From contig NC_022584.1 of NCBI RefSeq assembly GCF_000479335.1, forward strand, positions 1-64,000: a stretch of 64,000 nt of DNA, given 5' to 3'. A program made the position numbers and the translations under genes. Each line of letters begins with the position of its first letter. Positions within the stretch are counted from its first letter, which is position 1. Below the pieces are notes generated by a model. It worked only from the letters and a program-made list of their open reading frames with translations, had not been told where the DNA came from and ran no database searches. Positions 1 through 64,000 of this stretch are shown in pieces. Source of the DNA: Streptococcus ilei. Lineage in GTDB: Bacteria; Bacillota; Bacilli; Lactobacillales; Streptococcaceae.

Positions 1-24
1 TGTGAGATATGGTAGTCGCTTAGC
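1..24 (+). rRNA. rrf: 5S ribosomal RNA, 3' end only
   Basis: The first 24 bases match the 3' strand of streptococcal 5S rRNA as I remember it (TGTGAGATATGG then GTAGTCGCTTAGC). The rest lies before the window. The tRNA cluster that follows directly is the usual arrangement downstream of an rRNA operon. Confidence 0.85.
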
Positions 25-53
25 AAGATAGGAAGTTAGACGCTTCCTTTTTT

Positions 54-72
54 GGGAGTTTAGCTTAGTTGG
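54..72 (+). pseudogene. tRNA-Val 5' fragment (remnant)
   Basis: These 19 bases (GGGAGTTTAGCTTAGTTGG) nearly repeat the acceptor and D-arm start of the complete tRNA-Val at 153. No anticodon or T-arm follows, so this is a broken copy left between 5S and the first intact tRNA, probably by unequal recombination. Confidence 0.55.
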
Positions 73-152
73 AATTGAGAGGAAATCGAGATTCCAATCG
101 GCGGATAAGAGAAACGCAGTTTCTCACCGTTGGCTGAGCTAGACGACCATTT

Positions 153-225
153 GGGAGTTTAGCTCAGCTGGGAGAGCATCTGCCTTACAAGCAGAGGGTC
201 AGCGGTTCGATCCCGTTAACTCCCA
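153..225 (+). tRNA. tRNA-Val (TAC)
   Basis: The acceptor stem GGGAGTT/AACTCCC closes, the D-loop and T-arm (GGTTCGATCC) are canonical, and the anticodon loop CTTACAA gives TAC. No CCA is encoded. Confidence 0.95.
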
Positions 226-227
226 TA

Positions 228-300
228 GGTCCCGTAGTGTAGCGGTTATCACGTCGCCCTGTCACGGCGAAGATCGCGGGTTCGATTCCCGTCGGGACCG
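228..300 (+). tRNA. tRNA-Asp (GTC)
   Basis: The acceptor GGTCCCG/CGGGACC closes and the anticodon loop CTGTCAC gives GTC. It lies two bases after tRNA-Val, so the two are surely cotranscribed. Confidence 0.95.
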
Positions 301-331
301 TAGAAACGCAGTTTCTAGAAGATAATGATAC

Positions 332-404
332 GACTCGTTAGCTCAGTTGGTAGAGCAATTGACTTTTAATCAATGGGTCACTGGTTCGAGCCCAGTACGG
401 GTCA
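332..404 (+). tRNA. tRNA-Lys (TTT)
   Basis: The acceptor GACTCGT/ACGGGTC closes with one wobble pair. Anticodon loop CTTTTAA gives TTT. A small palindrome (302-316) precedes it. Confidence 0.95.
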
Positions 405-409
405 TTATA

Positions 410-491
410 GCGGGTTTGGCGGAATTGGCAGACGCACCAGATTTAGGATCTGGCGCTTTACGGCGTGGGGGTTCAAGTCCCTTAACCCGCA
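410..491 (+). tRNA. tRNA-Leu (TAG)
   Basis: An 82-base class II tRNA with a long variable arm. The acceptor is GCGGGTT/AACCCGC and the anticodon TAG sits in ATTTAGGAT. Confidence 0.95.
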
Positions 492-508
492 TAAAGGAAT
501 AATAATGA

Positions 509-581
509 GCCGGCTTAGCTCAGTTGGTAGAGCATCTGATTTGTAATCAGAGGGTCGCGTGTTCAAGTCATGTAGCCGGCA
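509..581 (+). tRNA. tRNA-Thr (TGT)
   Basis: Acceptor GCCGGCT/AGCCGGC closes; the anticodon loop TTTGTAA gives TGT. Confidence 0.95.
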
Positions 582-604
582 TTTTTTTATATAAAGAAAC
601 AGAT

Positions 605-676
605 GCGAACGTAGTTCAGTGGTAGAACACCACCTTGCCAAGGTGGGGGTCGCGGGTTCGAATCCCGTCGTTCGCT
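605..676 (+). tRNA. tRNA-Gly (GCC)
   Basis: Acceptor GCGAACG/CGTTCGC closes; the anticodon loop TTGCCAA gives GCC. The discriminator base is T. Confidence 0.95.
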
Positions 677-683
677 TGAGGAG

Positions 684-769
684 GCCGGGGTGGCGGAACT
701 GGCAGACGCACAGGACTTAAAATCCTGCGATTGGTAACGATCGTACCGGTTCGATTCCGGTCCTCGGCA
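684..769 (+). tRNA. tRNA-Leu (TAA)
   Basis: An 86-base class II tRNA with acceptor GCCGGGG/CCTCGGC (one G-U pair), a long variable arm and anticodon TAA. Confidence 0.95.
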
Positions 770-790
770 TAGACTTAGGTTGGAGAAGAA

Positions 791-864
791 GCACCCTTAG
801 CTCAACTGGATAGAGTACCTGACTACGAATCAGGCGGTTAGAGGTTCGACTCCTCTAGGGTGCA
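791..864 (+). tRNA. tRNA-Arg (ACG), copy 1
   Basis: Acceptor GCACCCT/AGGGTGC closes; the anticodon loop CTACGAA gives ACG (A34 normally becomes inosine). It is identical to the gene at 901, but the flanking spacers differ. Confidence 0.95.
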
Positions 865-900
865 TGGTCGCAAGACTATGTAAGAATTGAATAAGAACGA

Positions 901-974
901 GCACCCTTAGCTCAACTGGATAGAGTACCTGACTACGAATCAGGCGGTTAGAGGTTCGACTCCTCTAGGGTGCA
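901..974 (+). tRNA. tRNA-Arg (ACG), copy 2
   Basis: An exact copy of the tRNA-Arg at 791, offset by 110 bases. Only the tRNA body is repeated, not the spacer. Confidence 0.95.
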
Positions 975-993
975 TAAAGCGTAAGCTTTAGTT

Positions 994-1067
994 CGGGAAG
1001 TAGCTCAGCTTGGTAGAGTACTTGGTTTGGGACCAAGGTGTCGCAGGTTCGAATCCTGTCTTCCCGA
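994..1067 (+). tRNA. tRNA-Pro (TGG)
   Basis: Acceptor CGGGAAG/CTTCCCG closes; the anticodon loop TTTGGGA gives TGG. It is the last tRNA before the cluster's terminator. Confidence 0.95.
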
Positions 1068-1075
1068 TACTGTAG

Positions 1076-1103
1076 AAAGGTCATATGACCTTTTTTATTT
1101 TTT
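1076..1103 (+). terminator. Rho-independent terminator of the tRNA cluster
   Basis: The palindrome AAAGGTCATATGACCTTT is followed by a T-rich run and lies just after tRNA-Pro. Confidence 0.8.
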
Positions 1104-1110
1104 TGAAAGA

Positions 1111-1132
1111 AAAAAGGCCGTGAGGCCTTTTT
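1111..1132 (-). terminator. Terminator hairpin for the DUF960 gene
   Basis: AAAAAGGCC and GGCCTTTTT face each other around a GTGA loop. On the minus strand it ends the DUF960 transcript. It can work both ways and so also backs up the tRNA terminator. Confidence 0.7.
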
Positions 1133-1135
1133 CTT

Positions 1136-1453
1136 TTATAAGAGTTGGTATTCGTCAATCAGCATGATTGTTTCTCGTCCTTTGTTATCAACAATTCTGA
1201 CTTGTCTTGGATAATAGGGGTCGAAAGGAATCAGGAAATCAACTGCGATTTCTAAAGGAAAGTCTTTTTGACTGAAGCGCAGGGTTGTTTTTCCTTTCCG
1301 ATTGATGAGTTCAAATTTTAAAACGGGGTTCAAGGGATAGACATGTTTGAGGTAGTTGTCAATGACAAACCAGAAACTATCGATGATATCATCCGGTAAG
1401 CTGGTTACGACCCCAAAACTTGCATAGCGGCCTCTTGTATTTGTAAACGCCAT
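1136..1453 (-). CDS. DUF960 family protein
   Basis: This 105-residue protein looks like the DUF960 family found in streptococci and staphylococci. Its function is unknown to me. It opens with MAFTNTRGRYAS and shows no membrane segment, signal peptide or metal-binding cluster. The minus-strand ATG at 1453 has a good ribosome site (GGGAG) a few bases upstream. It stands alone, with a hairpin terminator after it and the DUF402 gene upstream on the same strand about 100 bases away. I infer a small cytoplasmic protein. Confidence 0.75.
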   Translation of the reverse strand: MAFTNTRGRYASFGVVTSLPDDIIDSFWFVIDNYLKHVYPLNPVLKFELINRKGKTTLRFSQKDFPLEIAVDFLIPFDPYYPRQVRIVDNKGRETIMLIDEYQLL

Positions 1454-1552
1454 AGTGTCTCCCTTCCTGTTTTTATTAAGTACATAGTACTTGTTTTACT
1501 TGGATATTGCAAGTATTAAGTTCGAAAAAAAGAGCTTTCGCTCTTTTCAACT

Positions 1553-2086
1553 TTATTTATTTCGCAGTTCAACATAACGGTTGTACCAAATTTTAATGTA
1601 TTCCTCAGAGAACGGACCTAACTGGTTGTTAATCCAGTCTACAAGGATTTTGACATTTTCTTTTAGGATAAAGTCAATGTCATCTGAATAGTTCATTTTG
1701 CGTTTGTGCTGTTCGTATTCTTCTACGTCCAGCAGTTTTTTATCACCATCCGGAAAGACTTTGACATCAAGATCATAATCAATATACTTTAGTGCCTCTT
1801 GGTCCATATAATAAGGACTGGCAAGATTACAATAATAGGATACTTCATTATCTCGGATCATAGCAATGATATTAAACCAGTACTTCTTATGAAAGTAGAC
1901 GATTGCTGGCTCTCGTGTAATCCATCTTCTACCATCGCTCTCTGTAACGAGAGTATGATCATTGACGCCGATAAGTGCGTTTTCCGTAGTTTTTAGTACC
2001 ATGGTGTCCCGCCAGGTTCGGTGGAGACTTCCATCATGTTTATAACTTTGAATTGTAATAAAGTCGCCTTCTTTAGGTAGTTTCAT
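1553..2086 (-). CDS. DUF402 nucleoside tri/diphosphatase-like protein
   Basis: At 177 residues this matches the full length of the Firmicutes DUF402 proteins, of which a staphylococcal member is known as a nucleoside tri- and diphosphate phosphatase. The N-terminal half is the beta-rich barrel, with the segment [13 protein letters not shown] typical of the family near residues 83-95. It continues through [14 protein letters not shown], whose conserved acidic residues are the usual metal ligands. The C-terminal part is helical. It is cytoplasmic and apparently monocistronic. The family assignment is firm; the substrate is inferred from relatives. Confidence 0.8.
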
Positions 2087-2173
2087 AACTTACCAACTTT
2101 CTACAATCTAAGTACATCCTCTATATTGTATCATATTTTCATGAAAATAAGGGATTTTCATGTGATTTTTTAT

Positions 2174-2950
2174 TTAAAGGAATTCGCGAAGTGCTGTAGA
2201 AATGTCTGAGTAGTCGTATCCCTTGCGCGCAAGGGCTTGAGTGAGGCGTTGTTTAAGCTCGTAGCCCTCGTATTTTCGGGAGTATTTCTGGTGCTGTTTT
2301 TCTAGTTCCTTCATAATCAGGTCAAGAGTTTGTTCCTCGTTTGGTTCGATATCTAATTGGTGATAGGCTTGCTTGACAACTTCATAACTAAAGCCTTTAT
2401 TGATAAGAGTTTGTGTGATTTTATCTTTTAAGGCTCTTGGTGGAAGTTTCTTAACGTATTGCTTAGCCAGTTTCTGAGCAGTTCGTTGAGCCACTTCGGA
2501 GAAATCAAATTCTGAGGTGATTTTGTCGATATAGTGGGAAGAGACACCTTTTTGAATGAGCTTTTGCTTGAGGAGATAGGGGCCCTTGTCTCCTGAGAGG
2601 TGATTGGATTGAAAGATAGCCCGAGTATAGGCCAGGTCATCGATCCATTTGTCTTCTTTTAGGGTGTTAATGACGGTTTCGATGGTAGATTCGTCGATTT
2701 CGTGCTTGATTAAGTAGTCTCTAACCTCGCGAGCAGTTCGTGCCTTAAAGGAAAGGTGATAGAGGGCCAAGTTTTTAGCATGGGAAAGCTGGGCATAGGT
2801 TTGAATTTCCTTGAGTTCTTCCTGGCTAATCTCTTTGTCTCGTGAGAGCATGAAGCGGACGATGGTGTCTTCTGTAATGTAGAGGGATTCGGCTTGATCC
2901 AGCTCTAGAAGGTAGAGACGTTTTTTCTTTTCTAATTTGGTAATTTTCAT
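2174..2950 (-). CDS. recX: Recombination regulator RecX
   Basis: RecX binds RecA filaments and tempers their activity. The 258-residue protein shows the long Firmicutes form, with tandem three-helix repeats; [26 protein letters not shown] and [15 protein letters not shown] are typical. It is divergent from rlmD, with about 160 bases between, a pairing common in streptococci. It is not next to recA here. It should be cytoplasmic. Confidence 0.9.
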
Positions 2951-3096
2951 AGGTTTCCTGTTTCGTTTGTGTTTTATTGCGGTAAATGATCAGTCTTTCT
3001 CTTTATATTATTCGTAGTCCTTTTGAGAAATGGTCCCTGATTCCTTGTTTTTCTTCTCAATTCTATCATATTCTAAACGAATGAGAAACTACATGG

Positions 3097-3108
3097 TATA
3101 ATAGACAT
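3097..3108 (+). promoter_or_regulatory. Extended -10 promoter of rlmD, leaderless start
   Basis: TGGTATAAT ends at 3102 and the rlmD ATG begins at 3109. Transcription should therefore begin at or next to the start codon. No Shine-Dalgarno sequence fits in between. Confidence 0.65.
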
Positions 3109-4464
3109 ATGAATCTAAAAGTTAAACAAAGAATTCCCTTGAAAATCAAGCGAATGGGAATTAATGGTGAAGGGATTGGCTTTTACAAGAAGACCTTGGT
3201 CTTTGTGCCTGGGGCTTTAAAGGGTGAAGATGTCTTTTGCCAAATTACGGCGATTCGGAAGAATTTTGCAGAAGCCAAGCTCTTGTCCGTCAACAAGGCT
3301 TCCAAGTATCGGGTAACGCCAACCTGTGATATTTACGAGACCTGTGGGGGCTGCCAAATCATGCATCTGAAGTACAGCAAGCAGTTGGAGTTCAAAACAG
3401 ACTTATTGCAGCAGGCCTTGAAGAAATATGCTCCTAAAGGCTATGAAAATTATCTGATTCATCCGACGCTTGGGATGAAAAAACCTCAGTATTATCGGGC
3501 CAAGCTCCAATTTCAGACGCGTAAATTTAAGGGGCAGGTTAAGGCTGGTTTATACGCTCAAAATTCCCATTATTTGGTGGAATTAAGGGACTGTCTGGTC
3601 CAGGATCCGGTCATTCAGGAAATCGCTAATCACGTAGCTGAGCTATTGACCTACTACCAGATTCCGATTTCAGATGATCGGAAACAATTGGGAGTTCGAA
3701 CCATCATGGTACGCCGGGCTCGCAAGTCTGGTCAGGTCCAAATGATCGTGGTGACGAGTCGACAAATTAATTTAACAAACTTGGTCGCAGACCTAGTAGA
3801 AAAATACCCTGAAATTGTAACGGTGGCAGTCAATCTGAACACTTCTAAATCAAGCGAGATTTATGGGGAGAAGACGCAGATTATATGGGGACAGGAGACC
3901 ATCCGAGAAGGGGTCTTGGATTATGAATTTTCCTTGTCTCCTCGGGCCTTTTACCAGTTAAATCCTGAGCAAACCGAAGTCCTCTATAGTGAGGCTGTCA
4001 AGGCCTTAGATGTATCACCAGAGGATCATTTGATTGATGCCTACTGTGGTGTTGGGACCATTGGTTTCGCCTTTGCGGACAAGGTCAAGAGTGTACGAGG
4101 GATGGACATTATCCCTGAAGCGATTGAGGATGCTAAGTACAATGCTAAGCAGATGGGGTTTGAGAATACCCACTATGAAGCTGGGACGGCTGAGGAAATC
4201 ATCCCTCGCTGGTACAAAGAAGGCTATCGGGCGGATGCAGTCATTGTGGATCCACCACGGACAGGACTGGGAGTGCAATTGATTGATACCTTGTTGCGCT
4301 ATGCCCCTCAAAAGATGGTCTATGTCTCTTGTAATGTTTCGACCTTGGCGCGAGACCTTGTAGACTTGACCAAGGTGTATGATGTTGTCTACATCCAGTC
4401 AGTAGATATGTTTCCCCATACAGCTCGGACAGAGGCTGTGGTGAAGTTAGTCAAGAAAGCTTAA
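3109..4464 (+). CDS. rlmD: 23S rRNA (uracil-C5)-methyltransferase, RlmD/RlmCD type
   Basis: It methylates uracil C5 in 23S rRNA using S-adenosylmethionine; the streptococcal enzyme is thought to serve both U747 and U1939. An N-terminal TRAM domain (about 1-60) binds RNA. Cysteines 73, 79, 82 and 162 match the iron-sulfur ligand pattern C-x5-C-x2-C...C. The methyltransferase fold shows [10 protein letters not shown], then VDPPRTGLG, and the catalytic cysteine 408 lies in [12 protein letters not shown]. The length of 451 residues is normal. The ATG starts almost at the expected transcription start. A deaminase-like gene follows 17 bases later. Confidence 0.93.
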
Positions 4465-4481
4465 TAGAACAGGAATCAACA

Positions 4482-4934
4482 ATGGATATTTGGGAAATCA
4501 TGTATGAAAAGGCCAAGGCCCTCTATCGTCCCCATGAAGTATCTGATTTTGTCTATGCGCAACACGTAGTTGCGGCTATTGAGGCAGAGGATGGGCAAAT
4601 CTATACAGGCTTTTGTATGGAAGGGACCTGTGGAGTCTTCCATTTGTGTGCAGAACGAACGGCTCTCTTTAATATGTACCAAGCATCTGGTCAAACCAAG
4701 GTGAAACGAATTTTAGCCTTCCGAGATCGACCACCTTATGGCGGCGGCTCTGGAATGCCTTGTGGGGCTTGTCGAGAGTTCTTAATGGAACTTGATCCAG
4801 CCAATAGCCAGTTGGAGTTTATGGTCGATTATGAGAGTCGAAAGACTATTACTCTGGGAGAATTGATGCCCTTTTGGTGGGGAGAAGAACGGGCCAATCA
4901 GAGGGCTGAGGAGCTTCCCCAGGAGGAGTCTTAG
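4482..4934 (+). CDS. Cytidine deaminase-like protein
   Basis: The zinc-dependent deaminase signature is complete: HLCAERTA supplies the first cysteine ligand and the catalytic glutamate, and PCGACREFL supplies the other two cysteines. It is 150 residues long, compared with about 130 for a standard cytidine deaminase, and has an extended acidic C-terminal tail. It probably acts on a nucleoside or a related base. It is not certain to be the main Cdd enzyme, since the core lacks the usual N-terminal substrate segment. It follows rlmD closely and is probably cotranscribed. Confidence 0.8.
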   Translation: MDIWEIMYEKAKALYRPHEVSDFVYAQHVVAAIEAEDGQIYTGFCMEGTCGVFHLCAERTALFNMYQASGQTKVKRILAFRDRPPYGGGSGMPCGACREFLMELDPANSQLEFMVDYESRKTITLGELMPFWWGEERANQRAEELPQEES

Positions 4935-4977
4935 TTTCCCAGGAGCTAAGATGAGAGAAGAAATGTGAGAGTGAGAG

Positions 4978-5211
4978 ATGGACAATAAAATTGATGTATC
5001 GATTCCAGTTGCTCAAGTCATTGATCAACATCCGGAAGTATTAGACTTGTTGGTGGAATTGGGCTTTAAACCCTTAGCCAATCCGATCATGCGCAATACA
5101 GTTGGGCGCAAGGTTTCTTTGAAACAAGGATCAAAATTAGAAGGTACGCCCATGGAGAAAATTGTGCGAACATTAGAGGCCAATGGCTATGAAGTAGTGG
5201 GGCTAGACTAA
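4978..5211 (+). CDS. DUF1858 domain protein
   Basis: A 77-residue DUF1858 domain, a fold usually found beside or fused to hemerythrin or redox proteins. Typical features are IPVAQVIDQHPEVLDLLVELGF near the N-terminus and the glycine-rich end. Unlike members that carry a redox disulfide, this one has no cysteine at all. The stop codon overlaps the ATG of the DUF438 gene (TAATG), so the two are translationally coupled and probably work together. Confidence 0.8.
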   Translation: MDNKIDVSIPVAQVIDQHPEVLDLLVELGFKPLANPIMRNTVGRKVSLKQGSKLEGTPMEKIVRTLEANGYEVVGLD

Positions 5212-6557
5212 TGAGCGATGAACGAATTCATGTCTTGAGAGACATCTTATTAGATCTTCATCATGGAGCCTCTCCTGAGTCGGTCCAAGAGCGCTTTGAT
5301 GCGACCTTTAGCGGGGTGTCTGCGATTGAGATTTCCCTCATGGAGCATGAGCTAATGAACTCTGATGCAGGCATTACCTTTGAGGATGTCATGGAGCTTT
5401 GCGATGTCCATGCCAATCTCTTTAAGAACGCTGTCCAAGGAGTCGAAGTAGCAGATACTGACCATCCAGGCCATCCGGTTCAGATCTTTAAACAGGAGAA
5501 CCTGGCCCTTCGGGCGGCTATGATGCGGGTCCGTCGTTTGCTGGATAATTATGAGACGACAGAGGATCCTGAGATGATCCAGGAAATTCACAAAGGTTTG
5601 TTGCGTCAGTTGGGCTTGGTGGGTCAATTTGATCGCCATTACCGCCGGAAGGAAGAGTTGATGTTTCCCATTATGGAGCGCTATGGGCATGATTCCCCTC
5701 CCAAAGTCATGTGGGGAGTAGATGACCAGATTCGAGAACTCTTTGCAAAAGCCCTAGATGCGGCTAAAGGGCTGCCTGATTCTCCTATCTCAGAAGTCAA
5801 GGAACGCTTTGAAGCCTTTGCGCAAGAGTTTGAGGCTATGATCTTCAAGGAAGAGTCCATCCTCTTGATGATTTTATTAGAGGCCTTTAGCCAAGACGAT
5901 TGGCTCTCTATCGCGGAAGAAAGTGATGCTTATGGTTATGCCATCATCATTCCGAGTGAGAAATGGGTGCCGAAACGTGTGGACTTTAAGGAAGAAGGAG
6001 CAATTGAGACCGAAGGTTCAGGTGAAGTCCTTCCTTCTTCAAATGGAAGCGAGCAGCGACAGGTCATTGAGACTCCTGAGGGACAACTGACCATTACCTT
6101 CAGGCCTAAGAAAAAAGAAGAAAGCTTCGATCGCCAGCAACCACAGGCTTTTGGCCATGGCTTCCTCTCTGTGGAGCAGGCTAACTTGATCTTAAACCAT
6201 CTACCGATGGAGATCACCTTTGTTAATAAGGATGATATTTTCCAATATTACAATGATGCAGCGCCTTTTGAGGAGATGATTTTCAAACGGACACCGTCGC
6301 AGGTAGGACGCAATGTCGAACTGTGTCACCCGCCAAAATACTTGGAGAAGGTCAAAACAATCATGCAGGGGCTTCGAGAAGGGAAAAAAGACAAGTACGA
6401 AATGTGGTTCAAATCAGAATCACGTAGGAAATTTGTCCATGTTACCTATGCAGCAGTGCGCGATGAAGCGGGAGAATTTCAAGGTGTCTTGGAATATGTC
6501 CAGGATATCCAACCCTATCGGGAGATCGATAGTGAATTTTATAGAGGATTGGAGTAA
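5211..6557 (+). CDS. DUF438 / hemerythrin / PAS protein
   Basis: The 448 residues hold three parts. Residues 1-70 are the DUF438 domain. Residues about 85-225 are a hemerythrin-like four-helix bundle with candidate iron ligands in DHPGHP, FDRHYRRKEELMFP and KEESILLM. Residues about 320-440 form a PAS domain (FGHGFLSVEQANLILNHLP onwards). I see no kinase, GGDEF or HTH output, so it may sense oxygen, NO or iron redox state and signal through a partner. It is coupled to the DUF1858 gene upstream and to DUF1912 downstream. Confidence 0.85.
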   Translation: MSDERIHVLRDILLDLHHGASPESVQERFDATFSGVSAIEISLMEHELMNSDAGITFEDVMELCDVHANLFKNAVQGVEVADTDHPGHPVQIFKQENLALRAAMMRVRRLLDNYETTEDPEMIQEIHKGLLRQLGLVGQFDRHYRRKEELMFPIMERYGHDSPPKVMWGVDDQIRELFAKALDAAKGLPDSPISEVKERFEAFAQEFEAMIFKEESILLMILLEAFSQDDWLSIAEESDAYGYAIIIPSEKWVPKRVDFKEEGAIETEGSGEVLPSSNGSEQRQVIETPEGQLTITFRPKKKEESFDRQQPQAFGHGFLSVEQANLILNHLPMEITFVNKDDIFQYYNDAAPFEEMIFKRTPSQVGRNVELCHPPKYLEKVKTIMQGLREGKKDKYEMWFKSESRRKFVHVTYAAVRDEAGEFQGVLEYVQDIQPYREIDSEFYRGLE

Positions 6558-6559
6558 GA

Positions 6560-6814
6560 ATGAGCTACGAAAAAGAATTTATGAAAGAATTTGAGGCTTG
6601 GATCAAGACCCAGGTCATGATCAATGAAATGGCCCTGACAGAAAGCAAGAAGGTCTATGAAGAGGATCAGGACGAGCGGGCCAAGGAAGCTATGATCCGC
6701 TATGAGAGTCGCTTGGATGCTTATCAATTCCTTCAAGGGAAGTTTGCTAACTACCACGAAGGGAAAGGTTTTCACGATCTTCCAGATGGCTTGTTTGGAG
6801 AGAGAACCTATTAA
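6560..6814 (+). CDS. DUF1912 family protein
   Basis: This 84-residue, strongly charged, helical protein (MSYEKEFMKEFEAWIKTQ at the start) resembles the streptococcal DUF1912 family. Its function is unknown. It begins two bases after the hemerythrin-PAS stop and is the last gene of that operon. It has no membrane segment and no cysteine. Confidence 0.75.
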   Translation: MSYEKEFMKEFEAWIKTQVMINEMALTESKKVYEEDQDERAKEAMIRYESRLDAYQFLQGKFANYHEGKGFHDLPDGLFGERTY

Positions 6815-6870
6815 AGGCTCTCTGTAAAGGATTTTGACTAGCTGGATTTGGCTGAAAATAGTGCAATGAC

Positions 6871-6898
6871 TTGATTTTTCGAGGGATTGTGTTACAAT
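6871..6898 (+). promoter_or_regulatory. Promoter of the HhH protein gene
   Basis: TTGATT at 6871 and TACAAT at 6893 are spaced 16 bases apart. The implied leader of about 90 bases up to 6995 contains short complementary stretches, but I recognise no riboswitch class. Confidence 0.55.
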
Positions 6899-6995
6899 AA
6901 AAAAGTTGAACAGACATCAACGAATTATTGAAAGTAATATTGGTGATGAAACCTTGTTGCCTTAGGGATTGATCACTGGATACGTAGGAGGAAAA

Positions 6996-7343
6996 ATGGC
7001 AAAGAAGAACGTTAACCGTGCGAAACAATACAAACATCAAAATAGACATCTTTTGAAAAAAGCTGTCGCAACTGTAGGAGCAGCTGTTAAAGAGGCACCT
7101 AAAAAGGTTGAGAAAGCAGCAAAAGCAGCAGCGAAAGAAGTGAAACAAGTAGCTTCTTCAGTAGAAGAATTTGCTGCAAGCTTGGAAGGTGTAGCCCTTG
7201 ATCGTGCGCAAACATTCTATGATGAAGGTATTCGCTCTGTTGCGGACTTCGCAAACTGGACAGAGAAAGAGTTGTTGGCCCTTAAAGGAATCGGCCCAGC
7301 AACCATCAAAAAATTGCAAGAACTTGGTGTCAAGTTTAAATAA
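6996..7343 (+). CDS. Helix-hairpin-helix protein with lysine/alanine-rich N-terminus
   Basis: I start it at the ATG at 6996, which has an ideal GTAGGAGG six bases upstream; an in-frame ATG at 6969 lacks a ribosome site. The 115-residue product begins with a basic segment (MAKKNVNRAKQYKHQNRHLL). Then comes an alanine/lysine-rich helix of about 40 residues that resembles histone-like tails. It ends in a helix-hairpin-helix (LLALKGIGPATIKKLQELGV). I infer a small DNA- or RNA-binding protein. It has its own promoter and a T-box leader begins right after it. Confidence 0.75.
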   Translation: MAKKNVNRAKQYKHQNRHLLKKAVATVGAAVKEAPKKVEKAAKAAAKEVKQVASSVEEFAASLEGVALDRAQTFYDEGIRSVADFANWTEKELLALKGIGPATIKKLQELGVKFK

Positions 7344-7357
7344 TCGCTTTTGTGATT

Positions 7358-7580
7358 TCTTGCTATTTCCGGGAAAACTTGATAAAATGAACCTGTTAGA
7401 GGTGTTTTGAATTCCACATTTTACAGAAAGTGGCGGTGCTGAGAAGTCCACAAATGTGTCAAAACTAGTTGCTAATGGATGAAAATGAAATAAACAAAGT
7501 TGCGGGCAAGGGCCCGAAATTGGGTGGTACCGCGGATAAACACATTCGTCCCTGTCAGATTGATGGCAGGGACGTTTTTT
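7358..7580 (+). promoter_or_regulatory. T-box leader, probably valine-responsive
   Basis: A promoter (TTGCTA, 17 bases, TAAAAT) precedes a leader with the T-box core GGGTGGTACCGCGG at 7522-7535. A strong terminator follows (CGTCCCTG at 7547 pairing with CAGGGACG at 7567, then six T). A GTC codon at 7446-7448 preceded by GAGAA is a candidate specifier for valine. This fits valS lying downstream, but stem I is short and I could not fold it convincingly. Uncharged tRNA would switch off the terminator. Confidence 0.8.
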
Positions 7581-7610
7581 CTTTTATTCCCCTAGCCAAA
7601 GGAGGTTGTT

Positions 7611-8744
7611 ATGAAACAATCTTTTAAAACAAGTAAGCTCTACTATGGTTTTCCTATCTTCATCTTGGGCTATCAGGATCAGAACTTTGGGCACAACATC
7701 ACGACCTGCAGTTCCTCTTATAGTCTGGGAGATTGGTTGGTCATCGGTGTTGGTGCTGAGGAAAATGCGGCTGACCAGATTAAGCATTATCAACAGTTTA
7801 CTGTGAACATTCCTGGTGAAAGTTTCATGCTGGAGATGGAGCAGGCTGGTTTTATCAGCCATCGGGAAAAATTGGAACACTTAGGATTAGACTATGAAAT
7901 TTCTAAACGGACCCAGGCACCGATTTTAGAGGCTTGTCCAGTCGTATTGGACTGTCAGGTAGATCGGATCGTCGAGGAAGATGGCATCTGCCATATCTTT
8001 GCTAAGATTCTAGACCGACTAGCTGATCCAGAACTCTTGGACGATAAAGGACATTTTAAAAATGACCGTTTTGCCCCGACTTGCTTTATGGGGGATGGTC
8101 ATCAGCGTGTTTACCGTTATTTAGATGACCGAGTCGACCCCATGGGAAGCTTTATCAAGAAAGCGAGAAAAAAGATGACCAGAGCAGAACTACCTGAACG
8201 AATCGAGACGGAACGTCTGGTCCTGCGAGTCCGTACAGTGGCGGATGCTGAGGATATCCATGCCTACGCTAGTCTGCCAGAAGTTTCCTATCCAGCAGGC
8301 TTTCCAGCCGTCAAGACCTTGGAAGATGAGATTTATTACCTAGAACATATCCTTCCCGAGCGCAATCAAAAAGATAATCTCCCAGCGGGTTACGGAATTG
8401 TGGTCAAAGGGACGGATAAGCTCATCGGCTCTGTTGATTTCAACCATCGCCACGCAGACGATGTGCTGGAGATTGGCTATACCTTGCACCCAGACTATTG
8501 GGGTCGAGGATATGTTCCAGAAGCAGCGAGTGCCTTGATTGACTTAGCTTTTAAAGAACTAAACCTACACAAGATAGAATTGTCTTGCTTTGGCTACAAT
8601 GTCCAAAGTCAACGAGTTGCTGAGAAGCTTGGTTTCACTCTTGAAGCTCGTATCCGAGACCGCAAAGATGCTCAAGGCAATCGTTGTGATGATTTGAGGT
8701 ATGGCTTGCTGAAGAGTGAGCGGGAGGGAAACGTTGTTAGTTGA
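7611..8744 (+). CDS. Flavin reductase-like domain fused to GNAT acetyltransferase
   Basis: The 377 residues split into two domains. About 1-190 is a flavin reductase-like split-barrel (FGHNITTCSSSYSLGDWLVIGV, then PVVLDCQVDRIV), which binds FMN. About 195-370 is a GNAT domain of the RimJ type (ETERLVLRVRTVADAEDIHAY, then WGRGYVPEAASAL, the acetyl-CoA loop, and NVQSQRVAEKLGF). I see no frameshift between them. It has a clear AAGGAGG site and lies directly behind the T-box. Its role is unknown: an aminoacyl or peptide N-acetylation linked to valine starvation is only a guess. Confidence 0.8.
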   Translation: MKQSFKTSKLYYGFPIFILGYQDQNFGHNITTCSSSYSLGDWLVIGVGAEENAADQIKHYQQFTVNIPGESFMLEMEQAGFISHREKLEHLGLDYEISKRTQAPILEACPVVLDCQVDRIVEEDGICHIFAKILDRLADPELLDDKGHFKNDRFAPTCFMGDGHQRVYRYLDDRVDPMGSFIKKARKKMTRAELPERIETERLVLRVRTVADAEDIHAYASLPEVSYPAGFPAVKTLEDEIYYLEHILPERNQKDNLPAGYGIVVKGTDKLIGSVDFNHRHADDVLEIGYTLHPDYWGRGYVPEAASALIDLAFKELNLHKIELSCFGYNVQSQRVAEKLGFTLEARIRDRKDAQGNRCDDLRYGLLKSEREGNVVS

Positions 8745-8769
8745 ACTGTTCGAGGATTTCGAACAGTTC
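8743..8769. repeat. Perfect 11-bp inverted repeat
   Basis: GAACTGTTCGA and TCGAACAGTTC flank a five-base loop exactly at the end of the fusion gene. There is no T-run after it, so it is a weak terminator at best. It could be a transcript-stabilising hairpin, or mark one edge of the AT-rich insertion that follows. Confidence 0.6.
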
Positions 8770-8867
8770 AGTAAGATGCTTGCAGGGAAGTTTATAGAAA
8801 ATATCATCTGTTTATAAGTTCATATTTTTAACAATTTAAAAAACAAGAAATATATAAGGAGTTTAAA

Positions 8868-9701
8868 GTGGACGAGATACTAAAATTAATCGCTGCTTTT
8901 GGTATAGGAACATTTTTAAGTGGCTTTTTATCTTTTTTGTCAAACAGTAAAAATAATTTAGTTGAATTTGAAGTAGAAAACTATCAGAATAGGAGAAAAG
9001 AGATAATCGGTATTTCAAATGAGTTGGCATCCTATGAAATAAAAAGAACTGAACAAGCAATTGAAAAACTTAGAATGTTTTTATCTCCAGAAGATACAAG
9101 TTTACTTGATAAGACTCAAAAGGAAATAGATAAGATAGGAAAGCAATATTATTTGAAGGATGCACATATTTGGCAGTTAATAAATACTTTTAACTATTCC
9201 TTAAATTCTAATAAATTGTTACGTAAATATTTGAGATTGTTACTAGAATATGAAGAGTCTATAGTTCAGAAAAAGGTAAATTGGAATATCACATTGTTTT
9301 TTTCATTACTATGTAAAGTTATACCTATTATAGTAGCAATATATCTTGCTGTATCAATAGATACTAATGAAATAGCGGGCTTTCTTTATCTAATTGGAAT
9401 TATGTTCATTGCGATATCTGAAATAATGATATACATATTTAACTTGGTTGACAATCCCAGTGATAAAACGATAAAGGTACTATTTAATGTGTTCTACACA
9501 TTCCCTATGATTTCCATTATTTCTAGGGTTATATTTTGGAAAATAGAACTATTTTTATCATTCGGAATGCAAATGGTAGTCGCACTTATTATTCTAATTT
9601 TATGGTTTTATTCCTATATAACAACTTTTAGTAGAATAGATAGTAATGCACAATCATATATAAATAAAATCAAAAAATTAAAGGAGAACACACATGTCTA
9701 A
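8868..9701 (+). CDS. AT-rich multi-pass membrane protein, unknown function
   Basis: I do not recognise this 277-residue protein. It uses a GTG start with AAGGAG seven bases upstream. One hydrophobic helix lies near residues 5-27, and four more lie between about 141 and 250. A long charged, helical stretch of about 100 residues sits between them ([20 protein letters not shown] onwards). The gene is visibly richer in A+T than every neighbour, which points to transfer. It overlaps the valS start by eight bases, so valS may be read through from it. The shape resembles some small membrane effectors of defence systems, but that is only a resemblance. Confidence 0.7.
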
Positions 9702-12345
9702 AGAACTTTCACCGAAATACAATCCAGCCGAGGTTGAGGCTGGTCGTTACCAAAAATGGCTTGACGAAGATGTTTTCAAGCCTTCAGGCGATCAAAAGGC
9801 GAAGCCTTATTCGATCGTGATTCCACCACCAAACGTAACTGGTAAACTTCACCTTGGTCATGCTTGGGATACGACTTTGCAAGATATCATCATCCGTCAA
9901 AAACGCATGCAAGGTTTCGATACCCTTTGGCTTCCAGGGATGGACCACGCGGGGATTGCGACTCAAGCTAAGGTTGAGGAGCGCTTGCGTGGTGAGGGTA
10001 TCAGTCGTTACGACCTGGGGCGTGAAAAATTCCTTGAGAAAGTCTGGGAATGGAAAGACGAATATGCCACTACTATCAAGGAACAATGGGGCAAGATGGG
10101 GCTCTCTGTAGACTACTCTCGTGAGCGTTTCACTCTTGACGAAGGTTTGTCAAAAGCAGTTCGCAAGGTCTTCGTGGATCTTTACAAGAAAGGCTGGATC
10201 TATCGTGGTGAATTTATCATCAACTGGGACCCAGCAGCTCGCACAGCTCTTTCTGATATCGAGGTGATCCACAAGGATGTCGAAGGTGCCTTCTACCACA
10301 TGAACTACATGCTGGAAGACGGTTCACGCGCCCTTGAAGTAGCGACAACTCGTCCTGAGACCATGTTTGGGGACGTTGCCGTTGCAGTCAATCCAGAAGA
10401 CCCACGCTACAAGGACTTGATCGGTAAACACGTCGTTCTTCCAATCGCTAATAAATTAATTCCAATCGTTGGGGATGAGCACGCTGATCCTGAGTTTGGT
10501 ACAGGTGTCGTGAAAATCACACCTGCCCACGATCCAAACGACTTCTTGGTTGGTCAGCGCCACAACTTGCCACAAGTCAACGTCATGAACGACGACGGAA
10601 CCATGAATGACTTGGCCTTCGAATTTGCAGGCATGGACCGTTTTGAAGCTCGTAAGGCAGTCATTGCCAAGTTGGAAGAAATCGGTGCCCTTGTTAAAAT
10701 CGAAAAACGTGTCCACAGTGTTGGTCACTCAGAGCGTACAGGGGTTGTGGTTGAGCCACGCTTGTCTACGCAATGGTTCGTCAAGATGGACCAATTGGCT
10801 AAGAACGCTATTGCCAACCAAGACACAGAGGACAAGGTAGAATTCTACCCACCTCGTTTCAACGATACCTTCCTCCAATGGATGGAAAATGTCCACGACT
10901 GGGTTATCTCTCGTCAGCTCTGGTGGGGTCACCAAATCCCTGCTTGGTACAATGCTGAGGGTGAAATGTACGTCGGCGAAGAAGCTCCAGAAGGTGACGG
11001 ATGGACTCAGGACGAAGACGTCTTGGATACGTGGTTCAGTTCTGCCCTTTGGCCATTCTCTACTATGGGCTGGCCGGATGTGGACTCAGAAGACTTCAAG
11101 CGCTATTTCCCAACTTCAACCTTGGTTACAGGTTACGATATCATCTTCTTCTGGGTGTCTCGTATGATCTTCCAATCTTTGGAATTCACGGGCCGTCAGC
11201 CATTCCAAAACGTTCTGATCCACGGTCTCATTCGTGACGAGCAAGGACGCAAGATGTCTAAATCACTCGGAAACGGGATTGACCCAATGGATGTGATCGA
11301 GAAATACGGTGCCGATGCCCTTCGTTGGTTCCTTTCAAACGGTTCTGCACCAGGGCAAGACGTGCGCTTCTCTTACGAGAAAATGGATGCTTCTTGGAAC
11401 TTCATTAACAAAATTTGGAACATCTCTCGCTACATCCTCATGAACAATGAAGGTTTGACCCTTGAGCAAGCAACTGCCAATGTCGAAAAAGTGGTCAACA
11501 AGGAAGCTGGAAATGTCACAGACCGCTGGATTCTCCACAACCTCAATGAAACCATCGGAAAAGCAACGGCCAACTTTGACAAGTTTGAGTTTGGTGTCGC
11601 TGGACACATTCTCTACAACTTCATCTGGGATGAGTTTGCGGACTGGTACGTTGAGTTGACCAAGGAAGTCCTTTATAGCGATAACGAAGAAGAGAAAGTC
11701 ATCACACGTTCCGTTCTCCTTTACACTTTGGACAAGATCCTTCGTCTCCTTCACCCAATCATGCCATTCGTGACAGAGGAAATCTTTGGACAAATCTCAG
11801 AAGGCTCTATCGTCACAGCGGAATACCCAACTGTCAACCCAGCCTTTGAAGACCTGGCGGCTCATACAGGTGTCGAAAGCCTCAAAGACTTGATCCGTGC
11901 TGTTCGTAATGCGCGTGCAGAAGTAAACGTTGCTCCAAGCAAGCCTATCACCATTCTTGTTAAGACTAGCGATAGCGACTTGGAAGCCTTCTTTAACAGC
12001 AATGTCAACTACATCAAACGCTTTACAAATCCAGAACACTTGGAAATCGCATCAACCATCCCTGCACCTGAACTCGCAATGTCAAGCGTCATCACAGGAG
12101 CAGAAATCTACTTGCCACTGGCAGACCTCCTCAACGTCGAAGAAGAACTGGCTCGCCTCGACAAGGAACTCGCTAAATGGCAAAAAGAACTGGATATGGT
12201 CGGCAAGAAGCTCTCTAACGAACGCTTCGTAGCCAATGCCAAACCAGAAGTCGTCCAAAAAGAACGCGACAAACAAGCCGACTACCAAGCAAAATACGAC
12301 GCGACCGTAGCACGTATTGATGAGATGAAGAAGTTGGTGGGATAA
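9694..12345 (+). CDS. valS: Valine--tRNA ligase
   Basis: Charges tRNA-Val with valine. The 883-residue length is standard. The HIGH-type motif is HLGH at 53-56 after PPPNVTGK, and the second ATP motif is KMSKS within [14 protein letters not shown]. The editing domain lies between ([15 protein letters not shown]). The C-terminal coiled coil typical of ValRS ([16 protein letters not shown]) is present. A good AAGGAG site precedes the ATG but lies inside the upstream AT-rich gene. A Val-type T-box lies about 2.1 kb upstream, beyond two other genes. Confidence 0.97.
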
Positions 12346-12351
12346 ACACAG

Positions 12352-12378
12352 AAACACGGCGGAATGCCGTGTTTTTTT
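12352..12378 (+). terminator. valS terminator
   Basis: AAACACGGC and GCCGTGTTT enclose a five-base loop and run into a T-tract, six bases after the valS stop. Confidence 0.85.
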
Positions 12379-12386
12379 GGTATAAT
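12378..12386 (+). promoter_or_regulatory. Extended -10 promoter of the helicase gene
   Basis: TGGTATAAT lies immediately after the valS terminator's T-tract. The -35 region would fall inside the terminator hairpin. Confidence 0.6.
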
Positions 12387-12421
12387 GAAACTATTAAATA
12401 ACGGTAGAAAAGAGACAATCT

Positions 12422-15286
12422 ATGCCAGAAGGCGTAACTTTATTTCAAGACACTCTTATTAAATCATTAAAATATGGTTTTGTGGATAATATCCAGTATC
12501 AAGAGGGTGGGTATTCACCACAGATTTTGATCAACGATCATGAGATGAAGCGATATGTTTTAACGGATTTACAAGAGGAGTTGAGCAAGTGTAAGGCCTT
12601 TTACATATCAGTGGCCTTTATTACACAGTCTGGGATTTCCTTGATTAAGTCGCAATTGTCTGATTTGATGGATAAAGGAATCAAAGGTAAAATTCTGATT
12701 TCTCCTTATCTTGATTTTAATGATCCAGTGGCTATGCAAGAACTACTCAAGTTAGAGAATGTAGAAGTTCGTTTGACCCCTGAGAGTTTGCAGATGCACG
12801 CCAAATTTTATCTCTTTGAACATGAGGGAAGGCAGGTATTGATTTCGGGTAGTTCGAATCTGACCCACAATGCTCTCAAGATCAATTATGAGTGGAATAT
12901 TAAATTGACATCTACCCATAATGGAGAACTTATTCGAGCTACTAAAGCTGAATTTGACAAGATTTGGGAGAAGTCTGATCTTTTGACAGATGACAAGATT
13001 GCTTCTTATGCGCGTAAACGTCAGAATGTTATTCGAGTGGATCAGATTCGCGAAGAGAAGACGGCTCAATATCAGAGTGAAACGATTAGTCCTAATGAAA
13101 TGCAAAAGGATGCCTTAAAAGGCTTGCAGGCGATTCGTGATTCTGGAAAAAAGAAGGCTTTGGTCATCAGTGCAACTGGGACAGGGAAAACTTTTCTATC
13201 AGCTTTTGATGTTCAACAGTTTAAACCAGAAAGAATGCTTTTCATTGTTCACCGAGAGCAGATTTTACAGAAGTCGTTAAAGGATTTTCAAAAAGTCTTG
13301 CAGTTTTCTGATGCAGAAGGTCTTATTTATCACTCTGGAGCTGATTTGACGGGCAAAAAATATGTCTTTGCCACTATTCAAACTCTATCACGGGAACAGC
13401 ATTTAGGCCTATTTTCAAGAGACTATTTTGACTATATTCTGATTGATGAGGTTCATAAGGCTGGTGCAGATTCTTATAAAAAAGTGATGGCGCATTTTCA
13501 ACCAGAATTCTTTTTAGGGATGACGGCTACTCCAGAGCGGACAGATGGTCAAAATATTTACGAATTGTTTGACTACAATATCGCTTATGAGATTCGTCTA
13601 CAAAATGCCCTTGATAATGATATGCTTTGTCCCTTCATTTATTTTGGAGTGAAGGACATCGAAGTTGAAGGACAGTTAATCAATGAGAAGACTACGATTG
13701 CGAACTTAACATCTGAAGAGCGCGTGAAGCATATTATAAAAAAGATTGATTTTTATGGAGTTAGTGGAGATACGGTGAAGGGCTTGATGTTCTGTTCTTC
13801 CAAGCAAGAAGCCCATGAATTAGCATCCAAACTAAACCAAAAGGGGAAACGTTGTCGAGCCTTAACAGGTGAAGATAACATGGAGACCCGGAATGAAGTT
13901 GTTGCCCAACTAGAAAAGGGAGAGCTAGACTACATTCTAACAGTAGATATCTTTAACGAAGGAATTGATATTCCATCGGTCAATCAGGTTGTGATGTTGC
14001 GGAATACTCAATCGAGCATTGTTTTCGTACAACAGTTAGGTCGAGGGCTACGGAAGCATGAGAGTAAAGAATATGTGACCATTATCGATTTTATCGGAAA
14101 TTATAAGAATAACTATCTAATTCCTATTGCTTTGTTTGGTGATAAATCGATGAATAAAGATAATTATCGTCGAGAGCTTCGAGAACCAAATATTCTAAAA
14201 GGATTGACGACCATCAATTTTGAAGAAGTAGCTAAGGAACAAATCTTTAAGTCCATCACTAATACTAATTTATCGAATAAAGTTTTGTTGAAAGAAGCTT
14301 ATATGGAGACGAAGAACCGGCTAGGTCGTATTCCAAAATTAAGTGATTTTTGGAAATTAGATACTTTGGATCCATACATCTTTTTTGATAGCTTTAATCA
14401 TTATGGAGAAGTTATCGATTCTTTTGACAAGGATGATTCTTTTGTTAAAATTCCTGAGCTAAATGGATTTCTAACTTTTCTTTGTAAAGAGTTATCAAAT
14501 GGAAAGAGGAAAGCAGATCTTTATCTTTTAAAAATCTTGCTGGAGAAAGAAAAGATTTCGCGTTCTGATTTGGAAAAATTCCTAAAAGAAGAAAAGCTAG
14601 AAGCCTCTAATGAGTTGTTGAAGTCTATTGAGAATTTCTTGACCTATAGCTTTTTTGTTAAAAGAGATCAGGAAAAGTATGGTGTATCAGCTTTGGCTAT
14701 CAAGAATAATAGTTATCAACTTTCACCATATTTTGCTCAATTTCTGACAGAGGAGTATAAAGATTTTATATTAGATATCATTCAGACGGGTCTTTATCGT
14801 TCTGAAAAGTATCCACAGAATCCTTTGACGATCGGGGAGAAGTATTCTCGTAAAGACGCTGTGAGACTACTCAATTGGGATAAGGATGAGAGCTCTACTG
14901 TTTATGGCTATAAGGTTAAACATGGCACTTGTCCGATTTTTGTCACTTATCACAAAGAGGATGATATCACTGAAACAACTCAGTATCAAGATGGTTTTTT
15001 ATCAAACAAAGTCTTTCACTGGTATTCTAGAAGCAACAGGAGTTTCAATTCAAAAGAGGTAGCTGAGATTATGCAGTCTAATGATACTGGATTGACCCTT
15101 CACCTGTTTGTAAAAAAAGAAGATGGTGAAGGAAGTGATTTCTATTATCTTGGACCGGTTCATTATATTGAGAATAGTGCTCTTGAAACTATAATGCCAG
15201 ATGGTAAAACCCCTGTAGTGACCATGAATTTTGAATTGATCAATGAAGTTCCTACAACACTTTATGATTATTTAACAAAAAAATAA
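12422..15286 (+). CDS. HKD-family nuclease fused to SF2 helicase with DUF3427
   Basis: A 954-residue, three-part protein. Residues about 40-185 form a phospholipase D/HKD nuclease domain, with H126 and K128 in MHAKFYLF and then ISGSSNLT; the trailing Asp of HKD is not obvious. Residues about 225-590 are an SF2 helicase: Walker A SATGTGKT (250-257), DEVH box (342-345), motif III MTATPERT and motif VI QQLGRGLRKH. The remainder matches DUF3427. Such proteins degrade or remodel nucleic acid and are often placed in defence or accessory islands; I infer but cannot show that here. It converges on a Nudix gene across a bidirectional terminator. Confidence 0.88.
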   Translation: MPEGVTLFQDTLIKSLKYGFVDNIQYQEGGYSPQILINDHEMKRYVLTDLQEELSKCKAFYISVAFITQSGISLIKSQLSDLMDKGIKGKILISPYLDFNDPVAMQELLKLENVEVRLTPESLQMHAKFYLFEHEGRQVLISGSSNLTHNALKINYEWNIKLTSTHNGELIRATKAEFDKIWEKSDLLTDDKIASYARKRQNVIRVDQIREEKTAQYQSETISPNEMQKDALKGLQAIRDSGKKKALVISATGTGKTFLSAFDVQQFKPERMLFIVHREQILQKSLKDFQKVLQFSDAEGLIYHSGADLTGKKYVFATIQTLSREQHLGLFSRDYFDYILIDEVHKAGADSYKKVMAHFQPEFFLGMTATPERTDGQNIYELFDYNIAYEIRLQNALDNDMLCPFIYFGVKDIEVEGQLINEKTTIANLTSEERVKHIIKKIDFYGVSGDTVKGLMFCSSKQEAHELASKLNQKGKRCRALTGEDNMETRNEVVAQLEKGELDYILTVDIFNEGIDIPSVNQVVMLRNTQSSIVFVQQLGRGLRKHESKEYVTIIDFIGNYKNNYLIPIALFGDKSMNKDNYRRELREPNILKGLTTINFEEVAKEQIFKSITNTNLSNKVLLKEAYMETKNRLGRIPKLSDFWKLDTLDPYIFFDSFNHYGEVIDSFDKDDSFVKIPELNGFLTFLCKELSNGKRKADLYLLKILLEKEKISRSDLEKFLKEEKLEASNELLKSIENFLTYSFFVKRDQEKYGVSALAIKNNSYQLSPYFAQFLTEEYKDFILDIIQTGLYRSEKYPQNPLTIGEKYSRKDAVRLLNWDKDESSTVYGYKVKHGTCPIFVTYHKEDDITETTQYQDGFLSNKVFHWYSRSNRSFNSKEVAEIMQSNDTGLTLHLFVKKEDGEGSDFYYLGPVHYIENSALETIMPDGKTPVVTMNFELINEVPTTLYDYLTKK

Positions 15287-15308
15287 GAGGTATACCTCTT
15301 ATTTTTTT
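15274..15308. terminator. Bidirectional terminator, helicase / Nudix fragment
   Basis: The palindrome centred on AAGAGGTATACCTCTT is flanked by A7 and T7, so it ends transcripts from both sides. It overlaps the last codons of the helicase and the end of the Nudix fragment. The tandem duplication copied it to 15659-15693. Confidence 0.85.
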
Positions 15309-15604
15309 GTTAATAATTCTACAGCTGGACGATCCACAGGTGCCCAGTTAATGGTTTTTAATTCATGTGGAGCTAGCCAAGTGGAATTTTGGTGTTCTAA
15401 TAACTCTAGATTTCCTGAGACAAGCTTGGCGTGATAGGTTTTCATTACGACGGTTCCAAAGTCATAGTCGTAGGAGGCTTCGTTGATATAGGAGATAATT
15501 TCAATTTCAGAATTTAATTCTTCCCTAATCTCACGAACGAGCGCTTGTTCAGGGGATTCTCCTGCCTCTAATTTTCCACCAGGGAATTCCCAAAAACCTC
15601 CCAA
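15299..15604 (-). pseudogene. Truncated Nudix hydrolase copy
   Basis: This minus-strand reading frame is identical to the last 100 residues of the intact Nudix protein at 15684-16076, including the whole Nudix box (GKLEAGESPEQALVREIREEL). It lacks the first 29 residues: upstream of the duplication junction the frame runs into a stop within about 20 codons, with no ATG. Any translation would need the TTG codon at 15604. I regard it as a non-functional by-product of the tandem duplication. Confidence 0.85.
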
Positions 15605-15683
15605 GCTTTTTCCTTCGGGTCTTTGAGCACAAGTTCCTACAACACTTTATGATTATTTAACAAAAAAATAAGAGGTATACCTC

Positions 15684-16076
15684 TTATTTTTTTGTTAATA
15701 ATTCTACAGCTGGACGATCCACAGGTGCCCAGTTAATGGTTTTTAATTCATGTGGAGCTAGCCAAGTGGAATTTTGGTGTTCTAATAACTCTAGATTTCC
15801 TGAGACAAGCTTGGCGTGATAGGTTTTCATTACGACGGTTCCAAAGTCATAGTCGTAGGAGGCTTCGTTGATATAGGAGATAATTTCAATTTCAGAATTT
15901 AATTCTTCCCTAATCTCACGAACGAGCGCTTGTTCAGGGGATTCTCCTGCCTCTAATTTTCCACCAGGGAATTCCCAAAAACCTCCCAAGCTTTTTCCTT
16001 CGGGTCTTTGAGCACAAAAGATTTTTCCGTCTTTTTCAATGGCAGCTGCAACAACGTGAATGATTTTTTTTGACAT
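15684..16076 (-). CDS. Nudix hydrolase, MutT-like
   Basis: Intact 130-residue Nudix enzyme beginning MSKKIIHVVAAAIEKDGKIF. The Nudix box G-x5-E-x7-REU-x-EE-x-G/N-U is complete in GKLEAGESPEQALVREIREELN. The short length and the segment FCAQRPEGKSLGGFWEFPGG are typical of MutT-type (d)NTP pyrophosphatases that clean the nucleotide pool, for example of oxidised dGTP. Substrate not provable here. The ATG has AGGAGGAAA upstream. It converges with the HKD-helicase gene; such enzymes sometimes accompany DUF3427 helicases, which I state from memory. Confidence 0.88.
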   Translation of the reverse strand: MSKKIIHVVAAAIEKDGKIFCAQRPEGKSLGGFWEFPGGKLEAGESPEQALVREIREELNSEIEIISYINEASYDYDFGTVVMKTYHAKLVSGNLELLEHQNSTWLAPHELKTINWAPVDRPAVELLTKK

Positions 16077-16095
16077 GATTTTCCTCCTCTTTCAT

Positions 16096-16243
16096 TGTAT
16101 CAGAAATAGTTTGGAAGAAGCAATTAAAGAATAAACCCAAATTCAAAAACGGTGAAATCGGCATTGACTTCATCTGGATTGATGTGGACAATCCTCCTGT
16201 AGACGCGATTGGTTGGGTTGCGAAAACCTCTTCATCAACATGA
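16096..16243 (+). pseudogene. Orphan coding remnant
   Basis: The plus-strand frame ending at TGA 16241 reads coding-like (GEIGIDFIWIDVDNPPVDA then IGWVAKTSSST) with no start codon or ribosome site. It looks like the 3' end of a gene whose body has been deleted. I do not recognise the family. It could also be chance. Confidence 0.35.
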
Positions 16244-16250
16244 TAAAAGA

Positions 16251-16274
16251 ACCTCCTAGTTTTCTAGGAGGTTG
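16251..16274 (-). terminator. Terminator of the SOS-type operon
   Basis: AACCTCCTAG and CTAGGAGGTT flank a TTTT loop just beyond the last gene of the minus-strand operon, followed on that strand by T-rich sequence. Confidence 0.75.
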
Positions 16275-16569
16275 CTTTGTATTCTGTGGTCAGGCTGTGG
16301 CCTAGGTAGGTATAAATCCGTGTCAGTGGGGATTGGGGATGGGTAGAGACGCGAAAGTGAAAGTAGTGGTCACGATGGTCGCGACTCTGGGTATGGTGGA
16401 GTCTGAAATAGTTGCGCTGGCCCGTTGACATGGATCTCAGCAGGTCATCTTCTAAAAAGACCAAAGGGGTCGCAGTCGTTGCCAAGCGGTAAAAATCATG
16501 CTCGAACTGCTGGTAATTGTCTGAAAAATAATCGAATTGGAGTTCGTGTTTATTCAGTGCTGGTTTCAT
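16264..16569 (-). CDS. DUF5960 family protein
   Basis: I start this 101-residue protein at MKPALNKHELQ (ATG at 16569), overlapping the end of the YolD-like gene by 20 bases; a longer frame to 16635 has no support. It resembles the streptococcal DUF5960 family, whose function is unknown. It is rich in His, Arg and Tyr (RNYFRLHHTQSRDHRDHYFH) and shows no membrane segment. As the last gene of a translationally linked operon with a damage repressor and Y-family polymerase, it is probably damage-inducible. Confidence 0.7.
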   Translation of the reverse strand: MKPALNKHELQFDYFSDNYQQFEHDFYRLATTATPLVFLEDDLLRSMSTGQRNYFRLHHTQSRDHRDHYFHFRVSTHPQSPLTRIYTYLGHSLTTEYKATS

Positions 16570-16921
16570 AGCTAGAATCTCCTGGTTCAATAGAAAAAAT
16601 AGTCGAAAGAAGGAGAGAGTGGTAGTGCTGGCCATTTTTAATGAGGACTTCGGTAGGGCTTAAGGCATAGACCTGGCCGTAGTAGACGGCGATTTGATCG
16701 TCCTGGAGGGTAGAGAGGGAGAGGGGAGTCTTTTGCTGATAAGCCTGCTCGAGAAGGCAACGGATGTCTTCACTTGAGAGGAGGCGAAGCTCTTCTAGGG
16801 AGAGGTGGTTTGTTTGTAAGGCCGTCGAATGTTCAGAGAGGAAGAAGCCAGCCCACTTAGCCATGCCCCGATCTTGGAAGTCACGTGCCGACTGATAGGG
16901 GAGATAAGAACGATCAATCAT
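16550..16921 (-). CDS. YolD-like protein
   Basis: The segment DRGMAKWAGFFLSEHSTAL (about residues 17-35) matches the conserved start of YolD-like proteins. The C-terminal half (VYYGQVYALSP, then STIFSIEP) matches their small beta domain. YolD-like genes are classic partners of Y-family polymerases in Firmicutes; some are thought to act as UmuD-like accessory factors. The ATG overlaps the polymerase stop by four bases. Length 123 residues is normal. Confidence 0.75.
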   Translation of the reverse strand: MIDRSYLPYQSARDFQDRGMAKWAGFFLSEHSTALQTNHLSLEELRLLSSEDIRCLLEQAYQQKTPLSLSTLQDDQIAVYYGQVYALSPTEVLIKNGQHYHSLLLSTIFSIEPGDSSYETSTE

Positions 16922-18330
16922 GCTAAGCCATCTAAACCTCCTGCAGAGTGGCCTCCGGTCAGCTTGCTTCGAGCCAGAGCGCGTGAATTTTCTAATAGGG
17001 CAGATCCCTTCTGTAGAGAAGCAAAGCCAAAGCGGTCACGGATGTGGTCAATGGTCTCTTGGAGGGCCTCTTCTTTTTGGGTTTGCTCAGGGTCATCAAA
17101 TAAGGAGATCAGCTGGAATCTCTCCTCTACGAGCTTCCCATAAAAGACTCCAATCTGCCGGATAGCTCCTCCCTGGTAGTGGGAACGAAAGAGCTGGATG
17201 ACTTCATTAGCTAATTGAGCGGTAGAGTTGGTCGGTTCAATCTTTCGCTGGCAGTGGATGGAAGGGAGCTGTTCCTGTTTGGAGTAGCTGGCGTGGATGG
17301 AGACCAATTGGGTTTTTTTCTTTTCCCGACGCAAGCGGATAGCAACCTGCTCGGCCATCTCCCGAAAGACCAATTCAATATCGCTTTGGCGGTGGTAGTC
17401 ACGGGGAAGGATTTGCGAATTTCCTAGACCGTGAGACTTTGGTCGATAGGGGCGATGGACATTGCTTTCGTCAATCCCATGGGTATGAAACCAGAGCTGG
17501 ACGCCCATGATTCCAAATTCTTTTTTGAGCTGGTCTGGATTGGCCTGGGCCAGCTCATAGATGGAGTGAATGCCGAGCCTGTTCAGGCGTTTTTCTGTTC
17601 GATGGCCAATCCCCCAGAAATCAGTTAGTTTTTTTATCTGCCAGACTCGACTGGGGACGTCTTCGTAAGACCAGTTAGCTCGCATGGTTTTCTGGTGCTT
17701 GGCTTCGTTGTCTAGAGCCAGTTTGGCCAGGAGCGGATTGGCATTGCTCATCCCGACAGTAGCATAGATCCCAGTTTGCTGCCAAATGCGCTTTTGGATC
17801 CGAGCAGAAAGGAGATCTAGCTTGGAGCGTCGGTCTAGCTGAGGATCAGGAATAAAGTAGTTGAGAGAGCTGGTCAAATCGATAAATCCCTCATCGATAG
17901 AATAGGGGTAGATATCATCTGGAGCAGCAAATTCTTGAAAGACTTGCTGGATTTCCATGTTGACATGGATATAGGCATTCATGCGAGGGGGCACGATAAA
18001 GGTGCGCTTGGCCCAACTTTCGATATAGTGGACAAAGGCTGGATCTGTAGGTAGACCTTGCTTACGGGCCAGGTAGTAATTGAATTTCCTAGTCTTGAGA
18101 TCAAAGGGCAGATCGTAGCTACGCCCGACATTTTTCTTTCCAAAGACCTGCTTAAAAACGGGGGAACTGGCTAAGATGAGGCCAGCAGAATTGTCGCTCC
18201 GACTCATGACACAAAGAGAAGTCGTCAAGGGATTGAGGCCGAGGCGGACGCATTCACAACTGGCATAGAAACTTTTCATATCCACAAAAGCAATATCAGA
18301 CCTTGGCTCACGTGAATAATCAAAAAGCAT
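16918..18330 (-). CDS. umuC: Y-family DNA polymerase (UmuC/UvrX type)
   Basis: Translesion polymerase of 470 residues. The palm motifs are visible: FVDMKSFYASCE near residue 16 supplies a catalytic Asp, and YSIDEGFIDLT supplies the acidic pair. The helix-hairpin-helix region is at FWGIGHRTEKRLNRLGI. The C-terminal little-finger domain follows. It belongs to the Gram-positive UvrX/YqjW group, not DinB. It lies three bases after the S24 repressor stop and overlaps the YolD-like gene, which implies SOS-type induction when the repressor cleaves itself. Confidence 0.92.
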   Translation of the reverse strand: MLFDYSREPRSDIAFVDMKSFYASCECVRLGLNPLTTSLCVMSRSDNSAGLILASSPVFKQVFGKKNVGRSYDLPFDLKTRKFNYYLARKQGLPTDPAFVHYIESWAKRTFIVPPRMNAYIHVNMEIQQVFQEFAAPDDIYPYSIDEGFIDLTSSLNYFIPDPQLDRRSKLDLLSARIQKRIWQQTGIYATVGMSNANPLLAKLALDNEAKHQKTMRANWSYEDVPSRVWQIKKLTDFWGIGHRTEKRLNRLGIHSIYELAQANPDQLKKEFGIMGVQLWFHTHGIDESNVHRPYRPKSHGLGNSQILPRDYHRQSDIELVFREMAEQVAIRLRREKKKTQLVSIHASYSKQEQLPSIHCQRKIEPTNSTAQLANEVIQLFRSHYQGGAIRQIGVFYGKLVEERFQLISLFDDPEQTQKEEALQETIDHIRDRFGFASLQKGSALLENSRALARSKLTGGHSAGGLDGLA

Positions 18331-18332
18331 GT

Positions 18333-19010
18333 CTAGACCTCCAGAGGGAGGAAGTGGCCGACCACGATACCGACAATTTTTGGTTCATCTTCGTAGGGAG
18401 CAAAGAGGTCATCATAGGCTGGGTTGATAGACTCTAGGCGGAGGCTCTCCTCTTCCCGATAGACTTTTTTGATATAGGTCTTCCCGTTCCACATAAGGGC
18501 GTAGACCGCTCCATCATAGTCAAATCCTGTCTGTTTCATCAAGGCAACGGAACCGTTTGGATAGCTTGGTTCCATAGAATCTCCAGAGACCCAAGAGGCA
18601 AAGTCGTGTTGGATCTCTTGGTCAAAATAAACGGTCTCGTAGTCGGTCTCATTGTCATAAAAGGTATGACCATGTCCAGCTGCCAAGTCGATAGAGAGGA
18701 CACGGTAAGGGACCAAAGAGACCACCTTTTCTTGCTCTGCTAAGAGTTGGCTAGCCAAGAGATCGACCTTTTTCTGATGGGGTGGGGTTAATAAAGGGTA
18801 GGTGAAAAGCGCTGAGCTCTTGTCGACAAAGTAGTCCTCTTTAACGGAGAGGCGCTTGGCCAACCTCCTGAGATTTTTATCGTGTGGCTCTGCTAAGCCA
18901 TTCTCCCAACTAGAGTAGGTCTTGCGACTAATCTCTAAGGATTCGTAGACCTGGGCTTGGGTTAGGCCCAGCTCCAGTCGCCGGTCTTTTAATTTTTTTG
19001 CATCAAACAT
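18333..19010 (-). CDS. hdiR: HdiR-like XRE/S24 self-cleaving repressor
   Basis: I start it at MFDAKKLKDRR (ATG at 19010), seven bases after AGGAG, giving 226 residues; longer upstream frames lack support. An XRE helix-turn-helix fills about residues 5-65 (LGLTQAQVYESLEISRKTYSSW). The LexA-like S24 domain shows the cleavage pair AG in IDLAAGHGHT, the nucleophile Ser in SGDSMEP, and the general base Lys in GKTYIKKV. This matches HdiR of lactococci, which is cleaved after RecA activation. It heads the operon with the Y-family polymerase and presumably represses it through the palindrome just upstream. Confidence 0.88.
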   Translation of the reverse strand: MFDAKKLKDRRLELGLTQAQVYESLEISRKTYSSWENGLAEPHDKNLRRLAKRLSVKEDYFVDKSSALFTYPLLTPPHQKKVDLLASQLLAEQEKVVSLVPYRVLSIDLAAGHGHTFYDNETDYETVYFDQEIQHDFASWVSGDSMEPSYPNGSVALMKQTGFDYDGAVYALMWNGKTYIKKVYREEESLRLESINPAYDDLFAPYEDEPKIVGIVVGHFLPLEV

Positions 19011-19021
19011 CTGCATTCTCC

Positions 19022-19046
19022 TATGTAACGTTTTAAAAGTTACATA
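19022..19046 (-). promoter_or_regulatory. Palindromic operator upstream of hdiR
   Basis: TATGTAAC and GTTACATA lie in mirror image around nine bases, directly upstream of the hdiR ribosome site and within its promoter region. This is the likely binding site of the S24 repressor. Confidence 0.7.
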
Positions 19047-19155
19047 TAGTATAGCAAAAATAAATTCGGACTTCAAGAGAAAAGTGAGAGGATTTTTCTT
19101 TAGCAGTGAAAGGGATGTGGTTGAGTAACTCTCAGATTGGAGAGGGTGGGTGTTT

Positions 19156-19185
19156 TTGTATCTTTTATCCAAATTTTGATATAAT
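19156..19185 (+). promoter_or_regulatory. rsmD promoter, leaderless
   Basis: TTGTAT at about 19156 and TATAAT at 19180 are 18 bases apart, and TG precedes the -10. The ATG follows only seven bases after the -10, so the mRNA should start at or next to it. No ribosome site is present. Confidence 0.6.
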
Positions 19186-19192
19186 AATCTCT

Positions 19193-19732
19193 ATGAAGAT
19201 TGTATCAGGTACCTATGGAGGGCGTCCTCTTAAGACGCTCGAAGGAAAGACAACGAGGCCCACTTCAGATAAGGTGAGAGGGGCTATGTTTAATATGATC
19301 GGTCCTTATTTTGATGGGGGGCGGGTCTTGGATCTATATGCTGGCTCAGGTGGCTTGTCCATCGAAGCGATATCTCGGGGGATGGAGCAGGCTGTCTTGG
19401 TCGAGAAAGACCGCAGAGCCCAAGGGATCATTGCCAGCAATATCCAAATGACCAAGGAAAGCCACAAATTTCAATTGCTGAAGATGGAGGCTCACCAAGC
19501 ACTCAGTCAATTGCAGGGGACCTTTGACCTTGTTTTCTTAGATCCTCCCTATGCCAAGGAGCAGATCGTAGCCGATATTGAAACCTTGGCTGAACGAGAC
19601 TTGCTGGGAGAAGAGGTCATGGTCGTCTGTGAGACGGACAAGGCAGTAGACTTGCCTGAGGAGATTGCTTGTCTAGGAATCTGGAAAGAAAAAATCTACG
19701 GAATTAGTAAGGTAACGGTTTATGTCAGATAA
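19193..19732 (+). CDS. rsmD: 16S rRNA (guanine966-N2)-methyltransferase RsmD
   Basis: I start it at MKIVSGTYGGRPLK (19193), the family's usual N-terminus, instead of the longer frame from 19106. The 179-residue protein carries the SAM-binding loop LDLYAGSGGLSIEAISRG and the catalytic DPPY tetrad in FLDPPYAKE. It methylates G966 of 16S rRNA during 30S assembly. It overlaps coaD by 11 bases, the common rsmD-coaD pairing in Firmicutes. Confidence 0.93.
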   Translation: MKIVSGTYGGRPLKTLEGKTTRPTSDKVRGAMFNMIGPYFDGGRVLDLYAGSGGLSIEAISRGMEQAVLVEKDRRAQGIIASNIQMTKESHKFQLLKMEAHQALSQLQGTFDLVFLDPPYAKEQIVADIETLAERDLLGEEVMVVCETDKAVDLPEEIACLGIWKEKIYGISKVTVYVR

Positions 19733-20195
19733 AATAGGGTTATTTACAGGTTCATTTGACCCAATGACCTTGGGACACTTGGATTTGATAGAGCGAGCTA
19801 GTCGCTTGTTTGATTGCTTGTATGTAGGCATCTTCTTTAATCATGAGAAGAAGGGCTATTTTACCATTGAGCAAAGAGAGGCCATGGTGACAGAGGCAGT
19901 AGCTCATTTGTCCAATGTAAGAGTCATCATCTCAGAGGCAGAGTTGGCAGTAGAAGTGGCTAGACGGTATGGAGTGACGAGCTTGGTTCGAGGCCTGCGA
20001 AATAGCCAAGACTTCCTCTATGAAAGCAACATGGACTACTTCAATCACCAGCTGGCTCCAGAGCTTGAGACCATCTATCTCTGTACCCAACCCCAGTACC
20101 AGGCCTTGAGCTCGACGAGAATTCGCGAGTTGCTGACCTTCCAGCAAGATGTCAGTGCCTATGTCCCAGAGAGTGTTATAAAGGAGATGAAATAA
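19722..20195 (+). CDS. coaD: Phosphopantetheine adenylyltransferase
   Basis: Fourth step of coenzyme A synthesis: ATP plus 4'-phosphopantetheine gives dephospho-CoA. The nucleotidyltransferase motif TGSFDPMTLGH has the T/HxGH signature at 16-19 (TLGH). The second motif is SSTRIRELL near residue 127. The length of 157 residues is standard. It overlaps rsmD and is followed five bases later by the PDZ protease gene, forming an rsmD-coaD-sepM unit. Confidence 0.95.
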   Translation: MSDKIGLFTGSFDPMTLGHLDLIERASRLFDCLYVGIFFNHEKKGYFTIEQREAMVTEAVAHLSNVRVIISEAELAVEVARRYGVTSLVRGLRNSQDFLYESNMDYFNHQLAPELETIYLCTQPQYQALSSTRIRELLTFQQDVSAYVPESVIKEMK

Positions 20196-20200
20196 AAGGA

Positions 20201-21307
20201 ATGAATGAATTTGAGAAACAAAGGGATCAGTTACCAGAAAGCCCATTTGAACCTGTACGCAAAAAAGATAGTGTGTGGAGAACCTATCGCTGGCCGATTA
20301 TTGGGACTTTGCTTCTGATTCTGGCCTTGCTAGCTTTCTTTGTTCCCCTGCCCTATTATCTGGAAATGCCCGGGAGTTCAGAAGATATTCGCCAAGTGAT
20401 GCGCGTCAACCAGAAAAATGATGAAGCATCTGGTTCGTATGATTTTGTCACTGTTGCCGTCAAGCAAGCGACCTTCTCGGATATAGTCTATGCCTGGGTG
20501 ACTCCTTTTACAGATATCCACTCTGAACAAGAAATGACTGGTGGCAGTTCCAGTGAGGAATTTTTCCGGATTAATCAATTTTATATGGAAACCTCTCAAA
20601 ATACTGCCAAATACCAAGGATTAAAAACTGCTGGTAAAGAGACAGAGATGGAATTCTTAGGTGTTTATGTCATGCAAGTAGCAGAAGACTCTACTTTCAA
20701 GGGCGTTCTAAATATTGCAGACACGGTTACGGCTGTGAATGACAAAACCTTCAAGAGCTCAAAAGAACTCATCGAGTATGTTGGTTCCCAAAAAATTGGG
20801 GACAAGGTCACAGTGACCTACACAGAAGATGGCCAGACCAAGACAGCTGAAGGAAAGATTATTAAGTTGGTCAATGGTAAGAATGGAATTGGGATTAGCT
20901 TGATTGACCGGACAGAGGTGAAGAGTGACGTGCCAATTGAGTTTGCGACAGCTGGCATCGGTGGCCCAAGTGCCGGGATGATGTTTAGTTTGTCCATCTA
21001 TACCCAGGTAGCGGATCCAGACCTTCGTCAGGGACGCCATATCGCAGGGACAGGGACCATTAACCATGATGGGACTGTCGGAGATATAGGTGGAGTGGAT
21101 AAGAAAGTCGTGGCGGCAGATCGGGCTGGGGCTGAAATCTTCTTTGCCCCTGATAATCCGGTAACAGAGGAAGTTAAAAAGAACAATCCTAATGCTAAGA
21201 GCAACTACGACGAAGCGGTAGAAACAGCTAAAAAAATTAAGACCAAGATGAAAATTGTCCCTGTCAAAACCTTGCAGGATGCTATTGATTATTTGAAAAA
21301 GAATTAA
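20201..21307 (+). CDS. sepM: SepM-like PDZ/S16 membrane protease
   Basis: Membrane-anchored serine protease of 368 residues. One transmembrane helix lies near residues 28-50 (WPIIGTLLLILALLAFFVPL). A PDZ domain covers about 140-225, and a Lon-type S16 domain follows. The catalytic Ser is in GIGGPSAGMMFSLS and the Lys in GGVDKKVVAADRAG. In S. mutans the equivalent protein trims the competence signal peptide outside the cell, so a role in signal processing here is plausible but not shown. It is the last gene of its unit, followed by a 175-bp repeat. Confidence 0.87.
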   Translation: MNEFEKQRDQLPESPFEPVRKKDSVWRTYRWPIIGTLLLILALLAFFVPLPYYLEMPGSSEDIRQVMRVNQKNDEASGSYDFVTVAVKQATFSDIVYAWVTPFTDIHSEQEMTGGSSSEEFFRINQFYMETSQNTAKYQGLKTAGKETEMEFLGVYVMQVAEDSTFKGVLNIADTVTAVNDKTFKSSKELIEYVGSQKIGDKVTVTYTEDGQTKTAEGKIIKLVNGKNGIGISLIDRTEVKSDVPIEFATAGIGGPSAGMMFSLSIYTQVADPDLRQGRHIAGTGTINHDGTVGDIGGVDKKVVAADRAGAEIFFAPDNPVTEEVKKNNPNAKSNYDEAVETAKKIKTKMKIVPVKTLQDAIDYLKKN

Positions 21308-21324
21308 AGTAGCTTGCTCGAAAA

Positions 21325-21499
21325 GAGAGTGGGACAGAAATCGGTCATTCGTTAGAATTCGATTTCGTCGTCCCACCTCCGCACAGTTGAGTAGGGCTGT
21401 AAAAGCTGATGAAATCAGCGTAGTAGAGCCCACTCAACCACTGCGTCTTACTCGACAATCCAAAGACAATATCGAGGCTAGGATTTTTGTCCCAGCCTC
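21325..21499 (+). repeat. 175-bp structured repeat, copy A
   Basis: Begins GAGAGTGGGACAG and ends TTTTGTCCCAGCCTC. The ends are imperfect inverted repeats. Inside are GTTGAGT...ACTCAAC arms around a small GCTGATGAAATCAGC hairpin. It fills most of the gap between sepM and ccdA. Near its end the sequence forms a long hairpin (ATATCGAGGCT against AGCCTCGATAT) that may end sepM transcription. Confidence 0.9.
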
Positions 21500-21554
21500 G
21501 ATATTGGTAGATAGGGATATCCATCTCCCAATCAAATTCAAGTTTTTGCATATC

Positions 21555-21582
21555 AATCTCTCTATTTTTAGAGAGATTTTTT
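21555..21582 (+). terminator. Hairpin upstream of ccdA
   Basis: AATCTCTCT and AGAGAGATT enclose a T-rich loop, followed by a T-run. It separates ccdA from the upstream unit; TATACT at 21586 is a possible -10 for ccdA. Confidence 0.65.
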
Positions 21583-21620
21583 CTTTATACTAGTGTCAGA
21601 AAGTAAGGGAGGTAGTTGAA

Positions 21621-22331
21621 ATGATTGAAACTAGTTTGTTTTCCATTTCAGTGTTCTTAGCGGGGGTTCTATCTTTTTTCTCTCCGTGTATTTTACCGTT
21701 GATGCCAGTCTATGTAGGGATCTTATTGGATTCTGAGCATGAGAAAACGGTGCGTATTTTTGGAAGAGATATTTCTTGGTATGGTTTGGTCAAGACCCTC
21801 TGTTTTATTGCTGGTCTATCAACCGTATTTCTCATCCTAGGTTATGGGGCGGGTGCCCTGGGTCAGGTACTTTATGCTCCCTGGTTCCGTTACCTACTAG
21901 GAGGGATTGTCATCTTATTGGGAATCCATCAGATGGGCCTCATCAATCTTCATCAACTGCAAAAGCAAAAGAGTATCCAACTGAAGAAGGACGAAAAACG
22001 CAACGAATTCTTCAATGCCTTTCTAATTGGAGTGACCTTTAGTTTTGGGTGGACTCCTTGTGTCGGACCTGTATTGAGCTCCGTTTTAGCGATTGCGGCT
22101 TCTGGAGGAAATGGTGCTCTACAAGGAGCGCTCTTAATGCTGGTTTACACCTTGGGCTTAGCTCTTCCCTTCCTACTCTTGGCCCTGGCTTCAGGCTGGG
22201 TCTTGCAACGCTTTGCCAAACTCAAGCCTCATATGGGGACCTTGAAAAAAATCGGTGGTGCTCTCATCGTCTTGATGGGCATCTTGCTCATGCTGGGTAA
22301 TCTCAACAGCCTAGCATCCCTGTTTCACTAA
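21621..22331 (+). CDS. ccdA: CcdA-type thiol electron transporter
   Basis: A 236-residue membrane protein with six hydrophobic helices that moves reducing electrons across the membrane to extracytoplasmic thioredoxins. Its two active cysteines lie in the paired motifs SFFSPCILPLMP (C23) and FGWTPCVGPVLSS. AGGGAGG precedes the ATG. The next genes are a Met-rich lipoprotein, a thioredoxin-fold lipoprotein and membrane-anchored msrAB, so the electrons most likely serve surface methionine sulfoxide repair, as described for the pneumococcal CcdA/Etrx/MsrAB system. Confidence 0.92.
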   Translation: MIETSLFSISVFLAGVLSFFSPCILPLMPVYVGILLDSEHEKTVRIFGRDISWYGLVKTLCFIAGLSTVFLILGYGAGALGQVLYAPWFRYLLGGIVILLGIHQMGLINLHQLQKQKSIQLKKDEKRNEFFNAFLIGVTFSFGWTPCVGPVLSSVLAIAASGGNGALQGALLMLVYTLGLALPFLLLALASGWVLQRFAKLKPHMGTLKKIGGALIVLMGILLMLGNLNSLASLFH

Positions 22332-22357
22332 TCTTGAATGATTAAAGGAGAAAAATC

Positions 22358-22663
22358 ATGAAAAAAATTCTTGCACTTACTATTGCTACCCTTAGCATCG
22401 TCACTTTAGCAGCTTGTTCTGGAAAAAAATCTGATTCAGATATGAAAAAAACGGACGATAGTAGTATGATGAAGAAGGACGATATGAAGGATTCGTCCAT
22501 GTCCGATGATAAAATGAAAAAAGACGATATGAAAGATTCATCTATGATGTCTGACAGCAGTTCTGAAATGAAAGACGACATGAAAGAAGATAAGATGAAA
22601 TCGAGCGATTCAGAGATGAAGGACGACATGAGTGACTCATCTGACATGAAATCAGACCAATAA
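22358..22663 (+). CDS. Methionine-rich lipoprotein
   Basis: A lipoprotein signal (MKKILALTIATLSIVTLAA, lipid-attached C20) leads an 82-residue mature chain of almost only Ser, Asp, Lys, Met and Glu. I count 15 Met in it, mostly in repeats such as KKDDMKDSSM and SEMKDDM, with no aromatic residue and no further Cys. It would be disordered, soluble and tethered to the cell surface. It sits between ccdA and the Etrx-msrAB genes with its own AAAGGAG site. I infer a sacrificial methionine sink recycled by MsrAB. A metal-binding role through Met/Asp is the alternative. I know no characterised homolog. Confidence 0.85.
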   Translation: MKKILALTIATLSIVTLAACSGKKSDSDMKKTDDSSMMKKDDMKDSSMSDDKMKKDDMKDSSMMSDSSSEMKDDMKEDKMKSSDSEMKDDMSDSSDMKSDQ

Positions 22664-22728
22664 AGGACAATAGGAAGAGGAGGTCGTCTGCTTGGGCGAC
22701 TTTCTCCCAATTTAGAGAGGAGGAAGAC

Positions 22729-23289
22729 ATGAAAAAAATAGCCTTAATAGCGACAGGACTTTTCTGTGTTGGATTGTTAGGGGCCTGCTCCGCCCAGGGG
22801 ATGGAGTCATCCAATAAAAGCGAGACTAAGCAGACAGCCAAAACGGGAGATTCAGAGCAAGCTGGCAAGAAGGTTCTGGATTTTAGCCTGCAAGGAGTAG
22901 ACGGCAAGACCTACCGCTTATCAGATTACAAAGGGAAGAAAGTCTATCTCAAGTTTTGGGCTTCCTGGTGCTCAATCTGTCTTTCAACATTAGGTGACAC
23001 AAATGATTTAGCAAAGGCAGAGGAGGGGAAAGATTATGTAGTTCTAACTGTTGTCGCTCCGACATTTAATGGGGAAAAATCAGCCGATGACTTTAAAAAT
23101 TGGTACCAGGCTTTGGACTACAAAGATTTCCCAGTCTTGATGGATAGTAAGGGCGACTTGCTCAAAGAGTACGGGATTCGCTCTTATCCATCTGCTCTCT
23201 TTATTGCGAGCGATGGAACTCTCGCCAAGACCCATATCGGCTATATGAGTAAGGAAGACATCGTCCAGACTCTAAAAGAAATGAAGTAA
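22729..23289 (+). CDS. etrx: Extracytoplasmic thioredoxin-like lipoprotein (Etrx)
   Basis: A TlpA/ResA-type thioredoxin of 186 residues with a lipobox ending at C20 (LLGAC) and the redox pair C81-C84 in WASWCSICL. The cis-Pro loop is at GIRSYPSALFI. It should sit on the outer face of the membrane, receive electrons from CcdA and pass them to the neighbouring MsrAB. The ATG has GAGGAAGAC upstream; msrAB starts 12 bases after its stop. Pneumococcal Etrx1/Etrx2 are the close models. Confidence 0.88.
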   Translation: MKKIALIATGLFCVGLLGACSAQGMESSNKSETKQTAKTGDSEQAGKKVLDFSLQGVDGKTYRLSDYKGKKVYLKFWASWCSICLSTLGDTNDLAKAEEGKDYVVLTVVAPTFNGEKSADDFKNWYQALDYKDFPVLMDSKGDLLKEYGIRSYPSALFIASDGTLAKTHIGYMSKEDIVQTLKEMK

Positions 23290-23301
23290 GGAGGACATAA
23301 A

Positions 23302-24423
23302 ATGGAAACAAAATGGAAACTCATTTCCGTTCTTTTAGTGGGCCTGCTTTGTTTTGGACTCTTTTTCCTTATCAAAGGATCCATGGCCTTGGATACATCA
23401 GATGCGACGACTGAGCAGATCAAAAAAGCGTCCATGAGTCAGACACCAGTAGCAAACAAAAAGAAGGAAGAAAAAGTCAATCCAGAAGACCAACGAGAAA
23501 TCTATCTAGCTGGTGGCTGCTTCTGGGGTGTGGAAGAGTATTTTTCCCGTGTTCCAGGCGTCATTGATGCCGAATCAGGTTATGCCAATGGAAAAGGGGA
23601 TACTACCAAGTATGAACTGGTCAACCAAACAGGGCATGCCGAAACGGTACACATCACCTATAATGTCAAGAAGGTTTCCTTGAAAGAACTGCTTCTACAC
23701 TATTTCCGGATTATTGATCCAACATCAAAAAACCGTCAGGGAAATGATCAGGGCAGTCAATATCGGACAGGAGTTTATTACACCGATCAAGCAGATTTGC
23801 CAACCATAAACCAAGTATTTGAAGAAGTGGCAAAGAAATATGATAAGCCTTTGGCTGTAGAAAAAGAAGAACTTGCTAATTATATCAAGGCGGAAGACTA
23901 CCATCAGGACTATCTACAGAAACACCCGAATGGCTATTGTCACATTGATGTGAATCAAGCTTCTTATCCGGTTATTGACGCTAGTCGTTATCCAAAACCA
24001 AATGATGAAGAGATCAAGAAGAAGTTATCGCCCGAAGAATATGCAGTGACGCAAGAGAATGATACAGAGCGTGCTTTTTCTAACCGCTATTGGGATAAGT
24101 TTGAAGCGGGCATCTATGTGGATGTCGTAACAGGAGAGCCCCTCTTTTCCTCAAAAGATAAATTTGATTCCGGTTGTGGTTGGCCAAGTTTTAGCCGGCC
24201 GATCAGTCCCGATGTGGCAACCTACAAGGAAGATAAGAGTTTCAATATGACTCGGACAGAGGTTCGGAGTCGAGTAGGAAATTCCCATCTAGGCCACGTC
24301 TTTACGGATGGACCTAAGGAAAAAGGTGGCCTTCGCTACTGTATCAATAGTTTGTCAATTAAATTCATTCCTAAAGCAGAGATGGCAGAAAAGGGCTACG
24401 GCTATTTGTTGGACTATGTCTGA
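23302..24423 (+). CDS. msrAB: Membrane-anchored methionine sulfoxide reductase MsrAB
   Basis: A 373-residue fusion that reduces both stereoisomers of methionine sulfoxide. A single N-terminal transmembrane helix (about 7-25) anchors it outside. The MsrA domain has its catalytic C73 in [11 protein letters not shown]. The MsrB domain has SGCGWPSF and the catalytic C347 in RYCINS. A charged linker (residues 50-66) separates anchor and MsrA. It is the last gene of the ccdA-lipoprotein-etrx-msrAB cluster, and its likely substrates are oxidised surface proteins, including the neighbouring Met-rich lipoprotein. Confidence 0.95.
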
Positions 24424-24442
24424 GACTTTTTGCGACCTACTT

Positions 24443-24451
24443 TGATATAAT
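24443..24451 (+). promoter_or_regulatory. Extended -10 promoter of the two-component operon
   Basis: TGATATAAT lies about 20 bases ahead of the response regulator start and after the msrAB stop. The regulator can thus be expressed separately from msrAB. Confidence 0.5.
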
Positions 24452-24472
24452 GAGTACAACAAGGATAAGTAG

Positions 24473-25216
24473 GTGAAACACATGTATTCAATCATGATTG
24501 TAGAAGACGAAGAGCTGGTTCGGCAGGGACTTACTTCTCTAGTGAATTATGAACAGTTTGGGATGAAGGTCATTGACCAAGCGGAGAATGGGCGAATAGC
24601 TTGGGAAAAATTTCAAGTACAACCGGCTGATCTTCTCTTAACTGATATTAATATGCCACAGTTGAATGGCTTAGATTTGGCCCAACTGGTCCGAGAGAAA
24701 GCTCCGTCCTGCCATATCATCTTTCTAACAGGCTATGATGATTTTGAGTTTGCTCAGAAAGCCATTCGACTCGGAGCAGATGACTATCTCCTCAAGCCCT
24801 TTTCAAAAGCGGATATTGAAGAGATGCTGGAGAAAGTCAAGAACAAGCTAGACGAGGAAGGAAAGAAAGCCCAGGTTGAAACCTTGGTGGATCAGGGGCA
24901 TTCGACAGAGTTGGAAGAGGCTATTCATTCCCGCTTAGCGGATTCCCAATTAACCCTTAAGGACTTGGCTCTTCAACTGGGTTTTAGTCCCTCTTATCTG
25001 AGTGTCCTAATCAAGAAAAAATTGGGCCTCCCTTTTCAAGAATACTTGATCCAAGAACGGATGAAGAAGGCCAAACTTTTACTCTTGACGACCGATCTCA
25101 AGATTTATGAGATTGCAGATCAGGTTGGCTTTGAAGATATGAACTATTTTTCTCAACGCTTTAAACAAGTAGTCGGTGTAACCCCAAGACAATACAAAAA
25201 AGGAGAGTATGAATGA
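24473..25216 (+). CDS. Response regulator, AraC/YesN type
   Basis: The 247 residues hold a receiver domain (about 4-120; acidic pocket VEDEE, phospho-Asp in LLLTDINMPQ, conserved Lys in LLKPFSK) and a C-terminal AraC-type pair of helix-turn-helix motifs (LALQLGFSPSYLSVLIKKKLG, then DQVGFEDMNYFSQRFKQVVG). I use the GTG at 24473, but the ATG at 24482 is equally possible. It overlaps the kinase start by four bases. Its position next to msrAB matches pneumococcal TCS09. Confidence 0.88.
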   Translation: MKHMYSIMIVEDEELVRQGLTSLVNYEQFGMKVIDQAENGRIAWEKFQVQPADLLLTDINMPQLNGLDLAQLVREKAPSCHIIFLTGYDDFEFAQKAIRLGADDYLLKPFSKADIEEMLEKVKNKLDEEGKKAQVETLVDQGHSTELEEAIHSRLADSQLTLKDLALQLGFSPSYLSVLIKKKLGLPFQEYLIQERMKKAKLLLLTTDLKIYEIADQVGFEDMNYFSQRFKQVVGVTPRQYKKGEYE

Positions 25217-26925
25217 AACGATACCCTTTGCTGATTCAGCTGATTGTCTATGTATTTGTCTTCATTCTCTTGCTCTTGGGTTTAGTCGGTAGTCTATACT
25301 ATCAAACTAGCTCAGCAACCATTGGCCAACTGACAGAGCGAACAACCCGCAATAGTATCGACCAGAGTAGTCAGTTTATCACCTCCTATCTGAAAAAATT
25401 GAAGCAGACCACCTCGATCCTCAGTAAAGAAGAGACCGTTCGTCAGTTTGCTCAAGACAAGGAGGAGAGCCCAGAAGCCGTTCAAAGTCTGATGCGAACC
25501 ATTATTGAGACAGACCCAGATCTGGTTTCGGCTGTCTTAGTAACTAAGGATGGACGCCTTGTTGCTACGGATTCTCAAATTAGCATGCAGACCTCATCGG
25601 ATATGATGAACGAAAGCTGGTATCAGGAGGCTATCAAGAAGAGGGCCATTCCTGTCTTGACGCCAGCCCGGAAGGAATCTTTGTCTTCAGAGAAGGACAA
25701 GTGGGTGATTTCTATCACCCAGGAAGTGGTGGATGCTTCTGGTCAAAATCTAGGAGTTTTGCGCCTAGATATTGGCTATCAGAGCCTAGAAGCTTATCTG
25801 GATCATCTCCAACTGGGCAAAAAAGGCTTTAGTTTCATCATCAATCAGAAGCATGAATTTGTCTACCATCCTAAAAAGACAGTCTATTCTTCTAGTCAGG
25901 AAATGCAGGCCATGCAACCCTATATTGCTGTCAAGGATGGCTATGCCCAAAAGGGACAGAACTTTGTCTATCAAATTGCTATACCAGAGAGTGATTGGAC
26001 CTTAATTGGAGTGGCCTCTCTGGAAGGTCTCCAGATGCTTCAGTCGCAAATGCTCTATTCCTTTATAGGTTTAGGAGCTCTCGTCCTCATCATGTGCTGG
26101 GTGGGAATCTGGTTCATTCTGCGCTTGTGGATCAAACCCCTACAAGATTTACAGGCCGTCATTCTGAAAATAGGAGCTGGTGATTCCCACTTGCGGGCGA
26201 CTACCAAAGGATCGCCTGAATTGGTAGATCTTGCTCAAGCCTTCAACCGTATGTTGGATCAAATTGAAAACCTTATGCAATTGGTTAAAGAAGAGGAACA
26301 AAATGCACGACGCTATGAACTGCGAGCTCTTGCAGCCCAAATTAATCCTCATTTCCTCTATAACACCTTGGATACCATTGTCTGGATGGCTGAGTTTAAT
26401 GATGGTCAGCGGGTGGTTGACCTGACCAAGTCCCTAGCCAAATATTTTCGACTTGCTCTCAATCAAGGACAAGAACAAATTAGGCTTCAGGATGAAATAG
26501 ACCATGTGCGCCAGTATCTCTTCATTCAGAAACAACGCTATGGGGATAAGTTGAATTATGAAATTTTAGAAGAGGGGACGTTGGGAGATTATCAGCTTCC
26601 TAAACTGGTCCTACAACCCTTAGTGGAAAATGCCATCTATCACGGCATCAAGGAGATGGATCGGCCGGGCGTGATACGAGTCACTTCGGAAATTAGAGAA
26701 GAACAAGTGGTCCTGACGATTTACGATAATGGACGAGGCTTTGCTTTGTCTGAGTCGACAGACCAAACTCTTCTTCGACTAGGAGGCGTTGGTTTGAAAA
26801 ATGTGGATCAACGCTTGCGGTTACAGTTTGGGGCTAGCTATCATATGGAGATTGATTCTAAGGCTAATAGCTATACGAAAATCACTCTTTATTTACCCCT
26901 CACATCACGAGATGAACATTCCTAG
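25213..26925 (+). CDS. Sensor histidine kinase, YesM/LytS type
   Basis: A 570-residue kinase. Transmembrane helices lie near 10-33 and 280-305, with an extracellular dCache-like sensing domain of about 240 residues between them. A HAMP segment follows (WIKPLQDLQAVILKIGAGD). The phospho-acceptor is in QINPHFLYNTLD, and the ATPase N-box is LVLQPLVENAIYHGI with NGRGF afterwards. It is translationally coupled to the response regulator and is the last gene before a strong terminator. The ligand is unknown. Confidence 0.9.
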   Translation: MKRYPLLIQLIVYVFVFILLLLGLVGSLYYQTSSATIGQLTERTTRNSIDQSSQFITSYLKKLKQTTSILSKEETVRQFAQDKEESPEAVQSLMRTIIETDPDLVSAVLVTKDGRLVATDSQISMQTSSDMMNESWYQEAIKKRAIPVLTPARKESLSSEKDKWVISITQEVVDASGQNLGVLRLDIGYQSLEAYLDHLQLGKKGFSFIINQKHEFVYHPKKTVYSSSQEMQAMQPYIAVKDGYAQKGQNFVYQIAIPESDWTLIGVASLEGLQMLQSQMLYSFIGLGALVLIMCWVGIWFILRLWIKPLQDLQAVILKIGAGDSHLRATTKGSPELVDLAQAFNRMLDQIENLMQLVKEEEQNARRYELRALAAQINPHFLYNTLDTIVWMAEFNDGQRVVDLTKSLAKYFRLALNQGQEQIRLQDEIDHVRQYLFIQKQRYGDKLNYEILEEGTLGDYQLPKLVLQPLVENAIYHGIKEMDRPGVIRVTSEIREEQVVLTIYDNGRGFALSESTDQTLLRLGGVGLKNVDQRLRLQFGASYHMEIDSKANSYTKITLYLPLTSRDEHS

Positions 26926-26957
26926 AGACAAAGGTCACCCTCTTTGTCTCTTTTTAT
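26924..26957 (+). terminator. Terminator of the two-component operon
   Basis: AGAGACAAAG pairs with CTTTGTCTCT, followed by a T-rich tail. It overlaps the kinase stop codon. Confidence 0.85.
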
Positions 26958-27133
26958 TTTCCGTTTGAGTAAGCTTTGAAAAAGCCTATTTTTTCTGATG
27001 AGATAGGAAGAAGAGGTAAATTAAATCGTCAGACTTTTTACAGAATCTCTCTTTTCCGTTGAAATTCTATCTAAAGCTAGGGATTTATGATAAAATAAAG
27101 TGTTACAACTAAAGGTATGAATAAAGGAAGGCT

Positions 27134-27712
27134 ATGCGCAAAGAAATATCCCCTGAATTATTTAATTATAATAAATATCCTGGACCGGAATTTCGTCTGG
27201 TCGGCAATCAAGTGCTAGCAGAACAATTGACATTTGAGCTGGTTGAGAACCAAAATGATGCCTTTGATGCGACGGTCTTTGGTCAGCGTTTTTCAGAGGT
27301 TTTAACCAAGTTTGATTATATTGTCGGTGATTGGAGCAATGAACAGTTGCGTCTGCGTGGCTTCTATAAGGACGATCGTCCGGTTACAGATGCAGAGAAA
27401 ATCAGTCGTCTAGAAGATTATTTACTAGAATACTGTAGCTATGGCTGTGCTTATTTTGTCCTAGAAAATGCAGAACCCCGTCGAGCATCCTTTGACAAGA
27501 AATCTTCTCCAAAACAACAGGAAGAGGGCAACCGTTCTGCTAAGCGTGGCGGTCGTCAAAATCGCCGAAATCGTTCCAAAAATCAGCCACGGGAACGTGA
27601 ACAAGAGCAAAAACAAAAGGCTTCTCAACCAAAGAAAAAGAACCGTCAGCGGTCTAGAAAAAAAGATGCACAGGGTGAGCAAGAACGCCACTTTGTCATC
27701 CGTCAAAAGTAA
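27134..27712 (+). CDS. yutD: YutD-like protein
   Basis: Residues about 1-115 match the YutD family (LTKFDYIVGDWSNEQLRLRGF and LEDYLLEYCSYGCAYFVLEN). The last 75 residues are a strongly basic, Arg/Lys/Gln-rich tail (KRGGRQNRRNRSKNQ) that suggests RNA contact. Function unknown. AAGGAAGG precedes the ATG. rlmN follows 18 bases later, and the yutD-rlmN-vanZ order is shared by streptococci. The roughly 180 bases upstream show only a weak promoter (TAAAAT near 27091). Confidence 0.85.
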   Translation: MRKEISPELFNYNKYPGPEFRLVGNQVLAEQLTFELVENQNDAFDATVFGQRFSEVLTKFDYIVGDWSNEQLRLRGFYKDDRPVTDAEKISRLEDYLLEYCSYGCAYFVLENAEPRRASFDKKSSPKQQEEGNRSAKRGGRQNRRNRSKNQPREREQEQKQKASQPKKKNRQRSRKKDAQGEQERHFVIRQK

Positions 27713-27730
27713 AGAGAGAAAAGAGATAAG

Positions 27731-28819
27731 ATGAAACCTTCAATTTATGGCCTGACTCGACAAGAACTGATTGAGTGGGCAGAAGAACATGGTGAAAAGA
27801 AATTCCGAGCAACCCAAATATGGGAATGGCTCTATCGGAAACGCGTCCAGTCATTTGAAGAAATGACCAACCTATCTAAGAGCTTGATCGAAACCTTGAA
27901 TGATCAGTTCGTGATCAATCCTTTGAAACAACGGATCGTGCAAGAATCAGCAGATGGGACTGTCAAATACCTTTTTGAATTGCCAGATGGCATGTTGATC
28001 GAGACAGTTTTGATGCGCCAACATTATGGCTTGTCAGTCTGTGTCACCACTCAGGTAGGGTGCAACATCGGCTGTACCTTCTGTGCATCTGGTTTAATCA
28101 AGAAGCAACGCGACTTGAACAGTGGGGAAATCGTTGCCCAAATCATGCTAGTTCAAAAGTACTTTGACGAGCGTGGTCAAGATGAACGCGTCAGCCACAT
28201 CGTTGTGATGGGCATTGGTGAGCCGTTTGATAACTACAAGAATGTCTTGAGCTTTGTCCGTACGGTCAATGATGACAAGGGACTGGCCATCGGTGCCCGC
28301 CACATTACCGTTTCAACTTCTGGCTTGGCTCATAAGATTCGTGATTTTGCTAATGAAGGGGTTCAGGTCAACTTGGCGGTATCACTTCATGCTCCAAATA
28401 ATGACTTGCGTTCCAGCATCATGAAAATCAACCGCGCTTTCCCAATCGAGAAATTATTTGCGGCTATTGAGTACTATATTGAAACGACCAACCGCCGGGT
28501 AACCTTCGAGTACATCATGCTTAATGAAGTCAATGATGGTGTCGAACAAGCCTTAGAATTGGCAGAACTCCTTAAAAAGATCAAGAAGTTATCTTATGTA
28601 AACTTGATTCCTTACAACCCAGTTAGTGAGCATGATCAGTATAGTCGGAGTCCAAGAGAGCGCGTGATGGCCTTTTATGACACCTTGAAGAAAAACGGAG
28701 TCAACTGCGTGGTTCGTCAAGAGCATGGTACGGATATTGATGCTGCTTGTGGCCAATTGCGTTCCAATACGATGAAGAGAGACCGGGAGAAAGCCATTGT
28801 TGAACAAGTTCAACCGTAA
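27731..28819 (+). CDS. rlmN: Dual-specificity RNA methyltransferase RlmN
   Basis: Radical-SAM enzyme that methylates C2 of A2503 in 23S rRNA and A37 of some tRNAs. The iron-sulfur motif C-x3-C-x2-C is at 111, 115 and 118 (GCNIGCTFC). [12 protein letters not shown] and the C-terminal Cys in ACGQL, needed for the methyl-enzyme intermediate, are present. The length of 362 residues is standard. It overlaps the VanZ gene by 23 bases. Confidence 0.96.
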
Positions 28820-29330
28820 CAACGGGCTGATAGAACAAGGTCAATTAACAAATAAAGGAAGACGACTGCTACTAGGTGGCAGTTTCTTCTATTTTGTCTT
28901 GCTCTGTCTCATGTGTTTTCTCCCCCAACGGCCTGAACCAGGAATGGAAACACCTGGTATCCAACATTTTGGGCGAGTAGTCGTATTGCTGGTTCCCTTT
29001 AATTCCCTCATCAACCTAGCTCAAGTGACCAGCCTGGTCCAGCTGATCAAGGTGTTTGTACAAAATATAGCCAACATCTTTCTCTTATTCCCTTTGGTCT
29101 TTCAGCTGCTTTGGCTCTGGCCTTGGCTAGGCACTCGGAAACGCGTCCTTTGCTTTAGTCTAGGGATGAGTTTATGGATCGAGCTCAGTCAGATTGTCCT
29201 AGACCTCTTGTTTGATTTCAATCGGGTATTTGAGATAGATGATCTGTGGACCAATACCCTGGGAGGCTACCTAGCCTATCTGTGTTTTAAATGGCTACAA
29301 GCTTCTATGAGTAAGGACAAGCCATCTTAG
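28797..29330 (+). CDS. VanZ family membrane protein
   Basis: A 177-residue VanZ-like protein with about four hydrophobic helices ([19 protein letters not shown] first) and the family's acidic end ([17 protein letters not shown]). The start is a TTG at 28797 with GGGAG upstream, inside the rlmN gene. VanZ proteins are linked to low-level teicoplanin resistance in enterococci, but chromosomal members like this have no known function. It is probably the last gene of the yutD operon. Confidence 0.8.
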
Positions 29331-29375
29331 TTTGGTCCAAAATCCGAACGATTGAAGACGATTTCAAATTTTGGG

Positions 29376-29668
29376 TTGACAAACGATAGGTAGGAAGCTA
29401 TAATAGCTTCAAGACATCAGAAAAGTAGAGATTTTTCTCACTTCCAGGGAGCTTGTGGTCATTGTGAACAAGCAGTGGTGGATCTTGAAATGGGCTGATG
29501 CGTTTATGATGATGAATTTGAAACAATAAAAATTCGGTGAGCACACCTTATCGTGCAGCCTGTTGCTAGACAGGTCAGAGATGTAGGAGAAAGTATGTTT
29601 TCCTACAATTGAGGTGGCACCGCGGTATCGAATCGTCCTCACACAGATTTTTCTGTGTGAGGTTTTTT
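29376..29668 (+). promoter_or_regulatory. Tryptophan T-box leader of trpB
   Basis: A near-perfect promoter (TTGACA at 29376, 17 bases, TATAAT at 29399) drives a full T-box leader. The specifier is TGG (Trp) at 29491-29493, right after GAAA, with AGTA on the 5' side. The T-box core GGTGGCACCGCGG is at 29613-29625. The terminator CCTCACACAG/CTGTGTGAGG with six T runs 29637-29668. Uncharged tRNA-Trp should switch trpB on. Confidence 0.93.
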
Positions 29669-29764
29669 GTATCTCAAAAGGACCCTGTGAGACTGCAGCT
29701 CAAAGGACCAGAGAGAGAAAAAGATCATAAACAGAATTGAAGATATAGAAAAGAGGACACAATC

Positions 29765-30952
29765 ATGACAGAAACAAAAGGCTATTTCGGACAATTTGGT
29801 GGGTCTTTCGTACCAGAACCTATTCAAAACTTGCTCGATCAATTAGAGAAAACCTTTGAACAGTACAAAAATGACCCAGAATTTATCGCAGAATACAAAC
29901 ATTATTTGAAAGATTATTCTGGACGCGAAACACCGCTCTACTTTGCGGAAAGTTTGACAGAGCATTTAGGTGGGGCGAAAATTTATTTGAAACGTGAAGA
30001 CCTGAATCACCTAGGTTCGCATAAATTGAATAACGTCTTGGGGCAAATCCTCTTGGCTAAGCGCATGGGCAAAACCCGCGTGATTGCTGAAACAGGAGCC
30101 GGTCAACATGGTGTGGCTACAGCAGCTGCGGCAGCTAAGTTTGGTATGGCCTGTGATGTCTACATGGGGGCAGAAGACGTGGAGCGTCAACGTCTCAATG
30201 TCTTCCGCATGGAGATGATGGGGGCAACCGTTCATGCGGTTGAAACAGGAACCAAGACCTTGAAAGATGCCGTTGATGCTGCTTTTGGAGCATGGATGGC
30301 GGATCTGGATGCTTTTTATGTCTTAGGTTCTGCTGTTGGCCCTCACCCTTACCCAACCATTGTGCATGAATTCCAAAAAGTCATCAGTGAAGAATCGAAG
30401 CGCCAAATCTTAGAAAAAGAAGGTCGTTTGCCAGACTATGTTATTGCCTGTGTCGGTGGTGGATCCAATGCTATTGGTGCCTTCTCCCAATATGTGAGCG
30501 ATGAGGAAGTCAAATTGGTCGGTGTTGAAGCTGCTGGACATGGCTTGGATACAGACCAGCACGCAGCAACCATGACCAAGGGGACTGTTGGTGTTGTCGA
30601 TGGGATGAAGACCTATGCTGTTTTTGGTGAAGATGGAAAAGTAGCACCAGTTTACTCGATCTCTGCCGGTTTGGACTACCCAGGGGTTGGACCGGAACAT
30701 GCCTTCTTTAAAGATTCTGGTCGTGTCGAATATGTGGCAGCGACAGATGATGAAGCCGTTCAAGCTCTTCTTCTTCTCAGTAAGACAGAGGGAATCCTCC
30801 CAGCTATTGAAAGTTCACATGCCATTGCAGAAGCTGTTAAACGTGCTCCACAACTGGACAAAGATAAGATTATTATTATCAATGTTTCTGGACGTGGGGA
30901 TAAGGACGTAGCTGCGATTGCCGATTATCTAGAAGCAAAAGCTACAAAATAA
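29765..30952 (+). CDS. trpB: Tryptophan synthase beta chain (stand-alone)
   Basis: PLP enzyme joining indole and serine to make tryptophan. The PLP lysine K87 is in [10 protein letters not shown], and [13 protein letters not shown] and the phosphate-binding [12 protein letters not shown] are intact. At 395 residues it is full-length and of the classic TrpB1 type. Neither trpA nor any other trp gene lies beside it: the next gene is convergent. With the Trp T-box upstream this looks like an indole-salvage gene, or the survivor of a lost trp operon. A trp operon elsewhere in the genome cannot be excluded. Confidence 0.93.
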
Positions 30953-30958
30953 GAAAGC

Positions 30959-31618
30959 TTATCTGCTAAAAATTGTAAAAAACAGTAAAGCCTGATAACT
31001 CAGAAAAAGACAGGGAACAAAAGGAATCCGGTCTTTTTCTTTTTTTAAGAGGAAGACAAGGAGACCAATGAGAGAAGCCCCTTGCATGACGAGGAGGACT
31101 TGGACAGCTGAGAGGGTCAAAGAAAAAGTAGCCAGTAAGAGAAAGTCCCCTGCGCCAATGCCGATGGAGTAAACAGCTGACAGGACTCCTAAGAAGAGAA
31201 AGACTCCCATCAAGAGGGTAGGGCTGGTGAAAAACAGGCAAAGAGCGTGGAGCACCAGCCAGAGGAGGAGTGGATACTCCATGGAGCGCAAATCATAGAT
31301 GGCCAAAACACAACTACCAAGTAGAACGAAAAGATGAGAAATAGGAAGAAGGCCCTGATAGCACAGCAAAAAAAGGAGGCCAGACCAGACTTCAAAGAGA
31401 GCATACCAATAAGGAAGCGGACTCTGGCAGTAGCGACAACGGAATCGAAAGAGGACTTGTGAGAGGATAGGAATCAGGTCCAGAGGTCTCAAGGTCTGTT
31501 GGCAATGGTCGCAATGGCTTCTTGGACGAATGATGGAGCTTTCTGGAAAGCGGTCGATGACGAGACCTAAAAAGGAGGCAATACAGGAACCGACTGTAAA
31601 AAAATAAAAGTTGATCAT
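30959..31618 (-). CDS. cilC: Type IV prepilin peptidase (competence pseudopilus)
   Basis: Membrane aspartic protease that cuts and methylates pilin-like ComG proteins for DNA uptake. The N-terminal zinc site is CDHC...CRYC. The two catalytic Asp are in IYDLRSMEYP and GIGAGDFLL. The length of 219 residues with seven or eight hydrophobic segments is normal. The start lies only eight bases from a competence-type -10 box on the same strand. It converges with trpB with almost no gap. Confidence 0.9.
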   Translation of the reverse strand: MINFYFFTVGSCIASFLGLVIDRFPESSIIRPRSHCDHCQQTLRPLDLIPILSQVLFRFRCRYCQSPLPYWYALFEVWSGLLFLLCYQGLLPISHLFVLLGSCVLAIYDLRSMEYPLLLWLVLHALCLFFTSPTLLMGVFLFLGVLSAVYSIGIGAGDFLLLATFSLTLSAVQVLLVMQGASLIGLLVFLLKKEKDRIPFVPCLFLSYQALLFFTIFSR

Positions 31619-31626
31619 ACTTATAT

Positions 31627-31634
31627 AATTCGTA
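31627..31634 (-). promoter_or_regulatory. Competence (cin-box-like) promoter of cilC
   Basis: On the minus strand TACGAATT is preceded by a run of T and differs at one base from the SigX/ComX box TACGAATA. It ends eight bases before the cilC ATG, so the transcript would be leaderless. Confidence 0.6.
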
Positions 31635-31701
31635 AAAAAGATGACGAATAACGATTAGAACTGAAACAATTTTCTAACTTTTCTTATTTAAGCATTTTCT
31701 C

Positions 31702-31754
31702 TTGCATTTCTTAATTAGAAGGATTATAATATAACTAAATTAGAATAATTCTAA
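31702..31754 (+). promoter_or_regulatory. dps promoter with PerR-type box
   Basis: TTGCAT at 31702 and TATAAT at 31725 are 17 bases apart. The perfect palindrome TTAGAATAATTCTAA at 31740-31754 overlaps the expected transcript start. It matches a Per/Fur-type box with two changes from the usual TTATAATNATTATAA. This points to peroxide-responsive control. Confidence 0.75.
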
Positions 31755-31771
31755 AAAAGGAGAATTTAGTT

Positions 31772-32299
31772 ATGACAACAATTAAAAAAGAAGCAGCAAA
31801 AGACGTAGCAACATTTGCAACAATCAGTGAAGTAAGCAAGAGTTTAACTGATACAAAAGCAGTTCTCAACCAAGTAGTGGCAGATCTTTATGTCGCTCAT
31901 ATTGCCTTGCACCAAGTGCACTGGTATATGCGTGGCCGTGGTTTCCTCGTATGGCATCCAAAAATGGATGAGTACATGGAAAGCTTGGATGCGACTCTTG
32001 ATGAAGTGAGTGAACGCTTGATTACCTTGGGTGGTGCCCCATACGCTAGCATGGTTGAGTTCTTGGAACACAGCAACATCCAAGAAGAAAAAGGTTCATT
32101 CGAACGCTCTATGGAAGAAAATTTGGGACGTGTCCTTTCTATCTTCCGCTACTTGGTAAGTCTTTATCAAAAAGCTTTGGATATCACAGATGCTGAAGGA
32201 GATGACGTGACCAACGATATCTTTGTTGGTGCAAAAGCTGAATTGGAAAAACATATCTGGATGATTGCTGCTGAATTAGGTCAAGCACCAGGTTTGTAA
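31772..32299 (+). CDS. dps: Dps-like peroxide resistance protein (Dpr)
   Basis: Iron-storage mini-ferritin that binds Fe(II) and uses peroxide to oxidise it, protecting DNA. The ferroxidase ligands appear in HQVHWYMRGRGF and DEYMESLDATLDEVSERL. At 175 residues it has an N-terminal extension of about 30 residues, rich in Lys, as in streptococcal Dpr. A Per-type operator overlaps its promoter, and AAAGGAG precedes the ATG. A strong terminator follows. Confidence 0.93.
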   Translation: MTTIKKEAAKDVATFATISEVSKSLTDTKAVLNQVVADLYVAHIALHQVHWYMRGRGFLVWHPKMDEYMESLDATLDEVSERLITLGGAPYASMVEFLEHSNIQEEKGSFERSMEENLGRVLSIFRYLVSLYQKALDITDAEGDDVTNDIFVGAKAELEKHIWMIAAELGQAPGL

Positions 32300-32316
32300 T
32301 CTGAAAATAAACAAAC

Positions 32317-32346
32317 GAGCCTTCCTTGCTTGGGAGGCTCATTTTT
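32317..32346 (+). terminator. dps terminator
   Basis: GAGCCTTCC pairs with GGGAGGCTC (one G-U pair) around a short loop, then ATTTTTG. Confidence 0.8.
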
Positions 32347-32387
32347 GTTTGGATGAGATGTTTCCTGTAAATAAAATAGGGGCCATC

Positions 32388-32416
32388 TTGAAAATACTTG
32401 AAAGATTTGATAGAAT
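32388..32416 (+). promoter_or_regulatory. yqgQ promoter, leaderless
   Basis: TTGAAA at 32388 and TAGAAT at 32411 are exactly 17 bases apart, with TG before the -10. Only six bases separate the -10 from the ATG. Confidence 0.6.
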
Positions 32417-32422
32417 AAGCAC

Positions 32423-32641
32423 ATGAAAACCCTGTACGATGTTCAACAATTTCTGAAAAAATTTGGAATCATTATTTATGTCGGAAAACGACTTTACGAC
32501 ATCGAATTAATGAAGATTGAATTGAAAAGGATCTATGACGCTGGGCTGATGGAAAAATTGGATTATCTAGAAGCAGAAGCCGTCTTACGTAGAGAACACG
32601 CACAGGAATTACGCTATTTAGAAGAGGAAAAAGAAAAGTGA
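32423..32641 (+). CDS. yqgQ: YqgQ family protein
   Basis: A 72-residue DUF910/YqgQ protein (MKTLYDVQQFLKKFGIIIYV at the start, then GKRLYDIELMKIELKRIY). In Bacilli it commonly lies beside glucokinase or rhodanese-like genes; a nucleic-acid-binding fold has been proposed. Here it overlaps the rhodanese-like gene by four bases. No ribosome site fits between promoter and ATG. Confidence 0.85.
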   Translation: MKTLYDVQQFLKKFGIIIYVGKRLYDIELMKIELKRIYDAGLMEKLDYLEAEAVLRREHAQELRYLEEEKEK

Positions 32642-33024
32642 GTTTAACAAATATTTTAGTATGGTTGATTGTTTTAGGGATGTTTGGCTGGATGGGCTAC
32701 AATTACTTCCGTATCCGTCGTGCTGCAAAAATTGTGGACAATGCAGAGTTTGAAGAATTGATCCGCAAAGGCCAATTAGTGGACTTGCGTGATCCAAATG
32801 AGTTCCACGCTAAGCATATTTTGGGAGCTCGGAATATTCCTTCCAACCAGTTAAAAGTGAGTCTGTCTGCTCTTCGCAAAGATAAACCAGTCTTGCTCTA
32901 TGAGAACAGTCGTGGGTCCCGTGTGACCAATGCGGCTCTCTTCTTGAAAAAACAAGGCTATAAAGATATCTATATCTTGTCCTACGGTTTGGATTCATGG
33001 GATGGAAAGGTAAAGACTAGTTAA
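32638..33024 (+). CDS. Rhodanese-like membrane protein lacking the catalytic cysteine
   Basis: An N-terminal transmembrane helix (residues about 4-22) is followed by a rhodanese fold (about 35-125; LVDLRDPNEFHAKHILGARN). The active-site loop, normally C-x4-R, reads YENSRGSR with no Cys, so sulfur transfer is unlikely. It is probably a phosphatase-like or purely binding domain on the cytoplasmic face. The start is a GTG overlapping yqgQ. Confidence 0.85.
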   Translation: MSLTNILVWLIVLGMFGWMGYNYFRIRRAAKIVDNAEFEELIRKGQLVDLRDPNEFHAKHILGARNIPSNQLKVSLSALRKDKPVLLYENSRGSRVTNAALFLKKQGYKDIYILSYGLDSWDGKVKTS

Positions 33025-33099
33025 GATCAAGGAAAATGTTGCTAAAGATGCTTGATGTATCATAATAAAATGATATTAATTTTAAGGAGTTTCTAGAAA

Positions 33100-33333
33100 T
33101 TGCAAGAAAAGAACAATGCCTCATTTGTTTTGGGTATCATATCTATCATAGTTGCCTTTATATTTCCATTGATCAGTATTATTTTTGGTGTTTTTGGTTT
33201 GGGCTCGGCTATTTTAAATCAAAAAGAGTCTGGACTAGACTATACGACAGAAATAATGCTCTCTATTGTAGGGATTGTGCTTTCTGTAATTTTCTGTCTC
33301 GTGTTTATCTCACAACTTTCGGGGATTAATTAA
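33100..33333 (+). CDS. Small DUF4190-like membrane protein
   Basis: A 77-residue protein with two hydrophobic helices (SFVLGIISIIVAFIFPLIS and MLSIVGIVLSVIFCLVFIS). It resembles DUF4190 proteins of unknown function. The best start is TTG at 33100, eleven bases after AAGGAG, so the exact start is uncertain. A 175-bp repeat begins eight bases after its stop. Confidence 0.65.
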   Translation: MQEKNNASFVLGIISIIVAFIFPLISIIFGVFGLGSAILNQKESGLDYTTEIMLSIVGIVLSVIFCLVFISQLSGIN

Positions 33334-33341
33334 AAAAAAAA

Positions 33342-33516
33342 GAGAGTGGGACAGAAATCGGTCATTCGTTAGAATTCGATTTCGTCGTCCCACCTCCGCA
33401 CAGTTGAGTAGGACTGTAAAAGCTGATGAAATCAGCGTAGTAGAGCCCACTCAACCATTGCGTCTTGCTCGACAATCCAAAGACAATTGAGAGGCTAGGA
33501 CTTTTGTCCCAGCCTC
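33342..33516 (+). repeat. 175-bp structured repeat, copy B
   Basis: Same length and order of parts as copy A, with a few single-base changes. It lies between two convergent genes (DUF4190 and rsuA) and ends in GAGGCTAGGAC...GTCCCAGCCTC followed by six T, a strong terminator. Confidence 0.9.
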
Positions 33517-33525
33517 TTTTTTGTT

Positions 33526-34251
33526 TTAGCAACTGTTTTCTAAGTAGTTTTTAATAATCTGTAATTCATCTTGGTTCAAAGGGCGATATTGACCCTCTTC
33601 TAGCTCTGAATCTAATGTAAAATCCCCAAACTGAACTCGTTTTAGAGCAGTGACCTTGACACCGACTGAGAGGAACATTTTTTTTACCTGATGGAATTTC
33701 CCTTCAGACAGGGTGACTAGTGCTCGGCTTTCTTTGGGACTGGAGGTAAGGATTTTTAGTTTGGCAGGCTTACACCTGGTCCCATCTAAAAAAGTGATCC
33801 CTTCTTGAAAACGATCGATATGAGCGGGTTCGAGAGGGCCGTTAACTGTTACTGCGTATTCTTTTTCAATATGGTATCGAGGGTGAAGGAGTTGGAAACC
33901 TAGCGGTCCATTGTCTGTGAGTAAGAGCAGACCGGTGGTATCCCGATCTAGCCGGCCGATAGGATAGGTATTGGGTGTTCGATCTTCTGCTCGAAGGAGG
34001 TCCAGCACTGTAGGATGCTGGGCATCCTTGGTAGCCGTCACCAGCCCTTGGGGCTTGTGGAGAAGAAAATAATGATGGGAACAGTCGGTAAGGACCCGAT
34101 TTTTCCAGCGAACCTCTTGGAGACCTGTATCGACATTTTGGGATAATTTTGTTGCAGCAAGCCCGTCGACTAGAATCTGCCTTTTAGCCAGGCTCTGTTT
34201 GATTTCCTTACGAGGAATTTGGTAGTGGGCCAGTAATTGATCTAATCTCAT
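33526..34251 (-). CDS. rsuA: 16S rRNA pseudouridine(516) synthase RsuA
   Basis: Makes pseudouridine at 16S position 516. An N-terminal S4 domain (residues 1-60; MRLDQLLAHYQIPRKEIKQS) binds RNA. The catalytic Asp is in the RluB/RsuA motif GRLDRDTTGLLLLT. The length of 241 residues is normal. It reads toward repeat copy B and is divergent from typA. The roughly 235 bases between them hold the typA promoter and nothing else I recognise. Confidence 0.93.
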   Translation of the reverse strand: MRLDQLLAHYQIPRKEIKQSLAKRQILVDGLAATKLSQNVDTGLQEVRWKNRVLTDCSHHYFLLHKPQGLVTATKDAQHPTVLDLLRAEDRTPNTYPIGRLDRDTTGLLLLTDNGPLGFQLLHPRYHIEKEYAVTVNGPLEPAHIDRFQEGITFLDGTRCKPAKLKILTSSPKESRALVTLSEGKFHQVKKMFLSVGVKVTALKRVQFGDFTLDSELEEGQYRPLNQDELQIIKNYLENSC

Positions 34252-34437
34252 AAAAAACAGGATAGCATGAAATGAAGAGAATCACAAGTATTCGGAAAAA
34301 GGGTGAAGAAAAGAGATTGAAGACTTGAAAGATTTTCATGAATAGAGTGGTTAGGAGTGGGAATGAGAAAGAAGATTTTCAAAAGAAAGCATGAAAACAT
34401 TTACACTTGTCTGAGTTATGCCATTTGCTTAAAATTG

Positions 34438-34446
34438 TGGTATAAT
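34438..34446 (+). promoter_or_regulatory. Extended -10 promoter of typA
   Basis: TGGTATAAT ends at 34446, about 44 bases ahead of the ATG. I see no convincing -35. Confidence 0.5.
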
Positions 34447-34489
34447 TGCTCAGTTAGAAAATAAATTTTTGAATACTGTAGAGGAAATC

Positions 34490-36337
34490 ATGACAAAATT
34501 AAGAGAAGATATCCGTAATATCGCGATTATCGCCCACGTCGACCACGGAAAAACAACCCTCGTTGACGAATTATTGAAACAATCTGAAACTCTTGACGCG
34601 CGTACAGAGTTGGCAGAGCGTGCTATGGACTCAAACGATATCGAAAAAGAGCGTGGAATCACCATCCTTGCGAAGAATACAGCAGTTGCCTACAACGGAA
34701 CTCGTATTAATATCATGGACACGCCAGGACACGCGGACTTCGGTGGAGAAGTTGAGCGGATCATGAAAATGGTTGACGGTGTTGTTTTGGTCGTAGATGC
34801 TTACGAAGGGACTATGCCACAGACTCGTTTCGTATTGAAAAAAGCCTTGGAACAAGACCTTGTGCCGATCGTTGTCGTTAACAAAATCGACAAACCATCA
34901 GCTCGTCCAGCAGAAGTTGTAGATGAAGTCTTGGAACTCTTCATCGAGCTTGGTGCGGATGATGACCAGCTTGACTTCCCAGTCGTTTATGCGTCAGCTA
35001 TCAACGGAACATCTTCATTATCTGATGATCCAGCAGATCAAGAAAAGACTATGGCGCCAATCTTTGACACCATTATTGACCACATCCCTGCTCCGGTTGA
35101 TAACTCAGATGAGCCTCTTCAATTCCAAGTGTCACTCTTGGACTATAATGACTTCGTTGGTCGTATTGGTATTGGTCGCGTCTTCCGTGGGACAGTAAAA
35201 GTTGGTGACCAAGTTACCCTTTCTAAATTGGACGGTACAACCAAGAACTTCCGTGTGACCAAACTCTTCGGTTTCTTTGGTTTGGAACGTCGTGAAATCC
35301 AAGAAGCCAAAGCGGGTGACTTGATTGCCGTTTCAGGTATGGAAGATATCTTCGTTGGGGAAACGATTACTCCTACAGACGCAGTTGAGGCATTGCCAGT
35401 TCTTCACATCGACGAACCGACTCTTCAAATGACCTTCTTGGTTAACAATTCACCATTTGCCGGTCGTGAAGGGAAATGGGTCACTTCTCGTAAGGTTGAA
35501 GAGCGCCTTCAAGCTGAGTTGCAAACAGACGTTTCACTTCGTGTAGACCCAACGGATTCACCAGATAAATGGACAGTTTCAGGACGTGGTGAATTGCACT
35601 TGTCTATCTTGATTGAAACCATGCGCCGTGAAGGTTATGAACTTCAAGTATCTCGTCCAGAAGTGATCATCAAAGAAATTGATGGTGTCAAGTGTGAGCC
35701 GTTTGAACGCGTACAAATCGATACACCTGAAGAATACCAAGGATCTGTTATCCAAAGCCTTTCTGAGCGTAAGGGTGAAATGTTGGACATGGTTGCAACT
35801 GGAAACGGGCAAACTCGTTTGGTCTTCCTTGTTCCTGCGCGTGGTTTGATTGGATACTCAACTGAGTTCTTGTCAATGACACGTGGATATGGAATCATGA
35901 ACCATACCTTTGACCAATACTTGCCAATGATTCCAGGTGAAATTGGTGGCCGTCACCGTGGGGCCCTCGTTTCTATCGATGCTGGTAAGGCAACAACCTA
36001 CGCAATCATGTCTATCGAAGAACGTGGTACGATCTTTGTCAACCCAGGTACTGAGGTTTACGAAGGAATGATTATCGGTGAAAACTCTCGTGAAAATGAC
36101 TTGACCGTTAACATCACCAAGGCTAAACAAATGACCAATGTCCGTTCAGCTACTAAGGACCAAACAGCGGTTATCAAGACTCCTCGTATCTTGACTCTTG
36201 AAGAATCACTTGAGTTCTTGAATGACGATGAGTACATGGAAGTAACGCCAGAATCTATTCGTTTGCGTAAGCAAATCCTCAACAAAGCAGAGCGCGAAAA
36301 AGCAAACAAAAAGAAAAAATCAGCTGCAGCTGAATAA
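34490..36337 (+). CDS. typA: Translational GTPase TypA/BipA
   Basis: Ribosome-binding GTPase important under stress and cold. I start at [17 protein letters not shown] (34490), with GAGGAAATC directly upstream; a TTG frame from 34469 lacks a site. G1 is [10 protein letters not shown]3 is [11 protein letters not shown] and G4 is NKID. EF-Tu-like domain 2, the EF-G-like domains and a Lys-rich C-terminus complete the 615-residue chain, standard for the family. DUF3165 follows 22 bases later. Confidence 0.96.
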
Positions 36338-36359
36338 GAAATAAGAAAGGAGTGACAAA

Positions 36360-36626
36360 ATGGTTTATTTAATTATAGGTATTTTGATCCTCCTTTTTTA
36401 TCTTTTTGCAGCTCCAAAGAGTATTAGAGGAACTCTGAATGTAGTAACCCTGGTCGTATTATTGGTCTCTTTGGTGATTCTGCTTTGCTTAGCAATTTTC
36501 CAAATCTTCCAATTACCTTCAGAATTTTTTGTTGGTGCCTTCCTTGCTTTTGTAGGCTACCTGGCCCTTGTTGATATCTCGCGGTTGCCAACCAAGTCTT
36601 CTAAACGCTTGGATAAATCAGAATAA
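36360..36626 (+). CDS. DUF3165 family membrane protein
   Basis: An 88-residue protein with three hydrophobic stretches (LIIGILILLFYLFAAP, VVTLVVLLVSLVILLCLAIF, FFVGAFLAFVGYLALV). It matches the streptococcal DUF3165 family that usually lies between typA and murD. Function unknown. AAGGAG precedes the ATG. Confidence 0.8.
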   Translation: MVYLIIGILILLFYLFAAPKSIRGTLNVVTLVVLLVSLVILLCLAIFQIFQLPSEFFVGAFLAFVGYLALVDISRLPTKSSKRLDKSE

Positions 36627-36652
36627 ACTGGAGATTTTTACTCCAGAAATAG

Positions 36653-36687
36653 AGTCGTTGTGATGTAAAATCATGGCGACTTTTTTA
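36653..36687 (+). terminator. Terminator between DUF3165 and murD
   Basis: AGTCGTTGTGAT pairs along its whole length with ATCATGGCGACT (some G-U pairs), then six T. A shorter hairpin (CTGGAG/CTCCAG) lies just upstream. Confidence 0.75.
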
Positions 36688-36804
36688 TGAAAGAAGGGGA
36701 AGAGGTCATTTTTGTAAGGTGTTGCTTCTTTTGCTGTCTTAAGGCTTTTTAAATTGTCTAAAAAAGGGTAAAATAGAAGGTGAACAAATTGGAGTAAAAA
36801 AGCT

Positions 36805-38157
36805 ATGAACATCATTGAAACATTTAAAAATAAAAAAGTCCTTGTTTTAGGATTGGCGAAATCCGGAGAATCTGCAGCACGTTTACTAGATCGCTTAGGA
36901 GCCATCGTAACGGTGAATGATGGAAAAGCCTTTGAAGAAAATCCTGCAGCCCAGAGTTTGCTGGAAGAAGGAATCAAAGTCGTGACAGGAGGACATCCTC
37001 TGGAACTCTTGGATGAAGACTTTGCGGTGATGGTGAAGAATCCTGGAATTCCATACACGAATCCCATGGTCCAACGGGCCCTTGAAAAAGGCATCCCTGT
37101 TTTGACTGAGGTTGAATTGGCTTACCTCATTTCAGAAGCGCCGATCATCGGCATCACTGGTTCAAATGGAAAGACAACCACCACTACCATGATTGGGGAA
37201 GTGTTAACTGCCGCTGGACAAAATGGTCTTTTGTCTGGGAATATTGGTTTTCCAGCTAGTCAAGTCGCTCAAACAGCGACAGCTAAAGACACATTGGTGA
37301 TGGAATTATCTTCTTTCCAATTGATGGGAATTGAAGCCTTCCATCCAGAAATCGCAGTGATTACTAATCTCATGCCAACCCACTTGGATTATCATGGATC
37401 CTTCGAAGGTTATGTAGCTGCAAAATGGGCTATTCAAAAGAATATGACTGCCAAGGATTTTGTGGTACTGAACTTTAACCAAGATCTCGCTAAAGATTTG
37501 GCTAAGCAAACGCAGGCTACTGTGGTGCCATTTTCAACTCAAAAAAAGGTGGACGGAGCTTATTTAGAGGATGGTGTCCTTTACTTCCGAGGTGAAGCCG
37601 TTATGCGAGCAGATCAAATCGGAGTACCAGGTAGTCACAATGTAGAAAATGCTTTAGCTACCATTGCAGTGGCCAAACTTCGTGGCATTGACAATCAAAC
37701 GATCCAAGAAACCTTATCAGCCTTTGGCGGGGTGAAGCACCGCTTGCAGTATGTGGCTGAAATTGAAGGGGTGAAATTCTACAATGATAGTAAGTCTACC
37801 AATATCTTAGCAACCCAAAAAGCCTTGTCTGGATTTGATAACGCTCATGTCATCTTAATCGCTGGTGGCTTGGACCGAGGCAATGAATTTGATGAATTGG
37901 TGCCAGATATTACCGGTCTTAAAAAAATGGTCATCCTTGGAGAGTCTGCTGAACGGGTGAAACGGGCAGCGGATCAAGCAGGTGTGGCCTATCTAGATGC
38001 GACGGATGTGGCAGACGCAACGCGCAAAGCCTTTGAATTCGCTGATGCAGGCGATATTGTCTTGCTTAGTCCAGCCAATGCCAGCTGGGACATGTATGCG
38101 AATTTTGAAGTGCGGGGCGATGAATTCCTTAAAACAGTAGAAGAGTTGAAAAAATAA
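36805..38157 (+). CDS. murD: UDP-N-acetylmuramoylalanine--D-glutamate ligase
   Basis: Adds D-glutamate to the peptidoglycan precursor in the cytoplasm. The ATP loop is [13 protein letters not shown], and the Mur ligase motifs HLDYHG and NDSKSTN follow. The length of 450 residues is normal. TTGGAG precedes the ATG. It opens the division cluster; murG begins one base after its stop. Confidence 0.97.
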
Positions 38158-38158
38158 T

Positions 38159-39229
38159 ATGAAAAAAATAGTATTCACAGGGGGAGGTACAGTTGGCCAC
38201 GTCACCTTGAACCTTCTCCTTATCCCTCGCTTTATCGAGGACGGTTGGGAAGTTCATTATATTGGAGACAAGAAAGGGATTGAACACCAAGAGATTTTGA
38301 AATCTGGCTTGGACATTCAATTCCACTCGATTGCGACGGGTAAGCTACGCCGTTATTTCTCTTGGCAAAACATGTTGGATATCTTCAAGGTCTTCTGGGG
38401 GATTCTCCAATCGATTTGGATCATGCTGTGTGTACGGCCACAGGTCTTGTTTTCTAAAGGAGGCTTCGTTTCGGTTCCTCCGGTAGTGGCTGCACGACTT
38501 TGTTTCGTTCCTGTATTGGTACACGAATCAGACCGTTCCATGGGCTTGGCCAATAAAATTGCTTATAAGTTTGCGACGAAAATGTTCACGACCTTTGAGC
38601 AACCGAAAAGCCTAGTCAAAGCCCAACATGTAGGAGCTGTGACCAAGGTTCATCAGGGGCAAGTTCCAACCCCAGTAGAATTAGAAGCAGTATTTGCTCA
38701 ATTTGATCCACAGTTGCCAACCCTTCTCTTTGTGGGGGGCTCTGCTGGTGCACGAGTGTTCAATGAGTTTGTTACAAATAATCGAGAAGCCTTGTTGGCA
38801 AGCTACAATGTCATTAATTTGACAGGGGACTCCTCTTTAAATGAGCAAGCTCCTCATCTTTATCGCGTGGATTACGTGACGGATCACTATCTTCCATTGC
38901 TCCAAAAGGCAGACCTAGTGGTGACTCGTGGCGGTGCCAATACGATTTTTGAACTCTTAGCCATGAATAAGCTACATATCATCGTTCCTCTAGGAAAAGA
39001 AGCTAGTCGGGGAGATCAGATCGAAAACGCTCAATATTTCGTTGAGAAAGGTTATGCAGAAACCATCGCTGAACCAGAATTGAGCATGGATCGTTTGCAA
39101 AATACGATGGATAAAATGTTCCAAGGGGCAGAAAGCTATCATCAAGCGATGAAGTCTTCGAATGAGCTGCTTTCCTTGGATGAATTTTACAGTCTGGTCC
39201 ATCAAGAAATTAATAAAAGGAAAAAATGA
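38159..39229 (+). CDS. murG: Lipid II synthase MurG
   Basis: Transfers GlcNAc to lipid I on the inner face of the membrane. Typical are the N-terminal GGGTVGHV loop, [16 protein letters not shown] and the C-domain [10 protein letters not shown] and [12 protein letters not shown]. The length of 356 residues is standard. It is coupled to murD and overlaps divIB by four bases. Confidence 0.96.
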
Positions 39230-40443
39230 CGGATAAGAAGAACCAAAAAACTCCTAAGGAAGTCACTAAGCTCTCTGAGTGGCAGAGACGAAACCAGGAG
39301 TATCAAAAGAAAAAACAATTAGAAGAGCAAGAAGAAAAAGAAAAGAAAGCACAAGAAGAGAAGGAAAGACAGGAACTTCTGAATCAAAAAACTCCCTCTG
39401 AAGATCTAGATGCCGTAGAGCAAGATGCCGAGACTATAGATGAAGAGGAAGATGAGAATGTGGCCAATGTAGCTGAGGAGGAATTGCAAGAAACTCTTCC
39501 TGAAGAAATAGAAGAAGAGTCTGAAGAAGAAAAAATCATCTACCTAACAGAAGCTTCAGAAGCTATGTTCGAAGAAGAGGTACTAGCGAAGGAGGCTAAA
39601 AAGGAAGGCCAAATTGCGAGACGTCACATCTACAGAGCTATTCCAGTTTTGGTTATCAGTACCCTGATTGCTCTCTTTTCTACCTATCTTTTAACGCCCC
39701 TAGCGAAGCAAAAAGTGATCGAATTTTCAGGGAATAAAAATACGGATCAGACCCTGTTGTTCGAAAAAAGTCGTATCCAAGATCGGGATTATACCTTGAC
39801 AACTTTCTTAAATCGGGATCGTTATCTTGCTAATATGAAGGCGGCGAGTCCCTGGGTCAAGGATATATCAATGACCTATGCTTTCCCTACGACTTTTAAG
39901 GTTCAGGTTGAGGAATACCAGGTTTTTGGTTACTATGTGAATGAGGAAGACCACTATCCCATTTTAGAGAATGGAGAAGTCGTGGAGACACCGGTTGCTA
40001 CGGATCAGCTTCCCAAGTCTTACCTAAGCGTTCGTTTTTCTGATCGAGAATTGGTCCGACAATTTGTCAAACAACTGGGGAAAATACCATCTACTGTACG
40101 AGATAAAATTGAGTCAGTGGACTTGACACCGAGCAAGGTGACTAAGGATTTGGTGACGCTAACCATGAAGGATGGCACCAAGGTTTTAGTGCCTGTATCT
40201 CAGATCAAGCGTAAATTGCCTTATTACGATAAGATTCGTAAACTGATTGAAGATGACAGTGTCATTGACATGGAAGCGGGTATATACAGTTATAATGCAG
40301 AAACAATGGCTACTTTAGCTCAGGAAAAGAAAGAAGAAGAGCAAGGGGAAGGGAACAAAACGGAGGAAGCGGACGCCAACTCGACAGATTCTGATGAGAG
40401 TGCAGTCGTAACCGAGCAACACGAAGAAGTTCCCGCTGAGTAA
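39226..40443 (+). CDS. divIB: Cell division protein DivIB/FtsQ
   Basis: Bitopic divisome protein. A long, very charged cytoplasmic part (about 1-130, with many Glu/Lys repeats) leads to a single transmembrane helix ([20 protein letters not shown]). Then come the extracellular POTRA domain ([14 protein letters not shown]) and beta domain, and a Glu-rich C-tail. At 405 residues it has the long N-terminus usual for streptococci. It is translationally linked to murG. Confidence 0.93.
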
Positions 40444-40474
40444 GCCCTCATAAATTATCTGAAATAAATGAAGA

Positions 40475-40499
40475 AAATATGCCCACTATGGGCATATTT
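40475..40499 (+). terminator. Hairpin between divIB and ftsA
   Basis: AAATATGCCC and GGGCATATTT pair around a five-base loop. It has only a weak T-run and lies directly ahead of the ftsA promoter, so it may only partly terminate. Confidence 0.6.
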
Positions 40500-40503
40500 G
40501 TGT

Positions 40504-40509
40504 TATAAT
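40504..40509 (+). promoter_or_regulatory. ftsA promoter -10
   Basis: TATAAT begins five bases after the hairpin. The transcript would have a leader of about 70 bases before the ftsA ATG at 40584. Confidence 0.5.
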
Positions 40510-40583
40510 AAAATTTGGATAGTTCTAACTAAATGGAGCTATTAACTGACGTATAGGAAAACAAAAGAGAGAGGACTGGTGTA

Positions 40584-41936
40584 ATGGCTAGAAACGGCTT
40601 TTTTACAGGTTTAGATATCGGTACTAGTTCAATAAAAGTATTGGTGGCAGAACATGTCAATGGAGAAATGAATGTAATTGGAGTCAGCAATGCGAAAAGT
40701 GCTGGCGTCAAAGATGGAATTATTGTTGATATTGAGGCTGCTTCGAATGCGATTAAAAATGCAGTAAGTCAGGCAGAAGAAAAAGCAGGAATTTCAATCA
40801 ATCTTGTCAACGTTGGATTGCCAGCGAACCTTCTTCAAATTGAAGCAACTCAAGGAATGATTCCTGTAACCAGTGATTCAAAAGAAATTACGGATGCAGA
40901 CGTGGAAAATGTTGTAAGGTCTGCTTTGACGAAGAGTATGACGCCTGACCGTGAAGTCATTACCTTTATTCCAGAAGAATTCACAGTCGATGGTTTCCAA
41001 GGAATTCGTGACCCACGTGGTATGATGGGGATTCGTTTGGAAATGCGTGGACTCTTGTATACTGGTCCAAGAACTGTCCTCCATAATTTACGGAAAACAG
41101 TTGAACGTGCTGGTTTACAAGTTGAAAACATCATTATTTCACCGCTTGCAATGATTAAGTCTGTATTAAACGAAGGAGAACGTGAGTTTGGTGCGACTGT
41201 CATTGATTTAGGTGGAGGACAAACGACAGTAGCTTCTGTTCGTAATCAAGAACTTCAATTTACAAATATCTATCAAGAAGGTGGCGACTACGTTACTAAG
41301 GATATTTCTAAAGTATTGAAAACTTCTCAAAAATTAGCAGAAAGTTTGAAGTTCAACTATGGAGCAGCTTATGTTCCTGCAGTTGGTGATGAAGTCTTCC
41401 ATGTTGAAGTGATTGGTGAAGTAGAACCTGTTCAAGTATCTGAAAAATATTTGGCAGAAATTATTTCAGCTCGGATTAAACACATCTTCGACCAAATCAA
41501 ACAAGATCTTGAAAGAAGACATTTGCTTGATTTGCCTGGAGGAATTGTCATCATCGGTGGTGGCGCTATTCTCCCTGGTATTGAAGAGTTGGCACAAGAA
41601 GTCTTTGGTGTAAATGTGAAATTGTACGTTCCAAATCAAATTGGTATCCGCAATCCAGCTTTTGCCCACGTGATTAGCTTGTCTGAATATGCAGGAAATC
41701 TAACAGATGTAGATATTCTTGCTCAGGCTGCTGTACATGGGGACCAACGTCTTCGTCAGCAACCAATTCAGTTCGAACGCCCAACACAGCAACCAGTAGT
41801 TCCAGCTTATGTACCGGACGAAATTGAACCTGTAGTAAACGTCGAGCAACAACATCCAGTTGAAGAACAAAAACAAGAAGAAAAAACTACCTTTACAGAC
41901 CGAATGAAGAATTTAATCGGTAATATGTTTGATTAA
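40584..41936 (+). CDS. ftsA: Cell division protein FtsA
   Basis: Actin-like protein that tethers FtsZ to the membrane. The N-terminal phosphate loop is FTGLDIGTSSIKVLV, the 1C region follows, and IDLGGGQTT and IIGGGAILPG are the later nucleotide motifs. The C-terminal amphipathic helix (RMKNLIGNMFD) is the membrane anchor. The length of 450 residues is usual for streptococci. ftsZ follows 15 bases later. Confidence 0.97.
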   Translation: MARNGFFTGLDIGTSSIKVLVAEHVNGEMNVIGVSNAKSAGVKDGIIVDIEAASNAIKNAVSQAEEKAGISINLVNVGLPANLLQIEATQGMIPVTSDSKEITDADVENVVRSALTKSMTPDREVITFIPEEFTVDGFQGIRDPRGMMGIRLEMRGLLYTGPRTVLHNLRKTVERAGLQVENIIISPLAMIKSVLNEGEREFGATVIDLGGGQTTVASVRNQELQFTNIYQEGGDYVTKDISKVLKTSQKLAESLKFNYGAAYVPAVGDEVFHVEVIGEVEPVQVSEKYLAEIISARIKHIFDQIKQDLERRHLLDLPGGIVIIGGGAILPGIEELAQEVFGVNVKLYVPNQIGIRNPAFAHVISLSEYAGNLTDVDILAQAAVHGDQRLRQQPIQFERPTQQPVVPAYVPDEIEPVVNVEQQHPVEEQKQEEKTTFTDRMKNLIGNMFD

Positions 41937-41945
41937 GGAGTGTAA

Positions 41946-43229
<1,284 letters not shown>

Positions 43230-43231
43230 GA

Positions 43232-43900
43232 ATGAATCTGATTGAAAATAAAGAGCGTATATTCTCGCAGGTTGCACAAGCAATGGAAACAGCAAACCGC
43301 ACTGATCAGGTGAATGTAATTGCTGTTACTAAGTATGTCGGTATCGACCAAGCTAAGGTTCTGGTAGATACAGGAGTCCGTCATATCGGTGAAAACCGTG
43401 TTGATAAATTTCTAGAAAAATACCAAGCTCTAAAAGATGAGGGACTTACCTGGCATTTGATCGGTAGTCTCCAACGTCGTAAAGTAAAAGAAGTTATCAA
43501 TTATGTAGATTACTTCCATGCTTTAGATTCTATGAAGCTTGCCCAAGAAATTCAAAAAAGGGCGAGTCACCCAATTAAATGTTTTATACAAGTTAATATC
43601 TCTGGAGAAGAAAGCAAGCATGGATTTGCTCCGGAAGAGCTCGATGCTCTTCTTCCAGAAATGGAAAACTTGGATAATTTACAAATTGTTGGCTTAATGA
43701 CGATGGCTCCTTTTGAGGCAAGTCAGGACGAGTTGCAAGCCATATTTGCAGCAACTCACCAACTTCAAAAAGAATTACAAAAGAAACAGTTGAAAAATAT
43801 GCCCTTTACAGAGTTAAGCATGGGAATGAGTCGTGATTATGATGTAGCAATTGCTAACGGTGCGACTTTTGTGCGAATTGGGACCTCATTTTTCAAATAG
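43232..43900 (+). CDS. yggS: PLP-homeostasis protein YggS/YlmE
   Basis: Pyridoxal-phosphate-binding protein without known catalytic activity that balances vitamin B6 and amino acids. The PLP Lys is in VIAVTKYVG near residue 32, and HLIGSLQRRK, GLMTMAP and SMGMSRDYDVAI are family motifs. The 222 residues are standard. The start lies two bases after ftsZ. Confidence 0.93.
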   Translation: MNLIENKERIFSQVAQAMETANRTDQVNVIAVTKYVGIDQAKVLVDTGVRHIGENRVDKFLEKYQALKDEGLTWHLIGSLQRRKVKEVINYVDYFHALDSMKLAQEIQKRASHPIKCFIQVNISGEESKHGFAPEELDALLPEMENLDNLQIVGLMTMAPFEASQDELQAIFAATHQLQKELQKKQLKNMPFTELSMGMSRDYDVAIANGATFVRIGTSFFK

Positions 43901-43909
43901 GAAAGAATT

Positions 43910-44539
43910 ATGTCATTTAAAGATAGATTTGATCGATTGATTGATTATTTTACTGAAGATGGAGATGAGTACGATGTGCAAGAAGCGCCTGCTCAAGCAG
44001 TCGGTGCTAGCCAACCTGTATCATCCCCTAAACCAGTACAACCATCATCAAAACCACGTCCAAAAGCTGTGGTAGCTGCCAAGGAGCAGAAACCTACTCC
44101 TGTTGCAGCAAGTCGTCCACAAGTAGCTTCTACAGCAGTGGTTGAATCAGCTTCATCTCAAAAATCATCTTCTGAAAATATTACTCGACTTCATCAACGT
44201 CAACAAGAGTTGGCAAGAAATCGTTCTGCTGCAGATGAAAAGATTACAATTGATGTCCGCTATCCTCGTAAATACGAAGAAGCAACTGAAATTGTTGACT
44301 TGTTGTTGGCAAACGAAAGTATTCTCATTGACTTCCAATACATGACTGAAGTTCAGGCGAGAAGATGTTTGGATTATTTGGATGGTGCTCGCTATGTATT
44401 AGCCGGGAATCTACGTCGTGTTGCAAGTACTATGTACTTACTAACACCAATCAATGTCGTTGTGAATATTGAAGATATTCGCCTTCCAAATGATGTCGAA
44501 ATTGCTGAATATGACTTTGATATGAAACGAAATCGTTAA
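43910..44539 (+). CDS. sepF: Cell division protein SepF
   Basis: Ring-forming partner of FtsZ. It has an N-terminal membrane-binding helix ([17 protein letters not shown]), a Pro/Ser/Ala-rich linker of about 80 residues, and the SepF core (about 110-205: [21 protein letters not shown], then [19 protein letters not shown]). The 209-residue length is typical for streptococci. It starts nine bases after yggS. Confidence 0.95.
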
Positions 44540-44540
44540 T

Positions 44541-44801
44541 ATGTTTGTCCTACAATTAGTTAGAAATTTCTTTCAGGTTTTTGAGCTAGTATTAATCATC
44601 TATGCTTTGCTTAGTTGGTTTCCAAATGCATCAGAATCGGCTTTAGCTAAAATGGTTCAACGGATCGTCGAACCATTTTTGAGCCTATTTAGAAAGATTC
44701 CTTTGCAATTTGGTGGGTTAGACTTTACGGTCATGTTTGCCTTGCTCGCTCTGTCCGTAGTGGAACGATTTGTCCTTCAATTTTTGGTACAATTTATATG
44801 A
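44541..44801 (+). CDS. yggT: YggT family membrane protein
   Basis: An 86-residue protein with two hydrophobic helices (VFELVLIIYALLSWFP and LDFTVMFALLALSVVERF). YggT/YlmG proteins lie in the division cluster of most Firmicutes; the precise role is unknown, perhaps in division-site organisation. One base follows the sepF stop, and it overlaps ylmH by four. Confidence 0.9.
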   Translation: MFVLQLVRNFFQVFELVLIIYALLSWFPNASESALAKMVQRIVEPFLSLFRKIPLQFGGLDFTVMFALLALSVVERFVLQFLVQFI

Positions 44802-45586
44802 CCAAGGGATTTTATCAACACTATAGTCAAGAAGATCACGTATTTATCGATCGAGTCCTAGAATTAGTGGCTCGGGTAGAGCAACAGTATAGTTTTGAAC
44901 TGACTTCTTTTTTAAATCCACATCAGGTTGATATTTTACGACAAATTGGTGCCCACCACGGTTTGCAGGTATTCTCAAGTTCAGAAATTTATCCCACAGA
45001 ATATGCACGGGTGATTCTTGCTCCTAGCTACTATGTGTTGGATGCATCTGATTTTGAGATTTCCTTATTAGAAGTTCTCTATCCGGAAAAATTCTATCGA
45101 TTAAGTCATTCTCAAGTTTTGGGCTCGCTTCTCCATCAGCTAGGCTTGGAAAGAAAGTCTTTTGGAGATATCGTGGTTGGGCAGGGGAAAATTCATATTT
45201 ATGTGGATGCACGTTTCTCTTCCTACTTCAAAGAGAATCTTAGAAAAATTGCAAAAGCCTCTGTGAAGATTCGTGAGATCGACTGTCGAGACAGGATTTT
45301 TGTAGAAGAACCATCCAAGATCAAAGACCTATTGGTTACTAGTGTACGACTTGATAAGCTAGTAGCCTCGACTTTTAAGCTTGCTCGGTCTGTTGCTGTT
45401 CAATTGATTCAGTCTGGCCAAGTAAAGGTAAACTATGCGCCAATTGATAATCCTAGTCGGATGATTCAAGTAGCAGATTTAATTAGTGTTCGAAAATATG
45501 GCCGCTTTAAATTTCTATCAGAAAACGGCCAATCAAAAAGCGGGAAATACAAAATAACAGTTGAAGTATTTTCCAGTAGAAAATAA
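44798..45586 (+). CDS. ylmH: RNA-binding protein YlmH (S4 domain)
   Basis: 262 residues with an N-terminal YlmH domain (FYQHYSQEDHVFIDRVLELV onward) and a C-terminal S4 RNA-binding domain (about 185-245: RLDKLVASTFKLARSVAVQL). Relatives bind ribosomes or tRNA-bearing 50S subunits in ribosome rescue. It is coupled to yggT and followed by divIVA nine bases later. Confidence 0.92.
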   Translation: MTKGFYQHYSQEDHVFIDRVLELVARVEQQYSFELTSFLNPHQVDILRQIGAHHGLQVFSSSEIYPTEYARVILAPSYYVLDASDFEISLLEVLYPEKFYRLSHSQVLGSLLHQLGLERKSFGDIVVGQGKIHIYVDARFSSYFKENLRKIAKASVKIREIDCRDRIFVEEPSKIKDLLVTSVRLDKLVASTFKLARSVAVQLIQSGQVKVNYAPIDNPSRMIQVADLISVRKYGRFKFLSENGQSKSGKYKITVEVFSSRK

Positions 45587-45595
45587 GGAGTAACT

Positions 45596-46441
45596 ATGGC
45601 ACTTACAGCTTTAGAAATCAAAGATAAACGCTTTTATGTAAAATTTAGAGGCTACGATGCTAAAGAAGTTGAAGAGTTTCAAGACATGGTCTACCGAGAC
45701 TATGAAAAATTAGTTCGTGAAAAACATGAATTGGAAACAAAAATTAGTGCGTTGGAAGAACGCTTGAATTACTTTGATGAAATGAAAGACTCTTTGAGTC
45801 AATCAGTATTGATCGCTCAAGATACTGCGGAACGTGTGAAGCACGCGGCAAATGAGCGTTCAGAAACGATTATTCGTCAAGCTGAGCAAGATGCTCACCA
45901 CTTAGTCGAAGAAGCAAAAGCGAAAGCGAATGAGATTCTCCGTCATGCTACAGACAATGCCAAGAAAGTTGCAGTAGAAACGGAAGAATTGAAGAATAAG
46001 ACACGTGTCTTCCACCAACGTTTGAAATCAACTATTGAAAGTCAATTGAGCATCATTGATACACCAGAATGGGATGAAATTCTTCGCCCAACTGCTATGT
46101 ATATTCAAACAAGTGATGAGGCTTTCCGTGAAGTAGTCGAAAAAGCTTTGGAAGAAACGGTTCATCATAACTACGATGATGAAGCAATTGATTTAACTCG
46201 TCAATTCTCACGTGCTGAAATTGAAGAATTGCAAAAACATATTGAAGCTGTAAACCGTGAATTGTCTGCGACTCAAGCTTTTGAAGGATTGAATGAAAAG
46301 GTTCAAGAAGCTTTGGAAGAAGCAGAAAAAAATCAAGTAGTTCAAGATTCTATTGAGGAAATTGTTGTAGAAACTCCTGAAGTTGATGATATCGACGCTC
46401 CAGAAGGGGAAGAACAACGGGAAACTGTTTCAATTTTATAA
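45596..46441 (+). CDS. divIVA: Septum site protein DivIVA
   Basis: Coiled-coil scaffold that senses negative membrane curvature. The conserved N-terminal domain (about 1-60) has the membrane-inserting stretch KDKRFYVKFRGYDAKEVEEF. Long coiled coils follow, and a Glu/Asp-rich C-terminal tail ends at 281 residues. It is the last gene before the Ile T-box. Confidence 0.95.
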   Translation: MALTALEIKDKRFYVKFRGYDAKEVEEFQDMVYRDYEKLVREKHELETKISALEERLNYFDEMKDSLSQSVLIAQDTAERVKHAANERSETIIRQAEQDAHHLVEEAKAKANEILRHATDNAKKVAVETEELKNKTRVFHQRLKSTIESQLSIIDTPEWDEILRPTAMYIQTSDEAFREVVEKALEETVHHNYDDEAIDLTRQFSRAEIEELQKHIEAVNRELSATQAFEGLNEKVQEALEEAEKNQVVQDSIEEIVVETPEVDDIDAPEGEEQRETVSIL

Positions 46442-46672
46442 TCTGTAAAAACAGTGACCTTATCAAATAGTTTTAGCGAGCAGGTGATGGTGGAAGACCT
46501 GTACTCCCTTTGTTAAGGTAGATCCTTTTACAAATCTTAGTGGTGAACTGAGTAACCACTAACGCTGGTCAGCGTTAGCGACAAAAGAGGAGAAAGAGAC
46601 TAGTCTCTTTCTTGAATGAAGGTGGTACCACGACTTGTCGTCCTTTTTGGCGAGGTCGTGGTCTTTTATTTT
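46442..46672 (+). promoter_or_regulatory. Isoleucine T-box leader of ileS
   Basis: The region between divIVA and ileS holds a T-box: core GGTGGTACCACG at 46621-46632 and terminator CCACGAC (46628) with GTCGTGG (46655) followed by T-rich sequence. An ATC codon at 46522-46524 is the likely Ile specifier. I see no clear separate promoter, so read-through from divIVA is possible. Confidence 0.88.
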
Positions 46673-46699
46673 GTATCATAATTTTTTATAGGAGACTCC

Positions 46700-49492
46700 A
46701 TGAAACTCAAAGAGACACTAAATTTAGGTAAGACAGAGTTCCCGATGCGGGCAGGTCTTCCCACAAAAGAACCAGTATGGCAAAAAGAATGGGATGAGGC
46801 AAAGCTTTATCAACGCCGTCAAGAATTGAACCAAGGGAAACCTCATTTCACCTTGCATGATGGCCCTCCGTATGCTAACGGGAATATCCACGTAGGACAT
46901 GCCATGAACAAGATTTCAAAAGATATCATTGTTCGTTCGAAATCTATGTCAGGATTCTACGCACCATACATCCCAGGTTGGGATACACATGGTTTGCCAA
47001 TCGAGCAAGTTTTGGCCAAACAAGGTGTCAAACGCAAAGAGATGGACTTGGTTGAGTACTTGAAGCTTTGCCGTGAATACGCCCTCTCTCAAGTAGATAA
47101 ACAACGCGAAGACTTCAAGCGTTTGGGTGTTTCAGGTGACTGGGAAAATCCATATGTCACCTTGACTCCTGACTATGAAGCAGCGCAAATCCGTGTCTTT
47201 GGTGAAATGGCTAACAAAGGCTATATCTACCGTGGGGCGAAGCCTGTTTACTGGTCATGGTCATCTGAGTCAGCACTTGCTGAAGCGGAAATTGAATACC
47301 ATGACTTGGTTTCAACATCCCTTTACTATGCCAACAAGGTTAAAGATGGAAAAGGTGTCCTTGATACAGACACTTACATCGTTGTTTGGACAACAACACC
47401 ATTCACCATTACAGCTTCTCGTGGATTGACAGTTGGTGCGGATATTGATTACGTCTTGGTGCAACCAGCTGGCGAAACTCGTAAGTTTGTGGTAGCTGCA
47501 GAATTGTTGAACAGTTTGTCTGAGAAGTTTGGTTGGGCTGATGTTCAAGTTTTGGCAACTTACCGTGGACAAGACCTCAACAACATCGTGACAGAACACC
47601 CATGGGATACAGCAGTAGATGAACTCGTTATCCTTGGTGATCACGTTACAACAGACTCAGGTACTGGTATCGTCCATACAGCCCCTGGTTTTGGTGAGGA
47701 TGACTACAATGTCGGTGTTGCTAATGGTCTAGAAGTTGCCGTGACTGTTAACGAACGCGGGATCATGATGGCCAATGCTGGTCCTGAGTTTGAAGGTCAA
47801 TTCTATGACAAGGTTGTGCCAACGGTTATTGAAAAACTTGGTGATTTGCTTCTTGCTCAAGAAGAAATCTCTCACTCCTACCCATTTGACTGGCGTACGA
47901 AGAAGCCAATCATCTGGCGTGCAGTTCCACAATGGTTTGCCTCAGTTTCAAAATTCCGTCAAGAAATCTTGGATGAAATTGAAAAAGTGAAATTCCATTC
48001 AGAGTGGGGTAAAGTCCGTCTTTACAATATGATTCGTGACCGTGGTGACTGGGTTATCTCTCGTCAACGTGCTTGGGGTGTCCCACTTCCAATCTTCTAC
48101 GCTGAAGATGGCACACCAATCATGACAGCTGAAACCATCGAGCATGTGGCTCAACTCTTTGAAGAGCATGGTTCCATCATCTGGTGGGAACGTGATGCCA
48201 AAGACCTCTTGCCAGAAGGATTTACGCATCCAGGTTCTCCAAATGGAGAGTTCAAGAAAGAAACAGATATCATGGACGTATGGTTCGACTCCGGTTCATC
48301 ATGGAATGGAGTAGTTGTCAACCGTCCAGAACTCAAATACCCAGCTGATCTTTACCTAGAAGGTTCTGACCAGTACCGTGGTTGGTTCAACTCCTCACTC
48401 ATTACATCTGTGGCAAACCATGGCGTAGCACCTTACAAACAAATCTTGTCACAAGGTTTTGCCTTGGATGGTAAAGGTGAGAAGATGTCCAAATCTCTTG
48501 GAAACACGATTGCTCCAAGTGATGTTGAAAAACAATTTGGTGCTGAAATCTTGCGTCTCTGGGTAACCAGTGTGGATTCAAGCAACGACGTACGTATCTC
48601 TATGGATATCTTGAGCCAAGTTTCTGAGACTTACCGTAAGATCCGTAACACCCTTCGTTTCTTGATTGCGAACACATCTGACTTTAACCCAGCTGAGGAT
48701 GCAGTAGCTTATGAAGAGCTTCGTTCTGTCGATAAGTACATGACCATTCGCTTTAACCAGCTTGTTAAGACCATTCGTGATGCTTATGCAGATTTCGAAT
48801 TCTTGACCATCTACAAGGCTTTGGTGAACTTTATCAATGTTGATTTGTCTGCCTTCTACCTAGATTTTGCCAAAGATGTTGTCTACATCGAAGGTGCAAA
48901 ATCTCTCGAACGCCGTCAAATGCAAACAGTCTTCTATGACATTCTTGTGAAAATCACCAAACTCTTGACCCCAATTCTTCCTCACACTGCAGAGGAAATC
49001 TGGTCTTATCTTGAGTTTGAAGCGGAAGACTTCGTTCAATTGTCAGAATTACCAGAAGCTCAAACATTTGCTAACCAAGAAGAAATCTTGGATGCCTGGT
49101 CAGCCTTCATGGACTTCCGTGGCCAAGCTCAAAAAGCTTTAGAAGAAGCACGGAATGAAAAAGTGATCGGTAAATCTCTTGAAGCTCACTTGACGGTGTA
49201 TCCAAACGAAGTAGTGAAGACTCTTCTTGGGGCAGTGGATAGCAATGTTGCTCAACTCTTGATTGTCTCAGAATTGACCATCGCAGAAGGTCCAGCTCCA
49301 GAAGGTGCGGTGGTCTTCGAAGATGTTGCCTTCACTGTTGAACGTGCAGCTGGTGAGGTTTGTGATCGTTGCCGTCGTATCGATCCAAGTACAGCAGAAC
49401 GTGGCTACAACGCAACCATCTGTGACCACTGTGCAAGCATCGTAGAAGAAAACTTTGCAGACGCAGTAGCAGAAGGATTTGAAGCCAAATAA
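46700..49492 (+). CDS. ileS: Isoleucine--tRNA ligase
   Basis: Charges tRNA-Ile. The HIGH-type motif is HVGH at 64-67, and KMSKS lies in [11 protein letters not shown]. The editing domain has [13 protein letters not shown]. The C-terminal zinc motif is CDRC...CDHC. The length of 930 residues is normal. AGGAGA precedes the ATG. An Ile T-box controls it. A 175-bp repeat follows 17 bases after the stop. Confidence 0.98.
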
Positions 49493-49509
49493 TAAGAAGT
49501 GAAAAAATC

Positions 49510-49684
49510 GAGAGTGGGACAGAAATCGGTCATTCGTTAGAATTCGATTTCGTCGTCCCACCTCCGCACAGTTGAGTAGGGCTATAAAAGCTGATGTAAT
49601 CAGCGTAGTAGAGCCCACTCAACCACTGCGTCTTGCTCGACAATCCAAAGACAAAAAAGAGGCTAGGACTTTTGTCCCAGCCTC
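49510..49684 (+). repeat. 175-bp structured repeat, copy C
   Basis: Same boundaries and length as copies A and B. It ends ileS transcription through the GAGGCTAGGAC...GTCCCAGCCTC hairpin. It lies 24 bases before the next gene, so that gene's promoter would have to lie inside the element. Confidence 0.9.
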
Positions 49685-49707
49685 GACTTTTCAATAAAGA
49701 GGAACTG

Positions 49708-50142
49708 ATGTGGTACCGGAAAGAATTTAAAGAACTAGAACTAAAAGAGTTTTACGAGATCGTTCAATTGCGTTTGGAAACCTTTGTCGTGGAACAGACA
49801 AGAATCTACAATGATCTTGATGCTATTGATCTTAGAGCTCTTCACCTTTTTCATCAAGACGAAAAGGGAAATGTAGATGCCTATGCACGGATCTTTGAGA
49901 CGGGGACTACGATTCATTTTGGCCGAGTTGCTGTAGCCAAAGACAGTCGTGGCCAAGGACTGGGAAGGGCTATGGTGGAGCAGATTTTGGATCTGTGTGA
50001 ACAGAGCTTTCCTGGGCGGGCCATTGAAATTGAGGCCCAAGAACAGGTGGTTGGCTTGTATGAAAAGCTAGGTTTTCAAAGGGTGAGCGAGCCTTTTATC
50101 TTGGCTTCTACCCCTCACGTAAAAATGATCTATCAGAAATAA
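49708..50142 (+). CDS. elaA: GNAT acetyltransferase, ElaA type
   Basis: I start at MWYRKEFKELE (49708) with AAAGAGG upstream; the longer frame from 49633 translates the repeat. The 144 residues match the ElaA group (LRLETFVVEQ near the start, then GRVAVAKDSRGQGLGRAMVEQIL for acetyl-CoA and VVGLYEKLGFQRVSEPF). Substrate unknown. A strong terminator overlaps its stop. Confidence 0.85.
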   Translation: MWYRKEFKELELKEFYEIVQLRLETFVVEQTRIYNDLDAIDLRALHLFHQDEKGNVDAYARIFETGTTIHFGRVAVAKDSRGQGLGRAMVEQILDLCEQSFPGRAIEIEAQEQVVGLYEKLGFQRVSEPFILASTPHVKMIYQK

Positions 50143-50187
50143 AACATCCGTTCATCTCATTATCGAGGTGAACGGATGTTTTTTTTA
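50142..50187. terminator. Terminator after elaA
   Basis: ACATCCGTTCA pairs with TGAACGGATGT, then eight T. The A-run upstream lets it also end the convergent DUF1827 transcript. Confidence 0.85.
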
Positions 50188-50226
50188 AAAAAAAGATAGC
50201 AAAGAAAAAAGTAAGGTAGAAGAACC

Positions 50227-50529
50227 TTACTTAGCAATTGGGAAAGAAATTTCGATCAGTTTATCAGAGTAGAGGGTCTTTATAGCAGATTGGTCAATAA
50301 TTTGAAGATCAATCTTGCGTTTTAAAAAGAACTCACGAATTTTTTCAACTTCTGTTTCACGAATGGCACGGTGTTTGTTACTAATCAGCAATTCGTAATG
50401 TGTAGGAGCTTTGGTAAAGATAACGTCGGTGTTACCAGCTGAATAGACCTCAACAAGGGTAGCATCGGTACTTTCTAATTGACTTTTGACCAGAGTAGCA
50501 TGACTATTTGTTGTATTCATAAGCTTCAT
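50227..50529 (-). CDS. DUF1827 family protein
   Basis: A 100-residue protein matching the streptococcal DUF1827 family (MKLMNTTNSHATLVKSQLE at the start; VEKIREFFLKRKIDLQIID). Function unknown. It has no cysteine or membrane segment. Its ATG has AGGAGG upstream. The Nudix gene lies upstream on the same strand, about 65 bases away. Confidence 0.8.
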   Translation of the reverse strand: MKLMNTTNSHATLVKSQLESTDATLVEVYSAGNTDVIFTKAPTHYELLISNKHRAIRETEVEKIREFFLKRKIDLQIIDQSAIKTLYSDKLIEISFPIAK

Positions 50530-50596
50530 GTGAGATCCTCCTAAGCTCTTTCTCCATTTATTATAACACTTTTTTTTATTTTGTGAAAGAAGTCGC

Positions 50597-51046
50597 TTAC
50601 AATTTTTGGGCAGATTTCCACATTTTGATGCCCCACTTATGACTTCCTCTTTTTAATCTGTCAATGGCTTCGTCGATTGGGAACCAAGCAATGTTATTGA
50701 AATCCTCTAGCGGTTTTTGAGCTTCTACAAAGTCAGTTACTTCATAGATATAGGCAGGATTATAGTAGTGGGTGTCGCGGTGACTAGAATAGAAGTACTC
50801 GTCTGCTTGGCCATAATACTCGCCGATGGTCGCAGTGAAGCCCAATTCTTCGATCAGTTCGCGCTCGAGTGCCAAGAAATGATCTTCTCCTTCCTCGATT
50901 TCACCACCTGGTAGGAACCAAGCTCCATTTGGTGCTTGGACTAGGATGATTTTATCCTTGGTTGGATTTGGAATTACCGCATAGACTCCATAACGATTGA
51001 CATAGTCAACATTTTCTTCTTTTGTCCCAAAAGTTGCAACAGTCAT
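50597..51046 (-). CDS. Nudix hydrolase
   Basis: A 149-residue Nudix enzyme whose box is GGEIEEGEDHFLALERELIEELGF, cited in parts: GEIEEGED then ERELIEELG. FGTKEENVDYVNRYGVYAVI forms its N-terminus. It is longer than MutT and unrelated in detail to the Nudix gene at 15684. Substrate unknown. Minus-strand ATG at 51046. A 175-bp repeat lies about 70 bases upstream. Confidence 0.88.
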   Translation of the reverse strand: MTVATFGTKEENVDYVNRYGVYAVIPNPTKDKIILVQAPNGAWFLPGGEIEEGEDHFLALERELIEELGFTATIGEYYGQADEYFYSSHRDTHYYNPAYIYEVTDFVEAQKPLEDFNNIAWFPIDEAIDRLKRGSHKWGIKMWKSAQKL

Positions 51047-51119
51047 ATTAAAACTCGCTTCTTATTTTTTTATCATTATAACATAGATAGACATAAAAAG
51101 CAGTAGGAGATAAAAATAA

Positions 51120-51294
51120 GAGAGAGGGACAGAAATCGGTCATTCGTTAGAATTCGATTTCGTCGTCCCACCTCCGCACAGTTGAGTAGGGCTATAAAAG
51201 CTGACGAAATCAGCGTAGTAGAGCCCACTCAACCACTGCGTCTTGCTCGACAATCCAAAGACAATTGAGAGGCTAGGACTTTTGTCCTAGCCTC
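51120..51294 (+). repeat. 175-bp structured repeat, copy D
   Basis: Same length and layout as the other copies; the first arm reads GAGAGAGGGACAG. It lies between the Nudix promoter and the end of clpE, and its last hairpin can end clpE transcription. Confidence 0.9.
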
Positions 51295-51306
51295 TTTTAA
51301 ATGCAA

Positions 51307-53574
51307 TTATTCAGTTACTTTTTCTGCCTCGTTTGCAGGTTTGGTCTTTCCTTTAATGCTAATATTTCCATTGCTGGTCATGACTGCCTTGAGTTGTTTT
51401 TCATTTGGATTTTCAAGGTAGTAATCGGTAATCGCATCTTCAATATAGTCTTGAATGGTACGACGGAGTGGGCGGGCCCCCATTTTTGGATCGTATCCCA
51501 GATCGACCAATTTTTCTTTCACCTTCTCTGTCACATCCAGATGAATCTCATTTTGTGCGAGACGTTGATTGACTTCATCCAGCATGAGAGTAACGATTTG
51601 AAGCAGGTTTTCTTTTGAGAGAGGTTGGAATTCAATGATGCCATCAAAACGGTTCATGAATTCAGGGCTAAAGAAGTTCCCGAGTTCTCCAAGTACAGAG
51701 TTGGTGCGACCTTCACGAGCTGCTCCAAAGCCAACATTGGCCTCCGCTTTGCCAGTTCCAGCATTAGAGGTCATGATGATAATCGTATCTTTAAAGCTAA
51801 CGGTACGGCCTTGACCATCTGTCAAGCGACCATCATCTAAGACTTGAAGGAACATATGCATGACATCAGGATGGGCCTTTTCTACCTCATCTAGAAGAAT
51901 AAGAGAGTAAGGGTTGCGACGTACTTTTTCAGTCAGCTGGCCAGCTTCTTCATAGCCGACATAACCTGGAGGAGCACCGACCAATTTGGCAACGGCATGT
52001 TTCTCCATGTATTCACTCATGTCAAAGCGAATCATACTATCAGCAGAACCGAAGAGTTCGATGGCCAATTGCTTGGACAACTCGGTCTTCCCGACACCAG
52101 TTGGTCCAACAAAGAGGAAGCTACCGATTGGACGGTTTGGCGTTCCAAGTCCTACCCGATTACGACGGATAGCCTTAGCAATTTTTTCAACAGCCTCATC
52201 TTGGCCGATGACATGAGCTTTTAAATCAGCAGCCAAATTAATCAATTGAGACTGTTCTTTTTCTTTCAAATCTCCAACTGGAATATTGGTCTTTTGCTCA
52301 ACAATGTGTTCGATAGTCTTTTCGCTAATGACGGGCGTATCTTGGTCGGTGACCTGTTGCCCTTGCATTTCTTTGTACTTAGCGATTTGGTCACGGAAGT
52401 AGGCTGCTTTTTCAAAATCTTCATCCCGCGTCGCTTGGGCCTTGAGATTTTCGGCTTCAATTAAGCGCTGGTCAATGACTTTGGGATCGACAAAATTGAG
52501 GGTCAAATTCATCTTAGAGCCTGCTTCGTCCAAGAGGTCAATGGCTTTGTCGGGCAAGAAGCGGTCTTGGATATAGCGATTGGAGAGGAGAGCTGCAGCC
52601 TCAATAGCACCATCTGTGTAGTGGACGTGGTGGTAGTCTTCGTATTTCTTTTGAATGCCTTTAAGGATGGTAATGGTTTCTTCAACCGTTGGTTCATCCA
52701 CCTTGACTGGTTGCATCCGGCGTTCAAGAGCAGCATCTTTTTCGATAATACGATACTCATTGAGTGTTGTGGCACCAACTAATTGCAATTCACCACGAGC
52801 GAGAGCCGGTTTGAGGATATTTCCTGCATCCATGTTGCCATCACCTGCAGATCCTGCTCCTACAATTTCATGGATTTCATCGATAAACAAAATGACATCT
52901 TCACGGCGACGGATTTCTTCCATTAGTTGTTGCATCCGTTCTTCAAATTGTCCACGAATCCCAGTCCCTTGAACCAGGCTAACAACGTCTAACCGAATAA
53001 CTTCCTTGTCTTGTAATTTATAAGGGACATCGCCATCGACAATCTTCTGGGCCAGGCCCTCTACGACAGCTGTTTTTCCGACACCAGGTTCTCCAATCAG
53101 AACAGGGTTGTTTTTGGTTCGGCGGTTTAAAATTTCAATAACTCGGAGAATTTCGTCGTCACGGCCAATGACTGGATCAATGTCCCCACGGCGAGCGATT
53201 TCAGTAACATTAATTCCAAACTCTTCTAGGAGTCCTTTTGGTTGTTGTTTGGCTTGAGGTCTATTTGGTCCAGTAGCTCGACCGTTCCCATTTTGTCCGT
53301 AGCCATTTCCACCTCCATATCCTCCTCCTGATTGGGTCGGTGGCGTTTGAGGTTCTTGGGGAGCTTGGAAGTTGCCCAGTTGATTGAAGAAATCTTCAAA
53401 AGGATCCCGCCCTCCGCGATTTTGTTGGTTTAATCCTGCCAGGAGACTATTGTTAGGATCGGTTTTCATAATTTGATAGCAGTTCTGGCAAAGGTCTACT
53501 TGTTGTTGGTGACCATTCACATTCGTATAAAGATGAATGGTTGAATCGTTTATTTTACAGTTTTGACAAAGCAT
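51307..53574 (-). CDS. clpE: ATP-dependent Clp protease ATPase subunit ClpE
   Basis: Heat-stress unfoldase that works with ClpP. An N-terminal zinc finger (CQNCKIN...CQNC, residues 3-32) is followed by a Gly/Gln/Asn-rich linker. AAA module 1 has [10 protein letters not shown] and module 2 has [14 protein letters not shown]-like motif ([20 protein letters not shown]) lies between them. The length of 755 residues is normal. A CtsR operator precedes it. Confidence 0.96.
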
Positions 53575-53616
53575 TCTCTTACCTCTTTCTCTAGGGTAAA
53601 AAGTGTAGAAACTATT

Positions 53617-53652
53617 GGTCAGAAATAGTCAAACTTTTATAGTTTCATTATA
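53617..53652 (-). promoter_or_regulatory. clpE promoter with CtsR operator
   Basis: On the minus strand TATAAT (53652-53647) is followed by TTTGACT-ATT-TCTGACC (53633-53617). These are two heptads spaced three bases, matching the CtsR direct repeat (plus-strand form GGTCAGAAATAGTCAAA). It should repress clpE until heat or protein stress. Confidence 0.8.
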
Positions 53653-53803
53653 TCAGTATTCTAAAAGTTTGCAAGAATTTAGTATGAAGTCCGGTTTTAG
53701 GCATGGAATAAAGAGGAAAAAAGCGGAAAAGTTGATTTTTATTGGAATTTCCTCCTTCTTTTATGATAGAATAGGAGAGTAGAAAGTAAATAGGAGAATC
53801 AAA

Positions 53804-54034
53804 ATGGAATCACATTTGGTACGAATTATCAGCCGTTTGGAAGCAATGACAAAAGACGGTGGAAACTTAAAACGTAATTTTGAACGTGAAGGAGTTGTAG
53901 TCGCTGAAGTAGCTTACAACTATGATGAAGAAAATGGATCAGTATTTACTCTTCGTGATGTAGAAGCTCTTGAGACCTATACATTCGATAGCATTGACTT
54001 AATCGCAATGGAAATCTACGAATTGTTGTACTAA
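53804..54034 (+). CDS. ykuJ: YkuJ/DUF1797 family protein
   Basis: A 76-residue protein matching YkuJ-type DUF1797 proteins (SHLVRIISRLEAMTKDGG, then VRDVEALETYTF in the second half). Function unknown. AGGAGA precedes the ATG. It is divergent from clpE and followed 14 bases later by repeat copy E. Confidence 0.82.
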   Translation: MESHLVRIISRLEAMTKDGGNLKRNFEREGVVVAEVAYNYDEENGSVFTLRDVEALETYTFDSIDLIAMEIYELLY

Positions 54035-54048
54035 GAAGTATCAATCAA

Positions 54049-54223
54049 GAGGCTGGGACAAAAGTCCTAGCCTCTAAATTGTCTTTGGATTGTCGAGCAA
54101 GACGCAGTGGTTGAGTGGGCTCTACTACGCTAATTTCATCAGCTTTTATAGCCCTACTCAACTGTGCGGAGGTGGGACGACGAAATCGAATTCTAACGAA
54201 TGACCGATTTCTGTCCCACTCTC
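54049..54223 (-). repeat. 175-bp structured repeat, copy E (inverted)
   Basis: The reverse complement of the element, starting GAGGCTGGGACAAAAGTCC and ending CTGTCCCACTCTC. It fills most of the gap between ykuJ and folD and forms an inverted pair with copy D around clpE-ykuJ. Confidence 0.9.
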
Positions 54224-54304
54224 TTTTTTGTTGGAATAAAACTGTTATAGTTTCTTCCTATAACCTTGTCTAATCAAGAAGTGTTAGGAGCAGGTTCACA
54301 AATC

Positions 54305-54313
54305 TGATATAAT
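54305..54313 (+). promoter_or_regulatory. Extended -10 promoter of folD
   Basis: TGATATAAT ends 31 bases ahead of the folD ATG. Confidence 0.5.
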
Positions 54314-54344
54314 AGAGAAGATATTGAATAGAAAAGAGATTGAG

Positions 54345-55199
54345 ATGACACATGTGATTGATGGGAAGGCCTTGGCAGTAAAATTACAGGGAGAATTAGC
54401 TGAAAAGACAGCACGTTTAAAAGAGGAAACAGGGGAGGTACCTGGTTTAGTTGTGATTTTAGTGGGAGAAAACCCAGCTAGTCAGGTCTACGTACGAAAT
54501 AAAGAACGCTCTGCTCTTGCTGCTGGTTTTCGTAGCGAGGTGGTCCGCTTACCAGAGGCTACTACACAAGAGGAACTCTTGGCACTTATTGACCGCTACA
54601 ATCAGGAACCGCTCTGGCATGGAATTTTGGTCCAGTTGCCTCTACCAGCACATATCGACGATGAGGCTGTCTTGCTAGCCATTGATCCCAATAAGGATGT
54701 CGACGGCTTCCACCCCCTTAATATGGGCCATCTTTGGGCGGGAAATCCAGTCATGGTTCCCTCAACTCCTGCGGGGATTATGGAAATGTTCCGGGAATAC
54801 GATATCGATGTTGAGGGAAAAAGTGCAGTCGTTATTGGTCGCTCCAATATTGTTGGAAAACCCATGGCCCAGCTTCTATTAGCTAAGAATGCTACGGTAA
54901 CCTTGACCCATTCACGGACCCATCATCTAGCAAAGATTGCAAGAAAGGCAGATATCCTGGTGGTGGCTATCGGCCGTGCCAAATTTGTCACAGCTGACTT
55001 TGTCAAAGAGGGAGCTGTCGTCATTGATGTTGGTATGAATCGCGATGAAAATGGGAAGCTCTGTGGAGATGTCGACTACGATACCGTGGCACCACTTGCT
55101 AGCCATATTACGCCTGTTCCTGGTGGAGTGGGTCCTATGACCATTACCATGCTTATGACTCAGACCTATGAAGCAGCTGTTCGGGCTTTGAAAAAATAA
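54345..55199 (+). CDS. folD: Methylenetetrahydrofolate dehydrogenase/cyclohydrolase FolD
   Basis: Bifunctional one-carbon enzyme: 5,10-methylene-THF to 10-formyl-THF. The catalytic Lys is in [10 protein letters not shown], the cyclohydrolase motif is QLPLP, and the NAD(P) loop is [31 protein letters not shown] near the end is diagnostic. I use ATG 54345 (284 residues). A TTG 21 bases upstream is possible; neither has a strong ribosome site. Confidence 0.95.
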
Positions 55200-55331
55200 A
55201 CCAGCTTGGATGAAGTCGGGACAGTGTTTGGAGCGATAGACAGATTAGAAAAATTTTGAAGGTTGGAACTTGCTTTCCTGCCTTTTTTTAGTCTAAACGT
55301 GATAAAATAAAGAGAGAAAGAAGGAAAGCTT

Positions 55332-56213
55332 ATGTTAAGAGTTGACAAAAAATTGCTACAACAAGTTATTGTTAGTCGTCAGTCAGACTCCTACAAGGGT
55401 GACTATGGTCGTCTTCTCTTGATTGGGGGAACTTATCCCTATGGGGGAGCGATTATGATGGCTGCTCTAGCGGCCGTTCAAAGTGGAGCGGGTCTAGTCA
55501 CGGTTGCGACAAATCAGGAGAACATCTCTGCCCTTCATAGTCAGCTACCCGAAGCCATGGCATTTGCTGTGACTGACCAAGATTTATTAGCTGAGCAAAT
55601 TGCAAAAGCAGGCGTTATTTTATTGGGGACAGGCCTCAAGGACAATGATCTAGGGACACACCTTGTAGAGCTAGTTTTTGATAGGGCTCAGTCTCACCAA
55701 GTGTTGATTCTAGATGGCGGAGCAATTAGTATCTATACTCGCTTAGCTTTGCCTCTTCCTCAAGCTCAGTTGGTTTTCACTCCTCATCAGAAAGAATGGG
55801 AGGCGATGTCAGGTCTAGCAATTGGGGAACAAGGAGAAGATAGGACACAAATGGCTGTGGGAAAACTTCCAGAAGGATCTATCTTAGTTCAAAAGGGACC
55901 TCAGACCAAGATTTGGCAACAAGGACAACCAGACTATTACCAACTAACAGTTGGGGGACCTTACCAGGCAACTGGAGGTATGGGCGATACCTTGGCAGGG
56001 ATGATTGCAGGCTTTGCGGGACAATTTCCACAGGTTGGACTCTATGAGCGCGTGGCAGTCGCGACCTACCTTCATTCAGCTATTGCTGAAGACTTGAGCA
56101 AGGAGGCTTATATAGTTTTACCGACAAGCATTAGCAAAGAAATCCCAAAATGGATGAAGAAGTGGAGTGACAATTTAAACGAAAATGTTGAAAATGAAAC
56201 GTTTTCATGGTAG
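55332..56213 (+). CDS. nnrD: ADP-dependent NAD(P)H-hydrate dehydratase
   Basis: Repairs hydrated NADH/NADPH. The ribokinase-like fold has SYKGDYGRLLLIGGTYPYGGA at the start, VFTPHQKEWEAMSG, and the catalytic GGMGDTLAGMIAG near the end. The length of 293 residues is normal; the epimerase half is not fused. AGGAAAGC precedes the ATG. The promoter and operator of the LacI gene overlap its last codons. Confidence 0.92.
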   Translation: MLRVDKKLLQQVIVSRQSDSYKGDYGRLLLIGGTYPYGGAIMMAALAAVQSGAGLVTVATNQENISALHSQLPEAMAFAVTDQDLLAEQIAKAGVILLGTGLKDNDLGTHLVELVFDRAQSHQVLILDGGAISIYTRLALPLPQAQLVFTPHQKEWEAMSGLAIGEQGEDRTQMAVGKLPEGSILVQKGPQTKIWQQGQPDYYQLTVGGPYQATGGMGDTLAGMIAGFAGQFPQVGLYERVAVATYLHSAIAEDLSKEAYIVLPTSISKEIPKWMKKWSDNLNENVENETFSW

Positions 56214-56216
56214 TAT
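56188..56216 (+). promoter_or_regulatory. Promoter and operator of the LacI-type regulator gene
   Basis: TTGAAA at 56188 and TAGTAT at 56211 are 17 bases apart. The spacer is ATGAAACGTTTTCAT (56194-56208), a LacI/CcpA-type palindrome. The regulator probably represses itself. The site lies within the end of nnrD. Confidence 0.7.
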
Positions 56217-56240
56217 GGATGAAAGGAGGTGAAAAAATGA

Positions 56241-57233
56241 ATGAGCAAAAAAAAGTCGATTACCATGAAGGATGTTGCAGCAGAAGCTGGAGTTAGTGTT
56301 GGGACAGTCTCTCGTGTCATCAATAATGAAAAAGGCATTAAAGAGGTGACCTTAAAAAAAGTTCAACAAGCAATTGAAAAACTTTCTTATGTCCCAGATG
56401 AATATGCGAGAGGATTAAAAACGAATCGTAGTAATATTATTGCTTTACTCATTCCAACTATATGGCATCCTTTCTTTTCTGAATTTGCTTATCATGTTGA
56501 AAAAGAACTATTAAAAAATCAATATAAATTATTAATTTGTAATGCTGATAAAGATTCTAAAAATGAGATAGAATACATAAAATTACTTGAGAAAAATAAA
56601 GTAGATGGAATTATAGGGATCACCTATTCAGATATTGATAAGTATGTTTCATCAAATTTACCTTTTGTCAGTATTGACCGTCATTTTTCTGAAAATGTCT
56701 ATTACGTAACTTCTGAAAATTTTCATGGTGGTCAACTAGCTTGCCGCGAATTAGTCAAACGCGATTGTCAAAATCTAGCTTACATTAGTGGTGTGAACAA
56801 ACATTTGAATGAAACAACGGAACGGGGGAGAGGTTTCAAAGCGGAGGCTAAACAGAAAAATACGAACCTTTATTGTCTTGAAATGCCGGAACCACTGAAT
56901 CAAGCAGAAGAGCAAATAAGAACCTTTTTTGAAAAGCATCCTCAGATTGATGGGATTTTCACAGTAAATGATTTTATGGCCCTTCGTGTGATAAAAGTTT
57001 TAGGGGAGATGGGAAAAACTCCTGTAGAAGATTATCAGATTATTGGTTTTGATGGATTAAGACCAGCTTTTGATCAACCTTACTTACTTTCTACGATTGT
57101 TCAACAAATAGCTCAGATGGCTCAAGCAGCAGTTGAACTATTGCTTAAATTAATTCGTGAAGAAAAAATAGATCAGAATGTAATTAGTTTACCGGTACTT
57201 TTTTTTGAAGGAAACACAACAAAAAAATTATAA
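56241..57233 (+). CDS. LacI-family sugar regulator
   Basis: A 330-residue repressor. The helix-turn-helix is MKDVAAEAGVSVGTVSRVIN (residues 9-28), the hinge helix is SYVPDEYARGLKTNRS, and a periplasmic-binding-like sugar domain follows. I use ATG 56241, eight bases after AGGAGGTGA; an overlapping ATG at 56237 is in another frame and unproductive. It sits ahead of the binding protein, permease and fructosidase genes whose promoter holds the same palindrome. It is therefore the likely local sucrose or fructo-oligosaccharide regulator. Confidence 0.9.
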   Translation: MSKKKSITMKDVAAEAGVSVGTVSRVINNEKGIKEVTLKKVQQAIEKLSYVPDEYARGLKTNRSNIIALLIPTIWHPFFSEFAYHVEKELLKNQYKLLICNADKDSKNEIEYIKLLEKNKVDGIIGITYSDIDKYVSSNLPFVSIDRHFSENVYYVTSENFHGGQLACRELVKRDCQNLAYISGVNKHLNETTERGRGFKAEAKQKNTNLYCLEMPEPLNQAEEQIRTFFEKHPQIDGIFTVNDFMALRVIKVLGEMGKTPVEDYQIIGFDGLRPAFDQPYLLSTIVQQIAQMAQAAVELLLKLIREEKIDQNVISLPVLFFEGNTTKKL

Positions 57234-57240
57234 AAAGTGC

Positions 57241-57351
57241 TTGACAAATTATGAAAACGCTGTTATAATTTAGCTATAAAATGAAACGTTTCAAAAAACT
57301 CAACTATTTTAGCTTGAGTTAAAAAAAACAAATAAAAAATGAAACGTTTCA
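57241..57351 (+). promoter_or_regulatory. Sugar operon promoter with cre and two operators
   Basis: Consensus TTGACA (57241) and TATAAT (57264) at 17-base spacing. Between them TGAAAACGCTGTTA resembles a catabolite (cre) site. The perfect palindrome TGAAACGTTTCA occurs twice, at 57282-57293 just after the expected start and at 57340-57351 touching the ribosome site. The arms are 58 bases apart, compatible with looping. Confidence 0.85.
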
Positions 57352-57365
57352 AAAAGGAGGACGCT

Positions 57366-58679
57366 ATGCGTAAAGGTATTAAGTTATCTGTAGTTGCAGC
57401 ACTATCATTAGGATTGCTTGCAGGATGTGGTGGGGGATCAAAATCCAAAACTGCAAGTTCTTCGGACGAAATAAAAGTCTGGGTTCAATTCTCAGATGAA
57501 ACAGCTGAGGGAAAAGCTTGGCAACAAGTTGTTGATAATTTCAACAAGTCAAAGAAAACCAAATACAAGGTTGTGACAGAGTATATTCCACGTAGTGGTA
57601 GCGGTGGAGGATATGAAGATAAGGTAAACGCTGCTATTACGACAAATAGTTTACCAGATGTTATTACGCTAGATGGTCCAAATACTGCTGCCTATGCAAA
57701 ATCAAAAGTGATTGCTCCCTTGGATGATTATCTAAAGGACAATGACATGGATGATGTACTGGACAGTATTAAGCAACAGGGAACTTATGATGGTAAATTC
57801 TATGCGTTTGGTTTTTCTGAATCAAATGTAGGTGTTTACTATAACAAAAAGATGTTTAAGGAAGCAGGAATTGATGAAGCGAGTTTGCCAACCCTTGAAA
57901 AACCATGGACATGGTCTGAGTTTAATGCTATTGCTAAAAAATTAAAAGATCATTTTAATAAACCAGCAATAGATTTCCGTTTGAATTCAAATGATGAGAT
58001 GTTACCATATGCTTATATGCCACTTATTTGGTCAAATGGTGGGTCTGTAGTAAATTCTAAAGGGACAAAAGCTGAAGGTTACTTCAACAGTAAGGAAAGT
58101 GTTGAAGCTGTTCAATTTATTCAAAATCTAGTAAAAGAGGATTACACTACAGTTAGTCCTGTTGAAAAAGGATTTGAAACAGGTGAGTATCCGATGGTTC
58201 TAAGCGGGTCTTGGACGATTGGGGATCTACAAACAAATTACAAAGATATTGATTTTGGTATTCTTCCTTATCCAGTTTCAGATAAAACGAAGAAATTGGT
58301 CTCACCTTCAGGTAGTTGGCAATTAGCTGTTACGACAAAATCTGATAAAAAAGAAGCTGCTGCTGAATTTGTTAAGTTTGCAACAAATACAGAATCTAGT
58401 GAAATTATAAGCTTGGGGAACAGTGTTCTTCCAATCAGAAAATCAACAATTAAAAATATTAAGGATAAAGTATCTGAACCATTGCGCTTCTTGATGGAAC
58501 AAAATGCTGCATCAGCTCATCCTCGTCCAGTTGTAGTAGCTTATCCACAAGTTTCACGCGCTTTCCAACAAGCGATGCAAGATATCAGCTATTATAAAGA
58601 TAATCCAGATGTACAAAAAGTATTAGATGCTCGTACGAAAGAAATGCAAACAGCAATCGACCAATCTTTAAATAAATAG
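57366..58679 (+). CDS. Sugar ABC transporter substrate-binding lipoprotein
   Basis: I start at MRKGIKLSVVAALSLG (57366), six bases after AAGGAGG; an in-frame ATG at 57339 lies inside the operator. The signal peptide ends in a lipobox (LLAGC). The 437-residue chain is a family 1 binding protein (EIKVWVQFSDETAEGKAW, then ALPDV-like SLPDVITLDGPN). It captures sugar outside the cell for the two permeases. Sucrose or a fructo-oligosaccharide is inferred from the GH32 enzyme downstream. Confidence 0.92.
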   Translation: MRKGIKLSVVAALSLGLLAGCGGGSKSKTASSSDEIKVWVQFSDETAEGKAWQQVVDNFNKSKKTKYKVVTEYIPRSGSGGGYEDKVNAAITTNSLPDVITLDGPNTAAYAKSKVIAPLDDYLKDNDMDDVLDSIKQQGTYDGKFYAFGFSESNVGVYYNKKMFKEAGIDEASLPTLEKPWTWSEFNAIAKKLKDHFNKPAIDFRLNSNDEMLPYAYMPLIWSNGGSVVNSKGTKAEGYFNSKESVEAVQFIQNLVKEDYTTVSPVEKGFETGEYPMVLSGSWTIGDLQTNYKDIDFGILPYPVSDKTKKLVSPSGSWQLAVTTKSDKKEAAAEFVKFATNTESSEIISLGNSVLPIRKSTIKNIKDKVSEPLRFLMEQNAASAHPRPVVVAYPQVSRAFQQAMQDISYYKDNPDVQKVLDARTKEMQTAIDQSLNK

Positions 58680-58690
58680 TTGATATTCAA

Positions 58691-58738
58691 AAGGTGGAAG
58701 GAAAGTTATGAAATGTACCTTCCACCTTATTTTATTTA
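58691..58738 (+). terminator. Attenuator hairpin between binding protein and permease
   Basis: AAGGTGGAAGG pairs perfectly with CCTTCCACCTT around a 16-base loop, followed by ATTTTATTT. It probably ends part of the transcript or protects its 3' end, giving more binding protein than permease. Confidence 0.75.
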
Positions 58739-58763
58739 ATGATTTCATCTTAGGAGACGAACA

Positions 58764-59666
58764 ATGAGCGAAACAAAGAAAGTCGAAACAAAAAAGAAAG
58801 AACGTCTTAAAGAAAATATTATGGGCTATAGCTTTTTAGCTCCAGCCTTAGTATTACTTTTTATTTTTTTAGTGATACCTGTTGGTATGGTCATCTATTA
58901 TGCCTTTACAGATTATTACCTATTGACCCCAGAGGACAGAAAATTTGTAGGGCTACAAAATTTTATGCGCTTAGCACAAGATCCAATCTTTATAAAAAGT
59001 TTCTTGAATACCTTGAAATTTGTAGTTTGGATTATTCCAGTGCAACTTGGAGCGGCTCTCGGTATGGCCTTAATTGTTAATAAGAAACGTAAAGGAAATA
59101 TGTTCTTTAAGGTAGCATTTTTTGCTCCTGTTGTGATGTCTCTTGTCGTTATATCTATCCTCTGGTTATACTTGTTAAATCCAAATAATGGTTTGCTCAA
59201 TGCTCTACTGAATAAAATTGGTATTTCTTCACAACCATTTTTGACAAGTCCAAAACAGGCCATGTATGCCATTGTATTTGTTTCTGCATGGCAAGGTGCA
59301 GGGTATCAAATGTTGTTATTCCTTGGAGGAATGCAAAATATTCCACAAGATATTTATGAGGCGGCAGAGTTGGATGGATTTTCAAAATGGGCTCAATTTA
59401 GATATATCACAATGCCTTTATTAAAACCAACGGCCTTGTTTGTCCTATTGACAACGTTGATTTCAGCCTTTAAATTGATTGTGCAGCCAATGGTCATGAC
59501 TCAAGGTGGACCTCTGAACTCGACAATCACTATGGTATATTATATTTACCAACAAGGTTTCACAGACCGTCTCGTTGGTTATTCAAGTTCTATTGCCCTA
59601 GTATTTACAACATTGATTGGTATGATTAGTCTTGTACAACGGCGAGTTTTGAAGGAGGACGATTAG
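58764..59666 (+). CDS. Sugar ABC transporter permease 1
   Basis: A MalF/MsmF-type inner-membrane permease of 300 residues with six hydrophobic helices. The EAA loop that contacts the ATPase is YEAAELDGFSKWAQFRYITMP. AGGAGACG precedes the ATG. The second permease begins one base after its stop. No ATPase gene follows, so a shared MsmK-type ATPase encoded elsewhere is needed. Confidence 0.92.
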   Translation: MSETKKVETKKKERLKENIMGYSFLAPALVLLFIFLVIPVGMVIYYAFTDYYLLTPEDRKFVGLQNFMRLAQDPIFIKSFLNTLKFVVWIIPVQLGAALGMALIVNKKRKGNMFFKVAFFAPVVMSLVVISILWLYLLNPNNGLLNALLNKIGISSQPFLTSPKQAMYAIVFVSAWQGAGYQMLLFLGGMQNIPQDIYEAAELDGFSKWAQFRYITMPLLKPTALFVLLTTLISAFKLIVQPMVMTQGGPLNSTITMVYYIYQQGFTDRLVGYSSSIALVFTTLIGMISLVQRRVLKEDD

Positions 59667-59667
59667 G

Positions 59668-60513
59668 ATGAAACGTTTAAAACCGACTACTATTTTAGAA
59701 TATATTTTATTAATTCTATTAGCAGGCCTCTTTCTATTTCCTATGATCTGGATGGTGGTTTCAGCTATGAAACCAGAAGCAGATGTGTACAAGAATTTAA
59801 CAAGTTGGAAAGCATTCTTACCTAGTTTAAATCCAGCTGATTGGTTTAAACCATACCAAGAAGTTCTTTCGCGTTTTAGTATTCTAACATACCTGGGGAA
59901 CAGTATTTTTTATGCAGGAACATTTGCACTTGGTTCTATTATTGTTAATGCCTTAGCGGGATTTGCATTTGCAAAAATTAATTTTACAGGTAAAAAAATT
60001 CTGTTTGGATTTTTATTAGCCTTGTTAATTATTCCGATTGAAACAGTTTTGATTCCTCAATTTACAATTATTAATTCACTTGGCTTAGTCAATAATCGTT
60101 TAGCGGTTATTATCCCTGGATTAGCTAGTGTCTTTAATATCTATCTTTTCCGAAACTTCTTTATTGCCATTCCAGAAGAAATTATCGAATCTGCAAAAAT
60201 AGATGGTGCAAGTATCTTGCGGATCTTTTTCAAGATTATGTTGCCTATGTCGAAACCAGCAGTTGCCACAGTCGGTGTTCTTTCCTTTATTTCTAGTTGG
60301 AATGATTATATCTGGCCATTGATGGTGTTAACCGATTCTTCAAAATTTTCAATGCAGGTTGCGATTACAACCATTAATACAACTCAACCAGTTTATATTA
60401 ATCAAGTGATGGCTGTTTTGACAATTTCTACAATTCCACTTATTCTAGTATATATCGTAGCACAAAAATATATTATTCAAGGTTTAGGTGGGTCTGGAAC
60501 AGGTATTAAGTAG
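59668..60513 (+). CDS. Sugar ABC transporter permease 2
   Basis: A MalG/MsmG-type permease of 281 residues. Six hydrophobic helices; the EAA loop is ESAKIDGASILRIFFKIMLP. The C-terminal GLGGSGTGIK tail is typical of this family. GGAGG lies upstream. It forms the membrane pore with permease 1. The GH32 gene starts nine bases later. Confidence 0.92.
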   Translation: MKRLKPTTILEYILLILLAGLFLFPMIWMVVSAMKPEADVYKNLTSWKAFLPSLNPADWFKPYQEVLSRFSILTYLGNSIFYAGTFALGSIIVNALAGFAFAKINFTGKKILFGFLLALLIIPIETVLIPQFTIINSLGLVNNRLAVIIPGLASVFNIYLFRNFFIAIPEEIIESAKIDGASILRIFFKIMLPMSKPAVATVGVLSFISSWNDYIWPLMVLTDSSKFSMQVAITTINTTQPVYINQVMAVLTISTIPLILVYIVAQKYIIQGLGGSGTGIK

Positions 60514-60522
60514 GTGATAAGT

Positions 60523-61977
60523 ATGAGGGAAACTATTCGAAAAGCGAATCAGTATATCGATGAAAACAGGGAGAAGGTTGACCAGCAATATAGAGGATCC
60601 TTTCACTTACTACCTCCAATTGGCTGGATGAACGATCCTAATGGCTTTGTTTATTTCCGTGGGGAATACCATTTGTTTTACCAATTCTATCCCTATGATA
60701 GTGTTTGGGGACCTATGCATTGGGGGCATGCTAAGTCAAAAGATCTCCTCCATTGGGAAGAATTACCAGTAGCTTTAGCACCAAGTGAAAACTATGATAA
60801 GGATGGTTGTTTCTCAGGAAGTGCTATTGTGAAAGATGACAAGCTCTATTTGCTTTATACTGGTCATATAGATGATGAGGAGAAGCGAGAAGAGACCCAG
60901 TGTCTTGCAGTTTCAACGGATGGAGTTACTTTCGCAAAATTGCCAGCCAACCCAGTGATCCATGTGCAGCATATTGAGGGTATCGCAGATATTGCTGATT
61001 TTCGTGATCCCAAAGTCTTTGAATACCAAGGAATCTATTATACTGTAGTTGCTTCCAAAACAGTAGATGATCGAGGGCAAATTCTCTTGTTTGCGTCAAG
61101 TAATCTAGAGGACTGGAGCTTTAAATCAGTCTTACTGGAAGGTGAAAAAGGGCAAGGTATCATGTGGGAATGTCCGGATTTCTTTCCCTTAGATGGTAAA
61201 TGGGTCTTGATTCTGTCTCCCATTGAAATGGAAAGACAGCAAGAAAAATACTGGAATTTAAATTCGACTGTTGCCTTTATCGGTGACATGAATTGGGAAA
61301 CGGGTCAGTTTTTTGTCGATACATATGATGAAATTGATGGTGGCTTGGATTTCTATGCTCCTCAAACTTGTCAAGGACCAAATGGCGAACGATACATGGT
61401 TGCTTGGATGCAAATGTGGCAACGTTCCATCCCTAGTCATGACTTAGGTCATGGTTGGGCAGGAAGCATGACGATTCCTAGAAAATTAGGCTTGAAAGAC
61501 GGAAGATTGGTTCAGGAGCTACCTGAGTCTGTGAAAAATCACTTTCTTGTAGAGAATGCACCAGAAACCATTGTTAAGGGCAATCAGATCATTATCCCGG
61601 CTAGAGGGAAACAAACCTTATTTGAGATAGATTCCAAATCAGGTCGCTCCTTTATCCTAAAATATGGGGATGAATCCGATGTTGATAGTGCCTTGCAATT
61701 GATTTACGATGCCTCCAATAAACGCTTTAGCTTGAGTCGAGACCAATTTGGACATCTCATTTCTGGAAAAGAAAGCCCAGAATTTCAATCAAGATGGATT
61801 CAGTTGAATGGTGAAAAGGATTATCATTTCTCGATTCTTCGAGATACCAACTCAATTGAAGTATTCGTGGATGGTAAAACTCTATCAATGACCTTTTATG
61901 AAACGACTGAGAACCCTGTTTATACCTTCAAAGCAGATGAAGGGGTCGATTTAGTTGTAAAAGCCTATCAAAAATAG
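60523..61977 (+). CDS. GH32 beta-fructosidase (sucrose / FOS hydrolase)
   Basis: Cytoplasmic glycoside hydrolase family 32. The nucleophile Asp is in WMNDPNG, the transition-state Asp in FRDPKVF and the acid/base Glu in ECPDFF. A C-terminal beta-sandwich follows. There is no signal peptide, so it cleaves imported sugar. I use ATG 60523 (AGGTGA five bases upstream; 484 residues), not the GTG at 60514. Because ABC import brings in unphosphorylated sugar, it may act on sucrose or kestose-like sugars instead of sucrose-6-phosphate. Confidence 0.93.
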   Translation: MRETIRKANQYIDENREKVDQQYRGSFHLLPPIGWMNDPNGFVYFRGEYHLFYQFYPYDSVWGPMHWGHAKSKDLLHWEELPVALAPSENYDKDGCFSGSAIVKDDKLYLLYTGHIDDEEKREETQCLAVSTDGVTFAKLPANPVIHVQHIEGIADIADFRDPKVFEYQGIYYTVVASKTVDDRGQILLFASSNLEDWSFKSVLLEGEKGQGIMWECPDFFPLDGKWVLILSPIEMERQQEKYWNLNSTVAFIGDMNWETGQFFVDTYDEIDGGLDFYAPQTCQGPNGERYMVAWMQMWQRSIPSHDLGHGWAGSMTIPRKLGLKDGRLVQELPESVKNHFLVENAPETIVKGNQIIIPARGKQTLFEIDSKSGRSFILKYGDESDVDSALQLIYDASNKRFSLSRDQFGHLISGKESPEFQSRWIQLNGEKDYHFSILRDTNSIEVFVDGKTLSMTFYETTENPVYTFKADEGVDLVVKAYQK

Positions 61978-61998
61978 GTATATAAAAATCTCCTAAAG

Positions 61999-62027
61999 AA
62001 GACAAGTCCTGAGACTTGTCTTTTTGT
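61999..62027 (+). terminator. Terminator of the sugar operon
   Basis: AAGACAAGTC and GACTTGTCTT around CTGA, then five T. Confidence 0.85.
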
Positions 62028-62044
62028 TGTATCCTAAATAGGTT

Positions 62045-62245
62045 TTGAGTTTCATCGAAGAAAATTTAGGAATTGGCCTCATGACCGTTCTGACTCTTTT
62101 TCCAGAATATCCAAATCTTGTCAAAATTCCCCTGGTTGAAGAGGAAAAAACAGTCTTCTATATTAGTTATGCCTATCCAAATGAAGGGGAGCCCCAAGCA
62201 CTTCTTAGCTCCTTTATTGAACGATTAGAGAAGTGTGACAAATAG
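62045..62245 (+). pseudogene. LysR-type regulator, C-terminal fragment
   Basis: The 66 residues (GIGLMTVLTLFPEYPNLVKI, then the C-terminal strand) match the end of a LysR effector domain. There is no helix-turn-helix, no ribosome site and only a TTG to start with. The rest of the gene is missing upstream, replaced by the sugar operon's terminator. Confidence 0.65.
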
Positions 62246-62353
62246 GGAAGCTGGTTTAAAATAGACTAGTAGAAAATGACTTGAATAAAATGAGGATTGT
62301 AGAGAAAGGAAATTCATGATTTCGTTTGTCTACCAGCCTTTTTTGGTGTTTTT

Positions 62354-62362
62354 TGGTATAAT
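62354..62362 (+). promoter_or_regulatory. Extended -10 promoter of xseA
   Basis: TGGTATAAT ends about 35 bases before the xseA ATG. Confidence 0.55.
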
Positions 62363-62396
62363 TAAACTTGATCATATTCTGCAGAAAGGAGTTCCT

Positions 62397-63737
62397 ATGT
62401 CCAACTATTTATCGGTATCCAGTCTGACCAAATACCTCAAGTTGAAATTTGATAAGGACCCCTATCTGGAGCGGGTCTATTTGACGGGTCAGGTTTCGAA
62501 TTTTCGGAAGCGTCCCAATCACCAGTATTTCTCTCTAAAGGATGAAAAGGCTGTGATTCAGGCGACTGTCTGGGCTGGAATTTATAAGAGTTTTGGTTTT
62601 GAGCTAGAAGAAGGCATGAAGATCAATGTTATTGGTCGGATCCAACTTTATGAGCCAAGTGGTAGTTATTCCATTGTCATCGAAAAGGCGGAGCCAGATG
62701 GTGTGGGCGCTTTAGCTATTCAGTTTGAGCAGTTGAAAAAGAAACTCCAGGAAGAAGGTCTTTTTCAAGAGAAGTTCAAACAGGCCATTCCCCAGTTCTC
62801 CAATAAAATTGGGGTTATTACCAGTCAGAGTGGAGCTGTTATTCGCGATATTATTACGACTGTCACTCGGCGTTTTCCTGGCGTGGAGATTCTCCTTTTT
62901 CCAACCAAGGTACAAGGAGAGGGGGCAGCTCAAGAAATTGTCGCCAATATCCAGAAGGCTAATGCTCGGACGGACCTAGATGTCTTGATCATCGGTCGTG
63001 GTGGTGGGTCCATCGAGGACCTATGGGCCTTTAATGAAGAGCCAGTTGTGCGTGCTATTTTTGAGTCTAGAATTCCCATTATTTCCAGTGTGGGACATGA
63101 GACAGACACCACTCTGGCAGACTTTGTAGCAGATCGGCGGGCAGCCACTCCTACAGCTGCGGCTGAGCTAGCGACGCCTGTGACCAAGTTGGACCTACTC
63201 AATCATTTGCAGAAGCAGGAAGGGCGGATGGCAACCGCTATGCGCAACCGCCTAGTATATAATCGGGAGCGACTGCAAAAACTAAGCCAATCGGTCATCT
63301 TCCGTCAACCAGAGCGGCTGTATGATTCTTATCTGCAAAAAATAGATCAGATTCAGTTGCGAATGAAACAGGCTGTGTCAGAGTCAGTTACCAGAAATAG
63401 CCACCAGTTACAAGAACTCTGCCATCGATTGGCTTCTCAAGCGCCCCAGCATCAACTTGAGCGCTATCGAGACCAGATTCTCCAAATGGAGCGATTGATG
63501 ACCTTGAAAATCAAGGAGCTCTACCAGACAAAAGCAGCAGATGCCAAGCGCCTATCAGAAGCTCTCTTGATGTTGGATACCAGTCGTATCGTGGCTAGAG
63601 GCTACGCCTTGGTGCAGGCTGGAGATCATGTTCTGGATAGTGTAGATACAATCAAAGAAAAGGATGCCTTGACGCTAGTCATGCGGGATGGGCAAGTAGA
63701 AGTAGAGGTAAAGCATGTCGAAAGAAAAGAAATTTGA
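62397..63737 (+). CDS. xseA: Exodeoxyribonuclease VII large subunit
   Basis: Degrades single-stranded DNA in mismatch and other repair. I start at [15 protein letters not shown] (62397), with AAAGGAG upstream, giving 446 residues; the longer frame runs across the promoter. An N-terminal OB fold ([20 protein letters not shown]) is followed by the catalytic core ([45 protein letters not shown]). It overlaps xseB by 23 bases. Confidence 0.96.
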
Positions 63738-63927
63738 AGAAAATTTAGCTGATTTGGAAGCTATTGTCCAAAAATTGGAAAGTGGGCAAGTGCCCCTTGA
63801 AGAGGCCATCTCAGAGTTTCAGAAAGGAATGAAGCTATCAAAAAACTTGCAAGAAACGCTTGATCAGGCTGAAAAGACCTTGGTCAAGGTTATGCAAGCA
63901 GATGGCTCAGAAACGGAACTGGTATGA
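63715..63927 (+). CDS. xseB: Exodeoxyribonuclease VII small subunit
   Basis: A 70-residue helical subunit that multimerises on XseA ([20 protein letters not shown], then [19 protein letters not shown]). Standard length. It is coupled to xseA and overlaps the next gene by four bases. Confidence 0.95.
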
Positions 63928-64000
63928 TTTTAGAAGAAAAACTGCAAGGGGTTGAAAGAGCGATTGAAGGTTTCTACGAGACCAAACAAATCGCTCCCCG
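63924..64000 (+). CDS. ispA: Polyprenyl synthetase IspA, 5' end only
   Basis: The ATG at 63924 overlaps the xseB stop (ATGA). The 25 visible codons ([19 protein letters not shown]...) and the xseA-xseB-ispA order fit farnesyl diphosphate synthase. The gene is cut by the window edge, so no catalytic motif can be seen. Confidence 0.7.

Follow-up and report, generated by a model that had tools for sequence, protein, structure and literature searches.

A methionine-rich lipoprotein gene within the streptococcal ccdA-etrx-msrAB repair cluster and its possible role as an MsrAB-serviced methionine sink

What does a small lipoprotein loaded with methionine do in a gene cluster for methionine sulfoxide repair? 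We addressed this question in the window, that is, the whole 64,000-nucleotide stretch of Streptococcus ilei DNA that was analysed. The lipoprotein gene lies at 22358-22663 on the forward strand, running from ATG to TAA, and its translation gives a precursor of 101 amino acids. A signal peptide (residues 1-19) is followed by the lipid-anchor Cys20 within the lipobox LAAC (22358-22417, forward strand, from translation and alignment). This is the arrangement of a bacterial lipoprotein (MKKILALTIATLSIVTLAAC), from which export and lipidation are predicted. In the alignment of relatives, A19, C20 and S21 are invariant across 11 rows.

The mature chain, counting the lipid Cys, has 82 residues, including 15 Met, 22 Asp, 21 Ser, 17 Lys and 3 Glu. 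It contains no Phe, Trp, Tyr or His, and the lipid Cys is its single Cys. The translation therefore bears out the composition given in a preliminary description of this DNA, namely 15 Met in 82 residues rich in Asp, Lys, Ser and Glu, with no aromatic residue and no other Cys; the one small correction is that the lipid Cys is itself among the 82. At the local Met frequency of 2.4%, the chance of finding at least 15 Met in 82 residues is about 1e-9; this background was taken from the 39 open frames of at least 200 aa on both strands of the window, chosen mechanically, and the richest 82-aa stretch among them holds 7 Met. The lipoprotein repeats, read in antisense, account for an open frame on the opposite strand (22342-22710). 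The Met-rich tail occupies 22418-22660 on the forward strand. Within it, residues 30-40 (22445-22477, forward strand) form the motif KKTDDSSMMKK, which, with small changes, is common to distant relatives and to the Etrx linkers of some other species in the alignment. An AlphaFold2 model built from 11 sequences has a mean pLDDT of 55.9, with low confidence throughout and nothing predicted beyond the signal helix. Together with the composition, this model indicates that the tail is probably disordered. MsrAB prefers unfolded substrates, and a chain with no predicted fold would suit this preference as well as reactions with small oxidants.

Searches of known families gave no match for the lipoprotein above the cut-off in Pfam and none at E ≤ 0.001 in PHROG, while NCBIfam returned 14 weak matches at E ≤ 1, all below cut-off and TIGR02953 not among them. 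Membership of TIGR02953 (MXKDX pentapeptide repeat) was considered separately and rejected: with the cut-off at 41 bits, the window protein reaches 7.6, and 14 control genomes also yielded nothing over the cut-off. The relatives at L049, L018 and L166 reach 37.1, 21.4 and 18.7 bits, all below 41. Across the 46 free lipoproteins collected below, the signal peptide ends in LSIVTLAA (13 of 46), LSIFVLAA (11) or LSIFALAA (10). These ends resemble the gordonii-cAM373 peptide SVFILAA, a word that occurs in PMC5462765, and after cleavage they could be pheromone-like by-products.

The lipoprotein gene stands in a same-strand row that runs ccdA, lipoprotein gene, etrx, msrAB, response regulator, Cache-domain histidine kinase. 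On the forward strand, ccdA (21621-22331; Pfam DsbD_TM, 1.2e-19) encodes a membrane protein that passes electrons outward, and etrx (22729-23289; Pfam Redoxin/AhpC-TSA) a thioredoxin-fold lipoprotein that serves as electron carrier. The nearest solved chain to this Etrx is 4hqs_A (4.7e-63), which we take to be pneumococcal Etrx1; the window's own Etrx linker is short, with 1 Met. The product of msrAB (23302-24423; Pfam PMSR 3.7e-56 and SelR 6e-48; nearest chain 3e0m_A, 2.6e-132) has both A and B domains behind an N-terminal hydrophobic stretch. Downstream on the same strand lie a response regulator with an AraC-type DNA-binding domain (24473-25216; Pfam Response_reg and HTH_18), YesN-like by position and domains, and a YesM-like histidine kinase whose Cache domain is probably extracellular (25213-26925; Pfam dCache_1, HAMP, His_kinase and HATPase_c). 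The succession of ccdA, etrx and msrAB along a single strand makes the locus a CcdA-Etrx-MsrAB repair cluster, and open reading frames and Pfam domains confirm that the lipoprotein gene lies between ccdA and etrx-msrAB, as had been described. It begins 26 bp after ccdA and ends 65 bp before etrx, with msrAB 0.6 kb downstream. This order and close spacing suggest that the gene is co-transcribed with the operon. In pneumococcus, overexpression of YesN is reported to induce ccdA1-etrx1-msrAB2 strongly (PMC11034029), and the inserted lipoprotein gene is therefore probably co-regulated with the repair enzymes.

Between the lipoprotein gene and etrx, the RNA is predicted to form a hairpin (22673-22708, forward strand), with a lowest-energy fold of -19.8 kcal/mol. 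Folds read by eye place a similar hairpin at the same position in 37 loci of L002-L039, L018 folding differently. The other 8 free-gene loci lack it; 7 of these have a spacer of 4-32 bases, and L051 has a long, different one. Pairs were counted in 20 different intergenic sequences, selected by eye among L002-L039 with a few further variants omitted; 88.8% of cells are paired, the best of 7 registers. Thirteen cells are changed on both sides, a count reached by none of 500 shuffles, as is also the case for the covariation score; two pairs are changed on both sides, which 302 of 500 shuffles reach, and the number of pair types is reached by all 500. The hairpin was considered as a terminator or attenuator, a reading we dropped: the terminator scan gave no entry at this position, so no attenuation is claimed. 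The hairpin could adjust how much sink is made relative to enzyme.

We propose that the lipoprotein is a tethered methionine sink and a preferred MsrAB substrate that is recharged by CcdA-Etrx-MsrAB, a reading we regard as probable, with considerable room for doubt. A lipid-anchored, disordered, Met-loaded chain would be displayed on the outer face of the membrane, where its thioethers would react first with hypochlorous and hypobromous acid, chloramines and possibly peroxynitrite. Etrx, MsrAB and other surface proteins would thereby be spared. Met sulfoxides in the unfolded chain would then be reduced by MsrAB anchored nearby, with electrons passing from CcdA to Etrx, and this reduction would make the sink renewable. 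Related species hold the same Met-rich segment inside Etrx, between the lipid anchor and the thioredoxin domain. The reaction of methionine with HOCl is very fast and that with H2O2 is slow, so HOCl-type neutrophil oxidants are the likelier target; peroxide, which the preliminary description had also put forward, is unlikely to be a direct one. To work as a bulk sink, the protein needs to be abundant.

If the lipoprotein is serviced by the cluster, its distribution should be informative, and we interrogated it at several levels. Searching with the protein yielded 120 candidates, 24 of them relatives at E ≤ 0.001; many look like short-contig fragments. A scan of named genomes for one N-terminal pattern, counted irrespective of neighbourhood, returned 34 loci, every one of them from Streptococcus (including S. 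sanguinis, S. gordonii, S. cristatus, S. parasanguinis, S. australis, S. rubneri, S. sinensis and S. xiaochunlingii). Matches to etrx are present in 155 of 197 Streptococcus genomes, from which 130 places were fetched, one per genome; this set omits 25 etrx genomes with weaker best matches, as well as L166-L171 (streptococcal and other). Within the fetched stretches, msrAB lies downstream of etrx at all 130 places and ccdA upstream at 109. A free Met-rich lipoprotein, with at least 6 Met and more than 8% Met in its mature chain, is found between ccdA and etrx at 46 of the 130 loci. A Met-rich linker, joining the lipid Cys of Etrx to its thioredoxin domain and holding at least 6 Met, occurs at 17 (15 by script, with L152 and L159, both missed by the lipobox pattern, added by eye; L158, with 5 Met, and L164, with 4, were scored as lacking one). 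The two forms occur together at 3 loci, and neither is present at 70. The idea that gene and cluster always travel together thus holds on one side, the lipoprotein being found with the cluster, and fails on the other at these 70 loci, which we also count against the sink.

A family profile searched against the 197 Streptococcus genomes at E ≤ 1e-7 gave 80 matches in 53 genomes, of which 34 overlap etrx, 46 lie 36-420 bp away and none lies elsewhere; some of the 34 overlaps have a short linker and match largely through the shared lipoprotein signal peptide, and matches weaker than this threshold do occur elsewhere, seemingly other lipoproteins aligned mainly at the N-terminal end. The preliminary description had staked its proposal on homologs staying close to msrAB, and they do: all 80 matches are in or beside etrx, which has msrAB downstream wherever it was fetched. 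Pooled, the 46 free relatives contain 18.1% Met and no His, Cys, Phe, Trp or Tyr after the lipid Cys; individually they range over 11-20% Met, 6-19 Met and mature lengths of 44-110 residues. One free-gene relative (L190, genome G299) has a stop codon inside the match and is perhaps a decayed copy. At 21 of the 130 loci (L114, L127, L129, L132 and 17 more), the fetched stretch holds etrx and msrAB but shows no ccdA match upstream of them. Many of these have a long upstream open reading frame, with a HETTH motif in several, which we take to encode perhaps a ZmpB-like metalloprotease.

Outside Streptococcus, the profile at E ≤ 1e-7 matched two of the 395 genomes of the order, one match being real. 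The other, in G457, is an ordinary lipoprotein aligned at its N-terminal end only and was rejected. The real match belongs to the genus g42, whose four genomes were compared: two carry the free protein together with a Met-rich Etrx linker, in one the Etrx linker is long, acidic and Met-rich, and one gave no fused MsrAB match. The g42 repeats diverge yet stay Met-rich, with TTMMDSKTE repeats in one form and a long acidic ESEAMMDD linker in another. At L195, from this genus, the Etrx linker is very long and acidic, and its EMESEAMMDD repeats are unlike the K/D repeats of Streptococcus. The free protein of G440 (L194), the second of the two genomes with both forms, is differently worded and was missed by the profile, which would likewise overlook dissimilar Met-rich proteins in other places. 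An etrx match at E ≤ 1e-20 is present in 35 non-streptococcal genomes of the class. Among the best 17 of these 35, we found a Met-rich lipoprotein or linker at 0 of 17 Etrx-like loci of other families, applying a rule of at least 5 Met in the 60 residues after the lipobox Cys and no aromatic residue in the first 30; three Streptococcus loci served as checks beside the 17. This absence is a further point against the sink. At L173-L175 the Etrx linkers are short, with 3 Met.

The three loci with both forms allow the free protein to be compared directly with the Etrx of the same locus. The free protein of L046, L048 and L134 aligns over 67-83 positions with the N-terminal part of the Etrx from its own locus, and in each case the mature-to-linker score exceeds that of all 500 shuffles. 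The DNA of the two forms is 80, 79 and 68% identical over 194, 156 and 211 positions, respectively. By these alignments, free protein and Etrx linker are clearly homologous within the three loci, and duplication or exchange within the locus would be the simplest story. A tree of 114 distinct Etrx domains, built on few columns, scatters free and fused forms over several clades; for L152 and L159, the linker label in it was assigned by a residue count starting at a fixed position. The tree does not settle between common descent and convergence; for many of the forms, common descent is favoured by the within-locus homology and by the KKTDDSSMMKK motif they share. The Etrx linker of L153 is 111 residues long, with 16 Met and several HDKM repeats, and is the sole listed linker with regular His.

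A bolder version of the sink reading, which we consider conceivable and rather doubtful, sees a Met 'antenna' module that moves between the free lipoprotein and the Etrx linker and acts as both oxidant sink and substrate platform. The oxidised form would draw MsrAB to Etrx, so that damage itself would assemble the surface repair chain, and capacity would be tuned by repeat number. The occurrence of both forms in one locus with this degree of DNA identity, the spread of Met number among free forms and the Met-rich g42 variants are compatible with it.

The strongest rival to the sink reading is metal binding, in which soft metals, Cu(I) for one, would be bound by the tail at the surface and so stored or detoxified; the gene would belong to the operon because methionine is oxidised under copper stress. 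Tails rich in Met are able to bind Cu(I), and copper-binding Met-rich proteins carry Met, often with His or Cys, in short spacings such as MxM, MxxM or HxxM. We looked at the 682 Met-Met distances of the free family, where 5 is the commonest (346), 1 occurs 79 times, 4 occurs 72 times, 3 (MxxM) occurs 15 times and 2 (MxM) does not occur. The adjacent Met pairs and the distance of 4 speak for metal binding, as do the HDKM repeats of the L153 linker, which are of the HxxM type. However, the prevailing spacing of 5 and the lack or scarcity of MxM and MxxM speak against it, none of the 46 free relatives has His or a further Cys after the lipid Cys, and no obvious copper gene is found among the open reading frames at 17000-29000, where six neighbours were annotated. 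A link between CusF, copper and Met repair is reported in E. coli (PMC9302797) and also favours this rival, which on balance we judge unlikely.

Improbable, too, is a role in docking or relay, in which a substrate-like tether, free or fused, would hold MsrAB near Etrx and speed electron transfer and would not be a bulk sink. The fusion to Etrx at 17 of 130 loci and the position of the gene directly before etrx agree with such a tether, and a lipid-anchored disordered linker would give it reach. A few Met would suffice for docking, however, whereas the free form keeps 6-19, and species with a short linker also possess the pathway genes.

We investigated whether the Met content itself could be incidental by asking what selection maintains. 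Across all pairs of 18 equal-length relatives there are 1840 synonymous and 776 non-synonymous codon differences, a non-synonymous fraction of 0.30, where 0.83 is expected without selection from the window sequence; the count omits L007, which is of equal length and another type, and including it gives 0.39 (2197 to 1405). Smaller length groups have fractions of 0.66 (5 rows, 41 differences in all), 0.46 (6 rows) and 0.23 (5 rows), and a 3-row group, whose repeats are out of register, has 0.83. Judged by these codon counts, the lipoprotein is under purifying selection. In the 18 rows, the majority residue is changed in 9 of 306 Met, 4 of 360 Lys, 5 of 378 Ser and 32 of 432 Asp cells. Met is thus kept no better than Lys or Ser, which counts against the sink, and selection may act on repeat and charge as much as on Met. 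This equal conservation and the drift of mature length over 44-110 residues at the 46 loci would fit a low-complexity spacer, a charged disordered lipoprotein that provides surface charge or a brush. We find that reading very unlikely, since 11-20% Met is kept in 46 of 46 free relatives, the protein is confined to the Msr locus, and the g42 repeats are otherwise different yet Met-rich. Shorter forms of 55-70 residues, with fewer repeats, also occur naturally (P0008-P0011, P0013, P0015, P0017, P0018, P0020 and P0021), which suggests that repeats are gained and lost.

A signalling role, in which the neighbouring Cache-domain kinase would sense whether the lipoprotein is oxidised and would then induce the operon, has in its favour that this kinase is the second gene downstream of msrAB and that YesN overexpression induces the pneumococcal operon. 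It is the least credible of all: L045, with neither the lipoprotein nor a Met-rich linker, has an Etrx linker matching 4hqs, the chain taken above to be pneumococcal Etrx1, so that operon control works without the lipoprotein there.

We return to the lipoprotein as a methionine sink serviced by MsrAB. Its confinement to etrx, the lack of His, further Cys and aromatic residues, and the fusion of the same Met-rich sequence to Etrx all fit this reading, which is plausible and partly supported. The Met-rich though differently worded g42 versions, the purifying selection, the lack of a predicted fold, the electron flow reported for S. gordonii, the YesN induction in pneumococcus and the precedent of MrpX and BcrX also speak for it. 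If it is true, the operon has an uncounted member that provides the pathway with a sink as well as a natural substrate.

Among known systems, CcdA1-Etrx1-MsrAB2 of S. pneumoniae and CcdA1-Sgo_1177-MsrAB of S. gordonii have the same neighbours in the same order and are relatives by domains and structures. A three-gene etrx1 operon in pneumococcus encodes a pathway with the same parts (PMC3914529). In S. gordonii, a five-gene operon that includes a two-component system is reported (Sgo_1180, Sgo_1181, CcdA1, Sgo_1177 and MsrAB), with MsrAB reduced by two Etrx-like lipoproteins and these in turn by CcdA proteins (PMC7034828). A review gives the locus as ccdA1/tlpA/msrB (PMC12650345), and in group A Streptococcus it is ccdA-tlpA-msrAB (PMC11238559). 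The window differs in that the accessible text on these operons (PMC3914529, PMC7034828, PMC12650345 and PMC11238559) mentions no Met-rich lipoprotein. The accessible main text of PMC7034828 also has no mention of sgo_1178 or sgo_1179; from the tag numbering and from an S. gordonii strain with the gene (L072), one of these should be CcdA1 and the other may be the lipoprotein.

Exported Met has likewise been seen as an antioxidant reserve recycled by MsrAB in the exoproteins of Bacillus cereus (PMC5526929). There, the Met belongs to ordinary exoproteins and MsrAB is cytoplasmic, whereas the window encodes a Met-rich lipoprotein. In the literature searched, as far as its text was accessible, we found no account of a streptococcal Met-rich component, of a Gram-positive lipid-anchored form coupled to MsrAB, or of an Etrx fusion, in agreement with the earlier statement that no such streptococcal component was known to have been described. 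The closest precedents are BcrX and MrpX, worded as MXKDX-type peptides in PMC8315932 and taken here to be members of the TIGR02953 family. MrpX of Azospira suillum and BcrX of Brucella melitensis, found with YedYZ/MsrPQ, are proposed there to be a sacrificial HOCl sink renewed by the reductase, and the sink principle itself is already known from them (PMC8315932). The likeness is that the gene for a small, exported, Met-rich repeat protein accompanies that for an extracytoplasmic Met sulfoxide reductase (PMC8315932), and the window has this arrangement too, with export predicted from the signal peptide. In contrast, MrpX and BcrX are Gram-negative, MrpX being periplasmic, and their partner MsrPQ is fed from the quinone pool, whereas the window lipoprotein has a predicted lipid anchor, belongs to a Gram-positive bacterium, would be served by the thiol enzyme MsrAB via CcdA-Etrx, and also occurs fused to Etrx. 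If our reading is true, it extends the principle of MrpX and BcrX to Gram-positive bacteria with a different, thiol-based reductase.
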